Shown piece after piece: positions 1-64,000 of a DNA stretch of 64,000 bases; position 1 is the stretch's first letter, and each line of letters opens with the position of its first letter. Origin of the DNA: Crossaster papposus (Eukaryota > Echinodermata > Asteroidea > Velatida > Solasteridae); the NCBI GenBank assembly GCA_037893245.1, contig JBAIAA010000653.1, forward strand, positions 868,001 through 932,000. Direction: 5' to 3'. Both the position numbers and the translations under genes were made by a program. The notes beneath the pieces are model-generated. The model did no database searches. It was given only the letters and a program-made list of their open reading frames with translations, and was not told the DNA's origin.

Positions 1-1
1 C

Positions 2-565
2 TTCCAATACCTCCATAAAACATCATCCCATCCACCCCATACTTTCAAAGCGTTCATATACGGAGAAACACTCCGCTACGCTAGAAACACCAACAACTCG
101 GATGATTTCCACAACAAAGTCAAAATATTCTCAGAGAAACTAACCAAAAGAGGTTACAATTCCAATGAAATCAAAATAGCGACAACCAAAGTCTCACATG
201 CCGACCGATCGAGACTAATACACAACACAAAGGACGGAGAAAAAATAAAACAAACTCCACTTGTCTTCACTACCACCTACAACCCAGCCATAAATCACGG
301 TGATATACATCGAGCAATAAACAGACACTGGAACTTAATCGAAGGCAATCAAATACTCTCGGAACTTTTTCCGAAACCTCCATTTATTGCCTTCAAAAAA
401 GCCCAAAACATTCGGGAGAAACTAATAAGAGCTAAACTACCACAGCAGGTACAAAAACTCGAACCACTCCCAACAGACTCTGGCTTTTTCGAACAACCAT
501 TTGAACCAGACGAAACCCTCAACATATTGCTCTCCTTACTGGAGGAACAATCTGAAACCGACTAA
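2..565 (+). CDS. PLE reverse transcriptase, C-terminal part
   Basis: This open frame enters from the window edge and ends at TAA 563-565. It matches the last 188 residues of the copy C reverse transcriptase, beginning after the YRDD catalytic motif. It includes the SSHP segment near its start, the GETLRYAR segment, and the terminal stretch ending AKL that PLE reverse transcriptases carry after the thumb. Canonical PLEs continue from there into a Cys-rich linker and a GIY-YIG nuclease, but this frame stops about 40 residues later. Whether the missing upstream part is intact cannot be seen. Confidence 0.85.
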   Translation, partial: FQYLHKTSSHPPHTFKAFIYGETLRYARNTNNSDDFHNKVKIFSEKLTKRGYNSNEIKIATTKVSHADRSRLIHNTKDGEKIKQTPLVFTTTYNPAINHGDIHRAINRHWNLIEGNQILSELFPKPPFIAFKKAQNIREKLIRAKLPQQVQKLEPLPTDSGFFEQPFEPDETLNILLSLLEEQSETD

Positions 566-940
566 CAAACATATGGCTTAAACCACAAACTTACATGATT
601 GGAATATACCCAATCCCAACCACAACCTCTCTGCGAGTCAGCCCATCGATTCTTTTTTTGAATCACCCATTTGCAACTGACGAGTACCATGGCTAGGTAC
701 GAAAGCATGCTATTGCTATCAAGAGGATTTGCAAACATAATCCTCTGCTCGCTCCCTTAATCACATTTGATTATCCATCCAACTGAAGTCATTCAATCTC
801 ATTATGTCCACCCAATATACATTTATTTTGGACATAACCGGCAAAGACTATATCATGCTTAAAATCCATTTTAAGCCATAACAAGTCAAGAGAAAGGGTG
901 TGTCACTGAATGGGATAGTGCCATCTCATTTCTAAAATCT
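566..940 (+). other. PLE 3' noncoding region, copy A
   Basis: These 375 bases hold no ORF but many inverted repeats in series. There is a 5-bp stem with a T7 loop (GATTC/GAATC, about 645-665), the hammerhead ribozyme (673-716), a 7-bp hairpin (723-729 with 739-745), an 8-bp inverted repeat TTATGTCC/GGACATAA (about 802-837) and a 9-bp near-palindrome GCTTAAAAT-CC-ATTTTAAGC (857-876). The same structures occur in copies B (3542-3916) and C (7799-8170). Structured 3' RNA of this kind could serve as the template recognition site for the reverse transcriptase; that role is inferred. Confidence 0.7.
673..716 (+). ncRNA. Hammerhead ribozyme (type I), PLE copy A
   Basis: All invariant core positions are present. 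CTGACGA lies at 677-683. Stem II is GTACC 684-688 paired with GGTAC 696-700 around loop ATGGCTA. GAA 701-703 follows, then A704 pairing with T711, and the cleavage-site base A712. Stem III is the very short palindrome A-GC-AT-GC-T. Stem I pairs GCAA 673-676 with TTGC 713-716. Predicted self-cleavage is after 712. Short stem III hammerheads are known from PLEs and related retroelements, where the near-absent stem III favours dimeric activity. Activity here is inferred from the conserved core. Confidence 0.85.
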
Positions 941-951
941 TATTTCTCAAA

Positions 952-1593
952 ATGTCTAAACTCAGCAAATCATCATCTAAGAAAAGCAAGTCCCGCCGGT
1001 CGCCACCATCACCCACCAGTTCAACTTCATCCAGCATCCCATGCGGACAACGGTCTCCCTTTCCAAGCGACGATGAATCACTTCTCCTCTCCTGCGAACT
1101 AGATTTAGGCCCATCTATATCAACAACCAAACCAACCACGATCTCGCACAAACTCTCCGAGGAAAAATTCAAACAGGTGAAATTCCTAGCAGAAAAAGTC
1201 AACACTTTGACAACTGCCAAGGAACACATCACCCGCCAAATACGGCTCCTTTCCCGGTCAATCGAGACGAACACACCACCATCCTATATCACGGTAACCA
1301 TACGGCCACCACACCCACATCGATCTCTGAAATTTCAGACTTCGTTCCAGGATCGTTGGAGCAATCTCCAGAGAAGGACATCGTTGCTGTTCACAAGAAT
1401 CACGCTGGAGGAGTACAAACACCAACTGCCAATCACCGAGGACCAGCTCACCAACGCCATACGCTCAGCACAAGAAAAACTTGCTGAAGATTTCCAGGGT
1501 CTAGACCACTCTACCGCTCAAAAGCTCCTGAGCTTCTTCACAAGACCCAGCTATCTACCCAACAAAGGCATCAAGAGAAAACGACAACCCTAA
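952..1593 (+). CDS. PLE ORF1 protein, function unknown
   Basis: The product is 213 aa with an ATG start. The first 20 residues are Ser/Lys/Arg-rich, and a Ser/Pro-rich stretch follows to about 45. An acidic patch lies near 40-50. Residues about 70-105 are helical and Lys/Glu/Leu-rich with coiled-coil potential. A middle region with PPHPHRS follows, and the C-terminus ends in a basic cluster (KGIKRKRQP) resembling a nuclear localisation signal. I recognise no enzyme domain. Some endonuclease-lacking PLEs have an upstream ORF, and a nucleic-acid-binding or multimerising role is plausible but inferred. The stop is followed 29 nt later by a histone-like stem-loop. Confidence 0.8.
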   Translation: MSKLSKSSSKKSKSRRSPPSPTSSTSSSIPCGQRSPFPSDDESLLLSCELDLGPSISTTKPTTISHKLSEEKFKQVKFLAEKVNTLTTAKEHITRQIRLLSRSIETNTPPSYITVTIRPPHPHRSLKFQTSFQDRWSNLQRRTSLLFTRITLEEYKHQLPITEDQLTNAIRSAQEKLAEDFQGLDHSTAQKLLSFFTRPSYLPNKGIKRKRQP

Positions 1594-1622
1594 GTCGATC
1601 TCTAAACACTACAAAACCAAAC

Positions 1623-1660
1623 AGTCCTTCTCAGGACTACCACACCTTCTCAAAAGAGAG
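1623..1660 (+). terminator. Histone-type mRNA 3' end signal after PLE ORF1 (copy B)
   Basis: A perfect 6-bp stem AGTCCT/AGGACT (1623-1628 with 1633-1638) encloses a TCTC loop. It is followed by ACCACA and, 13 nt after the stem, by the purine element AAAAGAGAG (1652-1660). It is preceded by AAAACCAAAC. The H1 genes in this window have the same plan: AAAACCAAAAC, 6-bp stem, TTTC loop, then AAAAGAGA 11 nt after the stem. Stop-to-stem spacing is also alike (29 versus 32 nt). Stem size, G at stem position 2, and U at loop positions 1 and 3 fit stem-loop binding protein and U7 snRNA rules. Use in 3' end cleavage is inferred. AATAAA motifs at 1688 and 1701 offer an alternative poly(A) route. Confidence 0.65.
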
Positions 1661-1682
1661 AAATCCGTAACTTTGCCCCTAC

Positions 1683-1689
1683 TATAAAA
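1683..1689 (+). promoter_or_regulatory. TATA-like box upstream of PLE ORF2 (copy B)
   Basis: TATAAAA lies 73 nt before the ORF2 ATG at 1762 and 23 nt after the histone-like purine element. It could place a start site near 1714 and give ORF2 its own transcript. The stretch is AT-rich and also contains AATAAA, so the motif may equally be part of a poly(A) region. Confidence 0.35.
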
Positions 1690-1761
1690 TAAAGATAATA
1701 AATAAACTGGAATATAACTCATCCCATATTATCTGTTATATCCAAACCATAAATCTTTACC

Positions 1762-3541
1762 ATGGCAAAAAGGAAATTCAACCAAAAAACAAAGAGATCA
1801 CTTAGCCAATCGAAATCTCACCGTTTCTCGAACAAATGCAAATCGAAAACCAAACGAGCTAACTCCAATCATTTGCGCTCACTAGCAGAACAAAGTAATT
1901 CCTTCATAACAAACCTATCCAAAGCAACACTATCGCAAACCGAAATAATTGCTTTAGGAAAAGGTTTAAACTTTGTACCTACTCCTGCTAAACCAAACCG
2001 CAAAACACTTGTAAGTGAAATAAATACCTTCAATCGAAGACTAAGAATTACATTCTTAATGCAAAATAAACACTCCAAAAACCATCCCTTCAAATCACCA
2101 TCTAACTGGCAACCCATATCATCCCCTAGTGCAACACTAGAAGAATACTTGGAAGCCACTAAATTCGAACTGGCCCACATCAGGCTAAGGAATCGGCAAA
2201 AAAACATAACCACGCAGGATTTATCCGCCATAAACAAACTCAAAAACAATCCCGAAAATACACAAAACGCCACCACCGGCAGAACCTTTTGTTGGACGTC
2301 CAATTATAAGTGGTTGTACTAGCCCTACGGCAAAAATTTCAGAATACATAGACTACTTCCTTCTTCCCATAGCAACCGCGCAACCCACATATGTCCGCGA
2401 CACAGCAGACATTTTGCGCAAACTGGAAGAAAGACAATTTTCACAAAATGTCCTAATCACAAGTATAGATGTCGTTTCTATGTACACAAATATCCGACAG
2501 ACGGAAGCAATCCAATGTGTTTGCAATGCCCTCGAAAACACAAACCATAACTATCAAATCACAAAACCACCTTCAGCCTACATCCAAAAACTTCTGGAAC
2601 TCATCCTTGGTCGCAACTGCTTCCAATTCGGAAATAAGTTCTTTCTCCAGAAAATTGGTTGTGCAATGGGCTCCACAGCAAGCCCTGAAATTTGTGACAT
2701 CACCCTACACGACTTCGAAAACAAAATAATCCAAAAAGCGAATAACATCCTTACATGGTGGCGCTATAGAGACGACATATTGGTCATCTACAACGGAACT
2801 CTAAACGAATTCCAAAATCTCATTACAGAGATAAACCAGATGCACCCAACTCTAAAATTCACATACGAAGCCTCTGAATCATCAATCAACTACCTTGACT
2901 TAACCATATTTAAAGGAGACCGTTTCCATAAAACAGGAATCCTAGACACCAAAGTCTACACAAAACCAACGGAAACCTTCCAATACCTCCATAAAACATC
3001 ATCCCATCCACCCCATACTTTCAAAGCGTTCATATACGGAGAAACACTCCGCTACGCTAGAAACACCAACAACCCGGATGATTTCCACAACAAAGTCAAA
3101 ATATTCTCAGAGAAACTAACCAAAAGAGGTTACAATTCCAATGAAATCAAAATAGCGACAACCAAAGTCTCACATGCCGACCGATCGAGACTAATACACA
3201 ACACAAAGGACGGAGAAAAAATAAAACAAACTCCACTTGTCTTCACTACCACCTACAACCCAGCCATAAATCACGGTGATATACATCGAGCAATAAACAG
3301 ACACTGGAACTTAATCGAAGGCAATCAAATACTCTCGGAACTTTTTCCGAAACCTCCATTTATTGCCTTCAAAAAAGCCCAAAACATTCGGGAGAAACTA
3401 ATAAGAGCTAAACTACCACAGCAGGTACAAAAACTCGAACCACTCCCAACAGACTCTGGCTTTTTCGAACAACCATTTGAACCAGACGAAACCCTCAACA
3501 TATTGCTCTCCTTACTGGAGGAACAATCTGAAACCGACTAA
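1762..3541 (+). pseudogene. PLE reverse transcriptase ORF2, copy B (internal deletion)
   Basis: The frame opens at ATG 1762 with a Lys/Arg-rich N-terminus that is intact here, unlike in copy C. Compared with copy C, 257 bp are missing between 2253 and 2254 (copy C about 6254-6510), which removes about 86 codons up to the LPKIHK motif and shifts the frame, so translation stops at 2320-2322. The original frame resumes and is open to TAA 3541. It keeps RPIISG, the SIDVVSMYTNI motif A, GCAMGS motif B and the YRDD catalytic motif. Short CC/CCC homology at the junction suggests end joining. No GIY-YIG nuclease follows. This copy could not make active enzyme. Confidence 0.88.
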
Positions 3542-3916
3542 CAAACATATGGCTTAAACCACAAACTTACATGATTGGAATATACCCAATCCCAACCACA
3601 ACCTCTCTGCGAGTCAGCCCATCGATTCTTTTTTTGAATCACCCATTTGCAACTGACGAGTACCATGGCTAGGTACGAAAGCATGCTATTGCTATCAAGA
3701 GGATTTGCAAACATAATCCTCTGCTCGCTCCCTTAATCACATTTGATTATCCATCCAACTGAAGTCATTCAATCTCATTATGTCCACCCAATATACATTT
3801 ATTTTGGACATAACCGGCAAAGACTATATCATGCTTAAAATCCATTTTAAGCCATAACAAGTCAAGAGAAAGGGTGTGTCACTGAATGGGATAGTGCCAT
3901 CTCATTTCTAAAATCT
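3542..3916 (+). other. PLE 3' noncoding region, copy B
   Basis: This region matches the copy A 3' region, with the same hairpins and one hammerhead ribozyme. It ends in aaaatct at 3916, after which the sequence differs from the A-B junction. Confidence 0.7.
3649..3692 (+). ncRNA. Hammerhead ribozyme (type I), PLE copy B
   Basis: The core CTGACGA (3653-3659), 5-bp stem II, GAAA and short palindromic stem III are unchanged from copy A. Predicted cleavage is after 3688. Confidence 0.85.
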
Positions 3917-4207
3917 ATGTTTAATACTCCTTATTCTCATACAGAGATATTGTGGGTCGATGGCAACCAAAAACTGCCCGAGAATACCGTTCTTGAGTAA
4001 CAAGCGAGGTATCTTCAGGTTGCACCCATCTCTAACCATACGTACTTCTTAGTACATCCATAGACTTGTGAAAATCAGTCTGCCACCCACGAGACAAAAA
4101 CACCACACCTATTCGGAAAACCGACAATCATATTTCCGCATACGGAAAATATAACATGTATTTGTGACTATCCACAAAAAATAAACACCATTTATCTGGT
4201 ATCTACG

Positions 4208-4464
4208 GTAAAAAGACGCATAAATTATCCACATACGGATAAACTTAACCCCCTTTTTACACTATACAACTCACACAAATAAACAAATACCCACGGATTT
4301 AACCCAAGAACTTCATCTTTATTTTGTTACCACACAAATAAACAAACATCATGTTATTTCTGATGTTTTCAGTAAAAAGACGCATAAATTATCCACAAAC
4401 GGAGAAACCCTACCCTTTTTACACTATACAAATCAAAACAAAACAAATACCCACATATTTAACC
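4208..4464 (+). repeat. Direct repeat pair in PLE upstream region
   Basis: Two copies of a roughly 95-bp segment, 4208-4304 and 4372-4464, share a start at gtaaaaagacgcataaatta. They also share downstream blocks (ctttttacactatacaa, acaaatacccac, atttaacc) with a few substitutions and indels. Subterminal direct repeats are common in retroelement 5' regions; a role as regulatory repeats is inferred. Confidence 0.75.
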
Positions 4465-4908
4465 ACCAAAAATTTGGCCTCCCAAAAAAACTAGAAATAA
4501 ATCTCTACATCAAATGGTACAACAAAAATAAAACCCATAATGGAATAAAAAAAGTACCATCTCCACATAAAATATACAATCGTATAAACAAATTAAAGAA
4601 ACTAATCTACGGAACACAACGTGTTTCTCCAACACCGCACACGGTGGGAATATAGTTTCTTACACAAACAACTACCAAATAAAAGAGAATAAAAATATCT
4701 AAAAGCCCACATCATTTTCAACTATTTTCCAACAAGGAAAATAGCTAAAAACGGCTTTTCAAACTAAAAAAGAAACACACCTTGGCCCAAAAATCCACTA
4801 CCCAAGTTTTTCCGCACCACTACCACCTCATTGAACAATGACTATTCCCAACACCATGCAAACTACGGCTCGAATCATATTGTTCATCCTACGTCCGCAA
4901 ACCGTGCG

Positions 4909-4914
4909 TATATA
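4909..4914 (+). promoter_or_regulatory. TATA-like box for PLE ORF1 transcript (copy C)
   Basis: TATATA lies 42 nt before the ORF1 ATG. The base 31 nt after its first T is 4940, exactly the point where copies B and C start to share sequence. That agreement supports a transcription start at about 4940 and explains the copy B 5' end as a copy of that transcript. Confidence 0.5.
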
Positions 4915-4950
4915 CTCCGAGAAAATACCCACAAACCATTATTTCTCAAA

Positions 4951-5592
4951 ATGTCTAAACTCAGCAAATCATCATCTAAGAAAAGCAAGTCCCGCCGGTC
5001 GCCACCATCACCCACCAGTTCAACTTCATCCAGCATCCCATGCGGACAACGGTCTCCCTTTCCAAGCGACGATGAATCACTTCTCCTCTCCTGCGAACTA
5101 GATTTAGGCCCATCTATATCAACAACCAAACCAACCACGATCTCGCACAAACTCTCCGAGGAAAAATTCAAACAGGTGAAATTCCTAGCAGAAAAAGTCA
5201 ACACTTTGACAACTGCCAAGGAACACATCACCCGCCAAATACGGCTCCTTTCCCGGTCAATCGAGACGAACACACCACCATCCTATATCACGGTAACCAT
5301 ACGGCCACCACACCCACATCGATCTCTGAAATTTCAGACTTCGTTCCAGGATCGTTGGAGCAATCTCCAGAGAAGGACATCGTTACTGTTCACAAGAATC
5401 ACGCTGGAGGAGTACAAACACCAACTGCCAATCACCGAGGACCAGCTCACCAACGCCATACGCTCAGCACAAGAAAAACTTGCTGAAGATTTCCAGGGTC
5501 TAGACCACTCTACCGCTCAAAAACTCCTGAGCTTCTTCACAAGACCCAGCTATCTACCCAACAAAGGCATCAAGAGAAAACGACAACCCTAA
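4951..5592 (+). CDS. PLE ORF1 protein, function unknown
   Basis: The 213-aa product is the same as that of copy B; only silent changes were noticed, such as those near 5385 and 5521. ATG 4951 is chosen because it is shared with copy B and lies just after the predicted transcription start. The frame is open further upstream to a TTG at 4831, but that stretch is absent from copy B and crosses the TATATA box. A basic Ser-rich N-terminus, a possible coiled coil and a C-terminal basic cluster are visible. Identity between copies in a long ORF suggests recent spread or constraint. Confidence 0.8.
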   Translation: MSKLSKSSSKKSKSRRSPPSPTSSTSSSIPCGQRSPFPSDDESLLLSCELDLGPSISTTKPTTISHKLSEEKFKQVKFLAEKVNTLTTAKEHITRQIRLLSRSIETNTPPSYITVTIRPPHPHRSLKFQTSFQDRWSNLQRRTSLLFTRITLEEYKHQLPITEDQLTNAIRSAQEKLAEDFQGLDHSTAQKLLSFFTRPSYLPNKGIKRKRQP

Positions 5593-5621
5593 GTCGATCT
5601 CTAAACACTACAAAACCAAAC

Positions 5622-5659
5622 AGTCCTTCTCAGGACTACCACACCTTCTCAAAAGAGAG
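5622..5659 (+). terminator. Histone-type mRNA 3' end signal after PLE ORF1 (copy C)
   Basis: The stem AGTCCT/AGGACT (5622-5627 with 5632-5637), loop TCTC and AAAAGAGAG (5651-5659) are identical to copy B. The signal begins 29 nt after the ORF1 stop. Confidence 0.65.
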
Positions 5660-5681
5660 AAATCCGTAACTTTGCCCCTAC

Positions 5682-5688
5682 TATAAAA
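5682..5688 (+). promoter_or_regulatory. TATA-like box upstream of PLE ORF2 (copy C)
   Basis: TATAAAA lies 73 nt before the ORF2 ATG at 5761, in the same arrangement as copy B. Confidence 0.35.
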
Positions 5689-5760
5689 TAAAGATAATAA
5701 ATAAACTGGAATATAACTCATCCCATATTATCTGTTATATCCAAACCATAAATCTTTACC

Positions 5761-7798
5761 ATGGCAAAAAGGAAATTCAACCAAAAAAACAAAGAGATCA
5801 CTTAGCCAATCAAAATCTCACCGTTTCTCGAACAAATGCAAATCGAAAACCAAACGAGCTAACTCCAATCATTTGCGCTCACTAGCAGAACAAAGTAATT
5901 CCTTCATAACAAACCTATCCAAAGCAACACTATCGCAAACCGAAATAATTGCTTTAGGAAAAGGTTTAAACTTTGTACCTACTCCTGCTAAACCAAACCG
6001 CAAAACACTTGTAAGTGACATAAATACCTTCAATCGAAGACTAAGAATTACATTCTTAATGCGAAATAAACACTCCAAAAACCATCCCTTCAAATCACCA
6101 TCTAACTGGCAACCCATATCATCCCCTAGTGCAACACTAGAAGAATACTTGGAAGCCACTAAATTCGAACTGGCCCACATCAGGCTAAGGAATCGGCAAA
6201 AAAACATAACCACGCAGGATTTATCCGCCATAAACAAACTCAAAAACAATCCTGACATCGTAGTCAAACCATACGACAAAGGCAGAGGCATTTGCATCAT
6301 GAACCACTCAGATTATCTACAAGTGGGTTACCAACATCTTGAGTCCCATCATTATACCCAACTGGACCAAGATATTACCCCACAAACTATTACGATGGTT
6401 CACAACACACTCATAGAAATGAGAAACAACAAACACATCGACAACGATACTCTGAAATACCTCGACCCACTTCCACAAAACTGTCAATGTCCAACCATGT
6501 ATTTTCTCCCGAAAATACACAAAACGCCACCACCGGCAGAACCTTTTGTTGGACGTCCAATTATAAGTGGTTGTACTAGCCCTACGGCAAAAATTTCAGA
6601 ATACATAGACTACTTCCTTCTTCCCATAGCAACCGCGCAACCCACATATGTCCGCGACACAGCAGACATTTTGCGCAAACTGGAAGAAAGACAATTTTCA
6701 CAAAATGTCCTAATCACAAGTATAGATGTCGTTTCTATGTACACAAATATCCGACAGACGGAAGCAATCCAATGTGTTTGCAATGCCCTCGAAAACACAA
6801 ACCATAACTATCAAATCACAAAACCACCTTCAGCCTACATCCAAAAACTTCTGGAACTCATCCTTGGTCGCAACTGCTTCCAATTCGGAAATAAGTTCTT
6901 TCTCCAGAAAATTGGTTGTGCAATGGGCTCCACAGCAAGCCCTGAAATTTGTGACATCACCCTACACGACTTCGAAAACAAAATAATCCAAAAAGCGAAT
7001 AACATCCTTACATGGTGGCGCTATAGAGACGACATATTGGTCATCTACAACGGAACTCTAAACGAATTCCAAAATCTCATTACAGAGATAAACCAGATGC
7101 ACCCAACTCTAAAATTCACATACGAAGCCTCTGAATCATCAATCAACTACCTTGACTTAACCATATTTAAAGGAGACCGTTTCCATAAAACAGGAATCCT
7201 AGACACCAAAGTCTACACAAAACCAACGGAAACCTTCCAATACCTCCATAAAACATCATCCCATCCACCCCATACTTTCAAAGCGTTCATATACGGAGAA
7301 ACACTCCGCTACGCTAGAAACACCAACAACCCGGATGATTTCCACAACAAAGTCAAAATATTCTCAGAGAAACTAACCAAAAGAGGTTACAATTCCAATG
7401 AAATCAAAATAGCGACAACCAAAGTCTCACATGCCGACCGATCGAGACTAATACACAACACAAAGGACGGAGAAAAAATAAAACAAACTCCACTTGTCTT
7501 CACTACCACCTACAACCCAGCCATAAATCACGGTGATATACATCGAGCAATAAACAGACACTGGAACTTAATCGAAGGCAATCAAATACTCTCGGAACTT
7601 TTTCCGAAACCTCCATTTATTGCCTTCAAAAAAGCCCAAAACATTCGGGAGAAACTAATAAGAGCTAAACTACCACAGCAGGTACAAAAACTCGAACCAC
7701 TCCCAACAGACTCTGGCTTTTTCGAACAACCATTTGAACCAGACGAAACCCTCAACATATTGCTCTCCTTACTGGAGGAACAATCTGAAACCGACTAA
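5761..7798 (+). pseudogene. PLE reverse transcriptase ORF2, copy C (N-terminal frameshift)
   Basis: The ATG at 5761 matches the copy B start, but the A run at 5783-5789 has seven A's instead of six, so the frame meets TAG after 14 codons. The rest is open from about 5873 to TAA 7798 (641 residues; the undisturbed frame would be about 678). Counted from 5873, the motifs are GLNFVPTP 31-38, LPKIHK 212-217, RPIISG 228-233, motif A with catalytic Asp 283-293, GCAMGS 348-353, YRDD 384-387, SSHP 462-465, and the AKL segment ending at 600. These are diagnostic of PLE reverse transcriptases, which are related to telomerase. The chain ends 41 residues later with no GIY-YIG domain. The extra A could also be a homopolymer sequencing error. 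Confidence 0.9.
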
Positions 7799-8170
7799 CA
7801 AACATATGGCTTAAACCACAAACTTACATGATTGGAATATACCCAATCCCAACCACAACCTCTCTGCGAGTCAGCCCATCGATTCTTTTTTTGAATCACC
7901 CATTTGCAACTGACGAGTACCATGGCTAGGTACGAAAGCATGCTATTGCTATCAAGAGGATTTGCAAACATAATCCTCTGCTCGCTCCCTTAATCACATT
8001 TGATTATCCATCCAACTGAAGTCATTCAATCTCATTATGTCCACCCAATATACATTTATTTTGGACATAACCGGCAAAGACTATATCATGCTTAAAATCC
8101 ATTTTAAGCCATAACAAGTCAAGAGAAAGGGTGTGTCACTGAATGGGATAGTGCCATCTCATTTCTAAAA
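7799..8170 (+). other. PLE 3' noncoding region, copy C
   Basis: It carries the same hairpin series as copies A and B but ends at tttctaaaa, without the final tct seen in A and B, and joins the H1 spacer. Confidence 0.7.
7906..7949 (+). ncRNA. Hammerhead ribozyme (type I), PLE copy C
   Basis: The core CTGACGA begins at 7910, and stem II, GAAA and the palindromic stem III are intact. Predicted cleavage is after 7945. Confidence 0.85.
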
Positions 8171-8320
8171 ACAGGAAAACGGCACCCATCTAGTAATAAT
8201 TGTTTGCAATGTTTCGTGGCATGTTTTAACGGTGGTGAGTTAATCTATTGAGATTTCCTGCCAACATTATGAAGAGAAAATTACCCAGAAGCCGATGAAC
8301 TACGTTTTGTACTATACAAA

Positions 8321-8335
8321 TATATATATATAAAA
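8321..8335 (+). promoter_or_regulatory. Distal TATA-like tract of the H1 unit
   Basis: An alternating TA tract ends in TAAAA, about 425 nt before the H1 ATG. Its length varies by two bases between units, as expected of a microsatellite. It resembles a strong TATA box but is far from the gene and absent from the three 1418-bp units, so it is not essential for a complete H1 unit. It may be a distal promoter or simply a TA repeat. Confidence 0.3.
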
Positions 8336-8352
8336 CAATAGTGAAATCAGCA

Positions 8353-8367
8353 GGAATGGAAAACACA
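8353..8367 (+). promoter_or_regulatory. Distal H1 box
   Basis: GGAATGG followed by A and AAACACA. AAACACA is the H1-specific promoter element known from vertebrate and sea urchin H1 genes. This copy is 380-394 nt before the ATG and repeats the proximal motif 190 bp downstream. It is lost in the 1418-bp units. Confidence 0.45.
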
Positions 8368-8542
8368 AAGTTATACCGGCAGCTACGTCGTACCAACTCG
8401 TTCTAAATTCAGTTATATCAACTGCCGTTTACAAATCGTGTACCGTTTGATATCAGCGGAAAGACCAAATTACGTACTAGCTGCTTGACTCACTTTTAAA
8501 ATCTAAAGCTACGTCTAAAAGTAACAAAACATTAAATCAGTT

Positions 8543-8557
8543 GGAATGGCAAACACA
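8543..8557 (+). promoter_or_regulatory. Proximal H1 box
   Basis: GGAATGG, C, then AAACACA at 8551-8557, about 73 nt before a TATA-like element. This matches the usual H1 promoter plan of H1 box near -100 and TATA near -30. It is kept in nearly all units, including those that lack the distal box; copy 27 has AAACATA instead. Confidence 0.6.
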
Positions 8558-8623
8558 CAATTACAAGAAAGTGACGAGAAATGGTCCATCGCTTCTCGGT
8601 TGGTTGGGCAGCATGAAAGGGCA

Positions 8624-8629
8624 TTATAC
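8624..8629 (+). promoter_or_regulatory. Proximal TATA-like element of H1 gene
   Basis: TTATAC, varying to TTATAA in copies 7, 8, 9 and 23 and TTGTAC in copy 2. A start about 30 nt downstream, near 8655, would give a 5' leader of about 90 nt. It would also leave the upstream in-frame ATG at 8657 too close to the cap to be used. Confidence 0.45.
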
Positions 8630-8746
8630 TGTTGCGCGTCCGCAGCGTAAAGTCAAATGGGCGGACACAATTTTCTACCAAATCATTACTCGCCTTCCAG
8701 TTCTAGGATTCGCTCGATTGTTAACAAGAAATCTCGTAACCAAATA

Positions 8747-9316
8747 ATGGCCTCCTCTACTGCTGTTTCGAAAGCCAAATGTCCGTCCATTCTCCATTTG
8801 GTGAAGGTGGCCATCGCCTCTCTAGGGGGCAAAGGTGGCGCCTCGTCACAAGCCATCAAAAAGTACATCCAGGAAAATTGCGGCGTAGACATCGAGAAGA
8901 AGGCCAGAACCATCCGCAATGCTCTGAACTCTGGCGTAGACAAGTGTGAACTTATCCGCACCAAGGGTAAGGGGGCCGCGGGCACGTTCAAACTTGACAG
9001 CACGAAGGAGAAGGTTGCTGCGAAGGTTGCCAAGGAGAAGGAGAGAGTCAAGGCCAAGAAAGAGCGGGAAAATATTGCAGAGAAAGCCAAGAAAGCCAAG
9101 ATCGCCGAGAAAGCAAAGAAAGCCAAGATCGCGGAGAAATCGAAGAAAGCCAAGCCATCCAAGAAAGTGAAGAAACCCGCTCTAAAGAAGACCGCAAAGA
9201 AGGCCGCCAAGAAAACTCCCTCTAAGCCAGCTACAGCCAAATCAACCAAAAAGCCAGCTAGCAAAAACACATCGGGCAAGCAGAAGAAAGTGCCGGCCAA
9301 GCCATCAAAGAAATAA
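8747..9316 (+). CDS. H1: Linker histone H1, copy 1
   Basis: This 189-aa linker histone binds the nucleosome dyad and linker DNA and compacts chromatin in the nucleus. Residues 1-12 are a short N-terminal tail. Residues about 13-83 form the winged-helix H1/H5 globular domain (AIKKYI at 36-41, GKGAAGTFKL at 74-83). Residues 84-189 are the Lys/Ala/Pro-rich tail with three 9-residue repeats IAEKAKKAK (110-136; the third has Ser) and KTPSK-type sites. Three cysteines (12, 45, 67) are unusual for H1. The start at 8747 (aaataATGG) is preferred over the in-frame ATG at 8657, which is lost in copies 5, 6, 15 and 22. This copy differs from the array consensus by P166S. A histone stem-loop follows 32 nt after the stop. 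Confidence 0.96.
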   Translation: MASSTAVSKAKCPSILHLVKVAIASLGGKGGASSQAIKKYIQENCGVDIEKKARTIRNALNSGVDKCELIRTKGKGAAGTFKLDSTKEKVAAKVAKEKERVKAKKERENIAEKAKKAKIAEKAKKAKIAEKSKKAKPSKKVKKPALKKTAKKAAKKTPSKPATAKSTKKPASKNTSGKQKKVPAKPSKK

Positions 9317-9348
9317 CTGCTCTTCCCGGCACCACCCAAAACCAAAAC

Positions 9349-9364
9349 GGCTCTTTTCAGAGCC
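9349..9364 (+). terminator. Histone mRNA 3' stem-loop (copy 1; positions of all copies listed)
   Basis: The 6-bp stem GGCTCT/AGAGCC with loop TTTC is the stem-loop binding protein site of replication-dependent histone mRNAs. The purine element AAAAGAGA (9376-9383) lies 11 nt downstream, where U7 snRNA pairs. It marks these genes as S-phase, non-polyadenylated histone genes. Other 16-base stem-loops start at 11175, 12998, 14825, 17438, 20051, 21875, 23699, 25523, 27347, 29171, 30589, 32413, 34237, 36061, 37885, 39709, 41533, 42951, 45563, 47387, 48805, 50629, 52453, 54276, 56101, 57918, 59735, 61552 and 63820. Copies 5, 7 and 22 have none. Confidence 0.95.
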
Positions 9365-9383
9365 ACAACATTAACAAAAGAGA

Positions 9384-10572
9384 TATTCCGTTGTGTTGTT
9401 TATGAGTAATGGGCAATTGTTTTAATCTATTGAGCGTTTGATTAATGATGTGTGGTGTAGTGTTTTTAACCCTGTTACTGAAAAAAACAAAACACAAACA
9501 AACACTGCGGAATGGGAAACAAGAAACAGAACAGATTAAGGCGAAGGTGCAAAATCAGTGTGAATTGAACATAAACTGGAAAATGATGATAAAATCAACT
9601 TTAATTGTTTGTGTGTCTTAAGCCTCACGGAGAGTCGCAACTATTTTTACCTAGATTGTTTGAAGTTGGGGCATTGATCACTAAGCGCATCCTTGATGGG
9701 GAACGTGTTTGACGTTGCATCATCGGGCGTCGATGAACTGGTGATGGCGCTCTGTTAGCAGCGCCGCTGCAACGTTGAGGGCGCTACATAACTGTTACGG
9801 AACCGTCAAATAATTATTAATAATAATTGTAAAAGAGCATGGATTTTGGCGACTTTAACCCAATTTTGATGATAGTGAAAACACAGTAGAGGAAATGAGG
9901 AGTTAATGGCTGCAAGCTTTAAAACAAAGAATTATGTTGAGCACGTAGTATTAGTTCACTCGAATCCACTCCAACACCAAACCGGTGCGCCAAAACAGGA
10001 AAACGGCGCCCATCTAGTAATAATTGTTTGCAATGTTTCGTGGCATGTTTTAACGGTGGTGAGTTAATCTATTGAGATTTCCTGCCAACATTATGAAGAG
10101 AAAATTACCCAGAAGCCGATGAACTACGTTTTGTACTATACAAATATATATATATATAAAACAATAGTGAAATCAGCAGGAATGGAAAACACAAAGTTAT
10201 ACCGGCAGCTACGTCGTACCAACTCGTTCTAAATTCAGTTATATCAACTGCCGTTTACAAATCGTGTACCGTTTGATATCAGCGGAAAGACCAAATTACG
10301 TACTAGCTGCTTGACTCACTTTTAAAATCTAAAGCTACGTCTAAAAGTAACAAAACATTAAATCAGTTGGAATGGCAAACACACAATTACAAGAAAGTGA
10401 CGAGAAATGGTCCATCGCTTCTCGGTTGGTTGGGCAGCATGAAAGGGCATTGTACTGTTGCGCGTCCGCAGCGTAAATTCAAATGGGCGGACACAATTTT
10501 CTACCAAATCATTACTCGCCTTCCAGTTCTAGGATTCGCTCGATTGTTAACAAGAAATCTCGTAACCAAATA
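9384..10572 (+). other. H1 intergenic spacer and promoter (representative full spacer)
   Basis: The spacer has no ORF with homology to any gene and no RNA gene that I recognise. From left to right it holds an A-rich tract of variable length (about 9480), nested inverted repeats (9708-9810), an AT-rich block aataattattaataataatt, the ACAGGAAAACGG site where several rearrangements join (about 9996), the TA tract, the two H1 boxes and the proximal TATA-like element. A 13-mer TTAATCTATTGAG occurs twice (9422 and 10064). The other full spacers have the same content with point differences. Confidence 0.75.
9708..9810 (+). repeat. Nested inverted repeats in H1 spacer
   Basis: The arms are TTTGACG 9708-9714 with CGTCAAA 9804-9810, ACGTTGCA 9712-9719 with TGCAACGT 9768-9775, and GGCGCT 9746-9751 with AGCGCC 9760-9765. 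The outer and middle arms overlap, so they would form alternative structures. The segment is more GC-rich than the rest of the spacer and is kept in every full unit. It could be an old terminal-inverted-repeat insertion or a structured regulatory site. Confidence 0.5.
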
Positions 10573-11142
10573 ATGGCCTCCTCTACTGCTGTTTCGAAAG
10601 CCAAATGTCCGTCCATTCTCCATTTGGTGAAGGTGGCCATCGCCTCTCTAGGGGGCAAAGGTGGCGCCTCGTCCCAAGCCATCAAAAAGTACATCCAGGA
10701 AAATTGCGGCGTAGACATCGAGAAGAAGGCCAGAACCATCCGCAATGCTCTGAACTCTGGCGTAGACAAGTGTGAACTTATCCGCACCAAGGGTAAGGGG
10801 GCCGCGGGCACGTTCAAACTTGAAAGCACGAAGGAGAAGGTTGCTGCGAAGGTTGCCAAGGAGAAGGAGAGAGTCAAGGCCAAGAAAGAGCGGGAAAATA
10901 TTGCAGAGAAAGCCAAGAAAGCCAAGATCGCCGAGAAAGCAAAGAAAGCCAAGATCGCGGAGAAATCGAAGAAAGCCAAGCCATCCAAGAAAGTGAAGAA
11001 ACCCGCTCTAAAGAAGACCGCAAAGAAGGCCGCCAAGAAAACTCCCTCTAAGCCAGCTACAGCCAAACCAACCAAAAAGCCAGCTAGCAAAAACACATCG
11101 GGCAAGCAGAAGAATGTGCCGGCCAAGCCATCAAAGAAATAA
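10573..11142 (+). CDS. H1: Linker histone H1, copy 2
   Basis: Intact at 189 aa. It differs from the array consensus by D84E just after the globular domain and K181N near the C-terminus. Its proximal TATA-like element is altered to TTGTAC (about 10451), and its stem-loop has loop TTTT instead of TTTC, so expression could be weaker than in its neighbours. Confidence 0.94.
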   Translation: MASSTAVSKAKCPSILHLVKVAIASLGGKGGASSQAIKKYIQENCGVDIEKKARTIRNALNSGVDKCELIRTKGKGAAGTFKLESTKEKVAAKVAKEKERVKAKKERENIAEKAKKAKIAEKAKKAKIAEKSKKAKPSKKVKKPALKKTAKKAAKKTPSKPATAKPTKKPASKNTSGKQKNVPAKPSKK

Positions 11143-11174
11143 CTGCTCTTCCCGGCACCACCCAAAACCAAAAC

Positions 11175-11190
11175 GGCTCTTTTTAGAGCC
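11175..11190 (+). terminator. Variant histone stem-loop of copy 2 (TTTT loop)
   Basis: The last loop base is T instead of C; the stem is intact. Loop UUUC or UUUA is usual in animals, so binding protein affinity may be reduced. Confidence 0.85.
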
Positions 11191-12395
11191 ACAACCATAA
11201 CAAAAGAGATATTCCGTTGTGTTGTTTATGAGTAATGGGCAATTGTTTTAATCTATTGAGCGTTTGATTAATGATGTGTGGTGTAGTGTTTTTAACCCTG
11301 TTACTGAAAAAAACAAAACACAAACAAACACTGCGGAATGGGAAACAAGAAACAGAACAGATTAAGGCGAGGGTGCAAAATCAGTGTGAATTGAACATAA
11401 ACTGGAAAATGATGATAAAATCAACTTTAATTGTTTGTGTGTCTTAAGCCTCACGGAGAGTCGCAACTATTTTTACCTAGATTGTTTGAAGTTGGGGCAT
11501 TGATCACTAAGCGCATCCTGATGGGGAACGTGTTTGACGTTGCATCATCGGGCGTCGATGAACTGGTGATGGCGCTCTGTTAGCAGCGCCGCTGCAACGT
11601 TGAGGGCGCTACATAACTGTTACGGAACCGTCAAATAATTATTAATAATAATTGTAAAAGAGCATGGATTTTGCCGACTTTAACCCAATTTTGATGATAG
11701 TGAAAACACAGTAGAGGAAATGAGGAGTTAATGGCTGCAAGCTTTAAAACAAAGAATTATGTTGAGCACGTAGTATTAGTTCACTCGAATCCACTCCAAC
11801 ACCAAACCGGTGCGCCAAAACAGGAAAACGGCACCCATCTAGTAATAATTGTTTGCAATGTTTCGTGGCATGTTTTAACGGTGGTGAGTTAATCTATTGA
11901 GATTTCCTGCCAACATTATGAAGAGAAAATTACCCAGAAGCCGATGAACTACGTTTTGTACTATACAAATATATATATATAAAACAATAGTGAAATCAGC
12001 AGGAATGGAAAACACAAAGTTATACCGGCAGCTACGTCGTACCAACTCGTTCTAAATTCAGTTATATCAACTGCCGTTTACAAATCGTGTACCGTTTGAT
12101 ATCAGCGGAAAGACCAAATTACGTACTAGCTGCTTGACTCACTTTTAAAATCTAAAGCTACGTCTAAAAGTAACAAAACATTAAATCAGTTGGAATGGCA
12201 AACACACAATTACAAGAAAGTGACGAGAAATGGTCCATCGCTTCTCGGTTGGTTGGGCAGCATGAAAGGGCATTATACTGTTGCGCGTCCGCAGCGTAAA
12301 GTCAAATGGGCGGACACAATTTTCTACCAAATCATTACTCGCCTTCCAGTTCTAGGATTCGCTCGATTGTTAACAAGAAATCTCGTAACCAAATA

Positions 12396-12965
12396 ATGGC
12401 CTCCTCTACTGCTGTTTCGAAAGCCAAATGTCCGTCCATTCTCCATTTGGTGAAGGTGGCCATCGCCTCTCTAGGGGGCAAAGGTGGCGCCTCGTCACAA
12501 GCCATCAAAAAGTACATCCAGGAAAATTGCGGCGTAGACATCGAGAAGAAGGCCAGAACCATCCGCAATGCTCTGAACTCTGGCGTAGACAAGTGTGAAC
12601 TTATCCGCACCAAGGGTAAGGGGGCCGCGGGCACGTTCAAACTTGACAGCACGAAGGAGAAGGTTGCTGCGAAGGTTGCCAAGGAGAAGGAGAGAGTCAA
12701 GGCCAAGAAAGAGCGGGAAAATATTGCAGAGAAAGCCAAGAAAGCCAAGATCGCCGAGAAAGCAAAGAAAGCCAAGATCGCGGAGAAATCGAAGAAAGCC
12801 AAGCCATCCAAGAAAGTGAAGAAACCCGCTCTAAAGAAGACCGCAAAGAAGGCCGCCAAGAAAACTCCCTCTAAGCCAGCTACAGCCAAACCAACCAAAA
12901 AGCCAGCTAGCAAAAACACATCGGGCAAGCAGAAGAAAGTGCCGGCCAAGCCATCAAAGAAATAA
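12396..12965 (+). CDS. H1: Linker histone H1, copy 3 (consensus)
   Basis: Intact and identical in protein to the array consensus. The spacer after it has an uninterrupted A run of 18 (about 13131-13148), the longest seen. Its upstream spacer carries the cggcaccc variant also found next to the PLE junction at 8171, which suggests that copies 1 and 3 share a recent history. Confidence 0.95.
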   Translation: MASSTAVSKAKCPSILHLVKVAIASLGGKGGASSQAIKKYIQENCGVDIEKKARTIRNALNSGVDKCELIRTKGKGAAGTFKLDSTKEKVAAKVAKEKERVKAKKERENIAEKAKKAKIAEKAKKAKIAEKSKKAKPSKKVKKPALKKTAKKAAKKTPSKPATAKPTKKPASKNTSGKQKKVPAKPSKK

Positions 12966-14222
12966 CTGCTCTTCCCGGCACCACCCAAAACCAAAACGGC
13001 TCTTTTCAGAGCCACAACATTAACAAAAGAGATATTCCGTTGTGTTGTTTATGAGTAATGGGCAATTGTTTTAATCTATTGAGCGTTTGATTAATGATGT
13101 GTGGTGTAGTGTTTTTAACCCTGTTACTGAAAAAAAAAAAAAAAAAAACAAACACTGCGGAATGGGAAACAAGAAACAGAACAGATTAAGGCGAGGGTGC
13201 AAAATCAGTGTGAATTGAACATAAACTGGAAAATGATGATAAAATCAACTTTAATTGTTTGTGTGTCTTAAGCCTCACGGAGAGTCGCAACTATTTTTAC
13301 CTAGATTGTTTGAAGTTGGGGCATTGATCACTAAGCGCATCCTTGATGGGGAACGTGTTTGACGTTGCATCATCGGGCGTCGATGAACTGGTGATGGCGC
13401 TCTGTTAGCAGCGCCGCTGCAACGTTGAGGGCGCTACATAACTGTTACGGAACCGTCAAATAATTATTAATAATAATTGTAAAAGAGCATGGATTTTGGC
13501 GACTTTAACCCAATTTTGATGATAGTGAAAACACAGTAGAGGAAATGAGGAGTTAATGGCTGCAAGCTTTAAAACAAAGAATTATGTTGAGCACGTAGTA
13601 TTAGTTCACTCGAATCCACTCCAACACCAAACCGGTGCGCCAAAACAGGAAAACGGCGCCCATCTAGTAATAATTGTTTGCAATGTTTCGTGGCATGTTT
13701 TAACGGTGGTGAGTTAATCTATTGAGATTTCCTGCCAACATTATGAAGAGAAAATTACCCAGAAGCCGATGAACTACGTTTTGTACTATACAAATATATA
13801 TATATATAAAACAATAGTGAAATCAGCAGGAATGGAAAACACAAAGTTATACCGGCAGCTACGTCGTACCAACTCGTTCTAAATTCAGTTATATCAACTG
13901 CCGTTTACAAATCGTGTACCGTTTGATATCAGCTGAAAGACCAAATTACATACTAGCTGCTTGACTCACTTTTAAAATCTAAAGCTACGTCTAAAAGTAA
14001 CAAAACATTAAATCAGTTGGAATGGCAAACACACAATTACAAGAAAGTGACGAGAAATGGTCCATCGCTTCTCGGTTGGTTGGGCAGCATGAAAGGGCAT
14101 TATACTGTTGCGCGTCCGCAGCGTAAAGTCAAATGGGCGGACACAATTTTCTACCAAATCATTACTCGCCTTCCAGTTCTAGGATTCGCTCGATTGTTAA
14201 CAAGAAATCTCGTAACCAAATA

Positions 14223-14792
14223 ATGGCCTCCTCTACTGCTGTTTCGAAAGCCAAATGTCAGTCCATTCTCCATTTGGTGAAGGTGGCCATCGCCTCTCTA
14301 GGGGGCAAAGGTGGCGCCTCGTCCCAAGCCATCAAAAAGTACATCCAGGAAAATTGCGGCGTAGACATCGAGAAGAAGGCCAGAACCATCCGCAATGCTC
14401 TGAACTCTGTCGTAGACAAGTGTGAACTTATCCGCACCAAGGGTAAGGGGGCCGCGGGCACGTTCAAACTTGACAGCACGAAGAAGAAGGTTGCTGCGAA
14501 GGTTGCCAAGGAGAAGGAGAGAGTCAAGGCCAAGAAAGAGCGGGAAAATATTGCAGAGAAAGCCAAGAAAGCCAAGATCGCCGAGAAAGCAAAGAAAGCC
14601 AAGATCGCGGAGAAATCGAAGAAAGCCAAGCCATCCAAGAAAGTGAAGAAACCCGCTCTAAAGAAGACCGCAAAGAAGGCCGCCAAGAAAACTCCCTCTA
14701 AGCCAGCTACAGCCAAACCAACCAAAAAGCCAGCTAGCAAAAACACATCGGGCAAGCAGAAGAAAGTGCCTGCCAAGCCATCAAAGAAATAA
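14223..14792 (+). CDS. H1: Linker histone H1, copy 4 (three substitutions)
   Basis: Intact frame with P13Q and G63V in the globular domain and E88K after it. G63V sits in the turn before the last helical segment and might disturb folding. No other copy shares these changes, so they are private to this unit. Confidence 0.93.
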   Translation: MASSTAVSKAKCQSILHLVKVAIASLGGKGGASSQAIKKYIQENCGVDIEKKARTIRNALNSVVDKCELIRTKGKGAAGTFKLDSTKKKVAAKVAKEKERVKAKKERENIAEKAKKAKIAEKAKKAKIAEKSKKAKPSKKVKKPALKKTAKKAAKKTPSKPATAKPTKKPASKNTSGKQKKVPAKPSKK

Positions 14793-16046
14793 CTGCTCTT
14801 CCCGGCACCACCCAAAACCAAAACGGCTCTTTTCAGAGCCACAACATTAACAAAAGAGATATTCCGTTGTGTTGTTTATGAGTAATGGGCAATTGTTTTA
14901 ATCTATTGAGCGTTTGATTAATGATGTGTGGTGTAGTGTTTTTAACCCTGTTACTGATAAAAACAAAACACAAACAAACACTGCGGAATGGGAAACAAGA
15001 AACAGAACAGATTAAGGCGAGGGTGCAAAATCAGTGTGAATTGAACATAAACTGGAAAATGATGATAAAATCAACTGTAATTGTTTGTGTGTCTTAAGCC
15101 TCACGGAGAGTCGCAACTATTTTTACCTAGATTGTTTGAAGTTGGGGCATTGATCACTAAGCGCATCCTTGATGGGGAACGTGTTTGACGTTGCATCATC
15201 GGGCGTCGATGAACTGGTGATGGCGCTCTGTTAGCAGCGCCGCTGCAACGTTGAGGGCGCTACATAACTGTTACGGAACCGTCAAATAATTATTAATAAT
15301 AATTGTAAAAGAGCATGGATTTTGGCGACTTTAACCCAATTTTGATGATAGTGAAAACACAGTAGAGGAAATGAGGAGTTAATGGCTGCAAGCTATAAAA
15401 CAAAGAATTATGTTGAGCACGTAGTATTAGTTCACTCGAATCCACTCCAACACCAAACCGGTGCGCCAAAACAGGAAAACGGCGCCCATCTAGTAATAAT
15501 TGTTTGCAATGTTTCGTGGCATGTTTTAACGGTGGTGAGTTAATCTATTGAGATTTCCTGCCAACATTATGAAGAGAAAATTACCCCGAAGCCGATGAAC
15601 TACGTTTTGTACTATACAAATATATATATATAAAACAATAGTGAAATCAGCAGGAATGGAAAACACAAAGTTATACCGGCAGCTACGTCGTACCAACTCG
15701 TTCTAAATTCAGTTATATCAACTGCCGTTTACAAATCGTGTACCGTTTGATATCAGCGGAAAGACCAAATTACGTACTAGCTGCTTGACTCACTTTTAAA
15801 ATCTAAAGCTACGTCTAAAAGTAACAAAACATTAAATCAGTTGGAATGGCAAACACACAATTACAAGAAAGTGACGAGAAATGGTCCATCGCTTCTCGGT
15901 TGGTTGGGCAGCATGAAAGGGCATTATACTGTTGCGCGTCCGCAGCGTAAAGTCAAAGGGGCGGACACAATTTTCTACCAAATCATTACTCGCCTTCCAG
16001 TTCTAGGATTCGCCCGATTGTTAACAAGAAATCTCGTAACCAAATA

Positions 16047-16280
16047 ATGGCCTCCTCTACTGCTGTTTCGAAAGCCAAATGTCCGTCCATTCTCCATTTG
16101 GTGAAGGTGGCCATCGCCTCTCTAGGGGGCAAAGGTGGCGCCTCGTCCCAAGCCATCAACAAGTACATCCAGGAAAATTGCGGCGTAGACATCGAGAAGA
16201 AGGCCAGAACCATCCGCAATGCTCTGAACTCTGGCGTAGACAAGTGTGAACTTATCCGCAGGAAAACGGCGCCCATCTAG
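16047..16280 (+). pseudogene. 3'-truncated H1, copy 5 (globular part only)
   Basis: The gene runs normally to Arg71, then jumps (after cttatccgca) into spacer sequence ggaaaacggcgccc, adding RKTAPI and a stop for 77 aa. The final beta hairpin, the whole basic tail and the stem-loop are missing. The next promoter follows at once, giving a 789-bp unit. It has K38N, shared with copy 15. The upstream in-frame ATG is lost (AAAGGGG). A two-base CA overlap lies at the junction. Without a stem-loop a stable mRNA is unlikely. Confidence 0.9.
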
Positions 16281-16835
16281 TAATAATTGTTTGCAATGTT
16301 TCGTGGCATGTTTTAACGGTGGTGAGTTAATCTATTGAGATTTCCTGCCAACATTATGAAGAGAAAATTACCCAGAAGCCGATGAACTACGTTTTGTACT
16401 ATACAAATATATATATATATAAAACAATAGTGAAATCAGCAGGAATGGAAAACACAAAGTTATACCGGCAGCTACGTCGTACCAACTCGTTCTAAATTCA
16501 GTGATATCAACTGCCGTTTACAAATCGTGTACCGTTTGATATCAGCGGAAAGACCAAATTACGTACTAGCTGCTTGACTCACTTTTAAAATCTAAAGCTA
16601 CGTCTAAAAGTAACAAAACATTAAATCAGTTGGAATGGCAAACACACAATTACAAGAAAGTGACGAGAAATGGTCCATCGCTTCTCGGTTGGTTGGGCAG
16701 CATGAAAGGGCATTATACTGTTGCGCGTCCGCAGCGTAAAGTCAAATTAGCGGACACAATTTTCTACCAAATCATTACTCGCCTTCCAGTTCTAGGATTC
16801 GCTCGATTGTTAACAAGAAATCTCGTAACCAAATA
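16281..16835 (+). other. Short spacer after truncated copy 5
   Basis: Only the gene-proximal spacer from ggaaaacggcgccc onward is present, with both H1 boxes and the TATA-like elements. The A tract and nested inverted repeats are missing. Confidence 0.75.
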
Positions 16836-17405
16836 ATGGCCTCCTCTACTGCTGTTTCGAAAGCCAAATGTCCGTCCATTCTCCATTTGGTGAAGGTGGC
16901 CATCGCCTCTCTAGGGGGCAAAGGTGGCGCCTCGTCCCAAGCCATCAAAAAGTACATCCAGGAAAATTGCGGCGTAGACATCGAGAAGAAGGCCAGAACC
17001 ATCCGCAATGCTCTGAACTCTGGCGTAGACAAGTGTGAACTTATCCGCACCAAGGGTAAGGGGGCCGCGGGCACGTTCAAACTTGACAGCACGAAGGAGA
17101 AGGTTGCTGCGAAGGTTGCCAAGGAGAAGGAGAGAGACAAGGCCAAGAAAGAGCGGGAAAATATTGCAGAGAAAGCCAAGAAAGCCAAGATCGCCGAGAA
17201 AGCAAAGAAAGCCAAGATCGCGGAGAAATCGAAGAAAGCCAAGCCATCCAAGAAAGTGAAGAAACCCGCTCTAAAGAAGACCACAAAGGAGGCCGCCAAA
17301 AAAACTCCCTCTAAGCCAGCTACAGCCAAACCAACCAAAAAGCCAACTAGCAAAAACACATCGGGCAAGCAGAAGAAAGTGCCGGCCAAGCCATCAAAGA
17401 AATAA
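16836..17405 (+). CDS. H1: Linker histone H1, copy 6 (V101D type)
   Basis: Intact with V101D, A150T, K152E and A171T, the same haplotype as copies 8 and 23, each of which follows a truncated copy. The upstream in-frame ATG is lost (AAATTAG at about 16745), as in copy 22, which supports the start at 16836. Confidence 0.95.
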   Translation: MASSTAVSKAKCPSILHLVKVAIASLGGKGGASSQAIKKYIQENCGVDIEKKARTIRNALNSGVDKCELIRTKGKGAAGTFKLDSTKEKVAAKVAKEKERDKAKKERENIAEKAKKAKIAEKAKKAKIAEKSKKAKPSKKVKKPALKKTTKEAAKKTPSKPATAKPTKKPTSKNTSGKQKKVPAKPSKK

Positions 17406-18659
17406 CTGCTCTTCCCGGCACCACCCAAAACCAAAACGGCTCTTTTCAGAGCCACAACATTAACAAAAGAGATATTCCGTTGTGTTGTTTATGAGTAATG
17501 GGCAATTGTTTTAATCTATTGAGCGTTTGATTAATGATGTGTGGTGTAGTGTTTTTAACCCTGTTACTGAAAAAAAAAAAACACAAACAAACACTGCGGA
17601 ATGGGAAACAAGAAACAGAACAGATTAAGGCGAGGATTCAAAATCAGTGTGAATTGAACATAAACTGGAAAATGATGATAAAATCAACTTTAATTGTTTG
17701 TGTGTCTTAAGCCTCACGGAGAGTCGCAACTATTTTTACCTAGATTGTTTGAAGTTGGGGCATTGATCACTAAGCGCATCCTTGATGGGGAACGTGTTTG
17801 ACGTTGCATCATCGGGCGTCGATGAACTGGTGATGGCGCTCTGTTAGCAGCGCCGCTGCAACGTTGAGGGCGCTACATAACTGTTACGGAACCGTCAAAT
17901 AATTATTAATAATAATTGTAAAAGAGCATGGATTTTGGCGACTTTAACCCAATTTTGATGATAGTGAAAACACAGTAGAGGAAATGAGGAGTTAATGGCT
18001 GCAAGCTTTAAAACAAAGAATTATGTTGAGCACGTAGTATTAGTTCACTCGAATCCACTCCAACACCAAACCGGTGCGCCAAAACAGGAAAACGGCGCCC
18101 ATCTAGTAATAATTGTTTGCAATGTTTCGTGGCATGTTTTAACGGTGGTGAGTTAATCTATTGAGATTTCCTGCCAACATTATGAAGAGAAAATTACCCA
18201 GAAGCCGATGAACTACGTTTTGTACTATACAAATATATATATATAAAACAATAGTGAAATCAGCAGGAATGGAAAACACAAAGTTATACCGGCAGCTACG
18301 TCGTACCAACTCGTTCTAAATTCAGTTATATCAACTGCCGTTTACAAATCGTGTACCGTTTGATATCAGCGAAAAGACCAAATTACGTACTAGTTGCTTG
18401 ACTCACTTTTAAAATCTAAAGCTACGTCTAAAAGTAACAAAACATTAAATCAGTTGGAATGGCAAACACACAATTACAAGAAAGTGACGAGAAATGGTCC
18501 ATCGCTTCTCGGTTGGTTGGGCAGCATGAAAGGGCATTATAATGTTGCGCGTCCGCAGCGTAAAGTCAAATGGGCGGACACAATTTTCTACCAAATCATT
18601 ACTCGCCTTCCAGTTCTAGGATTCGCTCGATTGTTAACAAGAAATCTCGTAACCAAATA

Positions 18660-18893
18660 ATGGCCTCCTCTACTGCTGTTTCGAAAGCCAAATGTCCGTC
18701 CATTCTCCATTTGGTGAAGGTGGCCATCGCCTCTCTAGGGGGCAAAGGTGGCGCCTCGTCCCAAGCCATCAAAAAGTACATCCAGGAAAATTGCGGCGTA
18801 GACATCGAGAAGAAGGCCAGAACCATCCGCAATGCTCTGAACTCTGGCGTAGACAAGTGTGAACTTATCCGCAGGAAAACGGCGCCCATCTAG
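18660..18893 (+). pseudogene. 3'-truncated H1, copy 7
   Basis: It has the same junction and RKTAPI ending as copy 5, but without K38N. Together with copy 8 it repeats the copy 5-6 pair at a distance of 2613 bp, so the pair was duplicated as a block. The promoter has TTATAA in place of TTATAC. Confidence 0.9.
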
Positions 18894-19448
18894 TAATAAT
18901 TGTTTGCAATGTTTCGTGGCATGTTTTAACGGTGGTGAGTTAATCTATTGAGATTTCCTGCCAACATTATGAAGAGAAAATTACCCAGAAGCCGATGAAC
19001 TACGTTTTGTACTATACAAATATATATATATATAAAACAATAGTGAAATCAGCAGGAATGGAAAACACAAAGTTATACCGGCAGCTACGTCGTACCAACT
19101 CGTTCTAAATTCAGTTATATCAACTGCCGTTTACAAATCGTGTACCGTTTGATATCAGCGGAAAGACCAAATTACGTACTAGCTGCTTGACTCACTTTTA
19201 AAATCTAAAGCTACGTCTAAAAGTAACAAAACATTAAATCAGTTGGAATGGCAAACACACAATTACAAGAAAGTGACGAGAAATGGTCCATCGCTTCTCG
19301 GTTGGTTGGGCAGCATGAAAGGGCATTATAATGTTGCGCGTCCGCAGCGTAAAGTCAAATGGGCGGACACAATTTTCTACCAAATCATTACTCGCCTTCC
19401 AGTTCTAGGATTCGCTCGATTGTTAACAAGAAATCTCGTAACCAAATA
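18894..19448 (+). other. Short spacer after truncated copy 7
   Basis: This is promoter-proximal spacer only, equivalent to the one after copy 5, with both H1 boxes kept. Confidence 0.75.
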
Positions 19449-20018
19449 ATGGCCTCCTCTACTGCTGTTTCGAAAGCCAAATGTCCGTCCATTCTCCATT
19501 TGGTGAAGGTGGCCATCGCCTCTCTAGGGGGCAAAGGTGGCGCCTCGTCCCAAGCCATCAAAAAGTACATCCAGGAAAATTGCGGCGTAGACATCGAGAA
19601 GAAGGCCAGAACCATCCGCAATGCTCTGAACTCTGGCGTAGACAAGTGTGAACTTATCCGCACCAAGGGTAAGGGGGCCGCGGGCACGTTCAAACTTGAC
19701 AGCACGAAGGAGAAGGTTGCTGCGAAGGTTGCCAAGGAGAAGGAGAGAGACAAGGCCAAGAAAGAGCGGGAAAATATTGCAGAGAAAGCCAAGAAAGCCA
19801 AGATCGCCGAGAAAGCAAAGAAAGCCAAGATCGCGGAGAAATCGAAGAAAGCCAAGCCATCCAAGAAAGTGAAGAAACCCGCTCTAAAGAAGACCACAAA
19901 GGAGGCCGCCAAAAAAACTCCCTCTAAGCCAGCTACAGCCAAACCAACCAAAAAGCCAACTAGCAAAAACACATCGGGCAAGCAGAAGAAAGTGCCGGCC
20001 AAGCCATCAAAGAAATAA
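19449..20018 (+). CDS. H1: Linker histone H1, copy 8 (V101D type)
   Basis: Intact; it shares V101D, A150T, K152E and A171T with copies 6 and 23. Its proximal TATA-like element reads TTATAA. The A-tract variant in the downstream spacer is the same as after copy 6, which supports block duplication. Confidence 0.95.
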   Translation: MASSTAVSKAKCPSILHLVKVAIASLGGKGGASSQAIKKYIQENCGVDIEKKARTIRNALNSGVDKCELIRTKGKGAAGTFKLDSTKEKVAAKVAKEKERDKAKKERENIAEKAKKAKIAEKAKKAKIAEKSKKAKPSKKVKKPALKKTTKEAAKKTPSKPATAKPTKKPTSKNTSGKQKKVPAKPSKK

Positions 20019-21272
20019 CTGCTCTTCCCGGCACCACCCAAAACCAAAACGGCTCTTTTCAGAGCCACAACATTAACAAAAGAGATATTCCGTTGTGTTG
20101 TTTATGAGTAATGGGCAATTGTTTTAATCTATTGAGCGTTTGATTAATGATGTGTGGTGTAGTGTTTTTAACCCTGTTACTGAAAAAAAAAAAACACAAA
20201 CAAACACTGCGGAATGGGAAACAAGAAACAGAACAGATTAAGGCGAGGATTCAAAATCAGTGTGAATTGAACATAAACTGGAAAATGATGATAAAATCAA
20301 CTTTAATTGTTTGTGTGTCTTAAGCCTCACGGAGAGTCGCAACTATTTTTACCTAGATTGTTTGAAGTTGGGGCATTGATCACTAAGCGCATCCTTGATG
20401 GGGAACGTGTTTGACGTTGCATCATCGGGCGTCGATGAACTGGTGATGGCGCTCTGTTAGCAGCGCCGCTGCAACGTTGAGGGCGCTACATAACTGTTAC
20501 GGAACCGTCAAATAATTATTAATAATAATTGTAAAAGAGCATGGATTTTGGCGACTTTAACCCAATTTTGATGATAGTGAAAACACAGTAGAGGAAATGA
20601 GGAGTTAATGGCTGCAAGCTTTAAAACAAAGAATTATGTTGAGCACGTAGTATTAGTTCACTCGAATCCACTCCAACACCAAACCGGTGCGCCAAAACAG
20701 GAAAACGGCGCCCATCTAGTAATAATTGTTTGCAATGTTTCGTGGCATGTTTTAACGGTGGTGAGTTAATCTATTGAGATTTCCTGCCAACATTATGAAG
20801 AGAAAATTACCCAGAAGCCGATGAACTACGTTTTGTACTATACAAATATATATATATAAAACAATAGTGAAATCAGCAGGAATGGAAAACACAAAGTTAT
20901 ACCGGCAGCTACGTCGTACCAACTCGTTCTAAATTCAGTTATATCAACTGCCGTTTACAAATCGTGTACCGTTTGATATCAGCGAAAAGACCAAATTACG
21001 TACTAGTTGCTTGACTCACTTTTAAAATCTAAAGCTACGTCTAAAAGTAACAAAACATTAAATCAGTTGGAATGGCAAACACACAATTACAAGAAAGTGA
21101 CGAGAAATGGTCCATCGCTTCTCGGTTGGTTGGGCAGCATGAAAGGGCATTATAATGTTGCGCGTCCGCAGCGTAAAGTCAAATGGGCGGACACAATTTT
21201 CTACCAAATCATTACTCGCCTTCCAGTTCTAGGATTCGCTCGATTGTTAACAAGAAATCTCGTAACCAAATA

Positions 21273-21842
21273 ATGGCCTCCTCTACTGCTGTTTCAAAAG
21301 CCAAATGTCCGTCCATTCTCCATTTGGTGAAGGTGGCCATCGCCTCTCTAGGGGGCAAAGGTGGCGCCTCGTCCCAAGCCATCAAAAAGTACATCCAGGA
21401 AAATTGCGGCGTAGACATCGAGAAGAAGGCCAGAACCATCCGCAATGCTCTGAACTCTGGCGTAGACAAGTGTGAACTTATCCGCACCAAGGGTAAGGGG
21501 GCCGCGGGCACGTTCAAACTTGACAGCACGAAGGAGAAGGTTGCTGCGAAGGTTGCCAAGGAGAAGGAGAGAGACAAGGCCAAGAAAGAGCGGGAAAATA
21601 TTGCAGAGAAAGCCAAGAAAGCCAAGATCGCCGAGAAAGCAAAGAAAGCCAAGATCGCGGAGAAATCGAAGAAAGAGAAGCCATCCAAGAAAGTGAAGAA
21701 ACCCGCTCTAAAGAAGACCGCAAAGAAGGCCGCCAAGAAAACTCCCTCTAAGCCAGCTACAGCCAAACCAACCAAAAAGCCAACTAGCAAAAACACATCG
21801 GGCAAGCAGAAGAAAGTGCCGGCCAAGCCATCAAAGAAATAA
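21273..21842 (+). CDS. H1: Linker histone H1, copy 9
   Basis: Intact with V101D, A171T and a private A135E in the third IAEKAKKAK repeat, but consensus at 150 and 152. It looks like a recombinant of the copy 8 haplotype (promoter and first half) with a consensus-like 3' half. Confidence 0.95.
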   Translation: MASSTAVSKAKCPSILHLVKVAIASLGGKGGASSQAIKKYIQENCGVDIEKKARTIRNALNSGVDKCELIRTKGKGAAGTFKLDSTKEKVAAKVAKEKERDKAKKERENIAEKAKKAKIAEKAKKAKIAEKSKKEKPSKKVKKPALKKTAKKAAKKTPSKPATAKPTKKPTSKNTSGKQKKVPAKPSKK

Positions 21843-23096
21843 CTGCTCTTCCCGGCACCACCCAAAACCAAAACGGCTCTTTTCAGAGCCACAACATTAA
21901 CAAAAGAGATATTCCGTTGTGTTGTTTATGAGTAATGGGCAATTGTTTTAATCTATTGAGCGTTTGATTAATGATGTGTGGTGTAGTGTTTTTAACCCTG
22001 TTACTGAAAAAAACAAAACACAAACAAACACTGCGGAATGGGAAACAAGAAACAGAACAGATTAAGGCGAGGGTGCAAAATCAGTGTGAATTGAACATAA
22101 ACTGGAAAATGATGATAAAATCAACTTTAATTGTTTGTGTGTCTTAAGCCTCACGGAGAGTCGCAACTATTTTTACCTAGATTGTTTGAAGTTGGGGCAT
22201 TGATCACTAAGCGCATCCTTGATGGGGAACGTGTTTGACGTTGCATCATCGGGCGTCGATGAACTGGTGATGGCGCTCTGTTAGCAGCGCCGCTGCAACG
22301 TTGAGGGCGCTACATAACTGTTACGGAACCGTCAAATAATTATTAATAATAATTGTAAAAGAGCATGGATTTTGGCGACTTTAACCCAATTTTGATGATA
22401 GTGAAAACACAGTAGAGGAAATGAGGAGTTAATGGCTGCAAGCTTTAAAACAAAGAATTATGTTGAGCACGTAGTATTAGTTCACTCGAATCCACTCCAA
22501 CACCAAACCGGTGCGCCAAAACAGGAAAACGGCGCCCATCTAGTAATAATTGTTTGCAATGTTTCGTGGCATGTTTTAACGGTGGTGAGTTAATCTATTG
22601 AGATTTCCTGCCAACATTATGAAGAGAAAATTACCCTGAAGCCGATGAACTACGTTTTGTACTATACAAATATATATATATAAAACAATAGTGAAATCAG
22701 CAGGAATGGAAAACACAAAGTTATACCGGCAGCTACGTCGTACCAACTCGTTCTAAATTCAGTTATATCAACTGCCGTTTACAAATCGTGTACCGTTTGA
22801 TATCAGCGGAAAGACCAAATTACGTACTAGCTGCTTGACTCACTTTTAAAATCTAAAGCTACGTCTAAAAGTAACAAAACATTAAATCAGTTGGAATGGC
22901 AAACACACAATTACAAGAAAGTGACGAGAAATGGTCCATCGCTTCTCGGTTGGTTGGGCAGCATGAAAGGGCATTATACTGTTGCGCGTCCGCAGCGTAA
23001 AGTCAAATGGGCGGACACAATTTTCTACCAAATCATTACTCGCCTTCCAGTTCTAGGATTCGCTCGATTGTTAACAAGAAATCTCGTAACCAAATA

Positions 23097-23666
23097 ATGG
23101 CCTCCTCTACTGCTGTTTCGAAAGCCAAATGTCCGTCCATTCTCCATTTGGTGAAGGTGGCCATCGCCTCTCTAGGGGGCAAAGGTGGCGCCTTGTCCCA
23201 AGCCATCAAAAAGTACATCCAGGAAAATTGCGGCGTAGACATCGAGAAGAAGGCCAGAACCATCCGCAATGCTCTGAACTCTGGCGTAGACAAGTGTGAA
23301 CTTATCCGCACCAAGGGTAAGGGGGCCGCGGGCACGTTCAAACTTGACAGCACGAAGGAGAAGGTTGCTGCGAAGGTTGCCAAGGAGAAGGAGAGAGACA
23401 AGGCCAAGAAAGAGCGGGAAAATATTGCAGAGAAAGCCAAGAAAGCCAAGATCGCCGAGAAAGCAAAGAAAGCCAAGATCGCGGAGAAATCGAAGAAAGC
23501 CAAGCCATCCAAGAAAGTGAAGAAACCCGCTCTAAAGGAGACCGCAAAGAAGGCCGCCAAGAAAACTCCCTCTAAGCCAGCTACAGCCAAACCAACCAAA
23601 AAGCCAGCTAGCAAAAACACATCGGGCAAGCAGAAGAAAGTGCCGGCCAAGCCATCAAAGAAATAA
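23097..23666 (+). CDS. H1: Linker histone H1, copy 10 (S33L type)
   Basis: Intact with S33L in the globular domain, V101D and K148E. This three-site haplotype recurs in copies 11, 16, 18 and 19. S33 lies just before the AIKKYI helix. Confidence 0.95.
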   Translation: MASSTAVSKAKCPSILHLVKVAIASLGGKGGALSQAIKKYIQENCGVDIEKKARTIRNALNSGVDKCELIRTKGKGAAGTFKLDSTKEKVAAKVAKEKERDKAKKERENIAEKAKKAKIAEKAKKAKIAEKSKKAKPSKKVKKPALKETAKKAAKKTPSKPATAKPTKKPASKNTSGKQKKVPAKPSKK

Positions 23667-24920
23667 CTGCTCTTCCCGGCACCACCCAAAACCAAAACGG
23701 CTCTTTTCAGAGCCACAACATTAACAAAAGAGATATTCCGTTGTGTTGTTTATGAGTAATGGGCAATTGTTTTAATCTATTGAGCGTTTGATTAATGATG
23801 TGTGGTGTAGTGTTTTTAACCCTGTTACTGAAAAAAAAAAAACACAAACAAACACTGCGGAATGGGAAACAAGAAACAGAACAGATTAAGGCGAGGGTGC
23901 AAAATCAGTGTGAATTGAACATAAACTGGAAAATGATGATAAAATCAACTTTAATTGTTTGTGTGTCTTAAGCCTCACGGAGAGTCGCAACTATTTTTAC
24001 CTAGATTGTTTGAAGTTGGGGCATTGATCACTAAGCGCATCCTTGATGGGGAACGTGTTTGACGTTGCATCATCGGGCGTCGATGAACTGGTGATGGCGC
24101 TCTGTTAGCAGCGCCGCTGCAACGTTGAGGGCGCTACATAACTGTTACGGAACCGTCAAATAATTATTAACAATAATTGTAAAAGAGCATGGATTTTGGC
24201 GACTTTAACCCAATTTTGATGATAGTGAAAACACAGTAGAGGAAATGAGGAGTTAATGGCTGCAAGCTTTAAAACAAAGAATTATGTTGAGCACGTAGTA
24301 TTAGTTCACTTGAATCCACTCCAACACCAAACCGGTGCGCCAAAACAGGAAAACGGCGCCCATCTAGTAATAATTGTTTGCAATGTTTCGTGGCATGTTT
24401 TAACGGTGGTGAGTTAATCTATTGAGATTTCCTGCCAACATTATGAAGAGAAAATTACCCAGAAGCCGATGAACTACGTTTTTTACTATACAAATATATA
24501 TATATAAAACAATAGTGAAATAAGCAGGAATGGAAAACACAAAGTTATACCGGCAGCTACGTGGTACCAACTAGTTCTAAATTCAGTTATATCAACTGCC
24601 GTTTACAAATCGTGTACCGTTTGATATCAGCGGAAAGACCAAATTACGTACTAGCTGCTTGACTCACTTTTAAAATCTAAAGCTACGTCTAAAAGTAACA
24701 AAACATTAAATCAGTTGGAATGGCAAACACACAATTACAAGAAAGTGACGAGAAATGGTCCATCGCTTCTCGGTTGGTTGGGCAGCATGAAAGGGCATTA
24801 TACTGTTGCGCGTCCGCAGCGTAAAGTCAAATGGGCGGACACAATTTTCTACCAAATCATTACTCGCCTTCCAGTTCTAGGATTCGCTCGATTGTTAACA
24901 AGAAATCTCGTAACCAAATA

Positions 24921-25490
24921 ATGGCCTCCTCTACTGCTGTTTCGAAAGCCAAATGTCCGTCCATTCTCCATTTGGTGAAGGTGGCCATCGCCTCTCTAGG
25001 GGGCAAAGGTGGCGCCTTGTCCCAAGCCATCAAAAAGTACATCCAGGAAAATTGCGGCGTAGACATCGAGAAGAAGGCCAGAACCATCCGCAATGCTCTG
25101 AACTCTGGCGTAGACAAGTGTGAACTTATCCGCACCAAGGGTAAGGGGGCCGCGGGCACGTTCAAACTTGACAGCACGAAGGAGAAGGTTGCTGCGAAGG
25201 TTGCCAAGGAGAAGGAGAGAGACAAGGCCAAGAAAGAGCGGGAAAATATTGCAGAGAAAGCCAAGAAAGCCAAGATCGCCGAGAAAGCAAAGAAAGCCAA
25301 GATCGCGGAGAAATCGAAGAAAGCCAAGCCATCCAAGAAAGTGAAGAAACCCGCTCTAAAGGAGACCGCAAAGAAGGCCGCCAAGAAAACTCCCTCTAAG
25401 CCAGCTACAGCCAAACCAACCAAAAAGCCAGCTAGCAAAAACACATCGGGCAAGCAGAAGAAAGTGCCGGCCAAGCCATCAAAGAAATAA
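24921..25490 (+). CDS. H1: Linker histone H1, copy 11 (S33L type)
   Basis: Intact, with the same protein as copy 10. The spacer before it has three marks (attattaacaata, cacttgaatcc, ccaactagttc) otherwise found together only before copy 17. Confidence 0.95.
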   Translation: MASSTAVSKAKCPSILHLVKVAIASLGGKGGALSQAIKKYIQENCGVDIEKKARTIRNALNSGVDKCELIRTKGKGAAGTFKLDSTKEKVAAKVAKEKERDKAKKERENIAEKAKKAKIAEKAKKAKIAEKSKKAKPSKKVKKPALKETAKKAAKKTPSKPATAKPTKKPASKNTSGKQKKVPAKPSKK

Positions 25491-26744
25491 CTGCTCTTCC
25501 CGGCACCACCCAAAACCAAAACGGCTCTTTTCAGAGCCACAACATTAACAAAAGAGATATTCCGTTGTGTTGTTTATGAGTAATGGGCAATTGTTTTAAT
25601 CTATTGAGCGTTTGATTAATGATGTGTGGTGTAGTGTTTTTAACCCTGTTACTGAAAAAAACAAAACACAAACAAACACTGCGGAATGGGAAACAAGAAA
25701 CAGAACAGATTAAGGCGAGGGTGCAAAATCAGTGTGAATTGAACATAAACTGGAAAATGATGATAAAATCAACTTTAATTGTTTGTGTGTCTTAAGCCTC
25801 ACGGAGAGTCGCAACTATTTTTACCTAGATTGTTTGAAGTTGGGGCATTGATCACTAAGCGCATCCTTGATGGGGAACGTGTTTGACGTTGCATCATCGG
25901 GCGTCGATGAACTGGTGATGGCGCTCTGTTAGCAGCGCCGCTGCAACGTTGAGGGCGCTACATAACTGTTACGGAACCGTCAAATAATTATTAATAATAA
26001 TTGTAAAAGAGCATGGATTTTGGCGACTTTAACCCAATTTTGATGATAGTGAAAACACAGTAGAGGAAATGAGGAGTTAATGGCTGCAAGCTTTAAAACA
26101 AAGAATTATGTTGAGCACGTAGTATTAGTTCACTTGAATCCACTCCAACACCAAACCGGTGCGCCAAAACAGGAAAACGGCGCCCATCTAGTAATAATTG
26201 TTTGCAATGTTTCGTGGCATGTTTTAACGGTGGTGAGTTAATCTATTGAGATTTCCTGCCAACATTATGAAGAGAAAATTACCCAGAAGCCGATGAACTA
26301 CGTTTTTTACTATACAAATATATATATATAAAACAATAGTGAAATAAGCAGGAATGGAAAACACAAAGTTATACCGGCAGCTACGTGGTACCAACTCGTT
26401 CTAAATTCAGTTATATCAACTGCCGTTTACAAATCGTGTACCGTTTGATATCAGCGGAAAGACCAAATTACGTACTAGCTGCTTGACTCACTTTTAAAAT
26501 CTAAAGCTACGTCTAAAAGTAACAAAACATTAAATCAGTTGGAATGGCAAACACACAATTACAAGAAATTGACGAGAAATGGTCCATCGCTTCTCGGTTG
26601 GTTGGGCAGCATGAAAGGGCATTATACTGTTGCGCGTCCGCAGCGTAAAGTCAAATGGGCGGACACAATTTTCTACCAAATCATTACTCGCCTTCCAGTT
26701 CTAGGATTCGCTCGATTGTTAACAAGAAATCTCGTAACCAAATA

Positions 26745-27314
26745 ATGGCCTCCTCTACTGCTGTTTCGAAAGCCAAATGTCCGTCCATTCTCCATTTGGT
26801 GAAGGTGGCCATCGCCTCTCTAGGGGGCAAAGGTGGCGCCTCGTCCCAAGCCATCAAAAAGTACATCCAGGAAAATTGCGACGTAGACATCGAGAAGAAG
26901 GCCAGAACCATCTGCAATGCTCTGAACTCTGGCGTAGACAAGTGTGAACTTATCCGCACGAAGGGTAAGGGGGCCGCGGGCACGTTCAAACTTGACAGCA
27001 CGAAGGAGAAGGTTGCTGCGAAGGTTGCCAAGGAGAAGGAGAGAGTCAAGGCCAAGAAAGAGCGGGAAAATATTGCAGAGAAAGCCAAGAAAGCCAAGAT
27101 CGCCGAGAAAGCAAAGAAAGCCAAGATCGCGGAGAAATCGAAGAAAGCCAAGCCATCCAAGAAAGTGAAGAAACCCGCTCTAAAGAAGACCGCAAAGAAG
27201 GCCGCCAAGAAAACTCCCTCTAAGCCAGCTACAGCCAAACCAACCAAAAAGCCAGCTAGCAAAAACACATCGGGCAAGCAGAAGAAAGTGCCGGCCAAGC
27301 CATCAAAGAAATAA
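26745..27314 (+). CDS. H1: Linker histone H1, copy 12 (G46D, R57C)
   Basis: Intact with G46D (shared with copy 17) and a private R57C, which adds a fourth cysteine and removes a basic residue of the globular domain. The downstream spacer has attaatgcg and taagcgtcac, both also seen after copy 17. Confidence 0.94.
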   Translation: MASSTAVSKAKCPSILHLVKVAIASLGGKGGASSQAIKKYIQENCDVDIEKKARTICNALNSGVDKCELIRTKGKGAAGTFKLDSTKEKVAAKVAKEKERVKAKKERENIAEKAKKAKIAEKAKKAKIAEKSKKAKPSKKVKKPALKKTAKKAAKKTPSKPATAKPTKKPASKNTSGKQKKVPAKPSKK

Positions 27315-28568
27315 CTGCTCTTCCCGGCACCACCCAAAACCAAAACGGCTCTTTTCAGAGCCACAACATTAACAAAAGAGATATTCCGTTGTGTTGTTTA
27401 TGAGTAATGGGCAATTGTTTTAATCTATTGAGCGTTTGATTAATGATGTGTGGTGTAGTGTTTTTAACCCTGTTACTGAAAAAACCAAAACACAAACAAA
27501 CACTGCGGAATGGGAAACAAGAAACAGAACAGATTAATGCGAGGGTGCAAAATCAGTGTGAATTGAACATAAACTGGAAAATGATGATAAAATCAACTTT
27601 AATTGTTTGTGTGTCTTAAGCGTCACGGAGAGTCGCAACTATTTTTACCTAGATTGTTTGAAGTTGGGGCATTGATCACTAAGCGCATCCTTGATGGGGA
27701 ACGTGTTTGACGTTGCATCATCGGGCGTCGATGAACTGGTGATGGCGCTCTGTTAGCAGCGCCGCTGCAACGTTGAGGGCGCTACATAACTGTTACGGAA
27801 CCGTCAAATAATTATTAATAATAATTGTAAAAGAGCATGGATTTTGGCGACTTTAACCCAATTTTGATGATAGTGAAAACACAGTAGAGGAAATGAGGAG
27901 TTAATGGCTGCAAGCTTTAAAACAAAGAATTATGTTGAGCACGTAGTATTAGTTCACTCGAATCCACTCCAACACCAAACCGGTGCGCCAAAACAGGAAA
28001 ACGGCGCCCATCTAGTAATAATTGTTTGCAATGTTTCGTGGCATGTTTTAACGGTGGTGAGTTAATCTATTGAGATTTCCTGCCAACATTATGAAGAGAA
28101 AATTACCCAGAAGCCGATGAACTACGTTTTGTACTATACAAATATATATATATAAAACAATAGTGAAATCAGCAGGAATGGAAAACACAAAGTTATACCG
28201 GCAGCTACGTCGTACCAACTCGTTCTAAATTCAGTTATATCAACTGCCGTTTACAAATCGTGTACCGTTTGATATCAGCGGAAAGACCAAATTACGTACT
28301 AGCTGCTTGACTCACTTTTAAAATCTAAAGCTACGTCTAAAAGTAACAAAACATTAAATCAGTTGGAATGGCAAACACACAATTACAAGAAATTGACGAG
28401 AAATGGTCCATCGCTTCTCGGTTGGTTGGGCAGCATGAAAGGGCATTATACTGTTGCGCGTCCGCAGCGTAAAGTCAAATGGGCGGACACAATTTTCTAC
28501 CAAATCATTACTCGCCTTCCAGTTCTAGGATTCGCTCGATTGTTAACAAGAAATCTCGTAACCAAATA

Positions 28569-29138
28569 ATGGCCTCCTCCACTGCTGTTTCGAAAGCCAA
28601 ATGTCCGTCCATTCTCCATTTGGTGAAGGTGGCCATCGCCTCTCTAGGGGGCAAAGGTGGCGCCTTGTCCCAAGCCATCAAAAAGTACATCCAGGAAAAT
28701 TGCGGCGTAGACATCGAGAAGAAGGCCAGAACCATCCGCAATGCTCTGAACTCTGGCGTAGACAAGTGTGAACTTATCCGCACCAAGGGTAAGGGGGCCG
28801 CGGGCACGTTCAAACTTGACAGCACGAAGGAGAAGGTTGCTGCGAAGGTTGCCAAGGAGAAGGAGAGAGACAAGGCCAAGAAAGAGCGGGAAAATATTGC
28901 AGAGAAAGCCAAGAAAGCCAAGATCGCCGAGAAAGCAAAGAAAGCCAAGATCGCGGAGAAATCGAAGAAAGCCAAGCCATCCAAGAAAGTGAAGAAACCC
29001 GCTCTAAAGAAGACCGCAAAGAAGGCCGCCAAGAAAACTCCCTCTAAGCCAGCTACAGCCAAACCAACCAAAAAGCCAGCTAGCAAAAACACATCGGGCA
29101 AGCAGAAGAAAGTGCCGGCCAAGCCATCAAAGAAATAA
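28569..29138 (+). CDS. H1: Linker histone H1, copy 13
   Basis: Intact with S33L and V101D, and consensus at 148. It has a silent TCC codon shared with copies 19, 20, 24 and 29. It carries the damaged stem-loop GGCTTA and is followed by a 1418-bp-type short spacer. Confidence 0.94.
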   Translation: MASSTAVSKAKCPSILHLVKVAIASLGGKGGALSQAIKKYIQENCGVDIEKKARTIRNALNSGVDKCELIRTKGKGAAGTFKLDSTKEKVAAKVAKEKERDKAKKERENIAEKAKKAKIAEKAKKAKIAEKSKKAKPSKKVKKPALKKTAKKAAKKTPSKPATAKPTKKPASKNTSGKQKKVPAKPSKK

Positions 29139-29170
29139 CTGCTCTTCCCGGCACCACCCAAAACCAAAAC

Positions 29171-29186
29171 GGCTTATTTCAGAGCC
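29171..29186 (+). terminator. Damaged histone stem-loop of copy 13
   Basis: The 5' arm reads GGCTTA instead of GGCTCT, so the fifth pair becomes U-G and the loop-closing pair an A-A mismatch. Only four Watson-Crick pairs remain. The same variant is found after copies 20 and 29. Confidence 0.85.
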
Positions 29187-29986
29187 ACAACATTAACAAA
29201 AGAGATATTCCGTTGTGTTGTTTATGAGTAATGGGCAATTGTTTTAATCTATTGAGCGTTTGATTAATGATGTGTGGTGTAGTGTTTTTAACCCTGTTAC
29301 TGAAAAAACCAAAACACAAACAAACACTGCGGAATGGGAAACAAGAAACAGAACAGATTAAGGCGAGGGTGCAAAATCAGTGTGAATTGAACATAAACTG
29401 GAAAATGATGATAAAATCAACTTTAATTGTTTGTGTGTCTTAAGCCTCACGGAGAGTCGCAACTATTTTTACCTAGATTGTTTGAAGTTGGGGCATTGAT
29501 CACTAAGCGCATCCTTGATGGGGAACGTGTTTGACGTTGCATCATCGGGCGTCGATGAACTGGTGATGGCGCTCTGTTAGCAGCGCCGCTGCAACGTTGA
29601 GGGCGCTACATAACTGTTACGGAACCGTCAAATAATTATTAATAATAATTGTAAAAGAGCATGGATTTTGGCGACTTTAACCCAATTTTGATGATAGTGA
29701 AAACACAGTAGAGGAAATGAGGAGTTAATGGCTGCAAGCTTTAAAACAAAGAATTATGTTGAGCACGTAGTATTAGTTCATTGGAATGGCAAACACACAA
29801 TTACAAGAAAGTGACGAGAAATGGTCCATCGCTTCTCGGTTGGTTGGGCAGCATGAAAGGGCATTATACTGTTGCGCGTCCGCAGCGTAAAGTCAAATGG
29901 GCGGACACAATTTTCTACCAAATCATTACTCGCCTTCCAGTTCTAGGATTCGCTCGATTGTTAACAAGAAATCTCGTAACCAAATA
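29187..29986 (+). other. Spacer with 406-bp promoter deletion before copy 14
   Basis: The spacer is normal up to gtattagttca (29780) and then joins ttggaatggc directly, removing the ACAGGAAAACGG site, the TA tract and the distal H1 box. The proximal H1 box and TATA-like element remain. The same junction occurs before copies 21 and 25. Confidence 0.85.
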
Positions 29987-30556
29987 ATGGCCTCCTCTAC
30001 TGCTGTTTCGAAAGCCAAATGTCCGTCCATTCTCCATTTGGTGAAGGTGGCCATCGCCTCTCTAGGGGGCAAAGGTGGCGCCTCGTCACAAGCCATCAAA
30101 AAGTACATCCAGGAAAATTGCGGCGTAGACATCGAGAAGAAGGCCAGAACCATCCGCAATGCTCTGAACTCTGGCGTAGACAAGTGTGAACTTATCCGCA
30201 CCAAGGGTAAGGGGGCCGCGGGCACGTTCAAACTTGACAGCACGAAGGAGAAGGTTGCTGCGAAGGTTGCCAAGGAGAAGGAGAGAGTCAAGGCCAAGAA
30301 AGAGCGGGAAAATATTGCAGAGAAAGCCAAGAAAGCCAAGATCGCCGAGAAAGCAAAGAAAGCCAAGATCGCGGAGAAATCGAAGAAAGCCAAGCCATCC
30401 AAGAAAGTGAAGAAACCCGCTCTAAAGAAGACCGCAAAGAAGGCCGCCAAGAAAACTCCCTCTAAGCCAGCTACAGCCAAACCAACCAAAAAGCCAGCTA
30501 GCAAAAACACATCGGGCAAGCAGAAGAAAGTGCCGGCCAAGCCATCAAAGAAATAA
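29987..30556 (+). CDS. H1: Linker histone H1, copy 14 (consensus)
   Basis: Intact consensus protein, driven only by the proximal promoter elements because of the upstream deletion. It has the silent tcacaag variant seen in copies 1, 3 and 21. Confidence 0.95.
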   Translation: MASSTAVSKAKCPSILHLVKVAIASLGGKGGASSQAIKKYIQENCGVDIEKKARTIRNALNSGVDKCELIRTKGKGAAGTFKLDSTKEKVAAKVAKEKERVKAKKERENIAEKAKKAKIAEKAKKAKIAEKSKKAKPSKKVKKPALKKTAKKAAKKTPSKPATAKPTKKPASKNTSGKQKKVPAKPSKK

Positions 30557-31810
30557 CTGCTCTTCCCGGCACCACCCAAAACCAAAACGGCTCTTTTCAG
30601 AGCCACAACATTAACAAAAGAGATATTCCGTTGTGTTGTTTATGAGTAATGGGCAATTGTTTTAATCTATTGAGCGTTTGATTAATGATGTGTGGTGTAG
30701 TGTTTTTAACCCTGTTACTGAAAAAAACAAAAAAAAAACAAACACTGCGGAATGGGAAACAAGAAACAGAACAGATTAAGGCGAGGGTGCAAAATCAGTG
30801 TGAATTGAACATAAACTGGAAAATGATGATAAAATCAACTTTAATTGTTTGTGTGTCTTAAGCCTCACGGAGAGTCGCAACTATTTTTACCTAGATTGTT
30901 TGAAGTTGGGGCATTGATCACTAAGCGCATCCTTGATGGGGAACGTGTTTGACGTTGCATCATCGGGCGTCGATGAACTGGTGATGGCGCTCTGTTAGCA
31001 GCGCCGCTGCAACGTTGAGGGCGCTACATAACTGTTACGGAACCGTCAAATAATTATTAATAATAATTGTAAAAGAGCATGGATTTTGGCGACTTTAACC
31101 CAATTTTGATGATAGTGAAAACACAGTAGAGGAAATGAGGAGTTAATGGCTGCAAGCTATAAAACAAAGAATTATGTTGAGCACGTAGTATTAGTTCACT
31201 CGAATCCACTCCAACACCAAACCGGTGCGCCAAAACAGGAAAACGGCGCCCATCTAGTAATAATTGTTTGCAATGTTTCGTGGCATGTTTTAACGGTGGT
31301 GAGTTAATCTATTGAGATTTCCTGCCAACATTATGAAGAGAAAATTACCCAGAAGCCGATGAACTACGTTTTCTACTATACAAATATATATATATAAAAC
31401 AATAGTGAAATCAGCAGGAATGGAAAACACAAAGTTATACCGGCAGCTACGTCGTACCAACTCGTTCTAAATTCAGTTATATCAACTGCCGTTTACAAAT
31501 CGTGTACCGTTTGATATCAGCGGAAAGACCAAATTACGTACTAGCTGCTTGACTCACTTTTAAAATCTAAAGCTACGTCTAAAAGTAACAAAACATTAAA
31601 TCAGTTGGAATGGCAAACACACAATTACAAGAAAGTGACGAGAAATGGTCCATCGCTTCTCGGTTGGTTGGGCAGCATGAAAGGGCATTATACTGTTGCG
31701 CGTCCGCAGCGTAAAGTCAAAGGGGCGGACACAATTTTCTACCAAATCATTACTCGCCTTCCAGTTCTAGGATTCGCTCGATTGTTAACAAGAAATCTCG
31801 TAACCAAATA

Positions 31811-32380
31811 ATGGCCTCCTCTACTGCTGTTTCGAAAGCCAAATGTCCGTCCATTCTCCATTTGGTGAAGGTGGCCATCGCCTCTCTAGGGGGCAAAGGT
31901 GGCGCCTCGTCCCAAGCCATCAACAAGTACATCCAGGAAAATTGCGGCGTAGACATCGAGAAGAAGGCCAGAACCATCCGCAATGCTCTGAACTCTGGCG
32001 TAGACAAGTGTGAACTTATCCGCACCAAGGGTAAGGGGGCCGCGGGCACGTTCAAACTTGACAGCACGAAGGAGAAGGTTGCTGCGAAGGTTGCCAAGGA
32101 GAAGGAGAGAGTCAAGGCCAAGAAAGAGCGGGAAAATATTGCAGAGAAAGCCAAGAAAGCCAAGATCGCCGAGAAAGCAAAGAAAGCCAAGATCGCGGAG
32201 AAATCGAAGAAAGCCAAGCCATCCAAGAAAGTGAAGAAACCCGCTCTAAAGAAGACCGCAAAGAAGGCCGCCAAGAAAACTCCCTCTAAGCCAGCTACAG
32301 CCAAACCAACCAAAAAGCCAACTAGCAAAAACACATCGGGCAAGCAGAAGAAAGTGCCGGCCAAGCCATCAAAGAAATAA
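31811..32380 (+). CDS. H1: Linker histone H1, copy 15 (K38N)
   Basis: Intact with K38N and A171T. It shares K38N, the AAAGGGG loss of the upstream ATG and the agctataaaac spacer variant with truncated copy 5, so copy 5 probably derives from a gene like this one. Confidence 0.95.
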   Translation: MASSTAVSKAKCPSILHLVKVAIASLGGKGGASSQAINKYIQENCGVDIEKKARTIRNALNSGVDKCELIRTKGKGAAGTFKLDSTKEKVAAKVAKEKERVKAKKERENIAEKAKKAKIAEKAKKAKIAEKSKKAKPSKKVKKPALKKTAKKAAKKTPSKPATAKPTKKPTSKNTSGKQKKVPAKPSKK

Positions 32381-33634
32381 CTGCTCTTCCCGGCACCACC
32401 CAAAACCAAAACGGCTCTTTTCAGAGCCACAACATTAACAAAAGAGATATTCCGTTGTGTTGTTTATGAGTAATGGGCAATTGTTTTAATCTATTGAGCG
32501 TTTGATTAATGATGTGTGGTGTAGTGTTTTTAACCCTGTTACTGAAAAAAACAAAACACAAACAAACACTGCGGAATGGGAAACAAGAAACAGAACAGAT
32601 TAAGGCGAGGGTGCAAAATCAGTGTGAATTGAACATAAACTGGAAAATGATGATAAAATCAACTTTAATTGTTTGTGTGTCTTAAGCCTCACGGAGAGTC
32701 GCAACTATTTTTACCTAGATTGTTTGAAGTTGGGGCATTGATCACTAAGCGCATCCTTGATGGGGAACGTGTTTGACGTTGCATCATCGGGCGTCGATGA
32801 ACTGGTGATGGCGCTCTGTTAGCAGCGCCGCTGCAACGTTGAGGGCGCTACATAACTGTTACGGAACCGTCAAATAATTATTAATAATAATTGTAAAAGA
32901 GCATGGATTTTGGCGACTTTAACCCAATTTTGATGATAGTGAAAACACAGTAGAGGAAATGAGGAGTTAATGGCTGCAAGCTTTAAAACAAAGAATTATG
33001 TTGAGCACGTAGTATTAGTTCACTCGAATCCACTCCAACACCAAACCGGTGCGCCAAAACAGGAAAACGGCGCCCATCTAGTAATAATTGTTTGCAATGT
33101 TTCGTGGCATGTTTTAACGGTGGTGAGTTAATCTATTGAGATTTCCTGCCAACATTATGAAGAGAAAATTACCCAGAAGCCGATGAACTACGTTTTGTAC
33201 TATACAAATATATATATATAAAACAATAGTGAAATCAGCAGGAATGGAAAACACAAAGTTATACCGGCAGCTACGTCGTACCAACTCGTTCTAAATTCAG
33301 TTATATCAACTGCCGTTTACAAATCGTGTACCGTTTGATATCAGCGGAAAGACCAAATTACGTACTAGCTGCTTGACTCACTTTTAAAATCTAAAGCTAC
33401 GTCTAAAAGTAACAAAACATTAAATCAGTTGGAATGGCAAACACACAATTACAAGAAAGTGACGAGAAATGGTCCATCGCTTCTCGGTTGGTTGGGCAGC
33501 ATGAAAGGGCATTATACTGTTGCGCGTCCGCAGCGTAAAGTCAAATGGGCGGACACAATTTTCTACCAAATCATTACTCGCCTTCCAGTTCTAGGATTCG
33601 CTCGATTGTTAACAAGAAATCTCGTAACCAAATA

Positions 33635-34204
33635 ATGGCCTCCTCTACTGCTGTTTCGAAAGCCAAATGTCCGTCCATTCTCCATTTGGTGAAGGTGGCC
33701 ATCGCCTCTCTAGGGGGCAAAGGTGGCGCCTTGTCCCAAGCCATCAAAAAGTACATCCAGGAAAATTGCGGCGTAGACATCGAGAAGAAGGCCAGAACCA
33801 TCCGCAATGCTCTGAACTCTGGCGTAGACAAGTGTGAACTTATCCGCACCAAGGGTAAGGGGGCCGCGGGCACGTTCAAACTTGACAGCACGAAGGAGAA
33901 GGTTGCTGCGAAGGTTGCCAAGGAGAAGGAGAGAGACAAGGCCAAGAAAGAGCGGGAAAATATTGCAGAGAAAGCCAAGAAAGCCAAGATCGCCGAGAAA
34001 GCAAAGAAAGCCAAGATCGCGGAGAAATCGAAGAAAGCCAAGCCATCCAAGAAAGTGAAGAAACCCGCTCTAAAGGAGACCGCAAAGAAGGCCGCCAAGA
34101 AAACTCCCTCTAAGCCAGCTACAGCCAAACCAACCAAAAAGCCAGCTAGCAAAAACACATCGGGCAAGCAGAAGAAAGTGCCGGCCAAGCCATCAAAGAA
34201 ATAA
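33635..34204 (+). CDS. H1: Linker histone H1, copy 16 (S33L type)
   Basis: Intact with S33L, V101D and K148E, the same protein as copy 10. The spacer after it matches the one after copy 10. Confidence 0.95.
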   Translation: MASSTAVSKAKCPSILHLVKVAIASLGGKGGALSQAIKKYIQENCGVDIEKKARTIRNALNSGVDKCELIRTKGKGAAGTFKLDSTKEKVAAKVAKEKERDKAKKERENIAEKAKKAKIAEKAKKAKIAEKSKKAKPSKKVKKPALKETAKKAAKKTPSKPATAKPTKKPASKNTSGKQKKVPAKPSKK

Positions 34205-35458
34205 CTGCTCTTCCCGGCACCACCCAAAACCAAAACGGCTCTTTTCAGAGCCACAACATTAACAAAAGAGATATTCCGTTGTGTTGTTTATGAGTAATGG
34301 GCAATTGTTTTAATCTATTGAGCGTTTGATTAATGATGTGTGGTGTAGTGTTTTTAACCCTGTTACTGAAAAAAACAAAACACAAACAAACACTGCGGAA
34401 TGGGAAACAAGAAACAGAACAGATTAAGGCGAGGGTGCAAAATCAGTGTGAATTGAACATAAACTGGAAAATGATGATAAAATCAACTTTAATTGTTTGT
34501 GTGTCTTAAGCCTCACGGAGAGTCGCAACTATTTTTACCTAGATTGTTTGAAGTTGGGGCATTGATCACTAAGCGCATCCTTGATGGGGAACGTGTTTGA
34601 CGTTGCATCATCGGGCGTCGATGAACTGGTGATGGCGCTCTGTTAGCAGCGCCGCTGCAACGTTGAGGGCGCTACATAACTGTTACGGAACCGTCAAATA
34701 ATTATTAACAATAATTGTAAAAGAGCATGGATTTTGGCGACTTTAACCCAATTTTGATGATAGTGAAAACACAGTAGAGGAAATGAGGAGTTAATGGCTG
34801 CAAGCTTTAAAACAAAGAATTATGTTGAGCACGTAGTATTAGTTCACTTGAATCCACTCCAACACCAAACCGGTGCGCCAAAACAGGAAAACGGCGCCCA
34901 TCTAGTAATAATTGTTTGCAATGTTTCGTGGCATGTTTTAACGGTGGTGAGTTAATCTATTGAGATTTCCTGCCAACATTATGAAGAGAAAATTACCCAG
35001 AAGCCGATGAACTACGTTTTTTACTATACAAATATATATATATAAAACAATAGTGAAATAAGCAGGAATGGAAAACACAAAGTTATACCGGCAGCTACGT
35101 GGTACCAACTAGTTCTAAATTCAGTTATATCAACTGCCGTTTACAAATCGTGTACCGTTTGATATCAGCGGAAAGACCAAATTACGTACTAGCTGCTTGA
35201 CTCACTTTTAAAATCTAAAGCTACGTCTAAAAGTAACAAAACATTAAATCAGTTGGAATGGCAAACACACAATTACAAGAAATTGACGAGAAATGGTCCA
35301 TCGCTTCTCGGTTGGTTGGGCAGCATGAAAGGGCATTATACTGTTGCGCGTCCGCAGCGTAAAGTCAAATGGGCGGACACAATTTTCTACCAAATCATTA
35401 CTCGCCTTCCAGTTCTAGGATTCGCTCGATTGTTAACAAGAAATCTCGTAACCAAATA

Positions 35459-36028
35459 ATGGCCTCCTCTACTGCTGTTTCGAAAGCCAAATGTCCGTCC
35501 ATTCTCCATTTGGTGAAGGTGGCCATCGCCTCTCTAGGGGGCAAAGGTGGCGCCTCGTCCCAAGCCATCAAAAAGTACATCCAGGAAAATTGCGACGTAG
35601 ACATCGAGAAGAAGGCCAGAACCATCCGCAATGCTCTGAACTCTGGCGTAGACAAGTGTGAACTTATCCGCACGAAGGGTAAGGGGGCCGCGGGCACGTT
35701 CAAACTTGACAGCACGAAGGAGAAGGTTGCTGCGAAGGTTGCCAAGGAGAAGGAGAGAGTCAAGGCCAAGAAAGAGCGGGAAAATATTGCAGAGAAAGCC
35801 AAGAAAGCCAAGATCGCCGAGAAAGCAAAGAAAGCCAAGATCGCGGAGAAATCGAAGAAAGCCAAGCCATCCAAGAAAGTGAAGAAACCCGCTCTAAAGA
35901 AGACCGCAAAGAAGGCCGCCAAGAAAACTCCCTCTAAGCCAGCTACAGCCAAACCAACCAAAAAGCCAGCTAGCAAAAACACATCGGGCAAGCAGAAGAA
36001 AGTGCCGGCCAAGCCATCAAAGAAATAA
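35459..36028 (+). CDS. H1: Linker histone H1, copy 17 (G46D)
   Basis: Intact with G46D as in copy 12 but with Arg57 kept. Its upstream spacer is of the copy 11 type, so a crossover lies between about 35115 and 35282, near the H1-box interval. Confidence 0.95.
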   Translation: MASSTAVSKAKCPSILHLVKVAIASLGGKGGASSQAIKKYIQENCDVDIEKKARTIRNALNSGVDKCELIRTKGKGAAGTFKLDSTKEKVAAKVAKEKERVKAKKERENIAEKAKKAKIAEKAKKAKIAEKSKKAKPSKKVKKPALKKTAKKAAKKTPSKPATAKPTKKPASKNTSGKQKKVPAKPSKK

Positions 36029-37282
36029 CTGCTCTTCCCGGCACCACCCAAAACCAAAACGGCTCTTTTCAGAGCCACAACATTAACAAAAGAGATATTC
36101 CGTTGTGTTGTTTATGAGTAATGGGCAATTGTTTTAATCTATTGAGCGTTTGATTAATGATGTGTGGTGTAGTGTTTTTAACCCTGTTACTGAAAAAACC
36201 AAAACACAAACAAACACTGCGGAATGGGAAACAAGAAACAGAACAGATTAATGCGAGGGTGCAAAATCAGTGTGAATTGAACATAAACTGGAAAATGATG
36301 ATAAAATCAACTTTAATTGTTTGTGTGTCTTAAGCGTCACGGAGAGTCGCAACTATTTTTACCTAGATTGTTTGAAGTTGGGGCATTGATCACTAAGCGC
36401 ATCCTTGATGGGGAACGTGTTTGACGTTGCATCATCGGGCGTCGATGAACTGGTGATGGCGCTCTGTTAGCAGCGCCGCTGCAACGTTGAGGGCGCTACA
36501 TAACTGTTACGGAACCGTCAAATAATTATTAATAATAATTGTAAAAGAGCATGGATTTTGGCGACTTTAACCCAATTTTGATGATAGTGAAAACACAGTA
36601 GAGGAAATGAGGAGTTAATGGCTGCAAGCTTTAAAACAAAGAATTATGTTGAGCACGTAGTATTAGTTCACTCGAATCCACTCCAACACCAAACCGGTGC
36701 GCCAAAACAGGAAAACGGCGCCCATCTAGTAATAATTGTTTGCAATGTTTCGTGGCATGTTTTAACGGTGGTGAGTTAATCTATTGAGATTTCCTGCCAA
36801 CATTATGAAGAGAAAATTACCCAGAAGCCGATGAACTACGTTTTGTACTATACAAATATATATATATAAAACAATAGTGAAATCAGCAGGAATGGAAAAC
36901 ACAAAGTTATACCGGCAGCTACGTCGTACCAACTCGTTCTAAATTCAGTTATATCAACTGCCGTTTACAAATCGTGTACCGTTTGATATCAGCGGAAAGA
37001 CCAAATTACGTACTAGCTGCTTGACTCACTTTTAAAATCTAAAGCTACGTCTAAAAGTAACAAAACATTAAATCAGTTGGAATGGCAAACACACAATTAC
37101 AAGAAAGTGACGAGAAATGGTCCATCGCTTCTCGGTTGGTTGGGCAGCATGAAAGGGCATTATACTGTTGCGCGTCCGCAGCGTAAAGTCAAATGGGCGG
37201 ACACAATTTTCTACCAAATCATTACTCGCCTTCCAGTTCTAGGATTCGCTCGATTGTTAACAAGAAATCTCGTAACCAAATA

Positions 37283-37852
37283 ATGGCCTCCTCTACTGCT
37301 GTTTCGAAAGCCAAATGTCCGTCCATTCTCCATTTGGTGAAGGTGGCCATCGCCTCTCTAGGGGGCAAAGGTGGCGCCTTGTCCCAAGCCATCAAAAAGT
37401 ACATCCAGGAAAATTGCGGCGTAGACATCGAGAAGAAGGCCAGAACCATCCGCAATGCTCTGAACTCTGGCGTAGACAAGTGTGAACTTATCCGCACCAA
37501 GGGTAAGGGGGCCGCGGGCACGTTCAAACTTGACAGCACGAAGGAGAAGGTTGCTGCGAAGGTTGCCAAGGAGAAGGAGAGAGACAAGGCCAAGAAAGAG
37601 CGGGAAAATATTGCAGAGAAAGCCAAGAAAGCCAAGATCGCCGAGAAAGCAAAGAAAGCCAAGATCGCGGAGAAATCGAAGAAAGCCAAGCCATCCAAGA
37701 AAGTGAAGAAACCCGCTCTAAAGGAGACCGCAAAGAAGGCCGCCAAGAAAACTCCCTCTAAGCCAGCTACAGCCAAACCAACCAAAAAGCCAGCTAGCAA
37801 AAACACATCGGGCAAGCAGAAGAAAGTGCCGGCCAAGCCATCAAAGAAATAA
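37283..37852 (+). CDS. H1: Linker histone H1, copy 18 (S33L type)
   Basis: Intact with S33L, V101D and K148E. The downstream spacer has the aaaaaaccaaaac tract shared with copies 13, 19 and 20. Confidence 0.95.
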   Translation: MASSTAVSKAKCPSILHLVKVAIASLGGKGGALSQAIKKYIQENCGVDIEKKARTIRNALNSGVDKCELIRTKGKGAAGTFKLDSTKEKVAAKVAKEKERDKAKKERENIAEKAKKAKIAEKAKKAKIAEKSKKAKPSKKVKKPALKETAKKAAKKTPSKPATAKPTKKPASKNTSGKQKKVPAKPSKK

Positions 37853-39106
37853 CTGCTCTTCCCGGCACCACCCAAAACCAAAACGGCTCTTTTCAGAGCC
37901 ACAACATTAACAAAAGAGATATTCCGTTGTGTTGTTTATGAGTAATGGGCAATTGTTTTAATCTATTGAGCGTTTGATTAATGATGTGTGGTGTAGTGTT
38001 TTTAACCCTGTTACTGAAAAAACCAAAACACAAACAAACACTGCGGAATGGGAAACAAGAAACAGAACAGATTAAGGCGAGGGTGCAAAATCAGTGTGAA
38101 TTGAACATAAACTGGAAAATGATGATAAAATCAACTTTAATTGTTTGTGTGTCTTAAGCCTCACGGAGAGTCGCAACTATTTTTACCTAGATTGTTTGAA
38201 GTTGGGGCATTGATCACTAAGCGCATCCTTGATGGGGAACGTGTTTGACGTTGCATCATCGGGCGTCGATGAACTGGTGATGGCGCTCTGTTAGCAGCGC
38301 CGCTGCAACGTTGAGGGCGCTACATAACTGTTACGGAACCGTCAAATAATTATTAATAATAATTGTAAAAGAGCATGGATTTTGGCGACTTTAACCCAAT
38401 TTTGATGATAGTGAAAACACAGTAGAGGAAATGAGGAGTTAATGGCTGCAAGCTTTAAAACAAAGAATTATGTTGAGCACGTAGTATTAGTTCACTTGAA
38501 TCCACTCCAACACCAAACCGGTGCGCCAAAACAGGAAAACGGCGCCCATCTAGTAATAATTGTTTGCAATGTTTCGTGGCATGTTTTAACGGTGGTGAGT
38601 TAATCTATTGAGATTTCCTGCCAACATTATGAAGAGAAAATTACCCAGAAGCCGATGAACTACGTTTTTTACTATACAAATATATATATATAAAACAATA
38701 GTGAAATAAGCAGGAATGGAAAACACAAAGTTATACCGGCAGCTACGTCGTACCAACTCGTTCTAAATTCAGTTATATCAACTGCCGTTTACAAATCGTG
38801 TACCGTTTGATATCAGCGGAAAGACCAAATTACGTACTAGCTGCTTGACTCACTTTTAAAATCTAAAGCTACGTCTAAAAGTAACAAAACATTAAATCAG
38901 TTGGAATGGCAAACACACAATTACAAGAAATTGACGAGAAATGGTCCATCGCTTCTCGGTTGGTTGGGCAGCATGAAAGGGCATTATACTGTTGCGCGTC
39001 CGCAGCGTAAAGTCAAATGGGCGGACACAATTTTCTACCAAATCATTACTCGCCTTCCAGTTCTAGGATTCGCTCGATTGTTAACAAGAAATCTCGTAAC
39101 CAAATA

Positions 39107-39676
39107 ATGGCCTCCTCCACTGCTGTTTCGAAAGCCAAATGTCCGTCCATTCTCCATTTGGTGAAGGTGGCCATCGCCTCTCTAGGGGGCAAAGGTGGCG
39201 CCTTGTCCCAAGCCATCAAAAAGTACATCCAGGAAAATTGCGGCGTAGACATCGAGAAGAAGGCCAGAACCATCCGCAATGCTCTGAACTCTGGCGTAGA
39301 CAAGTGTGAACTTATCCGCACCAAGGGTAAGGGGGCCGCGGGCACGTTCAAACTTGACAGCACGAAGGAGAAGGTTGCTGCGAAGGTTGCCAAGGAGAAG
39401 GAGAGAGACAAGGCCAAGAAAGAGCGGGAAAATATTGCAGAGAAAGCCAAGAAAGCCAAGATCGCCGAGAAAGCAAAGAAAGCCAAGATCGCGGAGAAAT
39501 CGAAGAAAGCCAAGCCATCCAAGAAAGTGAAGAAACCCGCTCTAAAGGAGACCGCAAAGAAGGCCGCCAAGAAAACTCCCTCTAAGCCAGCTACAGCCAA
39601 ACCAACCAAAAAGCCAGCTAGCAAAAACACATCGGGCAAGCAGAAGAAAGTGCCGGCCAAGCCATCAAAGAAATAA
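39107..39676 (+). CDS. H1: Linker histone H1, copy 19 (S33L type)
   Basis: Intact with S33L, V101D and K148E, plus the silent TCC codon. The stem-loop is normal, unlike in the otherwise similar copy 20. Confidence 0.95.
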   Translation: MASSTAVSKAKCPSILHLVKVAIASLGGKGGALSQAIKKYIQENCGVDIEKKARTIRNALNSGVDKCELIRTKGKGAAGTFKLDSTKEKVAAKVAKEKERDKAKKERENIAEKAKKAKIAEKAKKAKIAEKSKKAKPSKKVKKPALKETAKKAAKKTPSKPATAKPTKKPASKNTSGKQKKVPAKPSKK

Positions 39677-40930
39677 CTGCTCTTCCCGGCACCACCCAAA
39701 ACCAAAACGGCTCTTTTCAGAGCCACAACATTAACAAAAGAGATATTCCGTTGTGTTGTTTATGAGTAATGGGCAATTGTTTTAATCTATTGAGCGTTTG
39801 ATTAATGATGTGTGGTGTAGTGTTTTTAACCCTGTTACTGAAAAAACCAAAACACAAACAAACACTGCGGAATGGGAAACAAGAAACAGAACAGATTAAG
39901 GCGAGGGTGCAAAATCAGTGTGAATTGAACATAAACTGGAAAATGATGATAAAATCAACTTTAATTGTTTGTGTGTCTTAAGCCTCACGGAGAGTCGCAA
40001 CTATTTTTACCTAGATTGTTTGAAGTTGGGGCATTGATCACTAAGCGCATCCTTGATGGGGAACGTGTTTGACGTTGCATCATCGGGCGTCGATGAACTG
40101 GTGATGGCGCTCTGTTAGCAGCGCCGCTGCAACGTTGAGGGCGCTACATAACTGTTACGGAACCGTCAAATAATTATTAATAATAATTGTAAAAGAGCAT
40201 GGATTTTGGCGACTTTAACCCAATTTTGATGATAGTGAAAACACAGTAGAGGAAATGAGGAGTTAATGGCTGCAAGCTTTAAAACAAAGAATTATGTTGA
40301 GCACGTAGTATTAGTTCACTTGAATCCACTCCAACACCAAACCGGTGCGCCAAAACAGGAAAACGGCGCCCATCTAGTAATAATTGTTTGCAATGTTTCG
40401 TGGCATGTTTTAACGGTGGTGAGTTAATCTATTGAGATTTCCTGCCAACATTATGAAGAGAAAATTACCCAGAAGCCGATGAACTACGTTTTTTACTATA
40501 CAAATATATATATATAAAACAATAGTGAAATAAGCAGGAATGGAAAACACAAAGTTATACCGGCAGCTACGTCGTACCAACTCGTTCTAAATTCAGTTAT
40601 ATCAACTGCCGTTTACAAATCGTGTACCGTTTGATATCAGCGGAAAGACCAAATTACGTACTAGCTGCTTGACTCACTTTTAAAATCTAAAGCTACGTCT
40701 AAAAGTAACAAAACATTAAATCAGTTGGAATGGCAAACACACAATTACAAGAAATTGACGAGAAATGGTCCATCGCTTCTCGGTTGGTTGGGCAGCATGA
40801 AAGGGCATTATACTGTTGCGCGTCCGCAGCGTAAAGTCAAATGGGCGGACACAATTTTCTACCAAATCATTACTCGCCTTCCAGTTCTAGGATTCGCTCG
40901 ATTGTTAACAAGAAATCTCGTAACCAAATA

Positions 40931-41500
40931 ATGGCCTCCTCCACTGCTGTTTCGAAAGCCAAATGTCCGTCCATTCTCCATTTGGTGAAGGTGGCCATCG
41001 CCTCTCTAGGGGGCAAAGGTGGCGCCTTGTCCCAAGCCATCAAAAAGTACATCCAGGAAAATTGCGGCGTAGACATCGAGAAGAAGGCCAGAACCATCCG
41101 CAATGCTCTGAACTCTGGCGTAGACAAGTGTGAACTTATCCGCACCAAGGGTAAGGGGGCCGCGGGCACGTTCAAACTTGACAGCACGAAGGAGAAGGTT
41201 GCTGCGAAGGTTGCCAAGGAGAAGGAGAGAGTCAAGGCCAAGAAAGAGCGGGAAAATATTGCAGAGAAAGCCAAGAAAGCCAAGATCGCCGAGAAAGCAA
41301 AGAAAGCCAAGATCGCGGAGAAATCGAAGAAAGCCAAGCCATCCAAGAAAGTGAAGAAACCCGCTCTAAAGAAGACCGCAAAGAAGGCCGCCAAGAAAAC
41401 TCCCTCTAAGCCAGCTACAGCCAAACCAACCAAAAAGCCAGCTAGCAAAAACACATCGGGCAAGCAGAAGAAAGTGCCGGCCAAGCCATCAAAGAAATAA
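40931..41500 (+). CDS. H1: Linker histone H1, copy 20 (S33L only)
   Basis: Intact with S33L and consensus residues elsewhere. It has the damaged GGCTTA stem-loop and precedes the second 1418-bp unit, exactly as copy 13 does 12,362 bp upstream. Confidence 0.94.
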   Translation: MASSTAVSKAKCPSILHLVKVAIASLGGKGGALSQAIKKYIQENCGVDIEKKARTIRNALNSGVDKCELIRTKGKGAAGTFKLDSTKEKVAAKVAKEKERVKAKKERENIAEKAKKAKIAEKAKKAKIAEKSKKAKPSKKVKKPALKKTAKKAAKKTPSKPATAKPTKKPASKNTSGKQKKVPAKPSKK

Positions 41501-41532
41501 CTGCTCTTCCCGGCACCACCCAAAACCAAAAC

Positions 41533-41548
41533 GGCTTATTTCAGAGCC
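41533..41548 (+). terminator. Damaged histone stem-loop of copy 20
   Basis: It has the same GGCTTA arm as copy 13, and so was inherited in the duplicated block. Confidence 0.85.
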
Positions 41549-42348
41549 ACAACATTAACAAAAGAGATATTCCGTTGTGTTGTTTATGAGTAATGGGCAA
41601 TTGTTTTAATCTATTGAGCGTTTGATTAATGATGTGTGGTGTAGTGTTTTTAACCCTGTTACTGAAAAAACCAAAACACAAACAAACACTGCGGAATGGG
41701 AAACAAGAAACAGAACAGATTAAGGCGAGGGTGCAAAATCAGTGTGAATTGAACATAAACTGGAAAATGATGATAAAATCAACTTTAATTGTTTGTGTGT
41801 CTTAAGCCTCACGGAGAGTCGCAACTATTTTTACCTAGATTGTTTGAAGTTGGGGCATTGATCACTAAGCGCATCCTTGATGGGGAACGTGTTTGACGTT
41901 GCATCATCGGGCGTCGATGAACTGGTGATGGCGCTCTGTTAGCAGCGCCGCTGCAACGTTGAGGGCGCTACATAACTGTTACGGAACCGTCAAATAATTA
42001 TTAATAATAATTGTAAAAGAGCATGGATTTTGGCGACTTTAACCCAATTTTGATGATAGTGAAAACACAGTAGAGGAAATGAGGAGTTAATGGCTGCAAG
42101 CTTTAAAACAAAGAATTATGTTGAGCACGTAGTATTAGTTCATTGGAATGGCAAACACACAATTACAAGAAAGTGACGAGAAATGGTCCATCGCTTCTCG
42201 GTTGGTTGGGCAGCATGAAAGGGCATTATACTGTTGCGCGTCCGCAGCGTAAAGTCAAATGGGCGGACACAATTTTCTACCAAATCATTACTCGCCTTCC
42301 AGTTCTAGGATTCGCTCGATTGTTAACAAGAAATCTCGTAACCAAATA
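41549..42348 (+). other. Spacer with 406-bp promoter deletion before copy 21
   Basis: The junction gtattagttca/ttggaatggc is identical to that before copy 14, so there was a single deletion event later multiplied. Confidence 0.85.
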
Positions 42349-42918
42349 ATGGCCTCCTCTACTGCTGTTTCGAAAGCCAAATGTCCGTCCATTCTCCATT
42401 TGGTGAAGGTGGCCATCGCCTCTCTAGGGGGCAAAGGTGGCGCCTCGTCACAAGCCATCAAAAAGTACATCCAGGAAAATTGCGGCGTAGACATCGAGAA
42501 GAAGGCCAGAACCATCCGCAATGCTCTGAACTCTGGCGTAGACAAGTGTGAACTTATCCGCACCAAGGGTAAGGGGGCCGCGGGCACGTTCAAACTTGAC
42601 AGCACGAAGGAGAAGGTTGCTGCGAAGGTTGCCAAGGAGAAGGAGAGAGTCAAGGCCAAGAAAGAGCGGGAAAATATTGCAGAGAAAGCCAAGAAAGCCA
42701 AGATCGCCGAGAAAGCAAAGAAAGCCAAGATCGCGGAGAAATCGAAGAAAGCCAAGCCATCCAAGAAAGTGAAGAAACCCGCTCTAAAGAAGACCGCAAA
42801 GAAGGCCGCCAAGAAAACTCCCTCTAAGCCAGCTACAGCCAAACCAACCAAAAAGCCAGCTAGCAAAAACACATCGGGCAAGCAGAAGAAAGTGCCGGCC
42901 AAGCCATCAAAGAAATAA
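42349..42918 (+). CDS. H1: Linker histone H1, copy 21 (consensus)
   Basis: Intact consensus protein with the proximal promoter only. The downstream A tract (gaaaaagaaaaaaaaaaaac) differs from that of its counterpart copy 14. Confidence 0.95.
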   Translation: MASSTAVSKAKCPSILHLVKVAIASLGGKGGASSQAIKKYIQENCGVDIEKKARTIRNALNSGVDKCELIRTKGKGAAGTFKLDSTKEKVAAKVAKEKERVKAKKERENIAEKAKKAKIAEKAKKAKIAEKSKKAKPSKKVKKPALKKTAKKAAKKTPSKPATAKPTKKPASKNTSGKQKKVPAKPSKK

Positions 42919-44173
42919 CTGCTCTTCCCGGCACCACCCAAAACCAAAACGGCTCTTTTCAGAGCCACAACATTAACAAAAGAGATATTCCGTTGTGTTG
43001 TTTATGAGTAATGGGCAATTGTTTTAATCTATTGAGCGTTTGATTAATGATGTGTGGTGTAGTGTTTTTAACCCTGTTACTGAAAAAGAAAAAAAAAAAA
43101 ACAAACACTGCGGAATGGGAAACAAGAAACAGAACAGATTAAGGCGAGGGTGCAAAATCAGTGTGAATTGAACATAAACTGGAAAATGATGATAAAATCA
43201 ACTTTAATTGTTTGTGTGTCTTAAGCCTCACGGAGAGTCGCAACTATTTTTACCTAGATTGTTTGAAGTTGGGGCATTGATCACTAAGCGCATCCTTGAT
43301 GGGGAACGTGTTTGACGTTGCATCATCGGGCGTCGATGAACTGGTGATGGCGCTCTGTTAGCAGCGCCGCTGCAACGTTGAGGGCGCTACATAACTGTTA
43401 CGGAACCGTCAAATAATTATTAATAATAATTGTAAAAGAGCATGGATTTTGGCGACTTTAACCCAATTTTGATGATAGTGAAAACACAGTAGAGGAAATG
43501 AGGAGTTAATGGCTGCAAGCTATAAAACAAAGAATTATGTTGAGCACGTAGTATTAGTTCACTCGAATCCACTCCAACACCAAACCGGTGCGCCAAAACA
43601 GGAAAACGGCGCCCATCTAGTAATAATTGTTTGCAATGTTTCGTGGCATGTTTTAACGGTGGTGAGTTAATCTATTGAGATTTCCTGCCAACATTATGAA
43701 GAGAAAATTACCCAGAAGCCGATGAACTACGTTTTCTACTATACAAATATATATATATAAAACAATAGTGAAATCAGCAGGAATGGAAAACACAAAGTTA
43801 TACCGGCAGCTACGTCGTACCAACTCGTTCTAAATTCAGTTATATCAACTGCCGTTTACAAATCGTGTACCGTTTGATATCAGCGGAAAGACCAAATTAC
43901 GTACTAGCTGCTTGACTCACTTTTAAAATCTAAAGCTACGTCTAAAAGTAACAAAACATTAAATCAGTTGGAATGGCAAACACACAATTACAAGAAAGTG
44001 ACGAGAAATGGTCCATCGCTTCTCGGTTGGTTGGGCAGCATGAAAGGGCATTATACTGTTGCGCGTCCGCAGCGTAAAGTCAAATTAGCGGACACAATTT
44101 TCTACCAAATCATTACTCGCCTTCCAGTTCTAGGATTCGCTCGATTGTTAACAAGAAATCTCGTAACCAAATA

Positions 44174-44407
44174 ATGGCCTCCTCTACTGCTGTTTCGAAA
44201 GCCAAATGTCCGTCCATTCTCCATTTGGTGAAGGTGGCCATCGCCTCTCTAGGGGGCAAAGGTGGCGCCTCGTCCCAAGCCATCAAAAAGTACATCCAGG
44301 AAAATTGCGGCGTAGACATCGAGAAGAAGGCCAGAACCATCCGCAATGCTCTGAACTCTGGCGTAGACAAGTGTGAACTTATCCGCAGGAAAACGGCGCC
44401 CATCTAG
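44174..44407 (+). pseudogene. 3'-truncated H1, copy 22
   Basis: It has the same RKTAPI ending and junction as copies 5 and 7, with a consensus globular part and AAATTAG loss of the upstream ATG. The following unit is of the copy 6/8 haplotype, so the truncated-plus-full pair exists three times. Confidence 0.9.
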
Positions 44408-44960
44408 TAATAATTGTTTGCAATGTTTCGTGGCATGTTTTAACGGTGGTGAGTTAATCTATTGAGATTTCCTGCCAACATTATGAAGAGAAAATTACCC
44501 AGAAGCCGATGAACTACGTTTTGTACTATACAAATATATATATATAAAACAATAGTGAAATCAGCAGGAATGGAAAACACAAAGTTATACCGGCAGCTAC
44601 GTCGTACCAACTCGTTCTAAATTCAGTTATATCAACTGCCGTTTACAAATCGTGTACCGTTTGATATCAGCGGGAAGACCAAATTACGTACTAGCTGCTT
44701 GACTCACTTTTAAAATCTAAAGCTACGTCTAAAAGTAACAAAACATTAAATCAGTTGGAATGGCAAACACACAATTACAAGAAAGTGACGAGAAATGGTC
44801 CATCGCTTCTCGGTTGGTTGGGCAGCATGAAAGGGCATTATAATGTTGCGCGTCCGCAGCGTAAAGTCAAATGGGCGGACACAATTTTCTACCAAATCAT
44901 TACTCGCCTTCCAGTTCTAGGATTCGCTCGATTGTTAACAAGAAATCTCGTAACCAAATA
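44408..44960 (+). other. Short spacer after truncated copy 22
   Basis: This is promoter-proximal spacer only, 2 bp shorter in the TA tract than those after copies 5 and 7. Confidence 0.75.
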
Positions 44961-45530
44961 ATGGCCTCCTCTACTGCTGTTTCGAAAGCCAAATGTCCGT
45001 CCATTCTCCATTTGGTGAAGGTGGCCATCGCCTCTCTAGGGGGCAAAGGTGGCGCCTCGTCCCAAGCCATCAAAAAGTACATCCAGGAAAATTGCGGCGT
45101 AGACATCGAGAAGAAGGCCAGAACCATCCGCAATGCTCTGAACTCTGGCGTAGACAAGTGTGAACTTATCCGCACCAAGGGTAAGGGGGCCGCGGGCACG
45201 TTCAAACTTGACAGCACGAAGGAGAAGGTTGCTGCGAAGGTTGCCAAGGAGAAGGAGAGAGACAAGGCCAAGAAAGAGCGGGAAAATATTGCAGAGAAAG
45301 CCAAGAAAGCCAAGATCGCCGAGAAAGCAAAGAAAGCCAAGATCGCGGAGAAATCGAAGAAAGCCAAGCCATCCAAGAAAGTGAAAAAACCCGCTCTAAA
45401 GAAGACCACAAAGGAGGCCGCCAAAAAAACTCCCTCTAAGCCAGCTACAGCCAAACCAACCAAAAAGCCAACTAGCAAAAACACATCGGGCAAGCAGAAG
45501 AAAGTGCCGGCCAAGCCATCAAAGAAATAA
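44961..45530 (+). CDS. H1: Linker histone H1, copy 23 (V101D type)
   Basis: Intact with V101D, A150T, K152E and A171T, as in copies 6 and 8. The proximal TATA-like element reads TTATAA. Confidence 0.95.
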   Translation: MASSTAVSKAKCPSILHLVKVAIASLGGKGGASSQAIKKYIQENCGVDIEKKARTIRNALNSGVDKCELIRTKGKGAAGTFKLDSTKEKVAAKVAKEKERDKAKKERENIAEKAKKAKIAEKAKKAKIAEKSKKAKPSKKVKKPALKKTTKEAAKKTPSKPATAKPTKKPTSKNTSGKQKKVPAKPSKK

Positions 45531-46784
45531 CTGCTCTTCCCGGCACCACCCAAAACCAAAACGGCTCTTTTCAGAGCCACAACATTAACAAAAGAGATAT
45601 TCCGTTGTGTTGTTTATGAGTAATGGGCAATTGTTTTAATCTATTGAGCGTTTGATTAATGATGTGTGGTGTAGTGTTTTTAACCCTGTTACTGAAAAAA
45701 ACAAAACACAAACAAACACTGCGGAATGGGAAACAAGAAACAGAACAGATTAAGGCGAGGGTGAAAAATCAGTGTGAATTGAACATAAACTGGAAAATGA
45801 TGATAAAATCAACTTTAATTGTTTGTGTGTCTTAAGCCTCACGGAGAGTCGCAACTATTTTTACCTAGATTGTTTGAAGTTGGGGCATTGATCACTAAGC
45901 GCATCCTTGATGGGGAACGTGTTTGACGTTGCATCATCGGGCGTCGATGAACTGGTGATGGCGCTCTGTTAGCAGCGCCGCTGCAACGTTGAGGGCGCTA
46001 CATAACTGTTACGGAACCGTCAAATAATTATTAATAATAATTGTAAAAGAGCATGGATTTTGGCGACTTTAACCCAATTTTGATGATAGTGAAAACACAG
46101 TAGAGGAAATGAGGAGTTAATGGCTGCAAGCTTTAAAACAAAGAATTATGTTGAGCACGTAGTATTAGTTCACTCGAATCCACTCCAACACCAAACCGGT
46201 GCGCCAAAACAGGAAAACGGCGCCCATCTAGTAATAATTGTTTGCAATGTTTCGTGGCATGTTTTAACGGTGGTGAGTTAATCTATTGAGATTTCCTGCC
46301 AACATTATGAAGAGAAAATTACCCAGAAGCCGATGAACTACGTTTTGTACTATACAAATATATATATATAAAACAATAGTGAAATCAGCAGGAATGGAAA
46401 ACACAAAGTTATACCGGCAGCTACGTCGTACCAACTCGTTCTAAATTCAGTTATATCAACTGCCGTTTACAAATCGTGTACCGTTTGATATCAGCGAAAA
46501 GACCAAATTACGTACTAGTTGCTTGACTCACTTTTAAAATCTAAAGCTACGTCTAAAAGTAACAAAACATTAAATCAGTTGGAATGGCAAACACACAATT
46601 ACAAGAAAGTGACGAGAAATGGTCCATCGCTTCTCGGTTGGTTGGGCAGCATGAAAGGGCATTATACTGTTGCGCGTCCGCAGCGTAAAGTCAAATGGGC
46701 GGACACAATTTTCTACCAAATCATTACTCGCCTTCCAGTTCTAGGATTCGCTCGATTGTTAACAAGAAATCTCGTAACCAAATA

Positions 46785-47354
46785 ATGGCCTCCTCCACTG
46801 CTGTTTCGAAAGCCAAATGTCCGTCCATTCTCCATTTGGTGAAGGTGGCCATCGCCTCTCTAGGGGGCAAAGGTGGCGCCTCGTCCCAAGCCATCAAAAA
46901 GTACATCCAGGAAAATTGCGGCGTAGACATCGAGAAGAAGGCCAGAACCATCCGCAATGCTCTGAACTCTGGCGTAGACAAGTGTGAACTTATCCGCACC
47001 AAGGGTAAGGGGGCCGCGGGCACGTTCAAACTTGACAGCACGAAGGAGAAGGTTGCTGCGAAGGTTGCCAAGGAGAAGGAGAGAGTCAAGGCCAAGAAAG
47101 AGCGGGAAAATATTGCAGAGAAAGCCAAGAAAGCCAAGATCGCCGAGAAAGCAAAGAAAGCCAAGATCGCGGAGAAATCGAAGAAAGCCAAGCCATCCAA
47201 GAAAGTGAAGAAACCCGCTCTAAAGAAGACCGCAAAGAAGGCCGCCAAGAAAACTCCCTCTAAGCCAGCTACAGCCAAACCAACCAAAAAGCCAGCTAGC
47301 AAAAACACATCGGGCAAGCAGAAGAAAGTGCCGGCCAAGCCATCAAAGAAATAA
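46785..47354 (+). CDS. H1: Linker histone H1, copy 24 (consensus)
   Basis: Intact consensus protein with the silent TCC codon. The promoter shares actagttgcttg with copies 7 and 9. The third 1418-bp unit follows it. Confidence 0.95.
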   Translation: MASSTAVSKAKCPSILHLVKVAIASLGGKGGASSQAIKKYIQENCGVDIEKKARTIRNALNSGVDKCELIRTKGKGAAGTFKLDSTKEKVAAKVAKEKERVKAKKERENIAEKAKKAKIAEKAKKAKIAEKSKKAKPSKKVKKPALKKTAKKAAKKTPSKPATAKPTKKPASKNTSGKQKKVPAKPSKK

Positions 47355-47402
47355 CTGCTCTTCCCGGCACCACCCAAAACCAAAACGGCTCTTTTCAGAG
47401 CC

Positions 47403-48202
47403 ACAACATTAACAAAAGAGATATTCCGTTGTGTTGTTTATGAGTAATGGGCAATTGTTTTAATCTATTGAGCGTTTGATTAATGATGTGTGGTGTAGTG
47501 TTTTTAACCCTGTTACTGAAAAATCCAAAACACAAACAAACACTGCGGAATGGGAAACAAGAAACAGAACAGATTAAGGCGAGGGTGCAAAATCAGTGTG
47601 AATTGAACATAAACTGGAAAATGATGATAAAATCAACTTTAATTGTTTGTGTGTCTTAAGCCTCACGGAGAGTCGCAACTATTTTTACCTAGATTGTTTG
47701 AAGTTGGGGCATTGATCACTAAGCGCATCCTTGATGGGGAACGTGTTTGACGTTGCATCATCGGGCGTCGATGAACTGGTGATGGCGCTCTGTTAGCAGC
47801 GCCGCTGCAACGTTGAGGGCGCTACATAACTGTTACGGAACCGTCAAATAATTATTAATAATAATTGTAAAAGAGCATGGATTTTGGCGACTTTAACCCA
47901 ATTTTGATGATAGTGAAAACACAGTAGAGGAAATGAGGAGTTAATGGCTGCAAGCTTTAAAACAAAGAATTATGTTGAGCACGTAGTATTAGTTCATTGG
48001 AATGGCAAACACACAATTACAAGAAAGTGACGAGAAATGGTCCATCGCTTCTCGGTTGGTTGGGCAGCATGAAAGGGCATTATACTGTTGCGCGTCCGCA
48101 GCGTAAAGTCAAATGGGCGGACACAATTTTCTACCAAATCATTACTCGCCTTCCAGTTCTAGGATTCGCTCGATTGTTAACAAGAAATCTCGTAACCAAA
48201 TA
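47403..48202 (+). other. Spacer with 406-bp promoter deletion before copy 25
   Basis: This is the third instance of the gtattagttca/ttggaatggc junction; the proximal H1 box is kept. Confidence 0.85.
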
Positions 48203-48772
48203 ATGGCCTCCTCTACTGCTGTTTCGAAAGCCAAATGTCCGTCCATTCTCCATTTGGTGAAGGTGGCCATCGCCTCTCTAGGGGGCAAAGGTGGCGCCTC
48301 GTCCCAAGCCATCAAAAAGTACATCCAGGAAAATTGCGGCGTAGACATCGAGAAGAAGGCCAGAACCATCCGCAATGCTCTGAACTCTGGCGTAGACAAG
48401 TGTGAACTTATCCGCACCAAGGGTAAGGGGTCCGCGGGCACGTTCAAACTTGACAGCACGAAGGAGAAGGTTGCTGCGAAGGTTGCCAAGGAGAAGGAGA
48501 GAGTCAAGGCCAAGAAAGAGCGGTAAAATATTGCAGAGAAAGCCAAGAAAGCCAAGATTGCCGAGAAAGCAAGGAAAGCCAAGATCGCGGAGAAATCGAA
48601 GAAAGCCAAGCCATCCAAGAAAGTGAAGAAACCCGCTCTAAAGAAGACCGCAAAGAAGGCCGCCAAGAAAACTCCCTCTAAGCCAGCTACAGCCAAACCA
48701 ACCAAAAAGCCAGCTAGCAAAAACACATCGGGCAAGCAGAAGAAAGTGCCGGCCAAGCCATCAAAGAAATAA
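48203..48772 (+). pseudogene. H1 copy 25, nonsense at codon 108
   Basis: GAA of codon 108 is TAA (48524-48526), leaving 107 aa with the globular domain and a short basic stub but no repeats or tail. It also has A77S in the last beta hairpin. The remaining frame and the stem-loop are intact, so decay is recent. A histone mRNA with an early stop could still be made. Confidence 0.9.
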
Positions 48773-50026
48773 CTGCTCTTCCCGGCACCACCCAAAACCA
48801 AAACGGCTCTTTTCAGAGCCACAACATTAACAAAAGAGATATTCCGTTGTGTTGTTTATGAGTAATGGGCAATTGTTTTAATCTATTGAGCGTTTGATTA
48901 ATGATGTGTGGTGTAGTGTTTTTAACCCTGTTACTGAAAAAAACAAAACACAAACAAACACTGCGGAATGGGAAACAAGAAACAGAACAGATTAAGGCGA
49001 AGGTGCAAAATCAGTGTGAATTGAACATAAACTGGAAAATGATGATAAAATCAACTTTAATTGTTTGTGTGTCTTAAGCCTCACGGAGAGTCGCAACTAT
49101 TTTTACCTAGATTGTTTGAAGTTGGGGCATTGATCACTAAGCGCATCCTTGATGGGGAACGTGTTTGACGTTGCATCATCGGGCGTCGATGAACTGGTGA
49201 TGGCGCTCTGTTAGCAGCGCCGCTGCAACGTTGAGGGCGCTACATAACTGTTACGGAACCGTCAAATAATTATTAATAATAATTGTAAAAGAGCATGGAT
49301 TTTGGCGACTTTAACCCAATTTTGATGATAGTGAAAACACAGTAGAGGAAATGAGGAGTTAATGGCTGCAAGCTTTAAAACAAAGAATTATGTTGAGCAC
49401 GTAGTATTAGTTCACTCGAATCCACTCCAACACCAAACCGGTGCGCCAAAACAGGAAAACGGCGCCCATCTAGTAATAATTGTTTGCAATGTTTCGTGGC
49501 ATGTTTTAACGGTGGTGAGTTAATCTATTGAGATTTCCTGCCAACATTATGAAGAGAAAATTACCCAGAAGCCGATGAACTACGTTTTGTACTATACAAA
49601 TATATATATATAAAACAATAGTGAAATCAGCAGGAATGGAAAACACAAAGTTATACCGGCAGCTACGTCGTACCAACTCGTTCTAAATTCAGTTATATCA
49701 ACTGCCGTTTACAAATCGTGTACCGTTTGATATCAGCGGAAAGACCAAATTACGTACTAGCTGCTTGACTTACTTTTAAAATCTAAAGCTACGTCTAAAA
49801 GTAACAAAACATTAAATCAGTTGGAATGGCAAACACACAATTACAAGAAAGTGACGAGAAATGGTCCATCGCTTCTCGGTTGGTTGGGCAGCATGAAAGG
49901 GCATTATACTGTTGCGCGTCCGCAGCGTAAAGTCAAATGGGCGGACACAATTTTCTACCAAATCATTACTCGCCTTCCAGTTCTAGGATTCGCACGATTG
50001 TTAACAAGAAATCTCGTAACCAAATA

Positions 50027-50596
50027 ATGGCCTCCACTACTGCTGTTTCGAAAGCCAAATGTCCGTCCATTCTCCATTTGGTGAAGGTGGCCATCGCCTC
50101 TCTAGGGGGCAAAGGTGGCGCCTCGTCCCAAGCCATCAAAAAGTACATCCAGGAAAATTGCGGCGTAGACATCGAGAAGAAGGCCAGAACCATCCGCAAT
50201 GCTCTGAACTCTGGCGTAGACAAGTGTGAACTTATCCGCACCAAGGGTAAGGGGGCCGCGGGCACGTTCAAACTTGACAGCACGAAGGAGAAGGTTGCTG
50301 CGAAGGTTGCCAAGGAGAAGGAGAGAGTCAAGGCCAAGAAAGAGCGTTAAAATATTGCAGAGAAAGCCAAGAAAGCCAAGATCGCCGAAAAAGCAAGGAA
50401 AGCCAAGATCGCGGAGAAATCGAAGAAAGCCAAGCCATCCAAGAAAGTGAAGAAACCCGCTCTAAAGAGGACCGCAAAGAAGGCCGCCAAGAAAACTCCC
50501 TCTAAGCCAGCTACAGCCAAACCAACCAAAAAGCCAGCTAGCAAAAACACATCGGGCAAGCAGAAGAAAGTGCCGGCCAAGCCATCAAAGAAATAA
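50027..50596 (+). pseudogene. H1 copy 26, nonsense at codon 108
   Basis: The stop (50348-50350) is at the same codon as in copy 25, with one further change in the Arg codon before it (CGT instead of CGG). It has a private S4T. Adjacent copies sharing one nonsense codon point to spread by unequal exchange. Confidence 0.9.
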
Positions 50597-51850
50597 CTGC
50601 TCTTCCCGGCACCACCCAAAACCAAAACGGCTCTTTTCAGAGCCACAACATTAACAAAAGAGATATTCCGTTGTGTTGTTTATGAGTAACGGGCAATTGT
50701 TTTAATCTATTGAGCGTTTGATTAATGATGTGTGGTGTAGTGTTTTTAACCCTGTTACTGAAAAAAACAAAACACAAACAAACACTGCGGAATGGGAAAC
50801 AAGAAACAGAACAGATTAAGGCGAAGGTGCAAAATCAGTGTGAATTGAACATAAACTGGAAAATGATGATAAAATCAACTTTAATTGTTTGTGTGTCTTA
50901 AGCCTCACGGAGAGTCGCAACTATTTTTACCTAGATTGTTTGAAGTTGGGGCATTGATCACTAAGCGCATCCTTGATGGGGAACGTGTTTGACGTTGCAT
51001 CATCGGGCGTCGATGAACTGGTGATGGCGCTCTGTTAGCAGCGCCGCTGCAACGTTGAGGGCGCTACATAACTGTTACGGAACCGTCAAATAATTATTAA
51101 TAATAATTGTAAAAGAGCATGGATTTTGGCGACTTTAACCCAATTTTGATGATAGTGAAAACACAGTAGAGGAAATGAGGAGTTAATGGCTGCAAGCTTT
51201 AAAACAAAGAATTATGTTGAGCACGTAGTATTAGTTCACTCGAATCCACTCCAACACCAAACCGGTGCGCCAAAACAGGAAAACGGCGCCCATCTAGTAA
51301 TAATTGTTTGCAATGTTTCGTGGCATGTTTTAACGGTGGTGAGTTAATCTATTGAGATTTCCTGCCAACATTATGAAGAGAAAATTACCCAGAAGCCGAT
51401 GAACTACGTTTTGTACTATACAAATATATATATATAAAACAATAGTGAAATCAGCAGGAATGGAAAACACAAAGTTATACCGGCAGCTACGTCGTACCAA
51501 CTCGTTCTAAATTCAGTTATATCAACTGCCGTTTACAAATCGTGTACCGTTTGATATCAGCGGAAAGACCAAATTACGTACTAGCTGCTTGACTCACTTT
51601 TAAAATCTAAAGCTACGTCTAAAAGTAACAAAACATTAAATCAGTTGGAATGGCAAACATACAATTACTAGAAAGTGACGAGAAATGGTCCATCGCTTCT
51701 CGGTTGGTTGGGCAGCATGAAAGGGCATTATACTGTTGCGCGTCCGCAGCGTAAAGTCAAATGGGCGGACACAATTTTCTAACAAATCATTACTCGCCTT
51801 CCAGTTCTAGGATTCGCTCGATTGTTAACAAGAAATCTCGTAACCAAATA

Positions 51851-52420
51851 ATGACCTCCTCTACTGCTGTTTCGAAAGCCAAATGTCCGTCCATTCTCCA
51901 TTTGGTGAAGGTGGCCATCGCCTCTCTAGGGGGCAAAGGTGGCGCCTCGTCCCAAGCCATCAAAAAGTACATCCAGGAAAATTGCGGCGTAGACATCGAG
52001 AAGAAGGCCAGAACCATCCGCAATGCTCTGAACTCTGGCGTAGACAAGTGTGAACTTATCCGCACCAAGGGTAAGGGGGCCGCGGGCACGTTCAAACTTG
52101 ACAGCACGAAGGAGAAGGTTGCTGCGAAGGTTGCCAAGAAGAAGGAGAGAGTCAAGGCCAAGAAAGAGCGGGAAAATATTGCAGAGAAAGCCAAGAAAGC
52201 CAAGATCGCCGAGAAAGCAAAGAAAGCCAAGATCGCGGAGAAATCGAAGAAAGCCAAGCCATCCAAGAAAGTGAAGAAACCCGCTCTAAAGAAGACCGCA
52301 AAGAAGGCCGCCAAGAAAACTCCCTCTAAGCCAGCTACAGCCAAACCAACCAAAAAGCCAGCTAGCAAAAACACATCGGGCAAGCAGAAGAAAGTGCCGG
52401 CCAAGCCATCAAAGAAATAA
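51851..52420 (+). CDS. H1: Linker histone H1, copy 27
   Basis: Intact with A2T and E97K. Its proximal H1 box reads AAACATA (about 51655-51661), and nearby bases differ from other copies, so this promoter is the most altered of the full-length units. Confidence 0.92.
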   Translation: MTSSTAVSKAKCPSILHLVKVAIASLGGKGGASSQAIKKYIQENCGVDIEKKARTIRNALNSGVDKCELIRTKGKGAAGTFKLDSTKEKVAAKVAKKKERVKAKKERENIAEKAKKAKIAEKAKKAKIAEKSKKAKPSKKVKKPALKKTAKKAAKKTPSKPATAKPTKKPASKNTSGKQKKVPAKPSKK

Positions 52421-53673
52421 CTGCTCTTCCCGGCACCACCCAAAACCAAAACGGCTCTTTTCAGAGCCACAACATTAACAAAAGAGATATTCCGTTGTGT
52501 TGTTTATGAGTAATGGGCAATTGTTTTAATCTATTGAGCGTTTGATTAATGATGTGTGGTGTAGTGTTTTTAACCCTGTTGCTGAAAAAACAAAACACAA
52601 ACAAACACTGCGGAATGGGAAACAAGAAACAGAACAGATTAAGGCGAGGGTGCAAAATCAGTGTGAATTGAACATAAACTGGAAAATGATGATACAATCA
52701 ACTTTAATTGTTTGTGTGTCTTAAGCCTCACGGAGAGTCGCAACTATTTTTACCTAGATTGTTTGAAGTTGGGGCATTGATCACTAAGCGCATCCTTGAT
52801 GGGGAACGTGTTTGACGTTGCATCATCGGGCGTCGATAAACTGGTGATGGCGCTCTGTTAGCAGCGCCGCTGCAACGTTGAGGGCGCTACATAACTGTTA
52901 CGGAACCGTCAAATAATTATTAATAATAATTGTAAAAGAGCATGGATTTTGGCGACTTTAACCCAATTTTGATGATAGTGAAAACACAGTAGAGGAAATG
53001 AGGAGTTAATGGCTGCAAGCTTTAAAACAAAGAATTATGTTGAGCACGTAGTATTAGTTCACTCGAATCCACTCCAACACCAAACCGGTGCGCCAAAACA
53101 GGAAAACGGCGCCCATCTAGTAATAATTGTTTGCAATGTTTCGTGGCATGTTTTAACGGTGGTGAGTTAATCTATTGAGATTTCCTGCCAACATTATGAA
53201 GAGAAAATTACCCAGAAGCCGATGAACTACGTTTTGTACTATACAAATATATATATATAAAACAATAGTGAAATCAGCAGGAATGGAAAACACAAAGTTA
53301 TACCGGCAGCTACGTCGTACCAACTCGTTCTAAATTCAGTTATATCAACTGCCGTTTACAAATCGTGTACCGTTTGATATCAGCGGAAAAACCAAATTAC
53401 GTACTAGCTGCTTGACTCACTTTTAAAATCTAAAGCTACGTCTAAAAGTAACAAAACATTAAATCAGTTGGAATGGCAAACACACAATTACAAGAAAGTG
53501 ACGAGAAATGGTCCATCGCTTCTCGGTTGGTTGGGCAGCATGAAAGGGCATTATACTGTTGCGCGTCCGCAGCGTAAAGTCAAATGGGCGGACACAATTT
53601 TCTACCAAATCATTACTCGCCTTCCAGTTCTAGGATTCGCTCGATTGTTAACAAGAAATCTCGTAACCAAATA

Positions 53674-54243
53674 ATGGCCTCCTCTACTGCTGTTTCGAAA
53701 GCCAAATGTCCGTCCATTCTCCATTTGGTGAAGGTGGCCATCGCCTCTCTAGGGGGCAAAGGTGGCGCCTCGTCCCAAGCCATCAAAAAGTACATCCAGG
53801 AAAATTGCGGCGTAGACATCGAGAAGAAGGCCAGAACCATCCGCAATGCTCTGAACTCTGGCGTAGACAAGTGTGAACTTATCCGCACCAAGGGTAAGGG
53901 GGCCGCGGGCACGTTCAAACTTGACAGCACGAAGGAGAAGGTTGCTGCGAATGTTGCCAAGGAGAAGGAGAGAGTCAAGGCCAAGAAAGAGCGGGAAAAT
54001 ATTGCAGAGAAAGCCAAGAAAGCCAAGATCGCCGAGAAAGCAAAGAAAGCCAAGATCGCGGAGAAATCGAATAAAGCCAAGCCATCCAAGAAAGTGAAGA
54101 AACCCGCTCTAAAGAAGACCGCAAAGAAGGCCGCCAAGAAAACTCCCTCTAAGCCAGCTACAGCCAAACCAACCAAAAAGCCAGCTAGCAAAAACACATC
54201 GGGCAAGCAGAAGAAAGTGCCGGCCAAGCCATCAAAGAAATAA
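53674..54243 (+). CDS. H1: Linker histone H1, copy 28
   Basis: Intact with K93N and K133N, two losses of positive charge in the tail that are private to this unit. Confidence 0.94.
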   Translation: MASSTAVSKAKCPSILHLVKVAIASLGGKGGASSQAIKKYIQENCGVDIEKKARTIRNALNSGVDKCELIRTKGKGAAGTFKLDSTKEKVAANVAKEKERVKAKKERENIAEKAKKAKIAEKAKKAKIAEKSNKAKPSKKVKKPALKKTAKKAAKKTPSKPATAKPTKKPASKNTSGKQKKVPAKPSKK

Positions 54244-55497
54244 CTGCTCTTCCCGGCACCACCCAAAACCAAAACGGCTCTTTTCAGAGCCACAACATTA
54301 ACAAAAGAGATATTCCGTTGTGTTGTTTATGAGTAATGGGCAATTGTTTTAATCTATTGAGCGTTTGATTAATGATGTGTGGTGTAGTGTTTTTAACCCT
54401 GTTACTGAAAAAAACAAAACACAAACAAACACTGCGGAATGGGAAACAAGAAACAGAACAGATTAAGGCGAGGGTGCAAAATCAGTGTGAATTGAACATA
54501 AACTGGAAAATGATGATAAAATCAACTTTAATTGTTTGTGTGTCTTAAGCCTCACGGAGAGTCGCAACTATTTTTACCTAGATTGTTTGAAGTTGGGGCA
54601 TTGATCACTAAGCGCATCCTTGATGGGGAACGTGTTTGACGTTGCATCATCGGGCGTCGATGAACTGGTGATGGCGCTCTGTTAGCAGCGCCGCTGCAAC
54701 GTTGAGGGCGCTACATAACTGTTACGGAACCGTCAAATAATTATTAATAATAATTGTAAAAGAGCATGAATTTTGGCGACTTTAACCCAATTTTGATGAT
54801 AGTGAAAACACAGTAGAGGAAATGAGGAGTTAATGGCTGCAAGCTTTAAAACAAAGAATTATGTTGAGCACGTAGTATTAGTTCACTTGAATCCACTCCA
54901 ACACCAAACCGGTGCGCCAAAACAGGAAAACGGCGCCCATCTAGTAATAATTGTTTGCAATGTTTCGTGGCATGTTTTAACGGTGGTGAGTTAATCTATT
55001 GAGATTTCCTGCCAACATTATGAAGAGAAAATTACCCAGAAGCCGATGAACTACGTTTTTTACTATACAAATATATATATATAAAACAATAGTGAAATAA
55101 GCAGGAATGGAAAACACAAAGTTATACCGGCAGCTACGTCGTACCAACTCGTTCTAAATTCAGTTATATCAACTGCCGTTTACAAATCGTGTACCGTTTG
55201 ATATCAGCGGAAAGACCAAATTACGTACTAGCTGCTTGACTCACTTTTAAAATCTAAAGCTACGTCTAAAAGTAACAAAACATTAAATCAGTTGGAATGG
55301 CAAACACACAATTACAAGAAATTGACGAGAAATGGTCCATCGCTTCTCGGTTGGTTGGGCAGCATGAAAGGGCATTATACTGTTGCGCGTCCGCAGCGTA
55401 AAGTCAAATGGGCGGACACAATTTTCTACCAAATCATTACTCGCCTTCCAGTTCTAGGATTCGCTCGATTGTTAACAAGAAATCTCGTAACCAAATA

Positions 55498-56068
55498 ATG
55501 GCCTCCTCCACTGCTGTTTCGAAAGCCAAATGTCCGTCCATTCTCCATTTGGTGAAGGTGGCCATCGCCTCTCTAGGGGGCAAAGGTGGCGCCTCGTCCC
55601 AAGCCATCAAAAAGTACATCCAGGAAAATTGCGGCGTAGACATCGAGAAGAAGGCCAGAACCATCCGCAATGCTCTGAACTCTGGCGTAGACAAGTGTGA
55701 ACTTATCCGCACCAAGGGTAAGGGGGCCGCGGGCACGTTCAAACTTGACAGCACGAAGGAGAAGGTTGCTGCGAAGGTTGCCAAGGAGAAGGAGGGAAGT
55801 CAAGGCCAAGAAAGAGCGGGAAAATATTGCAGAGAAAGCCAAGAAAGCCAAGATCGCCGAGAAAGCAAAGAAAGCCAAGATCGCGGAGAAATCGAAGAAA
55901 GCCAAGCCATCCAAGAAAGTGAAGAAACCCGCTCTGAAGAAGACCGCAAAGAAGGCCGCCAAGAAAACTCCCTCTAAGCCAGCTACAGCCAAACCAACCA
56001 AAAAGCCAGCTAGCAAAAACACATCGGGCAAGCAGAAGAAAGTGCCGGCCAAGCCATCAAAGAAATAA
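55498..56068 (+). pseudogene. H1 copy 29, frameshift at codon 100
   Basis: One extra base in gagggaagtc (about 55794-55799) shifts the frame after Glu99. Translation runs out of frame to a stop ending at 55977, replacing the Lys-rich tail by a Glu/Ser/Gln/Arg-rich one. The original frame stays open to 56068. The stem-loop is also of the damaged GGCTTA type, so the copy is hit twice. Confidence 0.9.
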
Positions 56069-56100
56069 CTGCTCTTCCCGGCACCACCCAAAACCAAAAC

Positions 56101-56116
56101 GGCTTATTTCAGAGCC
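56101..56116 (+). terminator. Damaged histone stem-loop of copy 29
   Basis: GGCTTA arm as in copies 13 and 20, here attached to a frameshifted gene. Confidence 0.85.
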
Positions 56117-57315
56117 ACAACATTAACAAAAGAGATATTCCGTTGTGTTGTTTATGAGTAATGGGCAATTGTTTTAATCTATTGAGCGTTTGATTAATGA
56201 TGTGTGGTGTAGTGTTTTTAACCCTGTTACTGAAAAAACCAAAACACAAACAAACACTGCGGAATGGGAAACAAGAAACAGAACAGATTAAGGCGAGGGT
56301 GCAAAATCAGTGTGAATTGAACATAAACTGGAAAATGAGGATAAAATCAACTTTAATTGTTTTTGTGTCTTAAGCCTCACGGAGAGTCGCAACTATTTTT
56401 ACCTAGATTGTTTGAAGTTGGGGCATTGATCACTAAGCGCATCCTTGATGGGGAACGTGTTTGACGTTGCATCATCGGGCGTCGATGAACTGGTGATGGC
56501 GCTCTGTTAGCAGCGCCGTTGCAACGTTGAGGGCGCTACATAACTGTTACGGAACCGTCAAATAATTATTAATAATAATTGTAAAAGAGCATGGATTTTG
56601 GCGACTTTAACCCAATTTTGATGATAGTGAAAACACAGTAGAGGAAATGAGGAGTTAATGGCTGCAAGCTTTAAAACAAAGAATTATGTTGAGCACGTAG
56701 TATTAGTTCACTCGAATCCACTCCAACACCAAACCGGTGACAGGAAAACGGCGCCCATCTAGTAATAATTGTTTGCAATGTTTCGTGGCATGTTTTAACG
56801 GTGGTGAGTTAATCTATTGAGATTTCCTGCCAACATTATGAAGAGAAAATTACCCAGAAGCCGATGAACTACGTTTTGTACTATACAAATATATATATAT
56901 AAAACAATAGTGAAATCAGCAGGAATGGAAAACACAAAGTTATACCGGCAGCTACGTCGTACCAACTCGTTCTAAATTCAGTTATATCAACTGCCGTTTA
57001 CAAATCGTGTACCGTTTGATATCAGCGGAAAGACCAAATTACGTACTAGCTGCTTGACTCACTTTTAAAATCTAAAGCTACGTCTAAAAGTAACAAAACA
57101 TTAAATCAGTTGGAATGGCAAACACACAATTACAAGAAAGTGACGAGAAATGGTCCATCGCTTCTCGGTTGGTTGGGCAGCATGAAAGGGCATTATACTG
57201 TTGCGCGTCCGCAGCGTAAAGTCAAATGGGCGGACACAATTTTCTACCAAATCATTACTCGCCTTCCAGTTCTAGGATTCGCTCGATTGTTAACAAGAAA
57301 TCTCGTAACCAAATA

Positions 57316-57885
57316 ATGGCCTCCTCTACTGCTGTTTCGAAAGCCAAATGTCCGTCCATTCTCCATTTGGTGAAGGTGGCCATCGCCTCTCTAGGGGGCA
57401 AAGGTGGCGCCTCGTCCCAAGCCATCAAAAAGTACATCCAGGAAAATTGCGGCGTAGACATCGAGAAGAATGCCAGAACCATCCGCAATGCTCTGAACTC
57501 TGGCGTAGACAAGTGTGAACTTATCCGCACCAAGGGTAAGGGGGCCGCGGGCACGTTCAAACTTGACAGCACGAAGGAGAAGGTTGCTGCGAAGGTTGCC
57601 AAGGAGAAGGAGAGAGTCAAGGCCAAGAAAGAGCGGGAAAATATTGCAGAGAAAGCCAAGAAAGCCAAGATCGCCGAGAAAGCAAAGAAAGCCAAGATCG
57701 CGGAGAAATCGAAGAAAGCCAAGCCATCCAAGAAAGTGAAGAAACCCGCTCTAAAGAAGACCGCAAAGAAGGCCGCCAAGAAAACTCCCTCTAAGCCAGC
57801 TACAGCCAAACCAACCAAAAAGCCAGCTAGCAAAAACACATCGGGCAAGCAGAAGAAAGTGCCGGCCAAGCCATCAAAGAAATAA
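57316..57885 (+). CDS. H1: Linker histone H1, copy 30 (K52N)
   Basis: Intact with K52N in the globular domain. It begins a run of three units that share K52N, and a 7-bp deletion (accggtgacagg) marks the spacer before each. Confidence 0.95.
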   Translation: MASSTAVSKAKCPSILHLVKVAIASLGGKGGASSQAIKKYIQENCGVDIEKNARTIRNALNSGVDKCELIRTKGKGAAGTFKLDSTKEKVAAKVAKEKERVKAKKERENIAEKAKKAKIAEKAKKAKIAEKSKKAKPSKKVKKPALKKTAKKAAKKTPSKPATAKPTKKPASKNTSGKQKKVPAKPSKK

Positions 57886-59132
57886 CTGCTCTTCCCGGCA
57901 CCACCCAAAACCAAAACGGCTCTTTTCAGAGCCACAACATTAACAAAAGAGATATTCCGTTGTGTTGTTTATGAGTAATGGGCAATTGTTTTAATCTATT
58001 GAGCGTTTGATTAATGATGTGTGGTGTAGTGTTTTTAACCCTGTTACTGAAAAATCCAAAACACAAACAAACACTGCGGAATGGGAAACAAGAAACAGAA
58101 CAGATTAAGGCGAGGGTGCAAAATCAGTGTGAATTGAACATAAACTGGAAAATGAGGATAAAATCAACTTTAATTGTTTTTGTGTCTTAAGCCTCACGGA
58201 GAGTCGCAACTATTTTTACCTAGATTGTTTGAAGTTGGGGCATTGATCACTAAGCGCATCCTTGATGGGGAACGTGTTTGACGTTGCATCATCGGGCGTC
58301 GATGAACTGGTGATGGCGCTCTGTTAGCAGCGCCGTTGCAACGTTGAGGGCGCTACATAACTGTTACGGAACCGTCAAATAATTATTAATAATAATTGTA
58401 AAAGAGCATGGATTTTGGCGACTTTAACCCAATTTTGATGATAGTGAAAACACAGTAGAGGAAATGAGGAGTTAATGGCTGCAAGCTTTAAAACAAAGAA
58501 TTATGTTGAGCACGTAGTATTAGTTCACTCGAATCCACTCCAACACCAAACCGGTGACAGGAAAACGGCGCCCATCTAGTAATAATTGTTTGCAATGTTT
58601 CGTGGCATGTTTTAACGGTGGTGAGTTAATCTATTGAGATTTCCTGCCAACATTATGAAGAGAAAATTACCCAGAAGCCGATGAACTACGTTTTGTACTA
58701 TACAAATATATATATATAAAACAATAGTGAAATCAGCAGGAATGGAAAACACAAAGTTATACCGGCAGCTACGTCGTACCAACTCGTTCTAAATTCAGTT
58801 ATATCAACTGCCGTTTACAAATCGTGTACCGTTTGATATCAGCGGAAAGACCAAATTACGTACTAGCTGCTTGACTCACTTTTAAAATCTAAAGCTACGT
58901 CTAAAAGTAACAAAACATTAAATCAGTTGGAATGGCAAACACACAATTACAAGAAAGTGACGAGAAATGGTCCATCGCTTCTCGGTTGGTTGGGCAGCAT
59001 GAAAGGGCATTATACTGTTGCGCGTCCGCAGCGTAAAGTCAAATGGGCGGACACAATTTTCTACCAAATCATTACTCGCCTTCCAGTTCTAGGATTCGCT
59101 CGATTGTTAACAAGAAATCTCGTAACCAAATA

Positions 59133-59702
59133 ATGGCCTCCTCTACTGCTGTTTCGAAAGCCAAATGTCCGTCCATTCTCCATTTGGTGAAGGTGGCCAT
59201 CGCCTCTCTAGGGGGCAAAGGTGGCGCCTCGTCCCAAGCCATCAAAAAGTACATCCAGGAAAATTGCGGCGTAGACATCGAGAAGAATGCCAGAACCATC
59301 CGCAATGCTCTGAACTCTGGCGTAGACAAGTGTGAACTTATCCGCACCAAGGGTAAGGGGGCCGCGGGCACGTTCAAACTTGACAGCACGAAGGAGAAGG
59401 TTGCTGCGAAGGTTGCCAAGGAGAAGGAGAGAGTCAAGGCCAAGAAAGAGCGGGAAAATATTGCAGAGAAAGCCAAGAAAGCCAAGATCGCCGAGAAAGC
59501 AAAGAAAGCCAAGATCGCGGAGAAATCGAAGAAAGCCAAGCCATCCAAGAAAGTGAAGAAACCCGCTCTAAAGAAGACCGCAAAGAAGGCCGCCAAGAAA
59601 ACTCCCTCTAAGCCAGCTACAGCCAAACCAACCAAAAAGCCAGCTAGCAAAAACACATCGGGCAAGCAGAAGAAAGTGCCGGCCAAGCCATCAAAGAAAT
59701 AA
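59133..59702 (+). CDS. H1: Linker histone H1, copy 31 (K52N)
   Basis: Intact with K52N. The unit before it is 1817 bp, with spacer variants gaggataaaatc and gccgttgcaacg shared with the neighbouring units. Confidence 0.95.
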   Translation: MASSTAVSKAKCPSILHLVKVAIASLGGKGGASSQAIKKYIQENCGVDIEKNARTIRNALNSGVDKCELIRTKGKGAAGTFKLDSTKEKVAAKVAKEKERVKAKKERENIAEKAKKAKIAEKAKKAKIAEKSKKAKPSKKVKKPALKKTAKKAAKKTPSKPATAKPTKKPASKNTSGKQKKVPAKPSKK

Positions 59703-60949
59703 CTGCTCTTCCCGGCACCACCCAAAACCAAAACGGCTCTTTTCAGAGCCACAACATTAACAAAAGAGATATTCCGTTGTGTTGTTTATGAGTAATGGGC
59801 AATTGTTTTAATCTATTGAGCGTTTGATTAATGATGTGTGGTGTAGTGTTTTTAACCCTGTTACTGAAAAATCCAAAACACAAACAAACACTGCGGAATG
59901 GGAAACAAGAAACAGAACAGATTAAGGCGAGGGTGCAAAATCAGTGTGAATTGAACATAAACTGGAAAATGAGGATAAAATCAACTTTAATTGTTTTTGT
60001 GTCTTAAGCCTCACGGAGAGTCGCAACTATTTTTACCTAGATTGTTTGAAGTTGGGGCATTGATCACTAAGCGCATCCTTGATGGGGAACGTGTTTGACG
60101 TTGCATCATCGGGCGTCGATGAACTGGTGATGGCGCTCTGTTAGCAGCGCCGTTGCAACGTTGAGGGCGCTACATAACTGTTACGGAACCGTCAAATAAT
60201 TATTAATAATAATTGTAAAAGAGCATGGATTTTGGCGACTTTAACCCAATTTTGATGATAGTGAAAACACAGTAGAGGAAATGAGGAGTTAATGGCTGCA
60301 AGCTTTAAAACAAAGAATTATGTTGAGCACGTAGTATTAGTTCACTCGAATCCACTCCAACACCAAACCGGTGACAGGAAAACGGCGCCCATCTAGTAAT
60401 AATTGTTTGCAATGTTTCGTGGCATGTTTTAACGGTGGTGAGTTAATCTATTGAGATTTCCTGCCAACATTATGAAGAGAAAATTACCCAGAAGCCGATG
60501 AACTACGTTTTGTACTATACAAATATATATATATAAAACAATAGTGAAATCAGCAGGAATGGAAAACACAAAGTTATACCGGCAGCTACGTCGTACCAAC
60601 TCGTTCTAAATTCAGTTATATCAACTGCCGTTTACAAATCGTGTACCGTTTGATATCAGCGGAAAGACCAAATTACGTACTAGCTGCTTGACTCACTTTT
60701 AAAATCTAAAGCTACGTCTAAAAGTAACAAAACATTAAATCAGTTGGAATGGCAAACACACAATTACAAGAAAGTGACGAGAAATGGTCCATCGCTTCTC
60801 GGTTGGTTGGGCAGCATGAAAGGGCATTATACTGTTGCGCGTCCGCAGCGTAAAGTCAAATGGGCGGACACAATTTTCTACCAAATCATTACTCGCCTTC
60901 CAGTTCTAGGATTCGCTCGATTGTTAACAAGAAATCTCGTTTCCAAATA

Positions 60950-61519
60950 ATGGCCTCCTCTACTGCTGTTTCGAAAGCCAAATGTCCGTCCATTCTCCAT
61001 TTGGTGAAGGTGGCCATCGCCTCTCTAGGGGGCAAAGGTGGCGCCTCGTCCCAAGCCATCAAAAAGTACATCCAGGAAAATTGCGGCGTAGACATCGAGA
61101 AGAATGCCAGAACCATCCGCAATGCTCTGAACTCTGGCGTAGACAAGTGTGAACTTATCCGCACCAAGGGTAAGGGGGCCGCGGGCACGTTCAAACTTGA
61201 CAGCACGAAGGAGAAGGTTGCTGCGAAGGTTGCCAAGGAGAAGGAGAGAGTCAAGGCCAAGAAAGAGCGGGAAAATATTGCAGAGAAAGCCAAGAAAGCC
61301 AAGATCGCCGAGAAAGCAAAGAAAGCCAAGATCGCGGAGAAATCGAAGAAAGCCAAGCCATCCAAGAAAGTGAAGAAACCCGCTCTAAAGAAGACCGCAA
61401 AGAAGGCCGCCAAGAAAACTCCCTCTAAGCCAGCTACAGCCAAACCAACCAAAAAGCCAGCTAGCAAAAACACATCGGGCAAGCAGAAGAAAGTGCCGGC
61501 CAAGCCATCAAAGAAATAA
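60950..61519 (+). CDS. H1: Linker histone H1, copy 32 (K52N)
   Basis: Intact with K52N. The leader has ctcgtttccaaataATGG instead of ctcgtaaccaaataATGG. The unit after it returns to 1824 bp, which ends the K52N block. Confidence 0.95.
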   Translation: MASSTAVSKAKCPSILHLVKVAIASLGGKGGASSQAIKKYIQENCGVDIEKNARTIRNALNSGVDKCELIRTKGKGAAGTFKLDSTKEKVAAKVAKEKERVKAKKERENIAEKAKKAKIAEKAKKAKIAEKSKKAKPSKKVKKPALKKTAKKAAKKTPSKPATAKPTKKPASKNTSGKQKKVPAKPSKK

Positions 61520-62780
61520 CTGCTCTTCCCGGCACCACCCAAAACCAAAACGGCTCTTTTCAGAGCCACAACATTAACAAAAGAGATATTCCGTTGTGTT
61601 GTTTATGAGTAATGGGCAATTGTTTTAATCTATTGAGCGTTTGATTAATGATGTGTGGTGTAGTGTTTTTAACCCTGTTACTGCAAAAAACAAAACACAA
61701 ACAAACACTGCGGAATGGGAAACAAGAAACAGAACAGATTAAGGCGAGGGTGCAAAATCAGTGTGAATTGAACATCAACTGGAAAATGATGATAACATCA
61801 ACTTTAATTGTTTGTGTGTCTTAAGCCTCACGGAGAGTCGCAACTATTTTTACCTAGATTGTTTGAAGTTGGGGCATTGATCACTAAGCGCATCCTTGAT
61901 GGGGAACGTGTTTGACGTTGCATCATCGGGCGTCGATAAACTGGTGATGGCGCTCTGTTAGCAGCGCCGCTGCAACGTTGAGGGCGCTACATAACTGTTA
62001 CGGAACCGTCAAATAATTATTAATAATAATTGTAAAAGAGCATGGATTTTGGCGACTTTAACCCAATTTTGATGATAGTGAAAACACAGTAGAGGAAATG
62101 AGGAGTTAATGGCTGCAAGCTTTAAAACAAAGAATTATGTTGAGCACGTAGTATTAGTTCACTCGAATCCACTCCAACACCAAACCGGTGCGCCAAAACA
62201 GGAAAACGGCGCCCATCTAGTAATAATTGTTTGCAATGTTTCGTGGCATGTTTTAACGGTGGTGAGTTAATCTATTGAGATTTCCTGCCAACATTATGAA
62301 GAGAAAATTACCCAGAAGCCGATGAACTACGTTTTGTACTATACAAATATATATATATAAAACAATAGTGAAATCAGCAGGAATGGAAAACACAAAGTTA
62401 TACCGGCAGCTACGTCGTACCAACTCGTTCTAAATTCAGTTATATCAACTGCCGTTTACAAATCGTGTACCGTTTGATATCAGCGGAAAGACCAAATTAC
62501 GTACTAGCTGCTTGACTCACTTTTAAAATCTAAAGCTACGTCTAAAAGTAACAAAACATTAAATCAGTTGGAATGGCAAACACACAATTACAAGAAAGTG
62601 ACGAGAAATGGTCCATCGCTTCTCGGTTGGTTGGGCAGCATGAAAGGGCATTATACTGTTGCGCGTCCGCAGCGTAAAGTCAAATGGGCGGACACAATTT
62701 TCTACCAAATCATTACTCGCCTTCCAGTTCTAGGATTCGCTCGATTGTTAACAAGAAATCTCGTAACCAAATAATGGCCT

Positions 62781-62789
62781 CCTCTACTG
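62781..62789. repeat. Target-site duplication, left
   Basis: CCTCTACTG, part of the normal H1 codons 3-6, is repeated at 63225-63233 on the other side of the element. Confidence 0.88.
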
Positions 62790-63224
62790 TAGCCTTTTGT
62801 CAAGGCCTTCGTGGCTGCGATCCCAAGCGACCGGAACGGAGACCACGCACGCGAGTGGCGAAGCCACGAGGGCCTTTTCCAACTTGTTTGCGGTTTCTTA
62901 TGTGTTTCTTTATAATCTCGATTTTTGCTACCCAAAACGGTAGCAAAAGTCCGAACCAATCAGAAGCGACGGGGGTCAGCGGGTCAGCATACATTAACAA
63001 ATTATGCAAATCAACAAGTATACAAATTGGTTAATCGTTCAGCACTTTACTTGTTTGCATACAAGTAATGAATAATGCACGTATCATACTCTATGAATAA
63101 TTCATCAAAACAAACCGCAAACAAGTTGGAAAAGGCCCTCGTGGCTTCGCCACTCGACTGGCGCGCGTGGTCTCCCTTTCCAGTCGCTTGGGATCCCAGC
63201 CACGAAGGCCTTGACAAAAGGCTA
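62790..63224. mobile_element. Nonautonomous DNA transposon with long terminal inverted repeats
   Basis: The 435-bp element has TIRs of about 107 and 113 bp (62790-62896 and 63112-63224). Both start TAGCCTTTTGTCAAGGCC read inward, with a few indels between arms. It is flanked by the 9-bp direct repeat CCTCTACTG (62781-62789 and 63225-63233). The central 215 bp is AT-rich and encodes no transposase. Long TIRs with a 9-bp duplication fit a Mutator-like MITE. If the TIR is read as GTAGCC, the duplication would be 7 bp, so the family is uncertain. The TIRs are clearly more GC-rich than the surroundings. Confidence 0.88.
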
Positions 63225-63233
63225 CCTCTACTG
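63225..63233. repeat. Target-site duplication, right
   Basis: The second copy of CCTCTACTG, after which the H1 sequence continues without loss. Confidence 0.88.
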
Positions 63234-63787
63234 CTGTTTCGAAAGCCAAATGTCCGTCCATTCTCCATTTGGTGAAGGTGGCCATCGCCTCTCTAGGGGG
63301 CAAAGGTGGCGCCTCGTCCCAAACCATCAAAAAGTACATCCAGGAAAATTGCGGCGTAGACATCGAGAAGAAGGCCAGAACCATCCGCAATGCTCTGAAC
63401 TCTGGCGTAGACAAGTGTGAACTTATCCGCACCAAGGGTAAGGGGGCCGCGGGCACGTTCAAACTTGACAGCACGAAGGAGAAGGTTGCTGCGAAGGTTG
63501 CCAAGGAGAAGGAGAGAGTCAAGGCCAAGAAAGAGCGGGAAAATATTGCAGAGAAAGCCAAGAAAGCCAAGATCGCCGAGAAAGCAAGGAAAGCCAAGAT
63601 CGCGGAGAAATCGAAGAAAGCCAAGCCATCCAAGAAAGTGAAGAAACCCGCTCTAAAGAAGACCGCAAAGAAGGCCGCCAAGAAAACTCCCTCTAAGCCA
63701 GCTACAGCCAAACCAACCAAAAAGCCAGCTAGCAAAAACACATCGGGCAAGCAGAAGAAAGTGCCGGCCAAGCCATCAAAGAAATAA

Positions 63788-64000
63788 CTGCTCTTCCCGG
63801 CACCACCCAAAACCAAAACGGCTCTTTTCAGAGCCACAACATTAACAAAAGAGATATTCCGTTGTGTTGTTTATGAGTAATGGGCAATTGTTTTAATCTA
63901 TTGAGCGTTTGATTAATGATGTGTGGTGTAGTGTTTTTAACCCTGTTACTGAAAAAACAAAACACAAACAAACACTGCGGAATGGGAAACAAGAAACAGA
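63788..64000 (+). other. Start of spacer after copy 33, cut by window edge
   Basis: It holds a normal stem-loop (63820-63835), the purine element and the beginning of the spacer A tract, and shows that the array goes on. Confidence 0.85.

Follow-up and report, generated by a model that had tools for sequence, protein, structure and literature searches.

A putative histone-type mRNA 3' processing signal behind ORF1 of a two-ORF reverse-transcriptase element next to a histone H1 array in Crossaster papposus

The DNA analysed here is a window of 64,000 nucleotides from Crossaster papposus. Its positions 1–8170 consist of three copies (A, B and C) of one element, as delimited by BLAST within the window, and an array of histone H1 genes lies directly downstream. 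All three copies are on the plus strand. Copy A is represented by its 3' part (1–939, the end being approximate) and abuts copy B (about 940–3916) head to tail, while copy C occupies 4939–8170. In BLAST alignments, copies B and C are 99.5% identical over 1314 nt; copy B is without about 257 nt of ORF2 that are present in copy C, and the 1664 nt that follow are 100% identical. Between these two copies, positions 3917–4938 have no other BLAST match in the window except an internal repeat. Copy C is thus 3232 nt long as aligned, or 4254 nt long when this interval is counted with it. The interval holds an 82% direct repeat (4173–4304 and 4333–4464) together with a short protein-like frame, and it may represent foreign DNA or else a promoter region that belongs to copy C. 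At the other side, copy C closes with 3' non-coding sequence (7799–8170), which meets an H1 repeat unit around 8168–8171; this junction falls in a run of A, and there is an A-rich overlap at this point. The left edge of the insertion is beyond the window.

The element has two open reading frames, both on the plus strand. ORF1, of 213 amino acids, is intact in copy B (952–1593) and in copy C (4951–5592), and the two differences between these copies are both synonymous. The protein of copy B is basic (pI about 10.2), with an N-terminus rich in Ser and Lys. In Pfam and NCBIfam, ORF1 had no match with an E-value under 0.4 and 0.1, respectively; a structure prediction from the single sequence contained a long helix at residues 70–107, with a mean pLDDT of 45 that is too poor to use. 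ORF2, which encodes the reverse transcriptase, is disrupted in both copies. In copy B the frame that opens ORF2 (1762–2322) is interrupted where about 257 nt have been deleted in comparison with copy C, and in copy C the frame is open over 6059–7798 and shifted near its start. ORF2 of copy C matches Pfam RVT_1 at E 9.7e-10. Against NCBIfam it gave reverse-transcriptase matches below the cut-off only, and against solved structures none at 0.01, with one retron reverse transcriptase at E 0.26. Several sub-cut-off matches of ORF2 were set aside (RVT_thumb at E 0.018, a group II intron reverse transcriptase and Drt3a), as was CdiA_C at E 0.034 in the ORF2 start of copy B, which lies below its curated cut-off.

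ORF2 contains the motifs LPKIHK, DVVSMYTN, YRDD and KPTETFQYLH, which we take to be Penelope-like in appearance, and the filing of the element as Penelope-like, which rests on these motifs, is tentative. In organisation it resembles the endonuclease-deficient members of that class. Scanned at E up to 1, neither ORF1 nor the ORF2 of copy C nor the start of ORF2 in copy B gave a GIY-YIG domain, and the stretch from ORF2 to the end of copy C has no ATG-started ORF of at least 90 amino acids. Two ORFs are part of the published description of endonuclease-deficient Penelope-like elements, and terminal repeats of Penelope-like elements can bear hammerhead motifs (PMC6431247). The element shares with Athena, its relatives and the Terminons, as that text presents them, the two ORFs with the reverse transcriptase last, the lack of a detected GIY-YIG domain, the head-to-tail copies and a hammerhead-like core in the 3' non-coding end (PMC6431247). 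The class length of 4–6 kb is to be set against the 3232 nt of copy C, or the 4254 nt obtained with 3917–4938 included. The hammerhead-like core, CTGACGAG-stem-CGAAA, recurs in each of the three copies, within their 3' non-coding ends (677–704, 3653–3680 and 7910–7937). In the form CTGACGA...GAAA it starts at 677, 3653 and 7910, and the first of these folds into several helices with no clean cleavage site assignable; Rfam returned no hammerhead match in the element. Matches to SNORA9 (E 1.7) and JPX_2 (E 0.84) were far under their Rfam cut-offs and were discarded. Unlike Athena and the Terminons, the element shows no telomeric repeats at the three 3' junctions that were read, and copy C joins an H1 unit instead. 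Attachment to telomeric repeats is a trait of the telomeric subset of endonuclease-deficient Penelope-like elements only.

The downstream genes encode histone H1, with Pfam Linker_histone matching at E 8.4e-19 in the one that was scanned. Their array (8541–63471) comprises 33 copies of a 300-nt stretch, and the 30 listed show 98–100% identity. The spacing between copies is mainly 1824 nt, with some shorter distances near 789 and 1418 nt. Within three substitutions of the H1-type stem-loop there are 30 sites, of which 27 are intact. An altered form, GGCTTATTTCAGAGCC, occurs at 29171, 41533 and 56101, with its top pair broken, the preceding ORF open and the purine element retained; the view of these three as decayed copies was dropped, given their open ORFs and conserved purine element. 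No U7 match was found in the window at Rfam gathering cut-offs.

The feature of interest lies in the spacer between ORF1 and ORF2 of the element. The original prediction described a histone-type stem-loop, ACCACA and a purine element after ORF1, and all three can be read back at 1623–1660 in copy B and 5622–5659 in copy C, which are both of the copies that cover the site. In copy B, the ORF1 stop codon TAA (1591–1593) is followed at a distance of 29 nt by the stem-loop, AGTCCT-TCTC-AGGACT, a 16-nt structure of the Histone3 type (Rfam RF00032) at 1623–1638 on the plus strand. Its stem has six base pairs, every one of them standard (AGTCCT, 1623–1628, with AGGACT, 1633–1638), and encloses a 4-nt loop, TCTC (1629–1632). 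It is preceded by an A-rich flank, AAAACCAAAC (1613–1622), and is followed directly by ACCACA (1639–1644), just 3' of which cleavage would be expected. Further along lies a purine element of the histone downstream type, CAAAAGAGAG (1651–1660), which contains an AAAGAG core and of which AAAAGAGAG forms positions 1652–1660. Copy C has the same stem-loop at 5622–5637 and the purine element at 5650–5659, with the AAAAGAGAG part at 5651–5659, again on the plus strand. Both element copies have 12 nt between the stem and CAAAAGAGA. When 1594–1672 is folded alone the stem-loop forms, with a z-score of -2.2. The same fold contains a second small hairpin, UUCUC with GAGAA, which engages part of the purine element and could hinder access of U7 to it; the folded H1 stretch is without a hairpin of this type. 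Copies B and C have zero differences across 1594–1761, so the pair is uninformative about selection acting on the signal.

How does this arrangement compare with the histone genes next to it? The distances that had been claimed from the stop codon to the stem, 29 nt in the element against 32 nt in H1, hold, with 32 nt in 27 of 27 intact H1 stem-loops. The further pair of distances, from the stem to the purines (13 against 11 nt), also agrees when counted from the A-run, and becomes 12 against 10 nt when counted from CAAAAGAGA; the value of 10 nt is found at all 27 intact H1 sites and at the 3 altered ones. The same CAAAAGAGA is identical in the element and in the 27 intact H1 3' ends, and also in the 3 altered ones. 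Such sharing is expected if one U7 serves both, and it fits a single host U7 RNA acting on element and H1 messages, with common descent being unnecessary. The H1 genes of the window thus resemble the element in CAAAAGAGA, in spacing and in an A-rich flank, and differ from it in 7 of the 16 bases of stem and loop. These seven differences amount to three compensated pairs and one loop base. In an alignment of the element with the two intact H1 stem-loop types (26 and 1 sites), all six pairs are kept in the three rows and three of the six have changed on both sides. This alignment uses one of the two element sites, which are identical, and two of the 27 intact H1 sites, with the 3 altered sites excluded; having only three distinct rows, it reached a compensated-pair count that was equalled in 18 of 500 shuffles.

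These comparisons bear on whether the signal could be an unused relic, that is, the 3' end of a host histone gene that was acquired together with ORF1 or next to it and has kept an intact look owing to the young age of the copies. Copies B and C are indeed recent, at 99.5% over 1314 nt, and the downstream flanks of H1 and element are alike when compared at fixed position (a score equalled or exceeded in 4 of 5000 shuffles), with TCCGT beyond the purine element in common. Yet the upstream flank lacks significance, its score being equalled or exceeded in 252 of 5000 shuffles, and an unrelated stretch between the copies, 4316–4331, outscores the true site on the downstream flank (28 against 25). 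Aligned as whole regions, element and H1 score 48 over 65 columns. Taken together, the similarity of the flanks is equivocal. The stem argues against a relic, since all three pairs that differ from H1 are compensated and a decaying H1-like end would not do so, although this argument is limited in that the donor could have been a core histone gene with a different stem. We consider the relic an unlikely explanation. The original prediction had cautioned that direct capture from this H1 array was not shown, and with 7 of 16 stem and loop bases differing and the flanks equivocal, that caution stands.

The sequence on either side of the signal suggests where transcripts might begin and end. Just past it, TATAAAA overlaps three AATAAA hexamers (1683–1706, plus strand), forming a candidate ORF2 promoter, back-up poly(A) signals or both. 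The hexamers that the original prediction placed at 1688 and 1701 are present, with another at 1697; they start 28, 37 and 41 nt 3' of the purine element, and their equivalents in copy C are at 5687, 5696 and 5700. On the plus strand of copy C there is only one TATAWA, at 5682, between the signal and ORF2. A candidate ORF1 promoter, TATATA, lies at 4909–4914 on the plus strand. Because the similarity of copies B and C starts (4939) 30 nt after its first base, transcription may start at about 4939, and the ORF1 transcript may accordingly begin near 4938/4939 with a leader of about 12 nt. Copy B extends from this presumed start, across the signal, as far as the element's 3' end, so that at least the RNA behind copy B escaped cutting there. 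Moreover, with AATAAA downstream of the purine element, ordinary polyadenylation is possible.

Both points lend some weight to a different role for the stem-loop, namely as a handle for SLBP without cleavage, serving translation, export or S-phase stability in a polyadenylated or full-length RNA: three AATAAA are close downstream, and copy B spans the site. On the other hand, such a handle would not need a purine element at H1-like spacing, yet one is present and equals that of H1 over 9 bases. The hexamers themselves are frequent by composition, as 3 of the 6 in copy C sit inside ORF2. A handle of this kind seems to us distinctly improbable.

The statistical support for the signal comes from the Histone3 model and from a rule-based search. 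Both element sites match RF00032 over the full model length at 31.1 bits, E = 8.7e-6, a value that refers to 9.5 kb and 4227 families and was obtained in an E-value-threshold scan of 1–9500; rescaled roughly to a search of 2 Gb with a single family, it becomes about 2e-4. The alignment has one base inserted 3' of the stem, and the first pair of the element stem is A-U where the model has G-C. The search rule called for a stem arm R-G-Y-Y-C-U, a loop U-Y-U-H and Watson–Crick pairing throughout and, composed with the site in view, is biased toward it. It gave 29 matches on the plus strand of the window (27 H1 and 2 element sites), no match on the minus strand and 0 matches in 1000 dinucleotide shuffles of 1–8170 (16.3 Mb). 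Counting every hairpin of this geometry (stem of 6 bp, loop of 4 nt), the plus strand of 1–8170 contains 13; the two that conform to the histone rule, at 1623 and 5622, are copies of a single site. Within the 168-nt spacer between ORF1 and ORF2, the stem-loop is the sole hairpin of these dimensions. That a chance hairpin happened to stand before a chance purine stretch draws some support from the A-rich sequence, in which a purine stretch alone is not rare, and from the 13 comparable hairpins, but is very unlikely in view of the E-value, position and strand of the element sites, with only 1623 and 5622 of the 13 fitting the rule and none in the shuffles.

The remaining reading is that the element carries a working counterpart of the end of a replication-dependent histone mRNA. 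In animals, the stem-loop is bound by SLBP and the downstream element base-pairs with the U7 snRNP, and CPSF73 cleaves the RNA in between (PMC7026596). The same source describes the U7 snRNP as metazoan-specific and reports that, in mouse extracts, altering the AAAGAG core so as to block pairing with the CUCUUU of U7 severely inhibited processing (PMC7026596). The H1 genes of the window, with their Histone3 stem-loops and U7-type elements, accordingly point to an animal as the probable host. The element has the corresponding parts of RF00032: a 6-bp stem, a TCTC loop, an A-rich 5' flank, ACCACA and a purine element with the AAAGAG core, all on the coding strand and 3' of a stop codon. It departs from the histone mRNA end in standing behind a retroelement ORF, in its A-U first pair, in scoring below the gathering cut-off and in having a run of AATAAA within 41 nt downstream. 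The proposal that this is a histone-type 3' processing signal is well supported by the stem-loop and the U7-type purine element, and by their order, strand and spacing. The likeliest interpretation, to which we give better than even odds, is that the ORF1 mRNA is processed by SLBP and U7 and is a non-polyadenylated S-phase message. In its favour are the intact ORF1 in both copies, the placement of the signal on the correct strand, its H1-like spacings, the three compensated pairs relative to the H1 stem, the CAAAAGAGA shared with H1 and the two TATA motifs, one just 3' of the signal and one 30 nt ahead of the point where copies B and C become alike. For the message itself, lack of poly(A) and S-phase expression can reasonably be inferred from the signal.

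Judged from sequence, the layout looks like a pair of small transcription units, and the histone-type signal closes the first of them. ORF1 would form a separate, histone-style transcription unit with a start probably near 4938. Host SLBP would bind the stem-loop behind ORF1, the U7 snRNP would pair with the purine element and the RNA would be cut just beyond ACCACA. The product would be a short ORF1 message, with a stem-loop end in place of poly(A), that accumulates mainly in S phase. Some transcripts would read through the signal and provide the full-length template, and ORF2 could be expressed either from this read-through RNA or separately, with the TATAAAA just past the signal as a second promoter. 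The sequence itself establishes the order, strand and spacing of the signal and its match to Histone3, whereas factor binding, RNA cutting, timing in the cell cycle, read-through and the two promoters are predicted. If the signal were leaky, so that ORF1 message was the main product and full-length template a lesser one, a histone-type end could be reconciled with the span of copy B and with the AATAAA downstream. A broader version of this proposal is that the element has taken over the histone 3' end pathway, with ORF1 made only in S phase from a non-polyadenylated message processed by SLBP and U7. The leak would then set how much ORF1 message there is per full-length template, and the element would time itself to DNA replication through RNA processing alone. 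We put this forward tentatively, as somewhat short of an even chance.

Searches for relatives covered viral contigs with ORF2, a slice of ORF2, ORF1 and H1, and prokaryote genome contigs with the ORF2 slice and H1. Protein-guided scans seeded on short peptide patterns found no relatives in either set, an absence that says little where collections are mostly non-eukaryotic and seeding relies on short peptides. Stem-loop patterns gave 0 matches in the viral contigs. A literature survey by titles and the starts of abstracts, with key Penelope papers outside its coverage, yielded no precedent for a retroelement with a histone-type 3' end. The signal after ORF1 also sets the element apart from Athena and the Terminons, whose descriptions in the available part of PMC6431247 do not include one. 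The nearest study found concerns siRNAs from retrotransposons in Drosophila and, in the part available, names Symplekin and CPSF73 (PMC5392987).

If the signal is used, a mobile element would be a natural non-histone substrate of the histone 3' end pathway, and the expression of a retroelement would be tied to S phase and DNA replication through RNA processing. The signal would also offer the element a simple means of switching from a short ORF1 message to a full-length template and back. In practical terms, RNA data selected for poly(A) would miss the ORF1 of such elements. At the level of annotation, the element sites, at 31.1 bits, fall under the Histone3 gathering cut-off of 34 and are overlooked by a default Rfam scan, which in this window lists the 27 H1 sites only, each at a score of 38.
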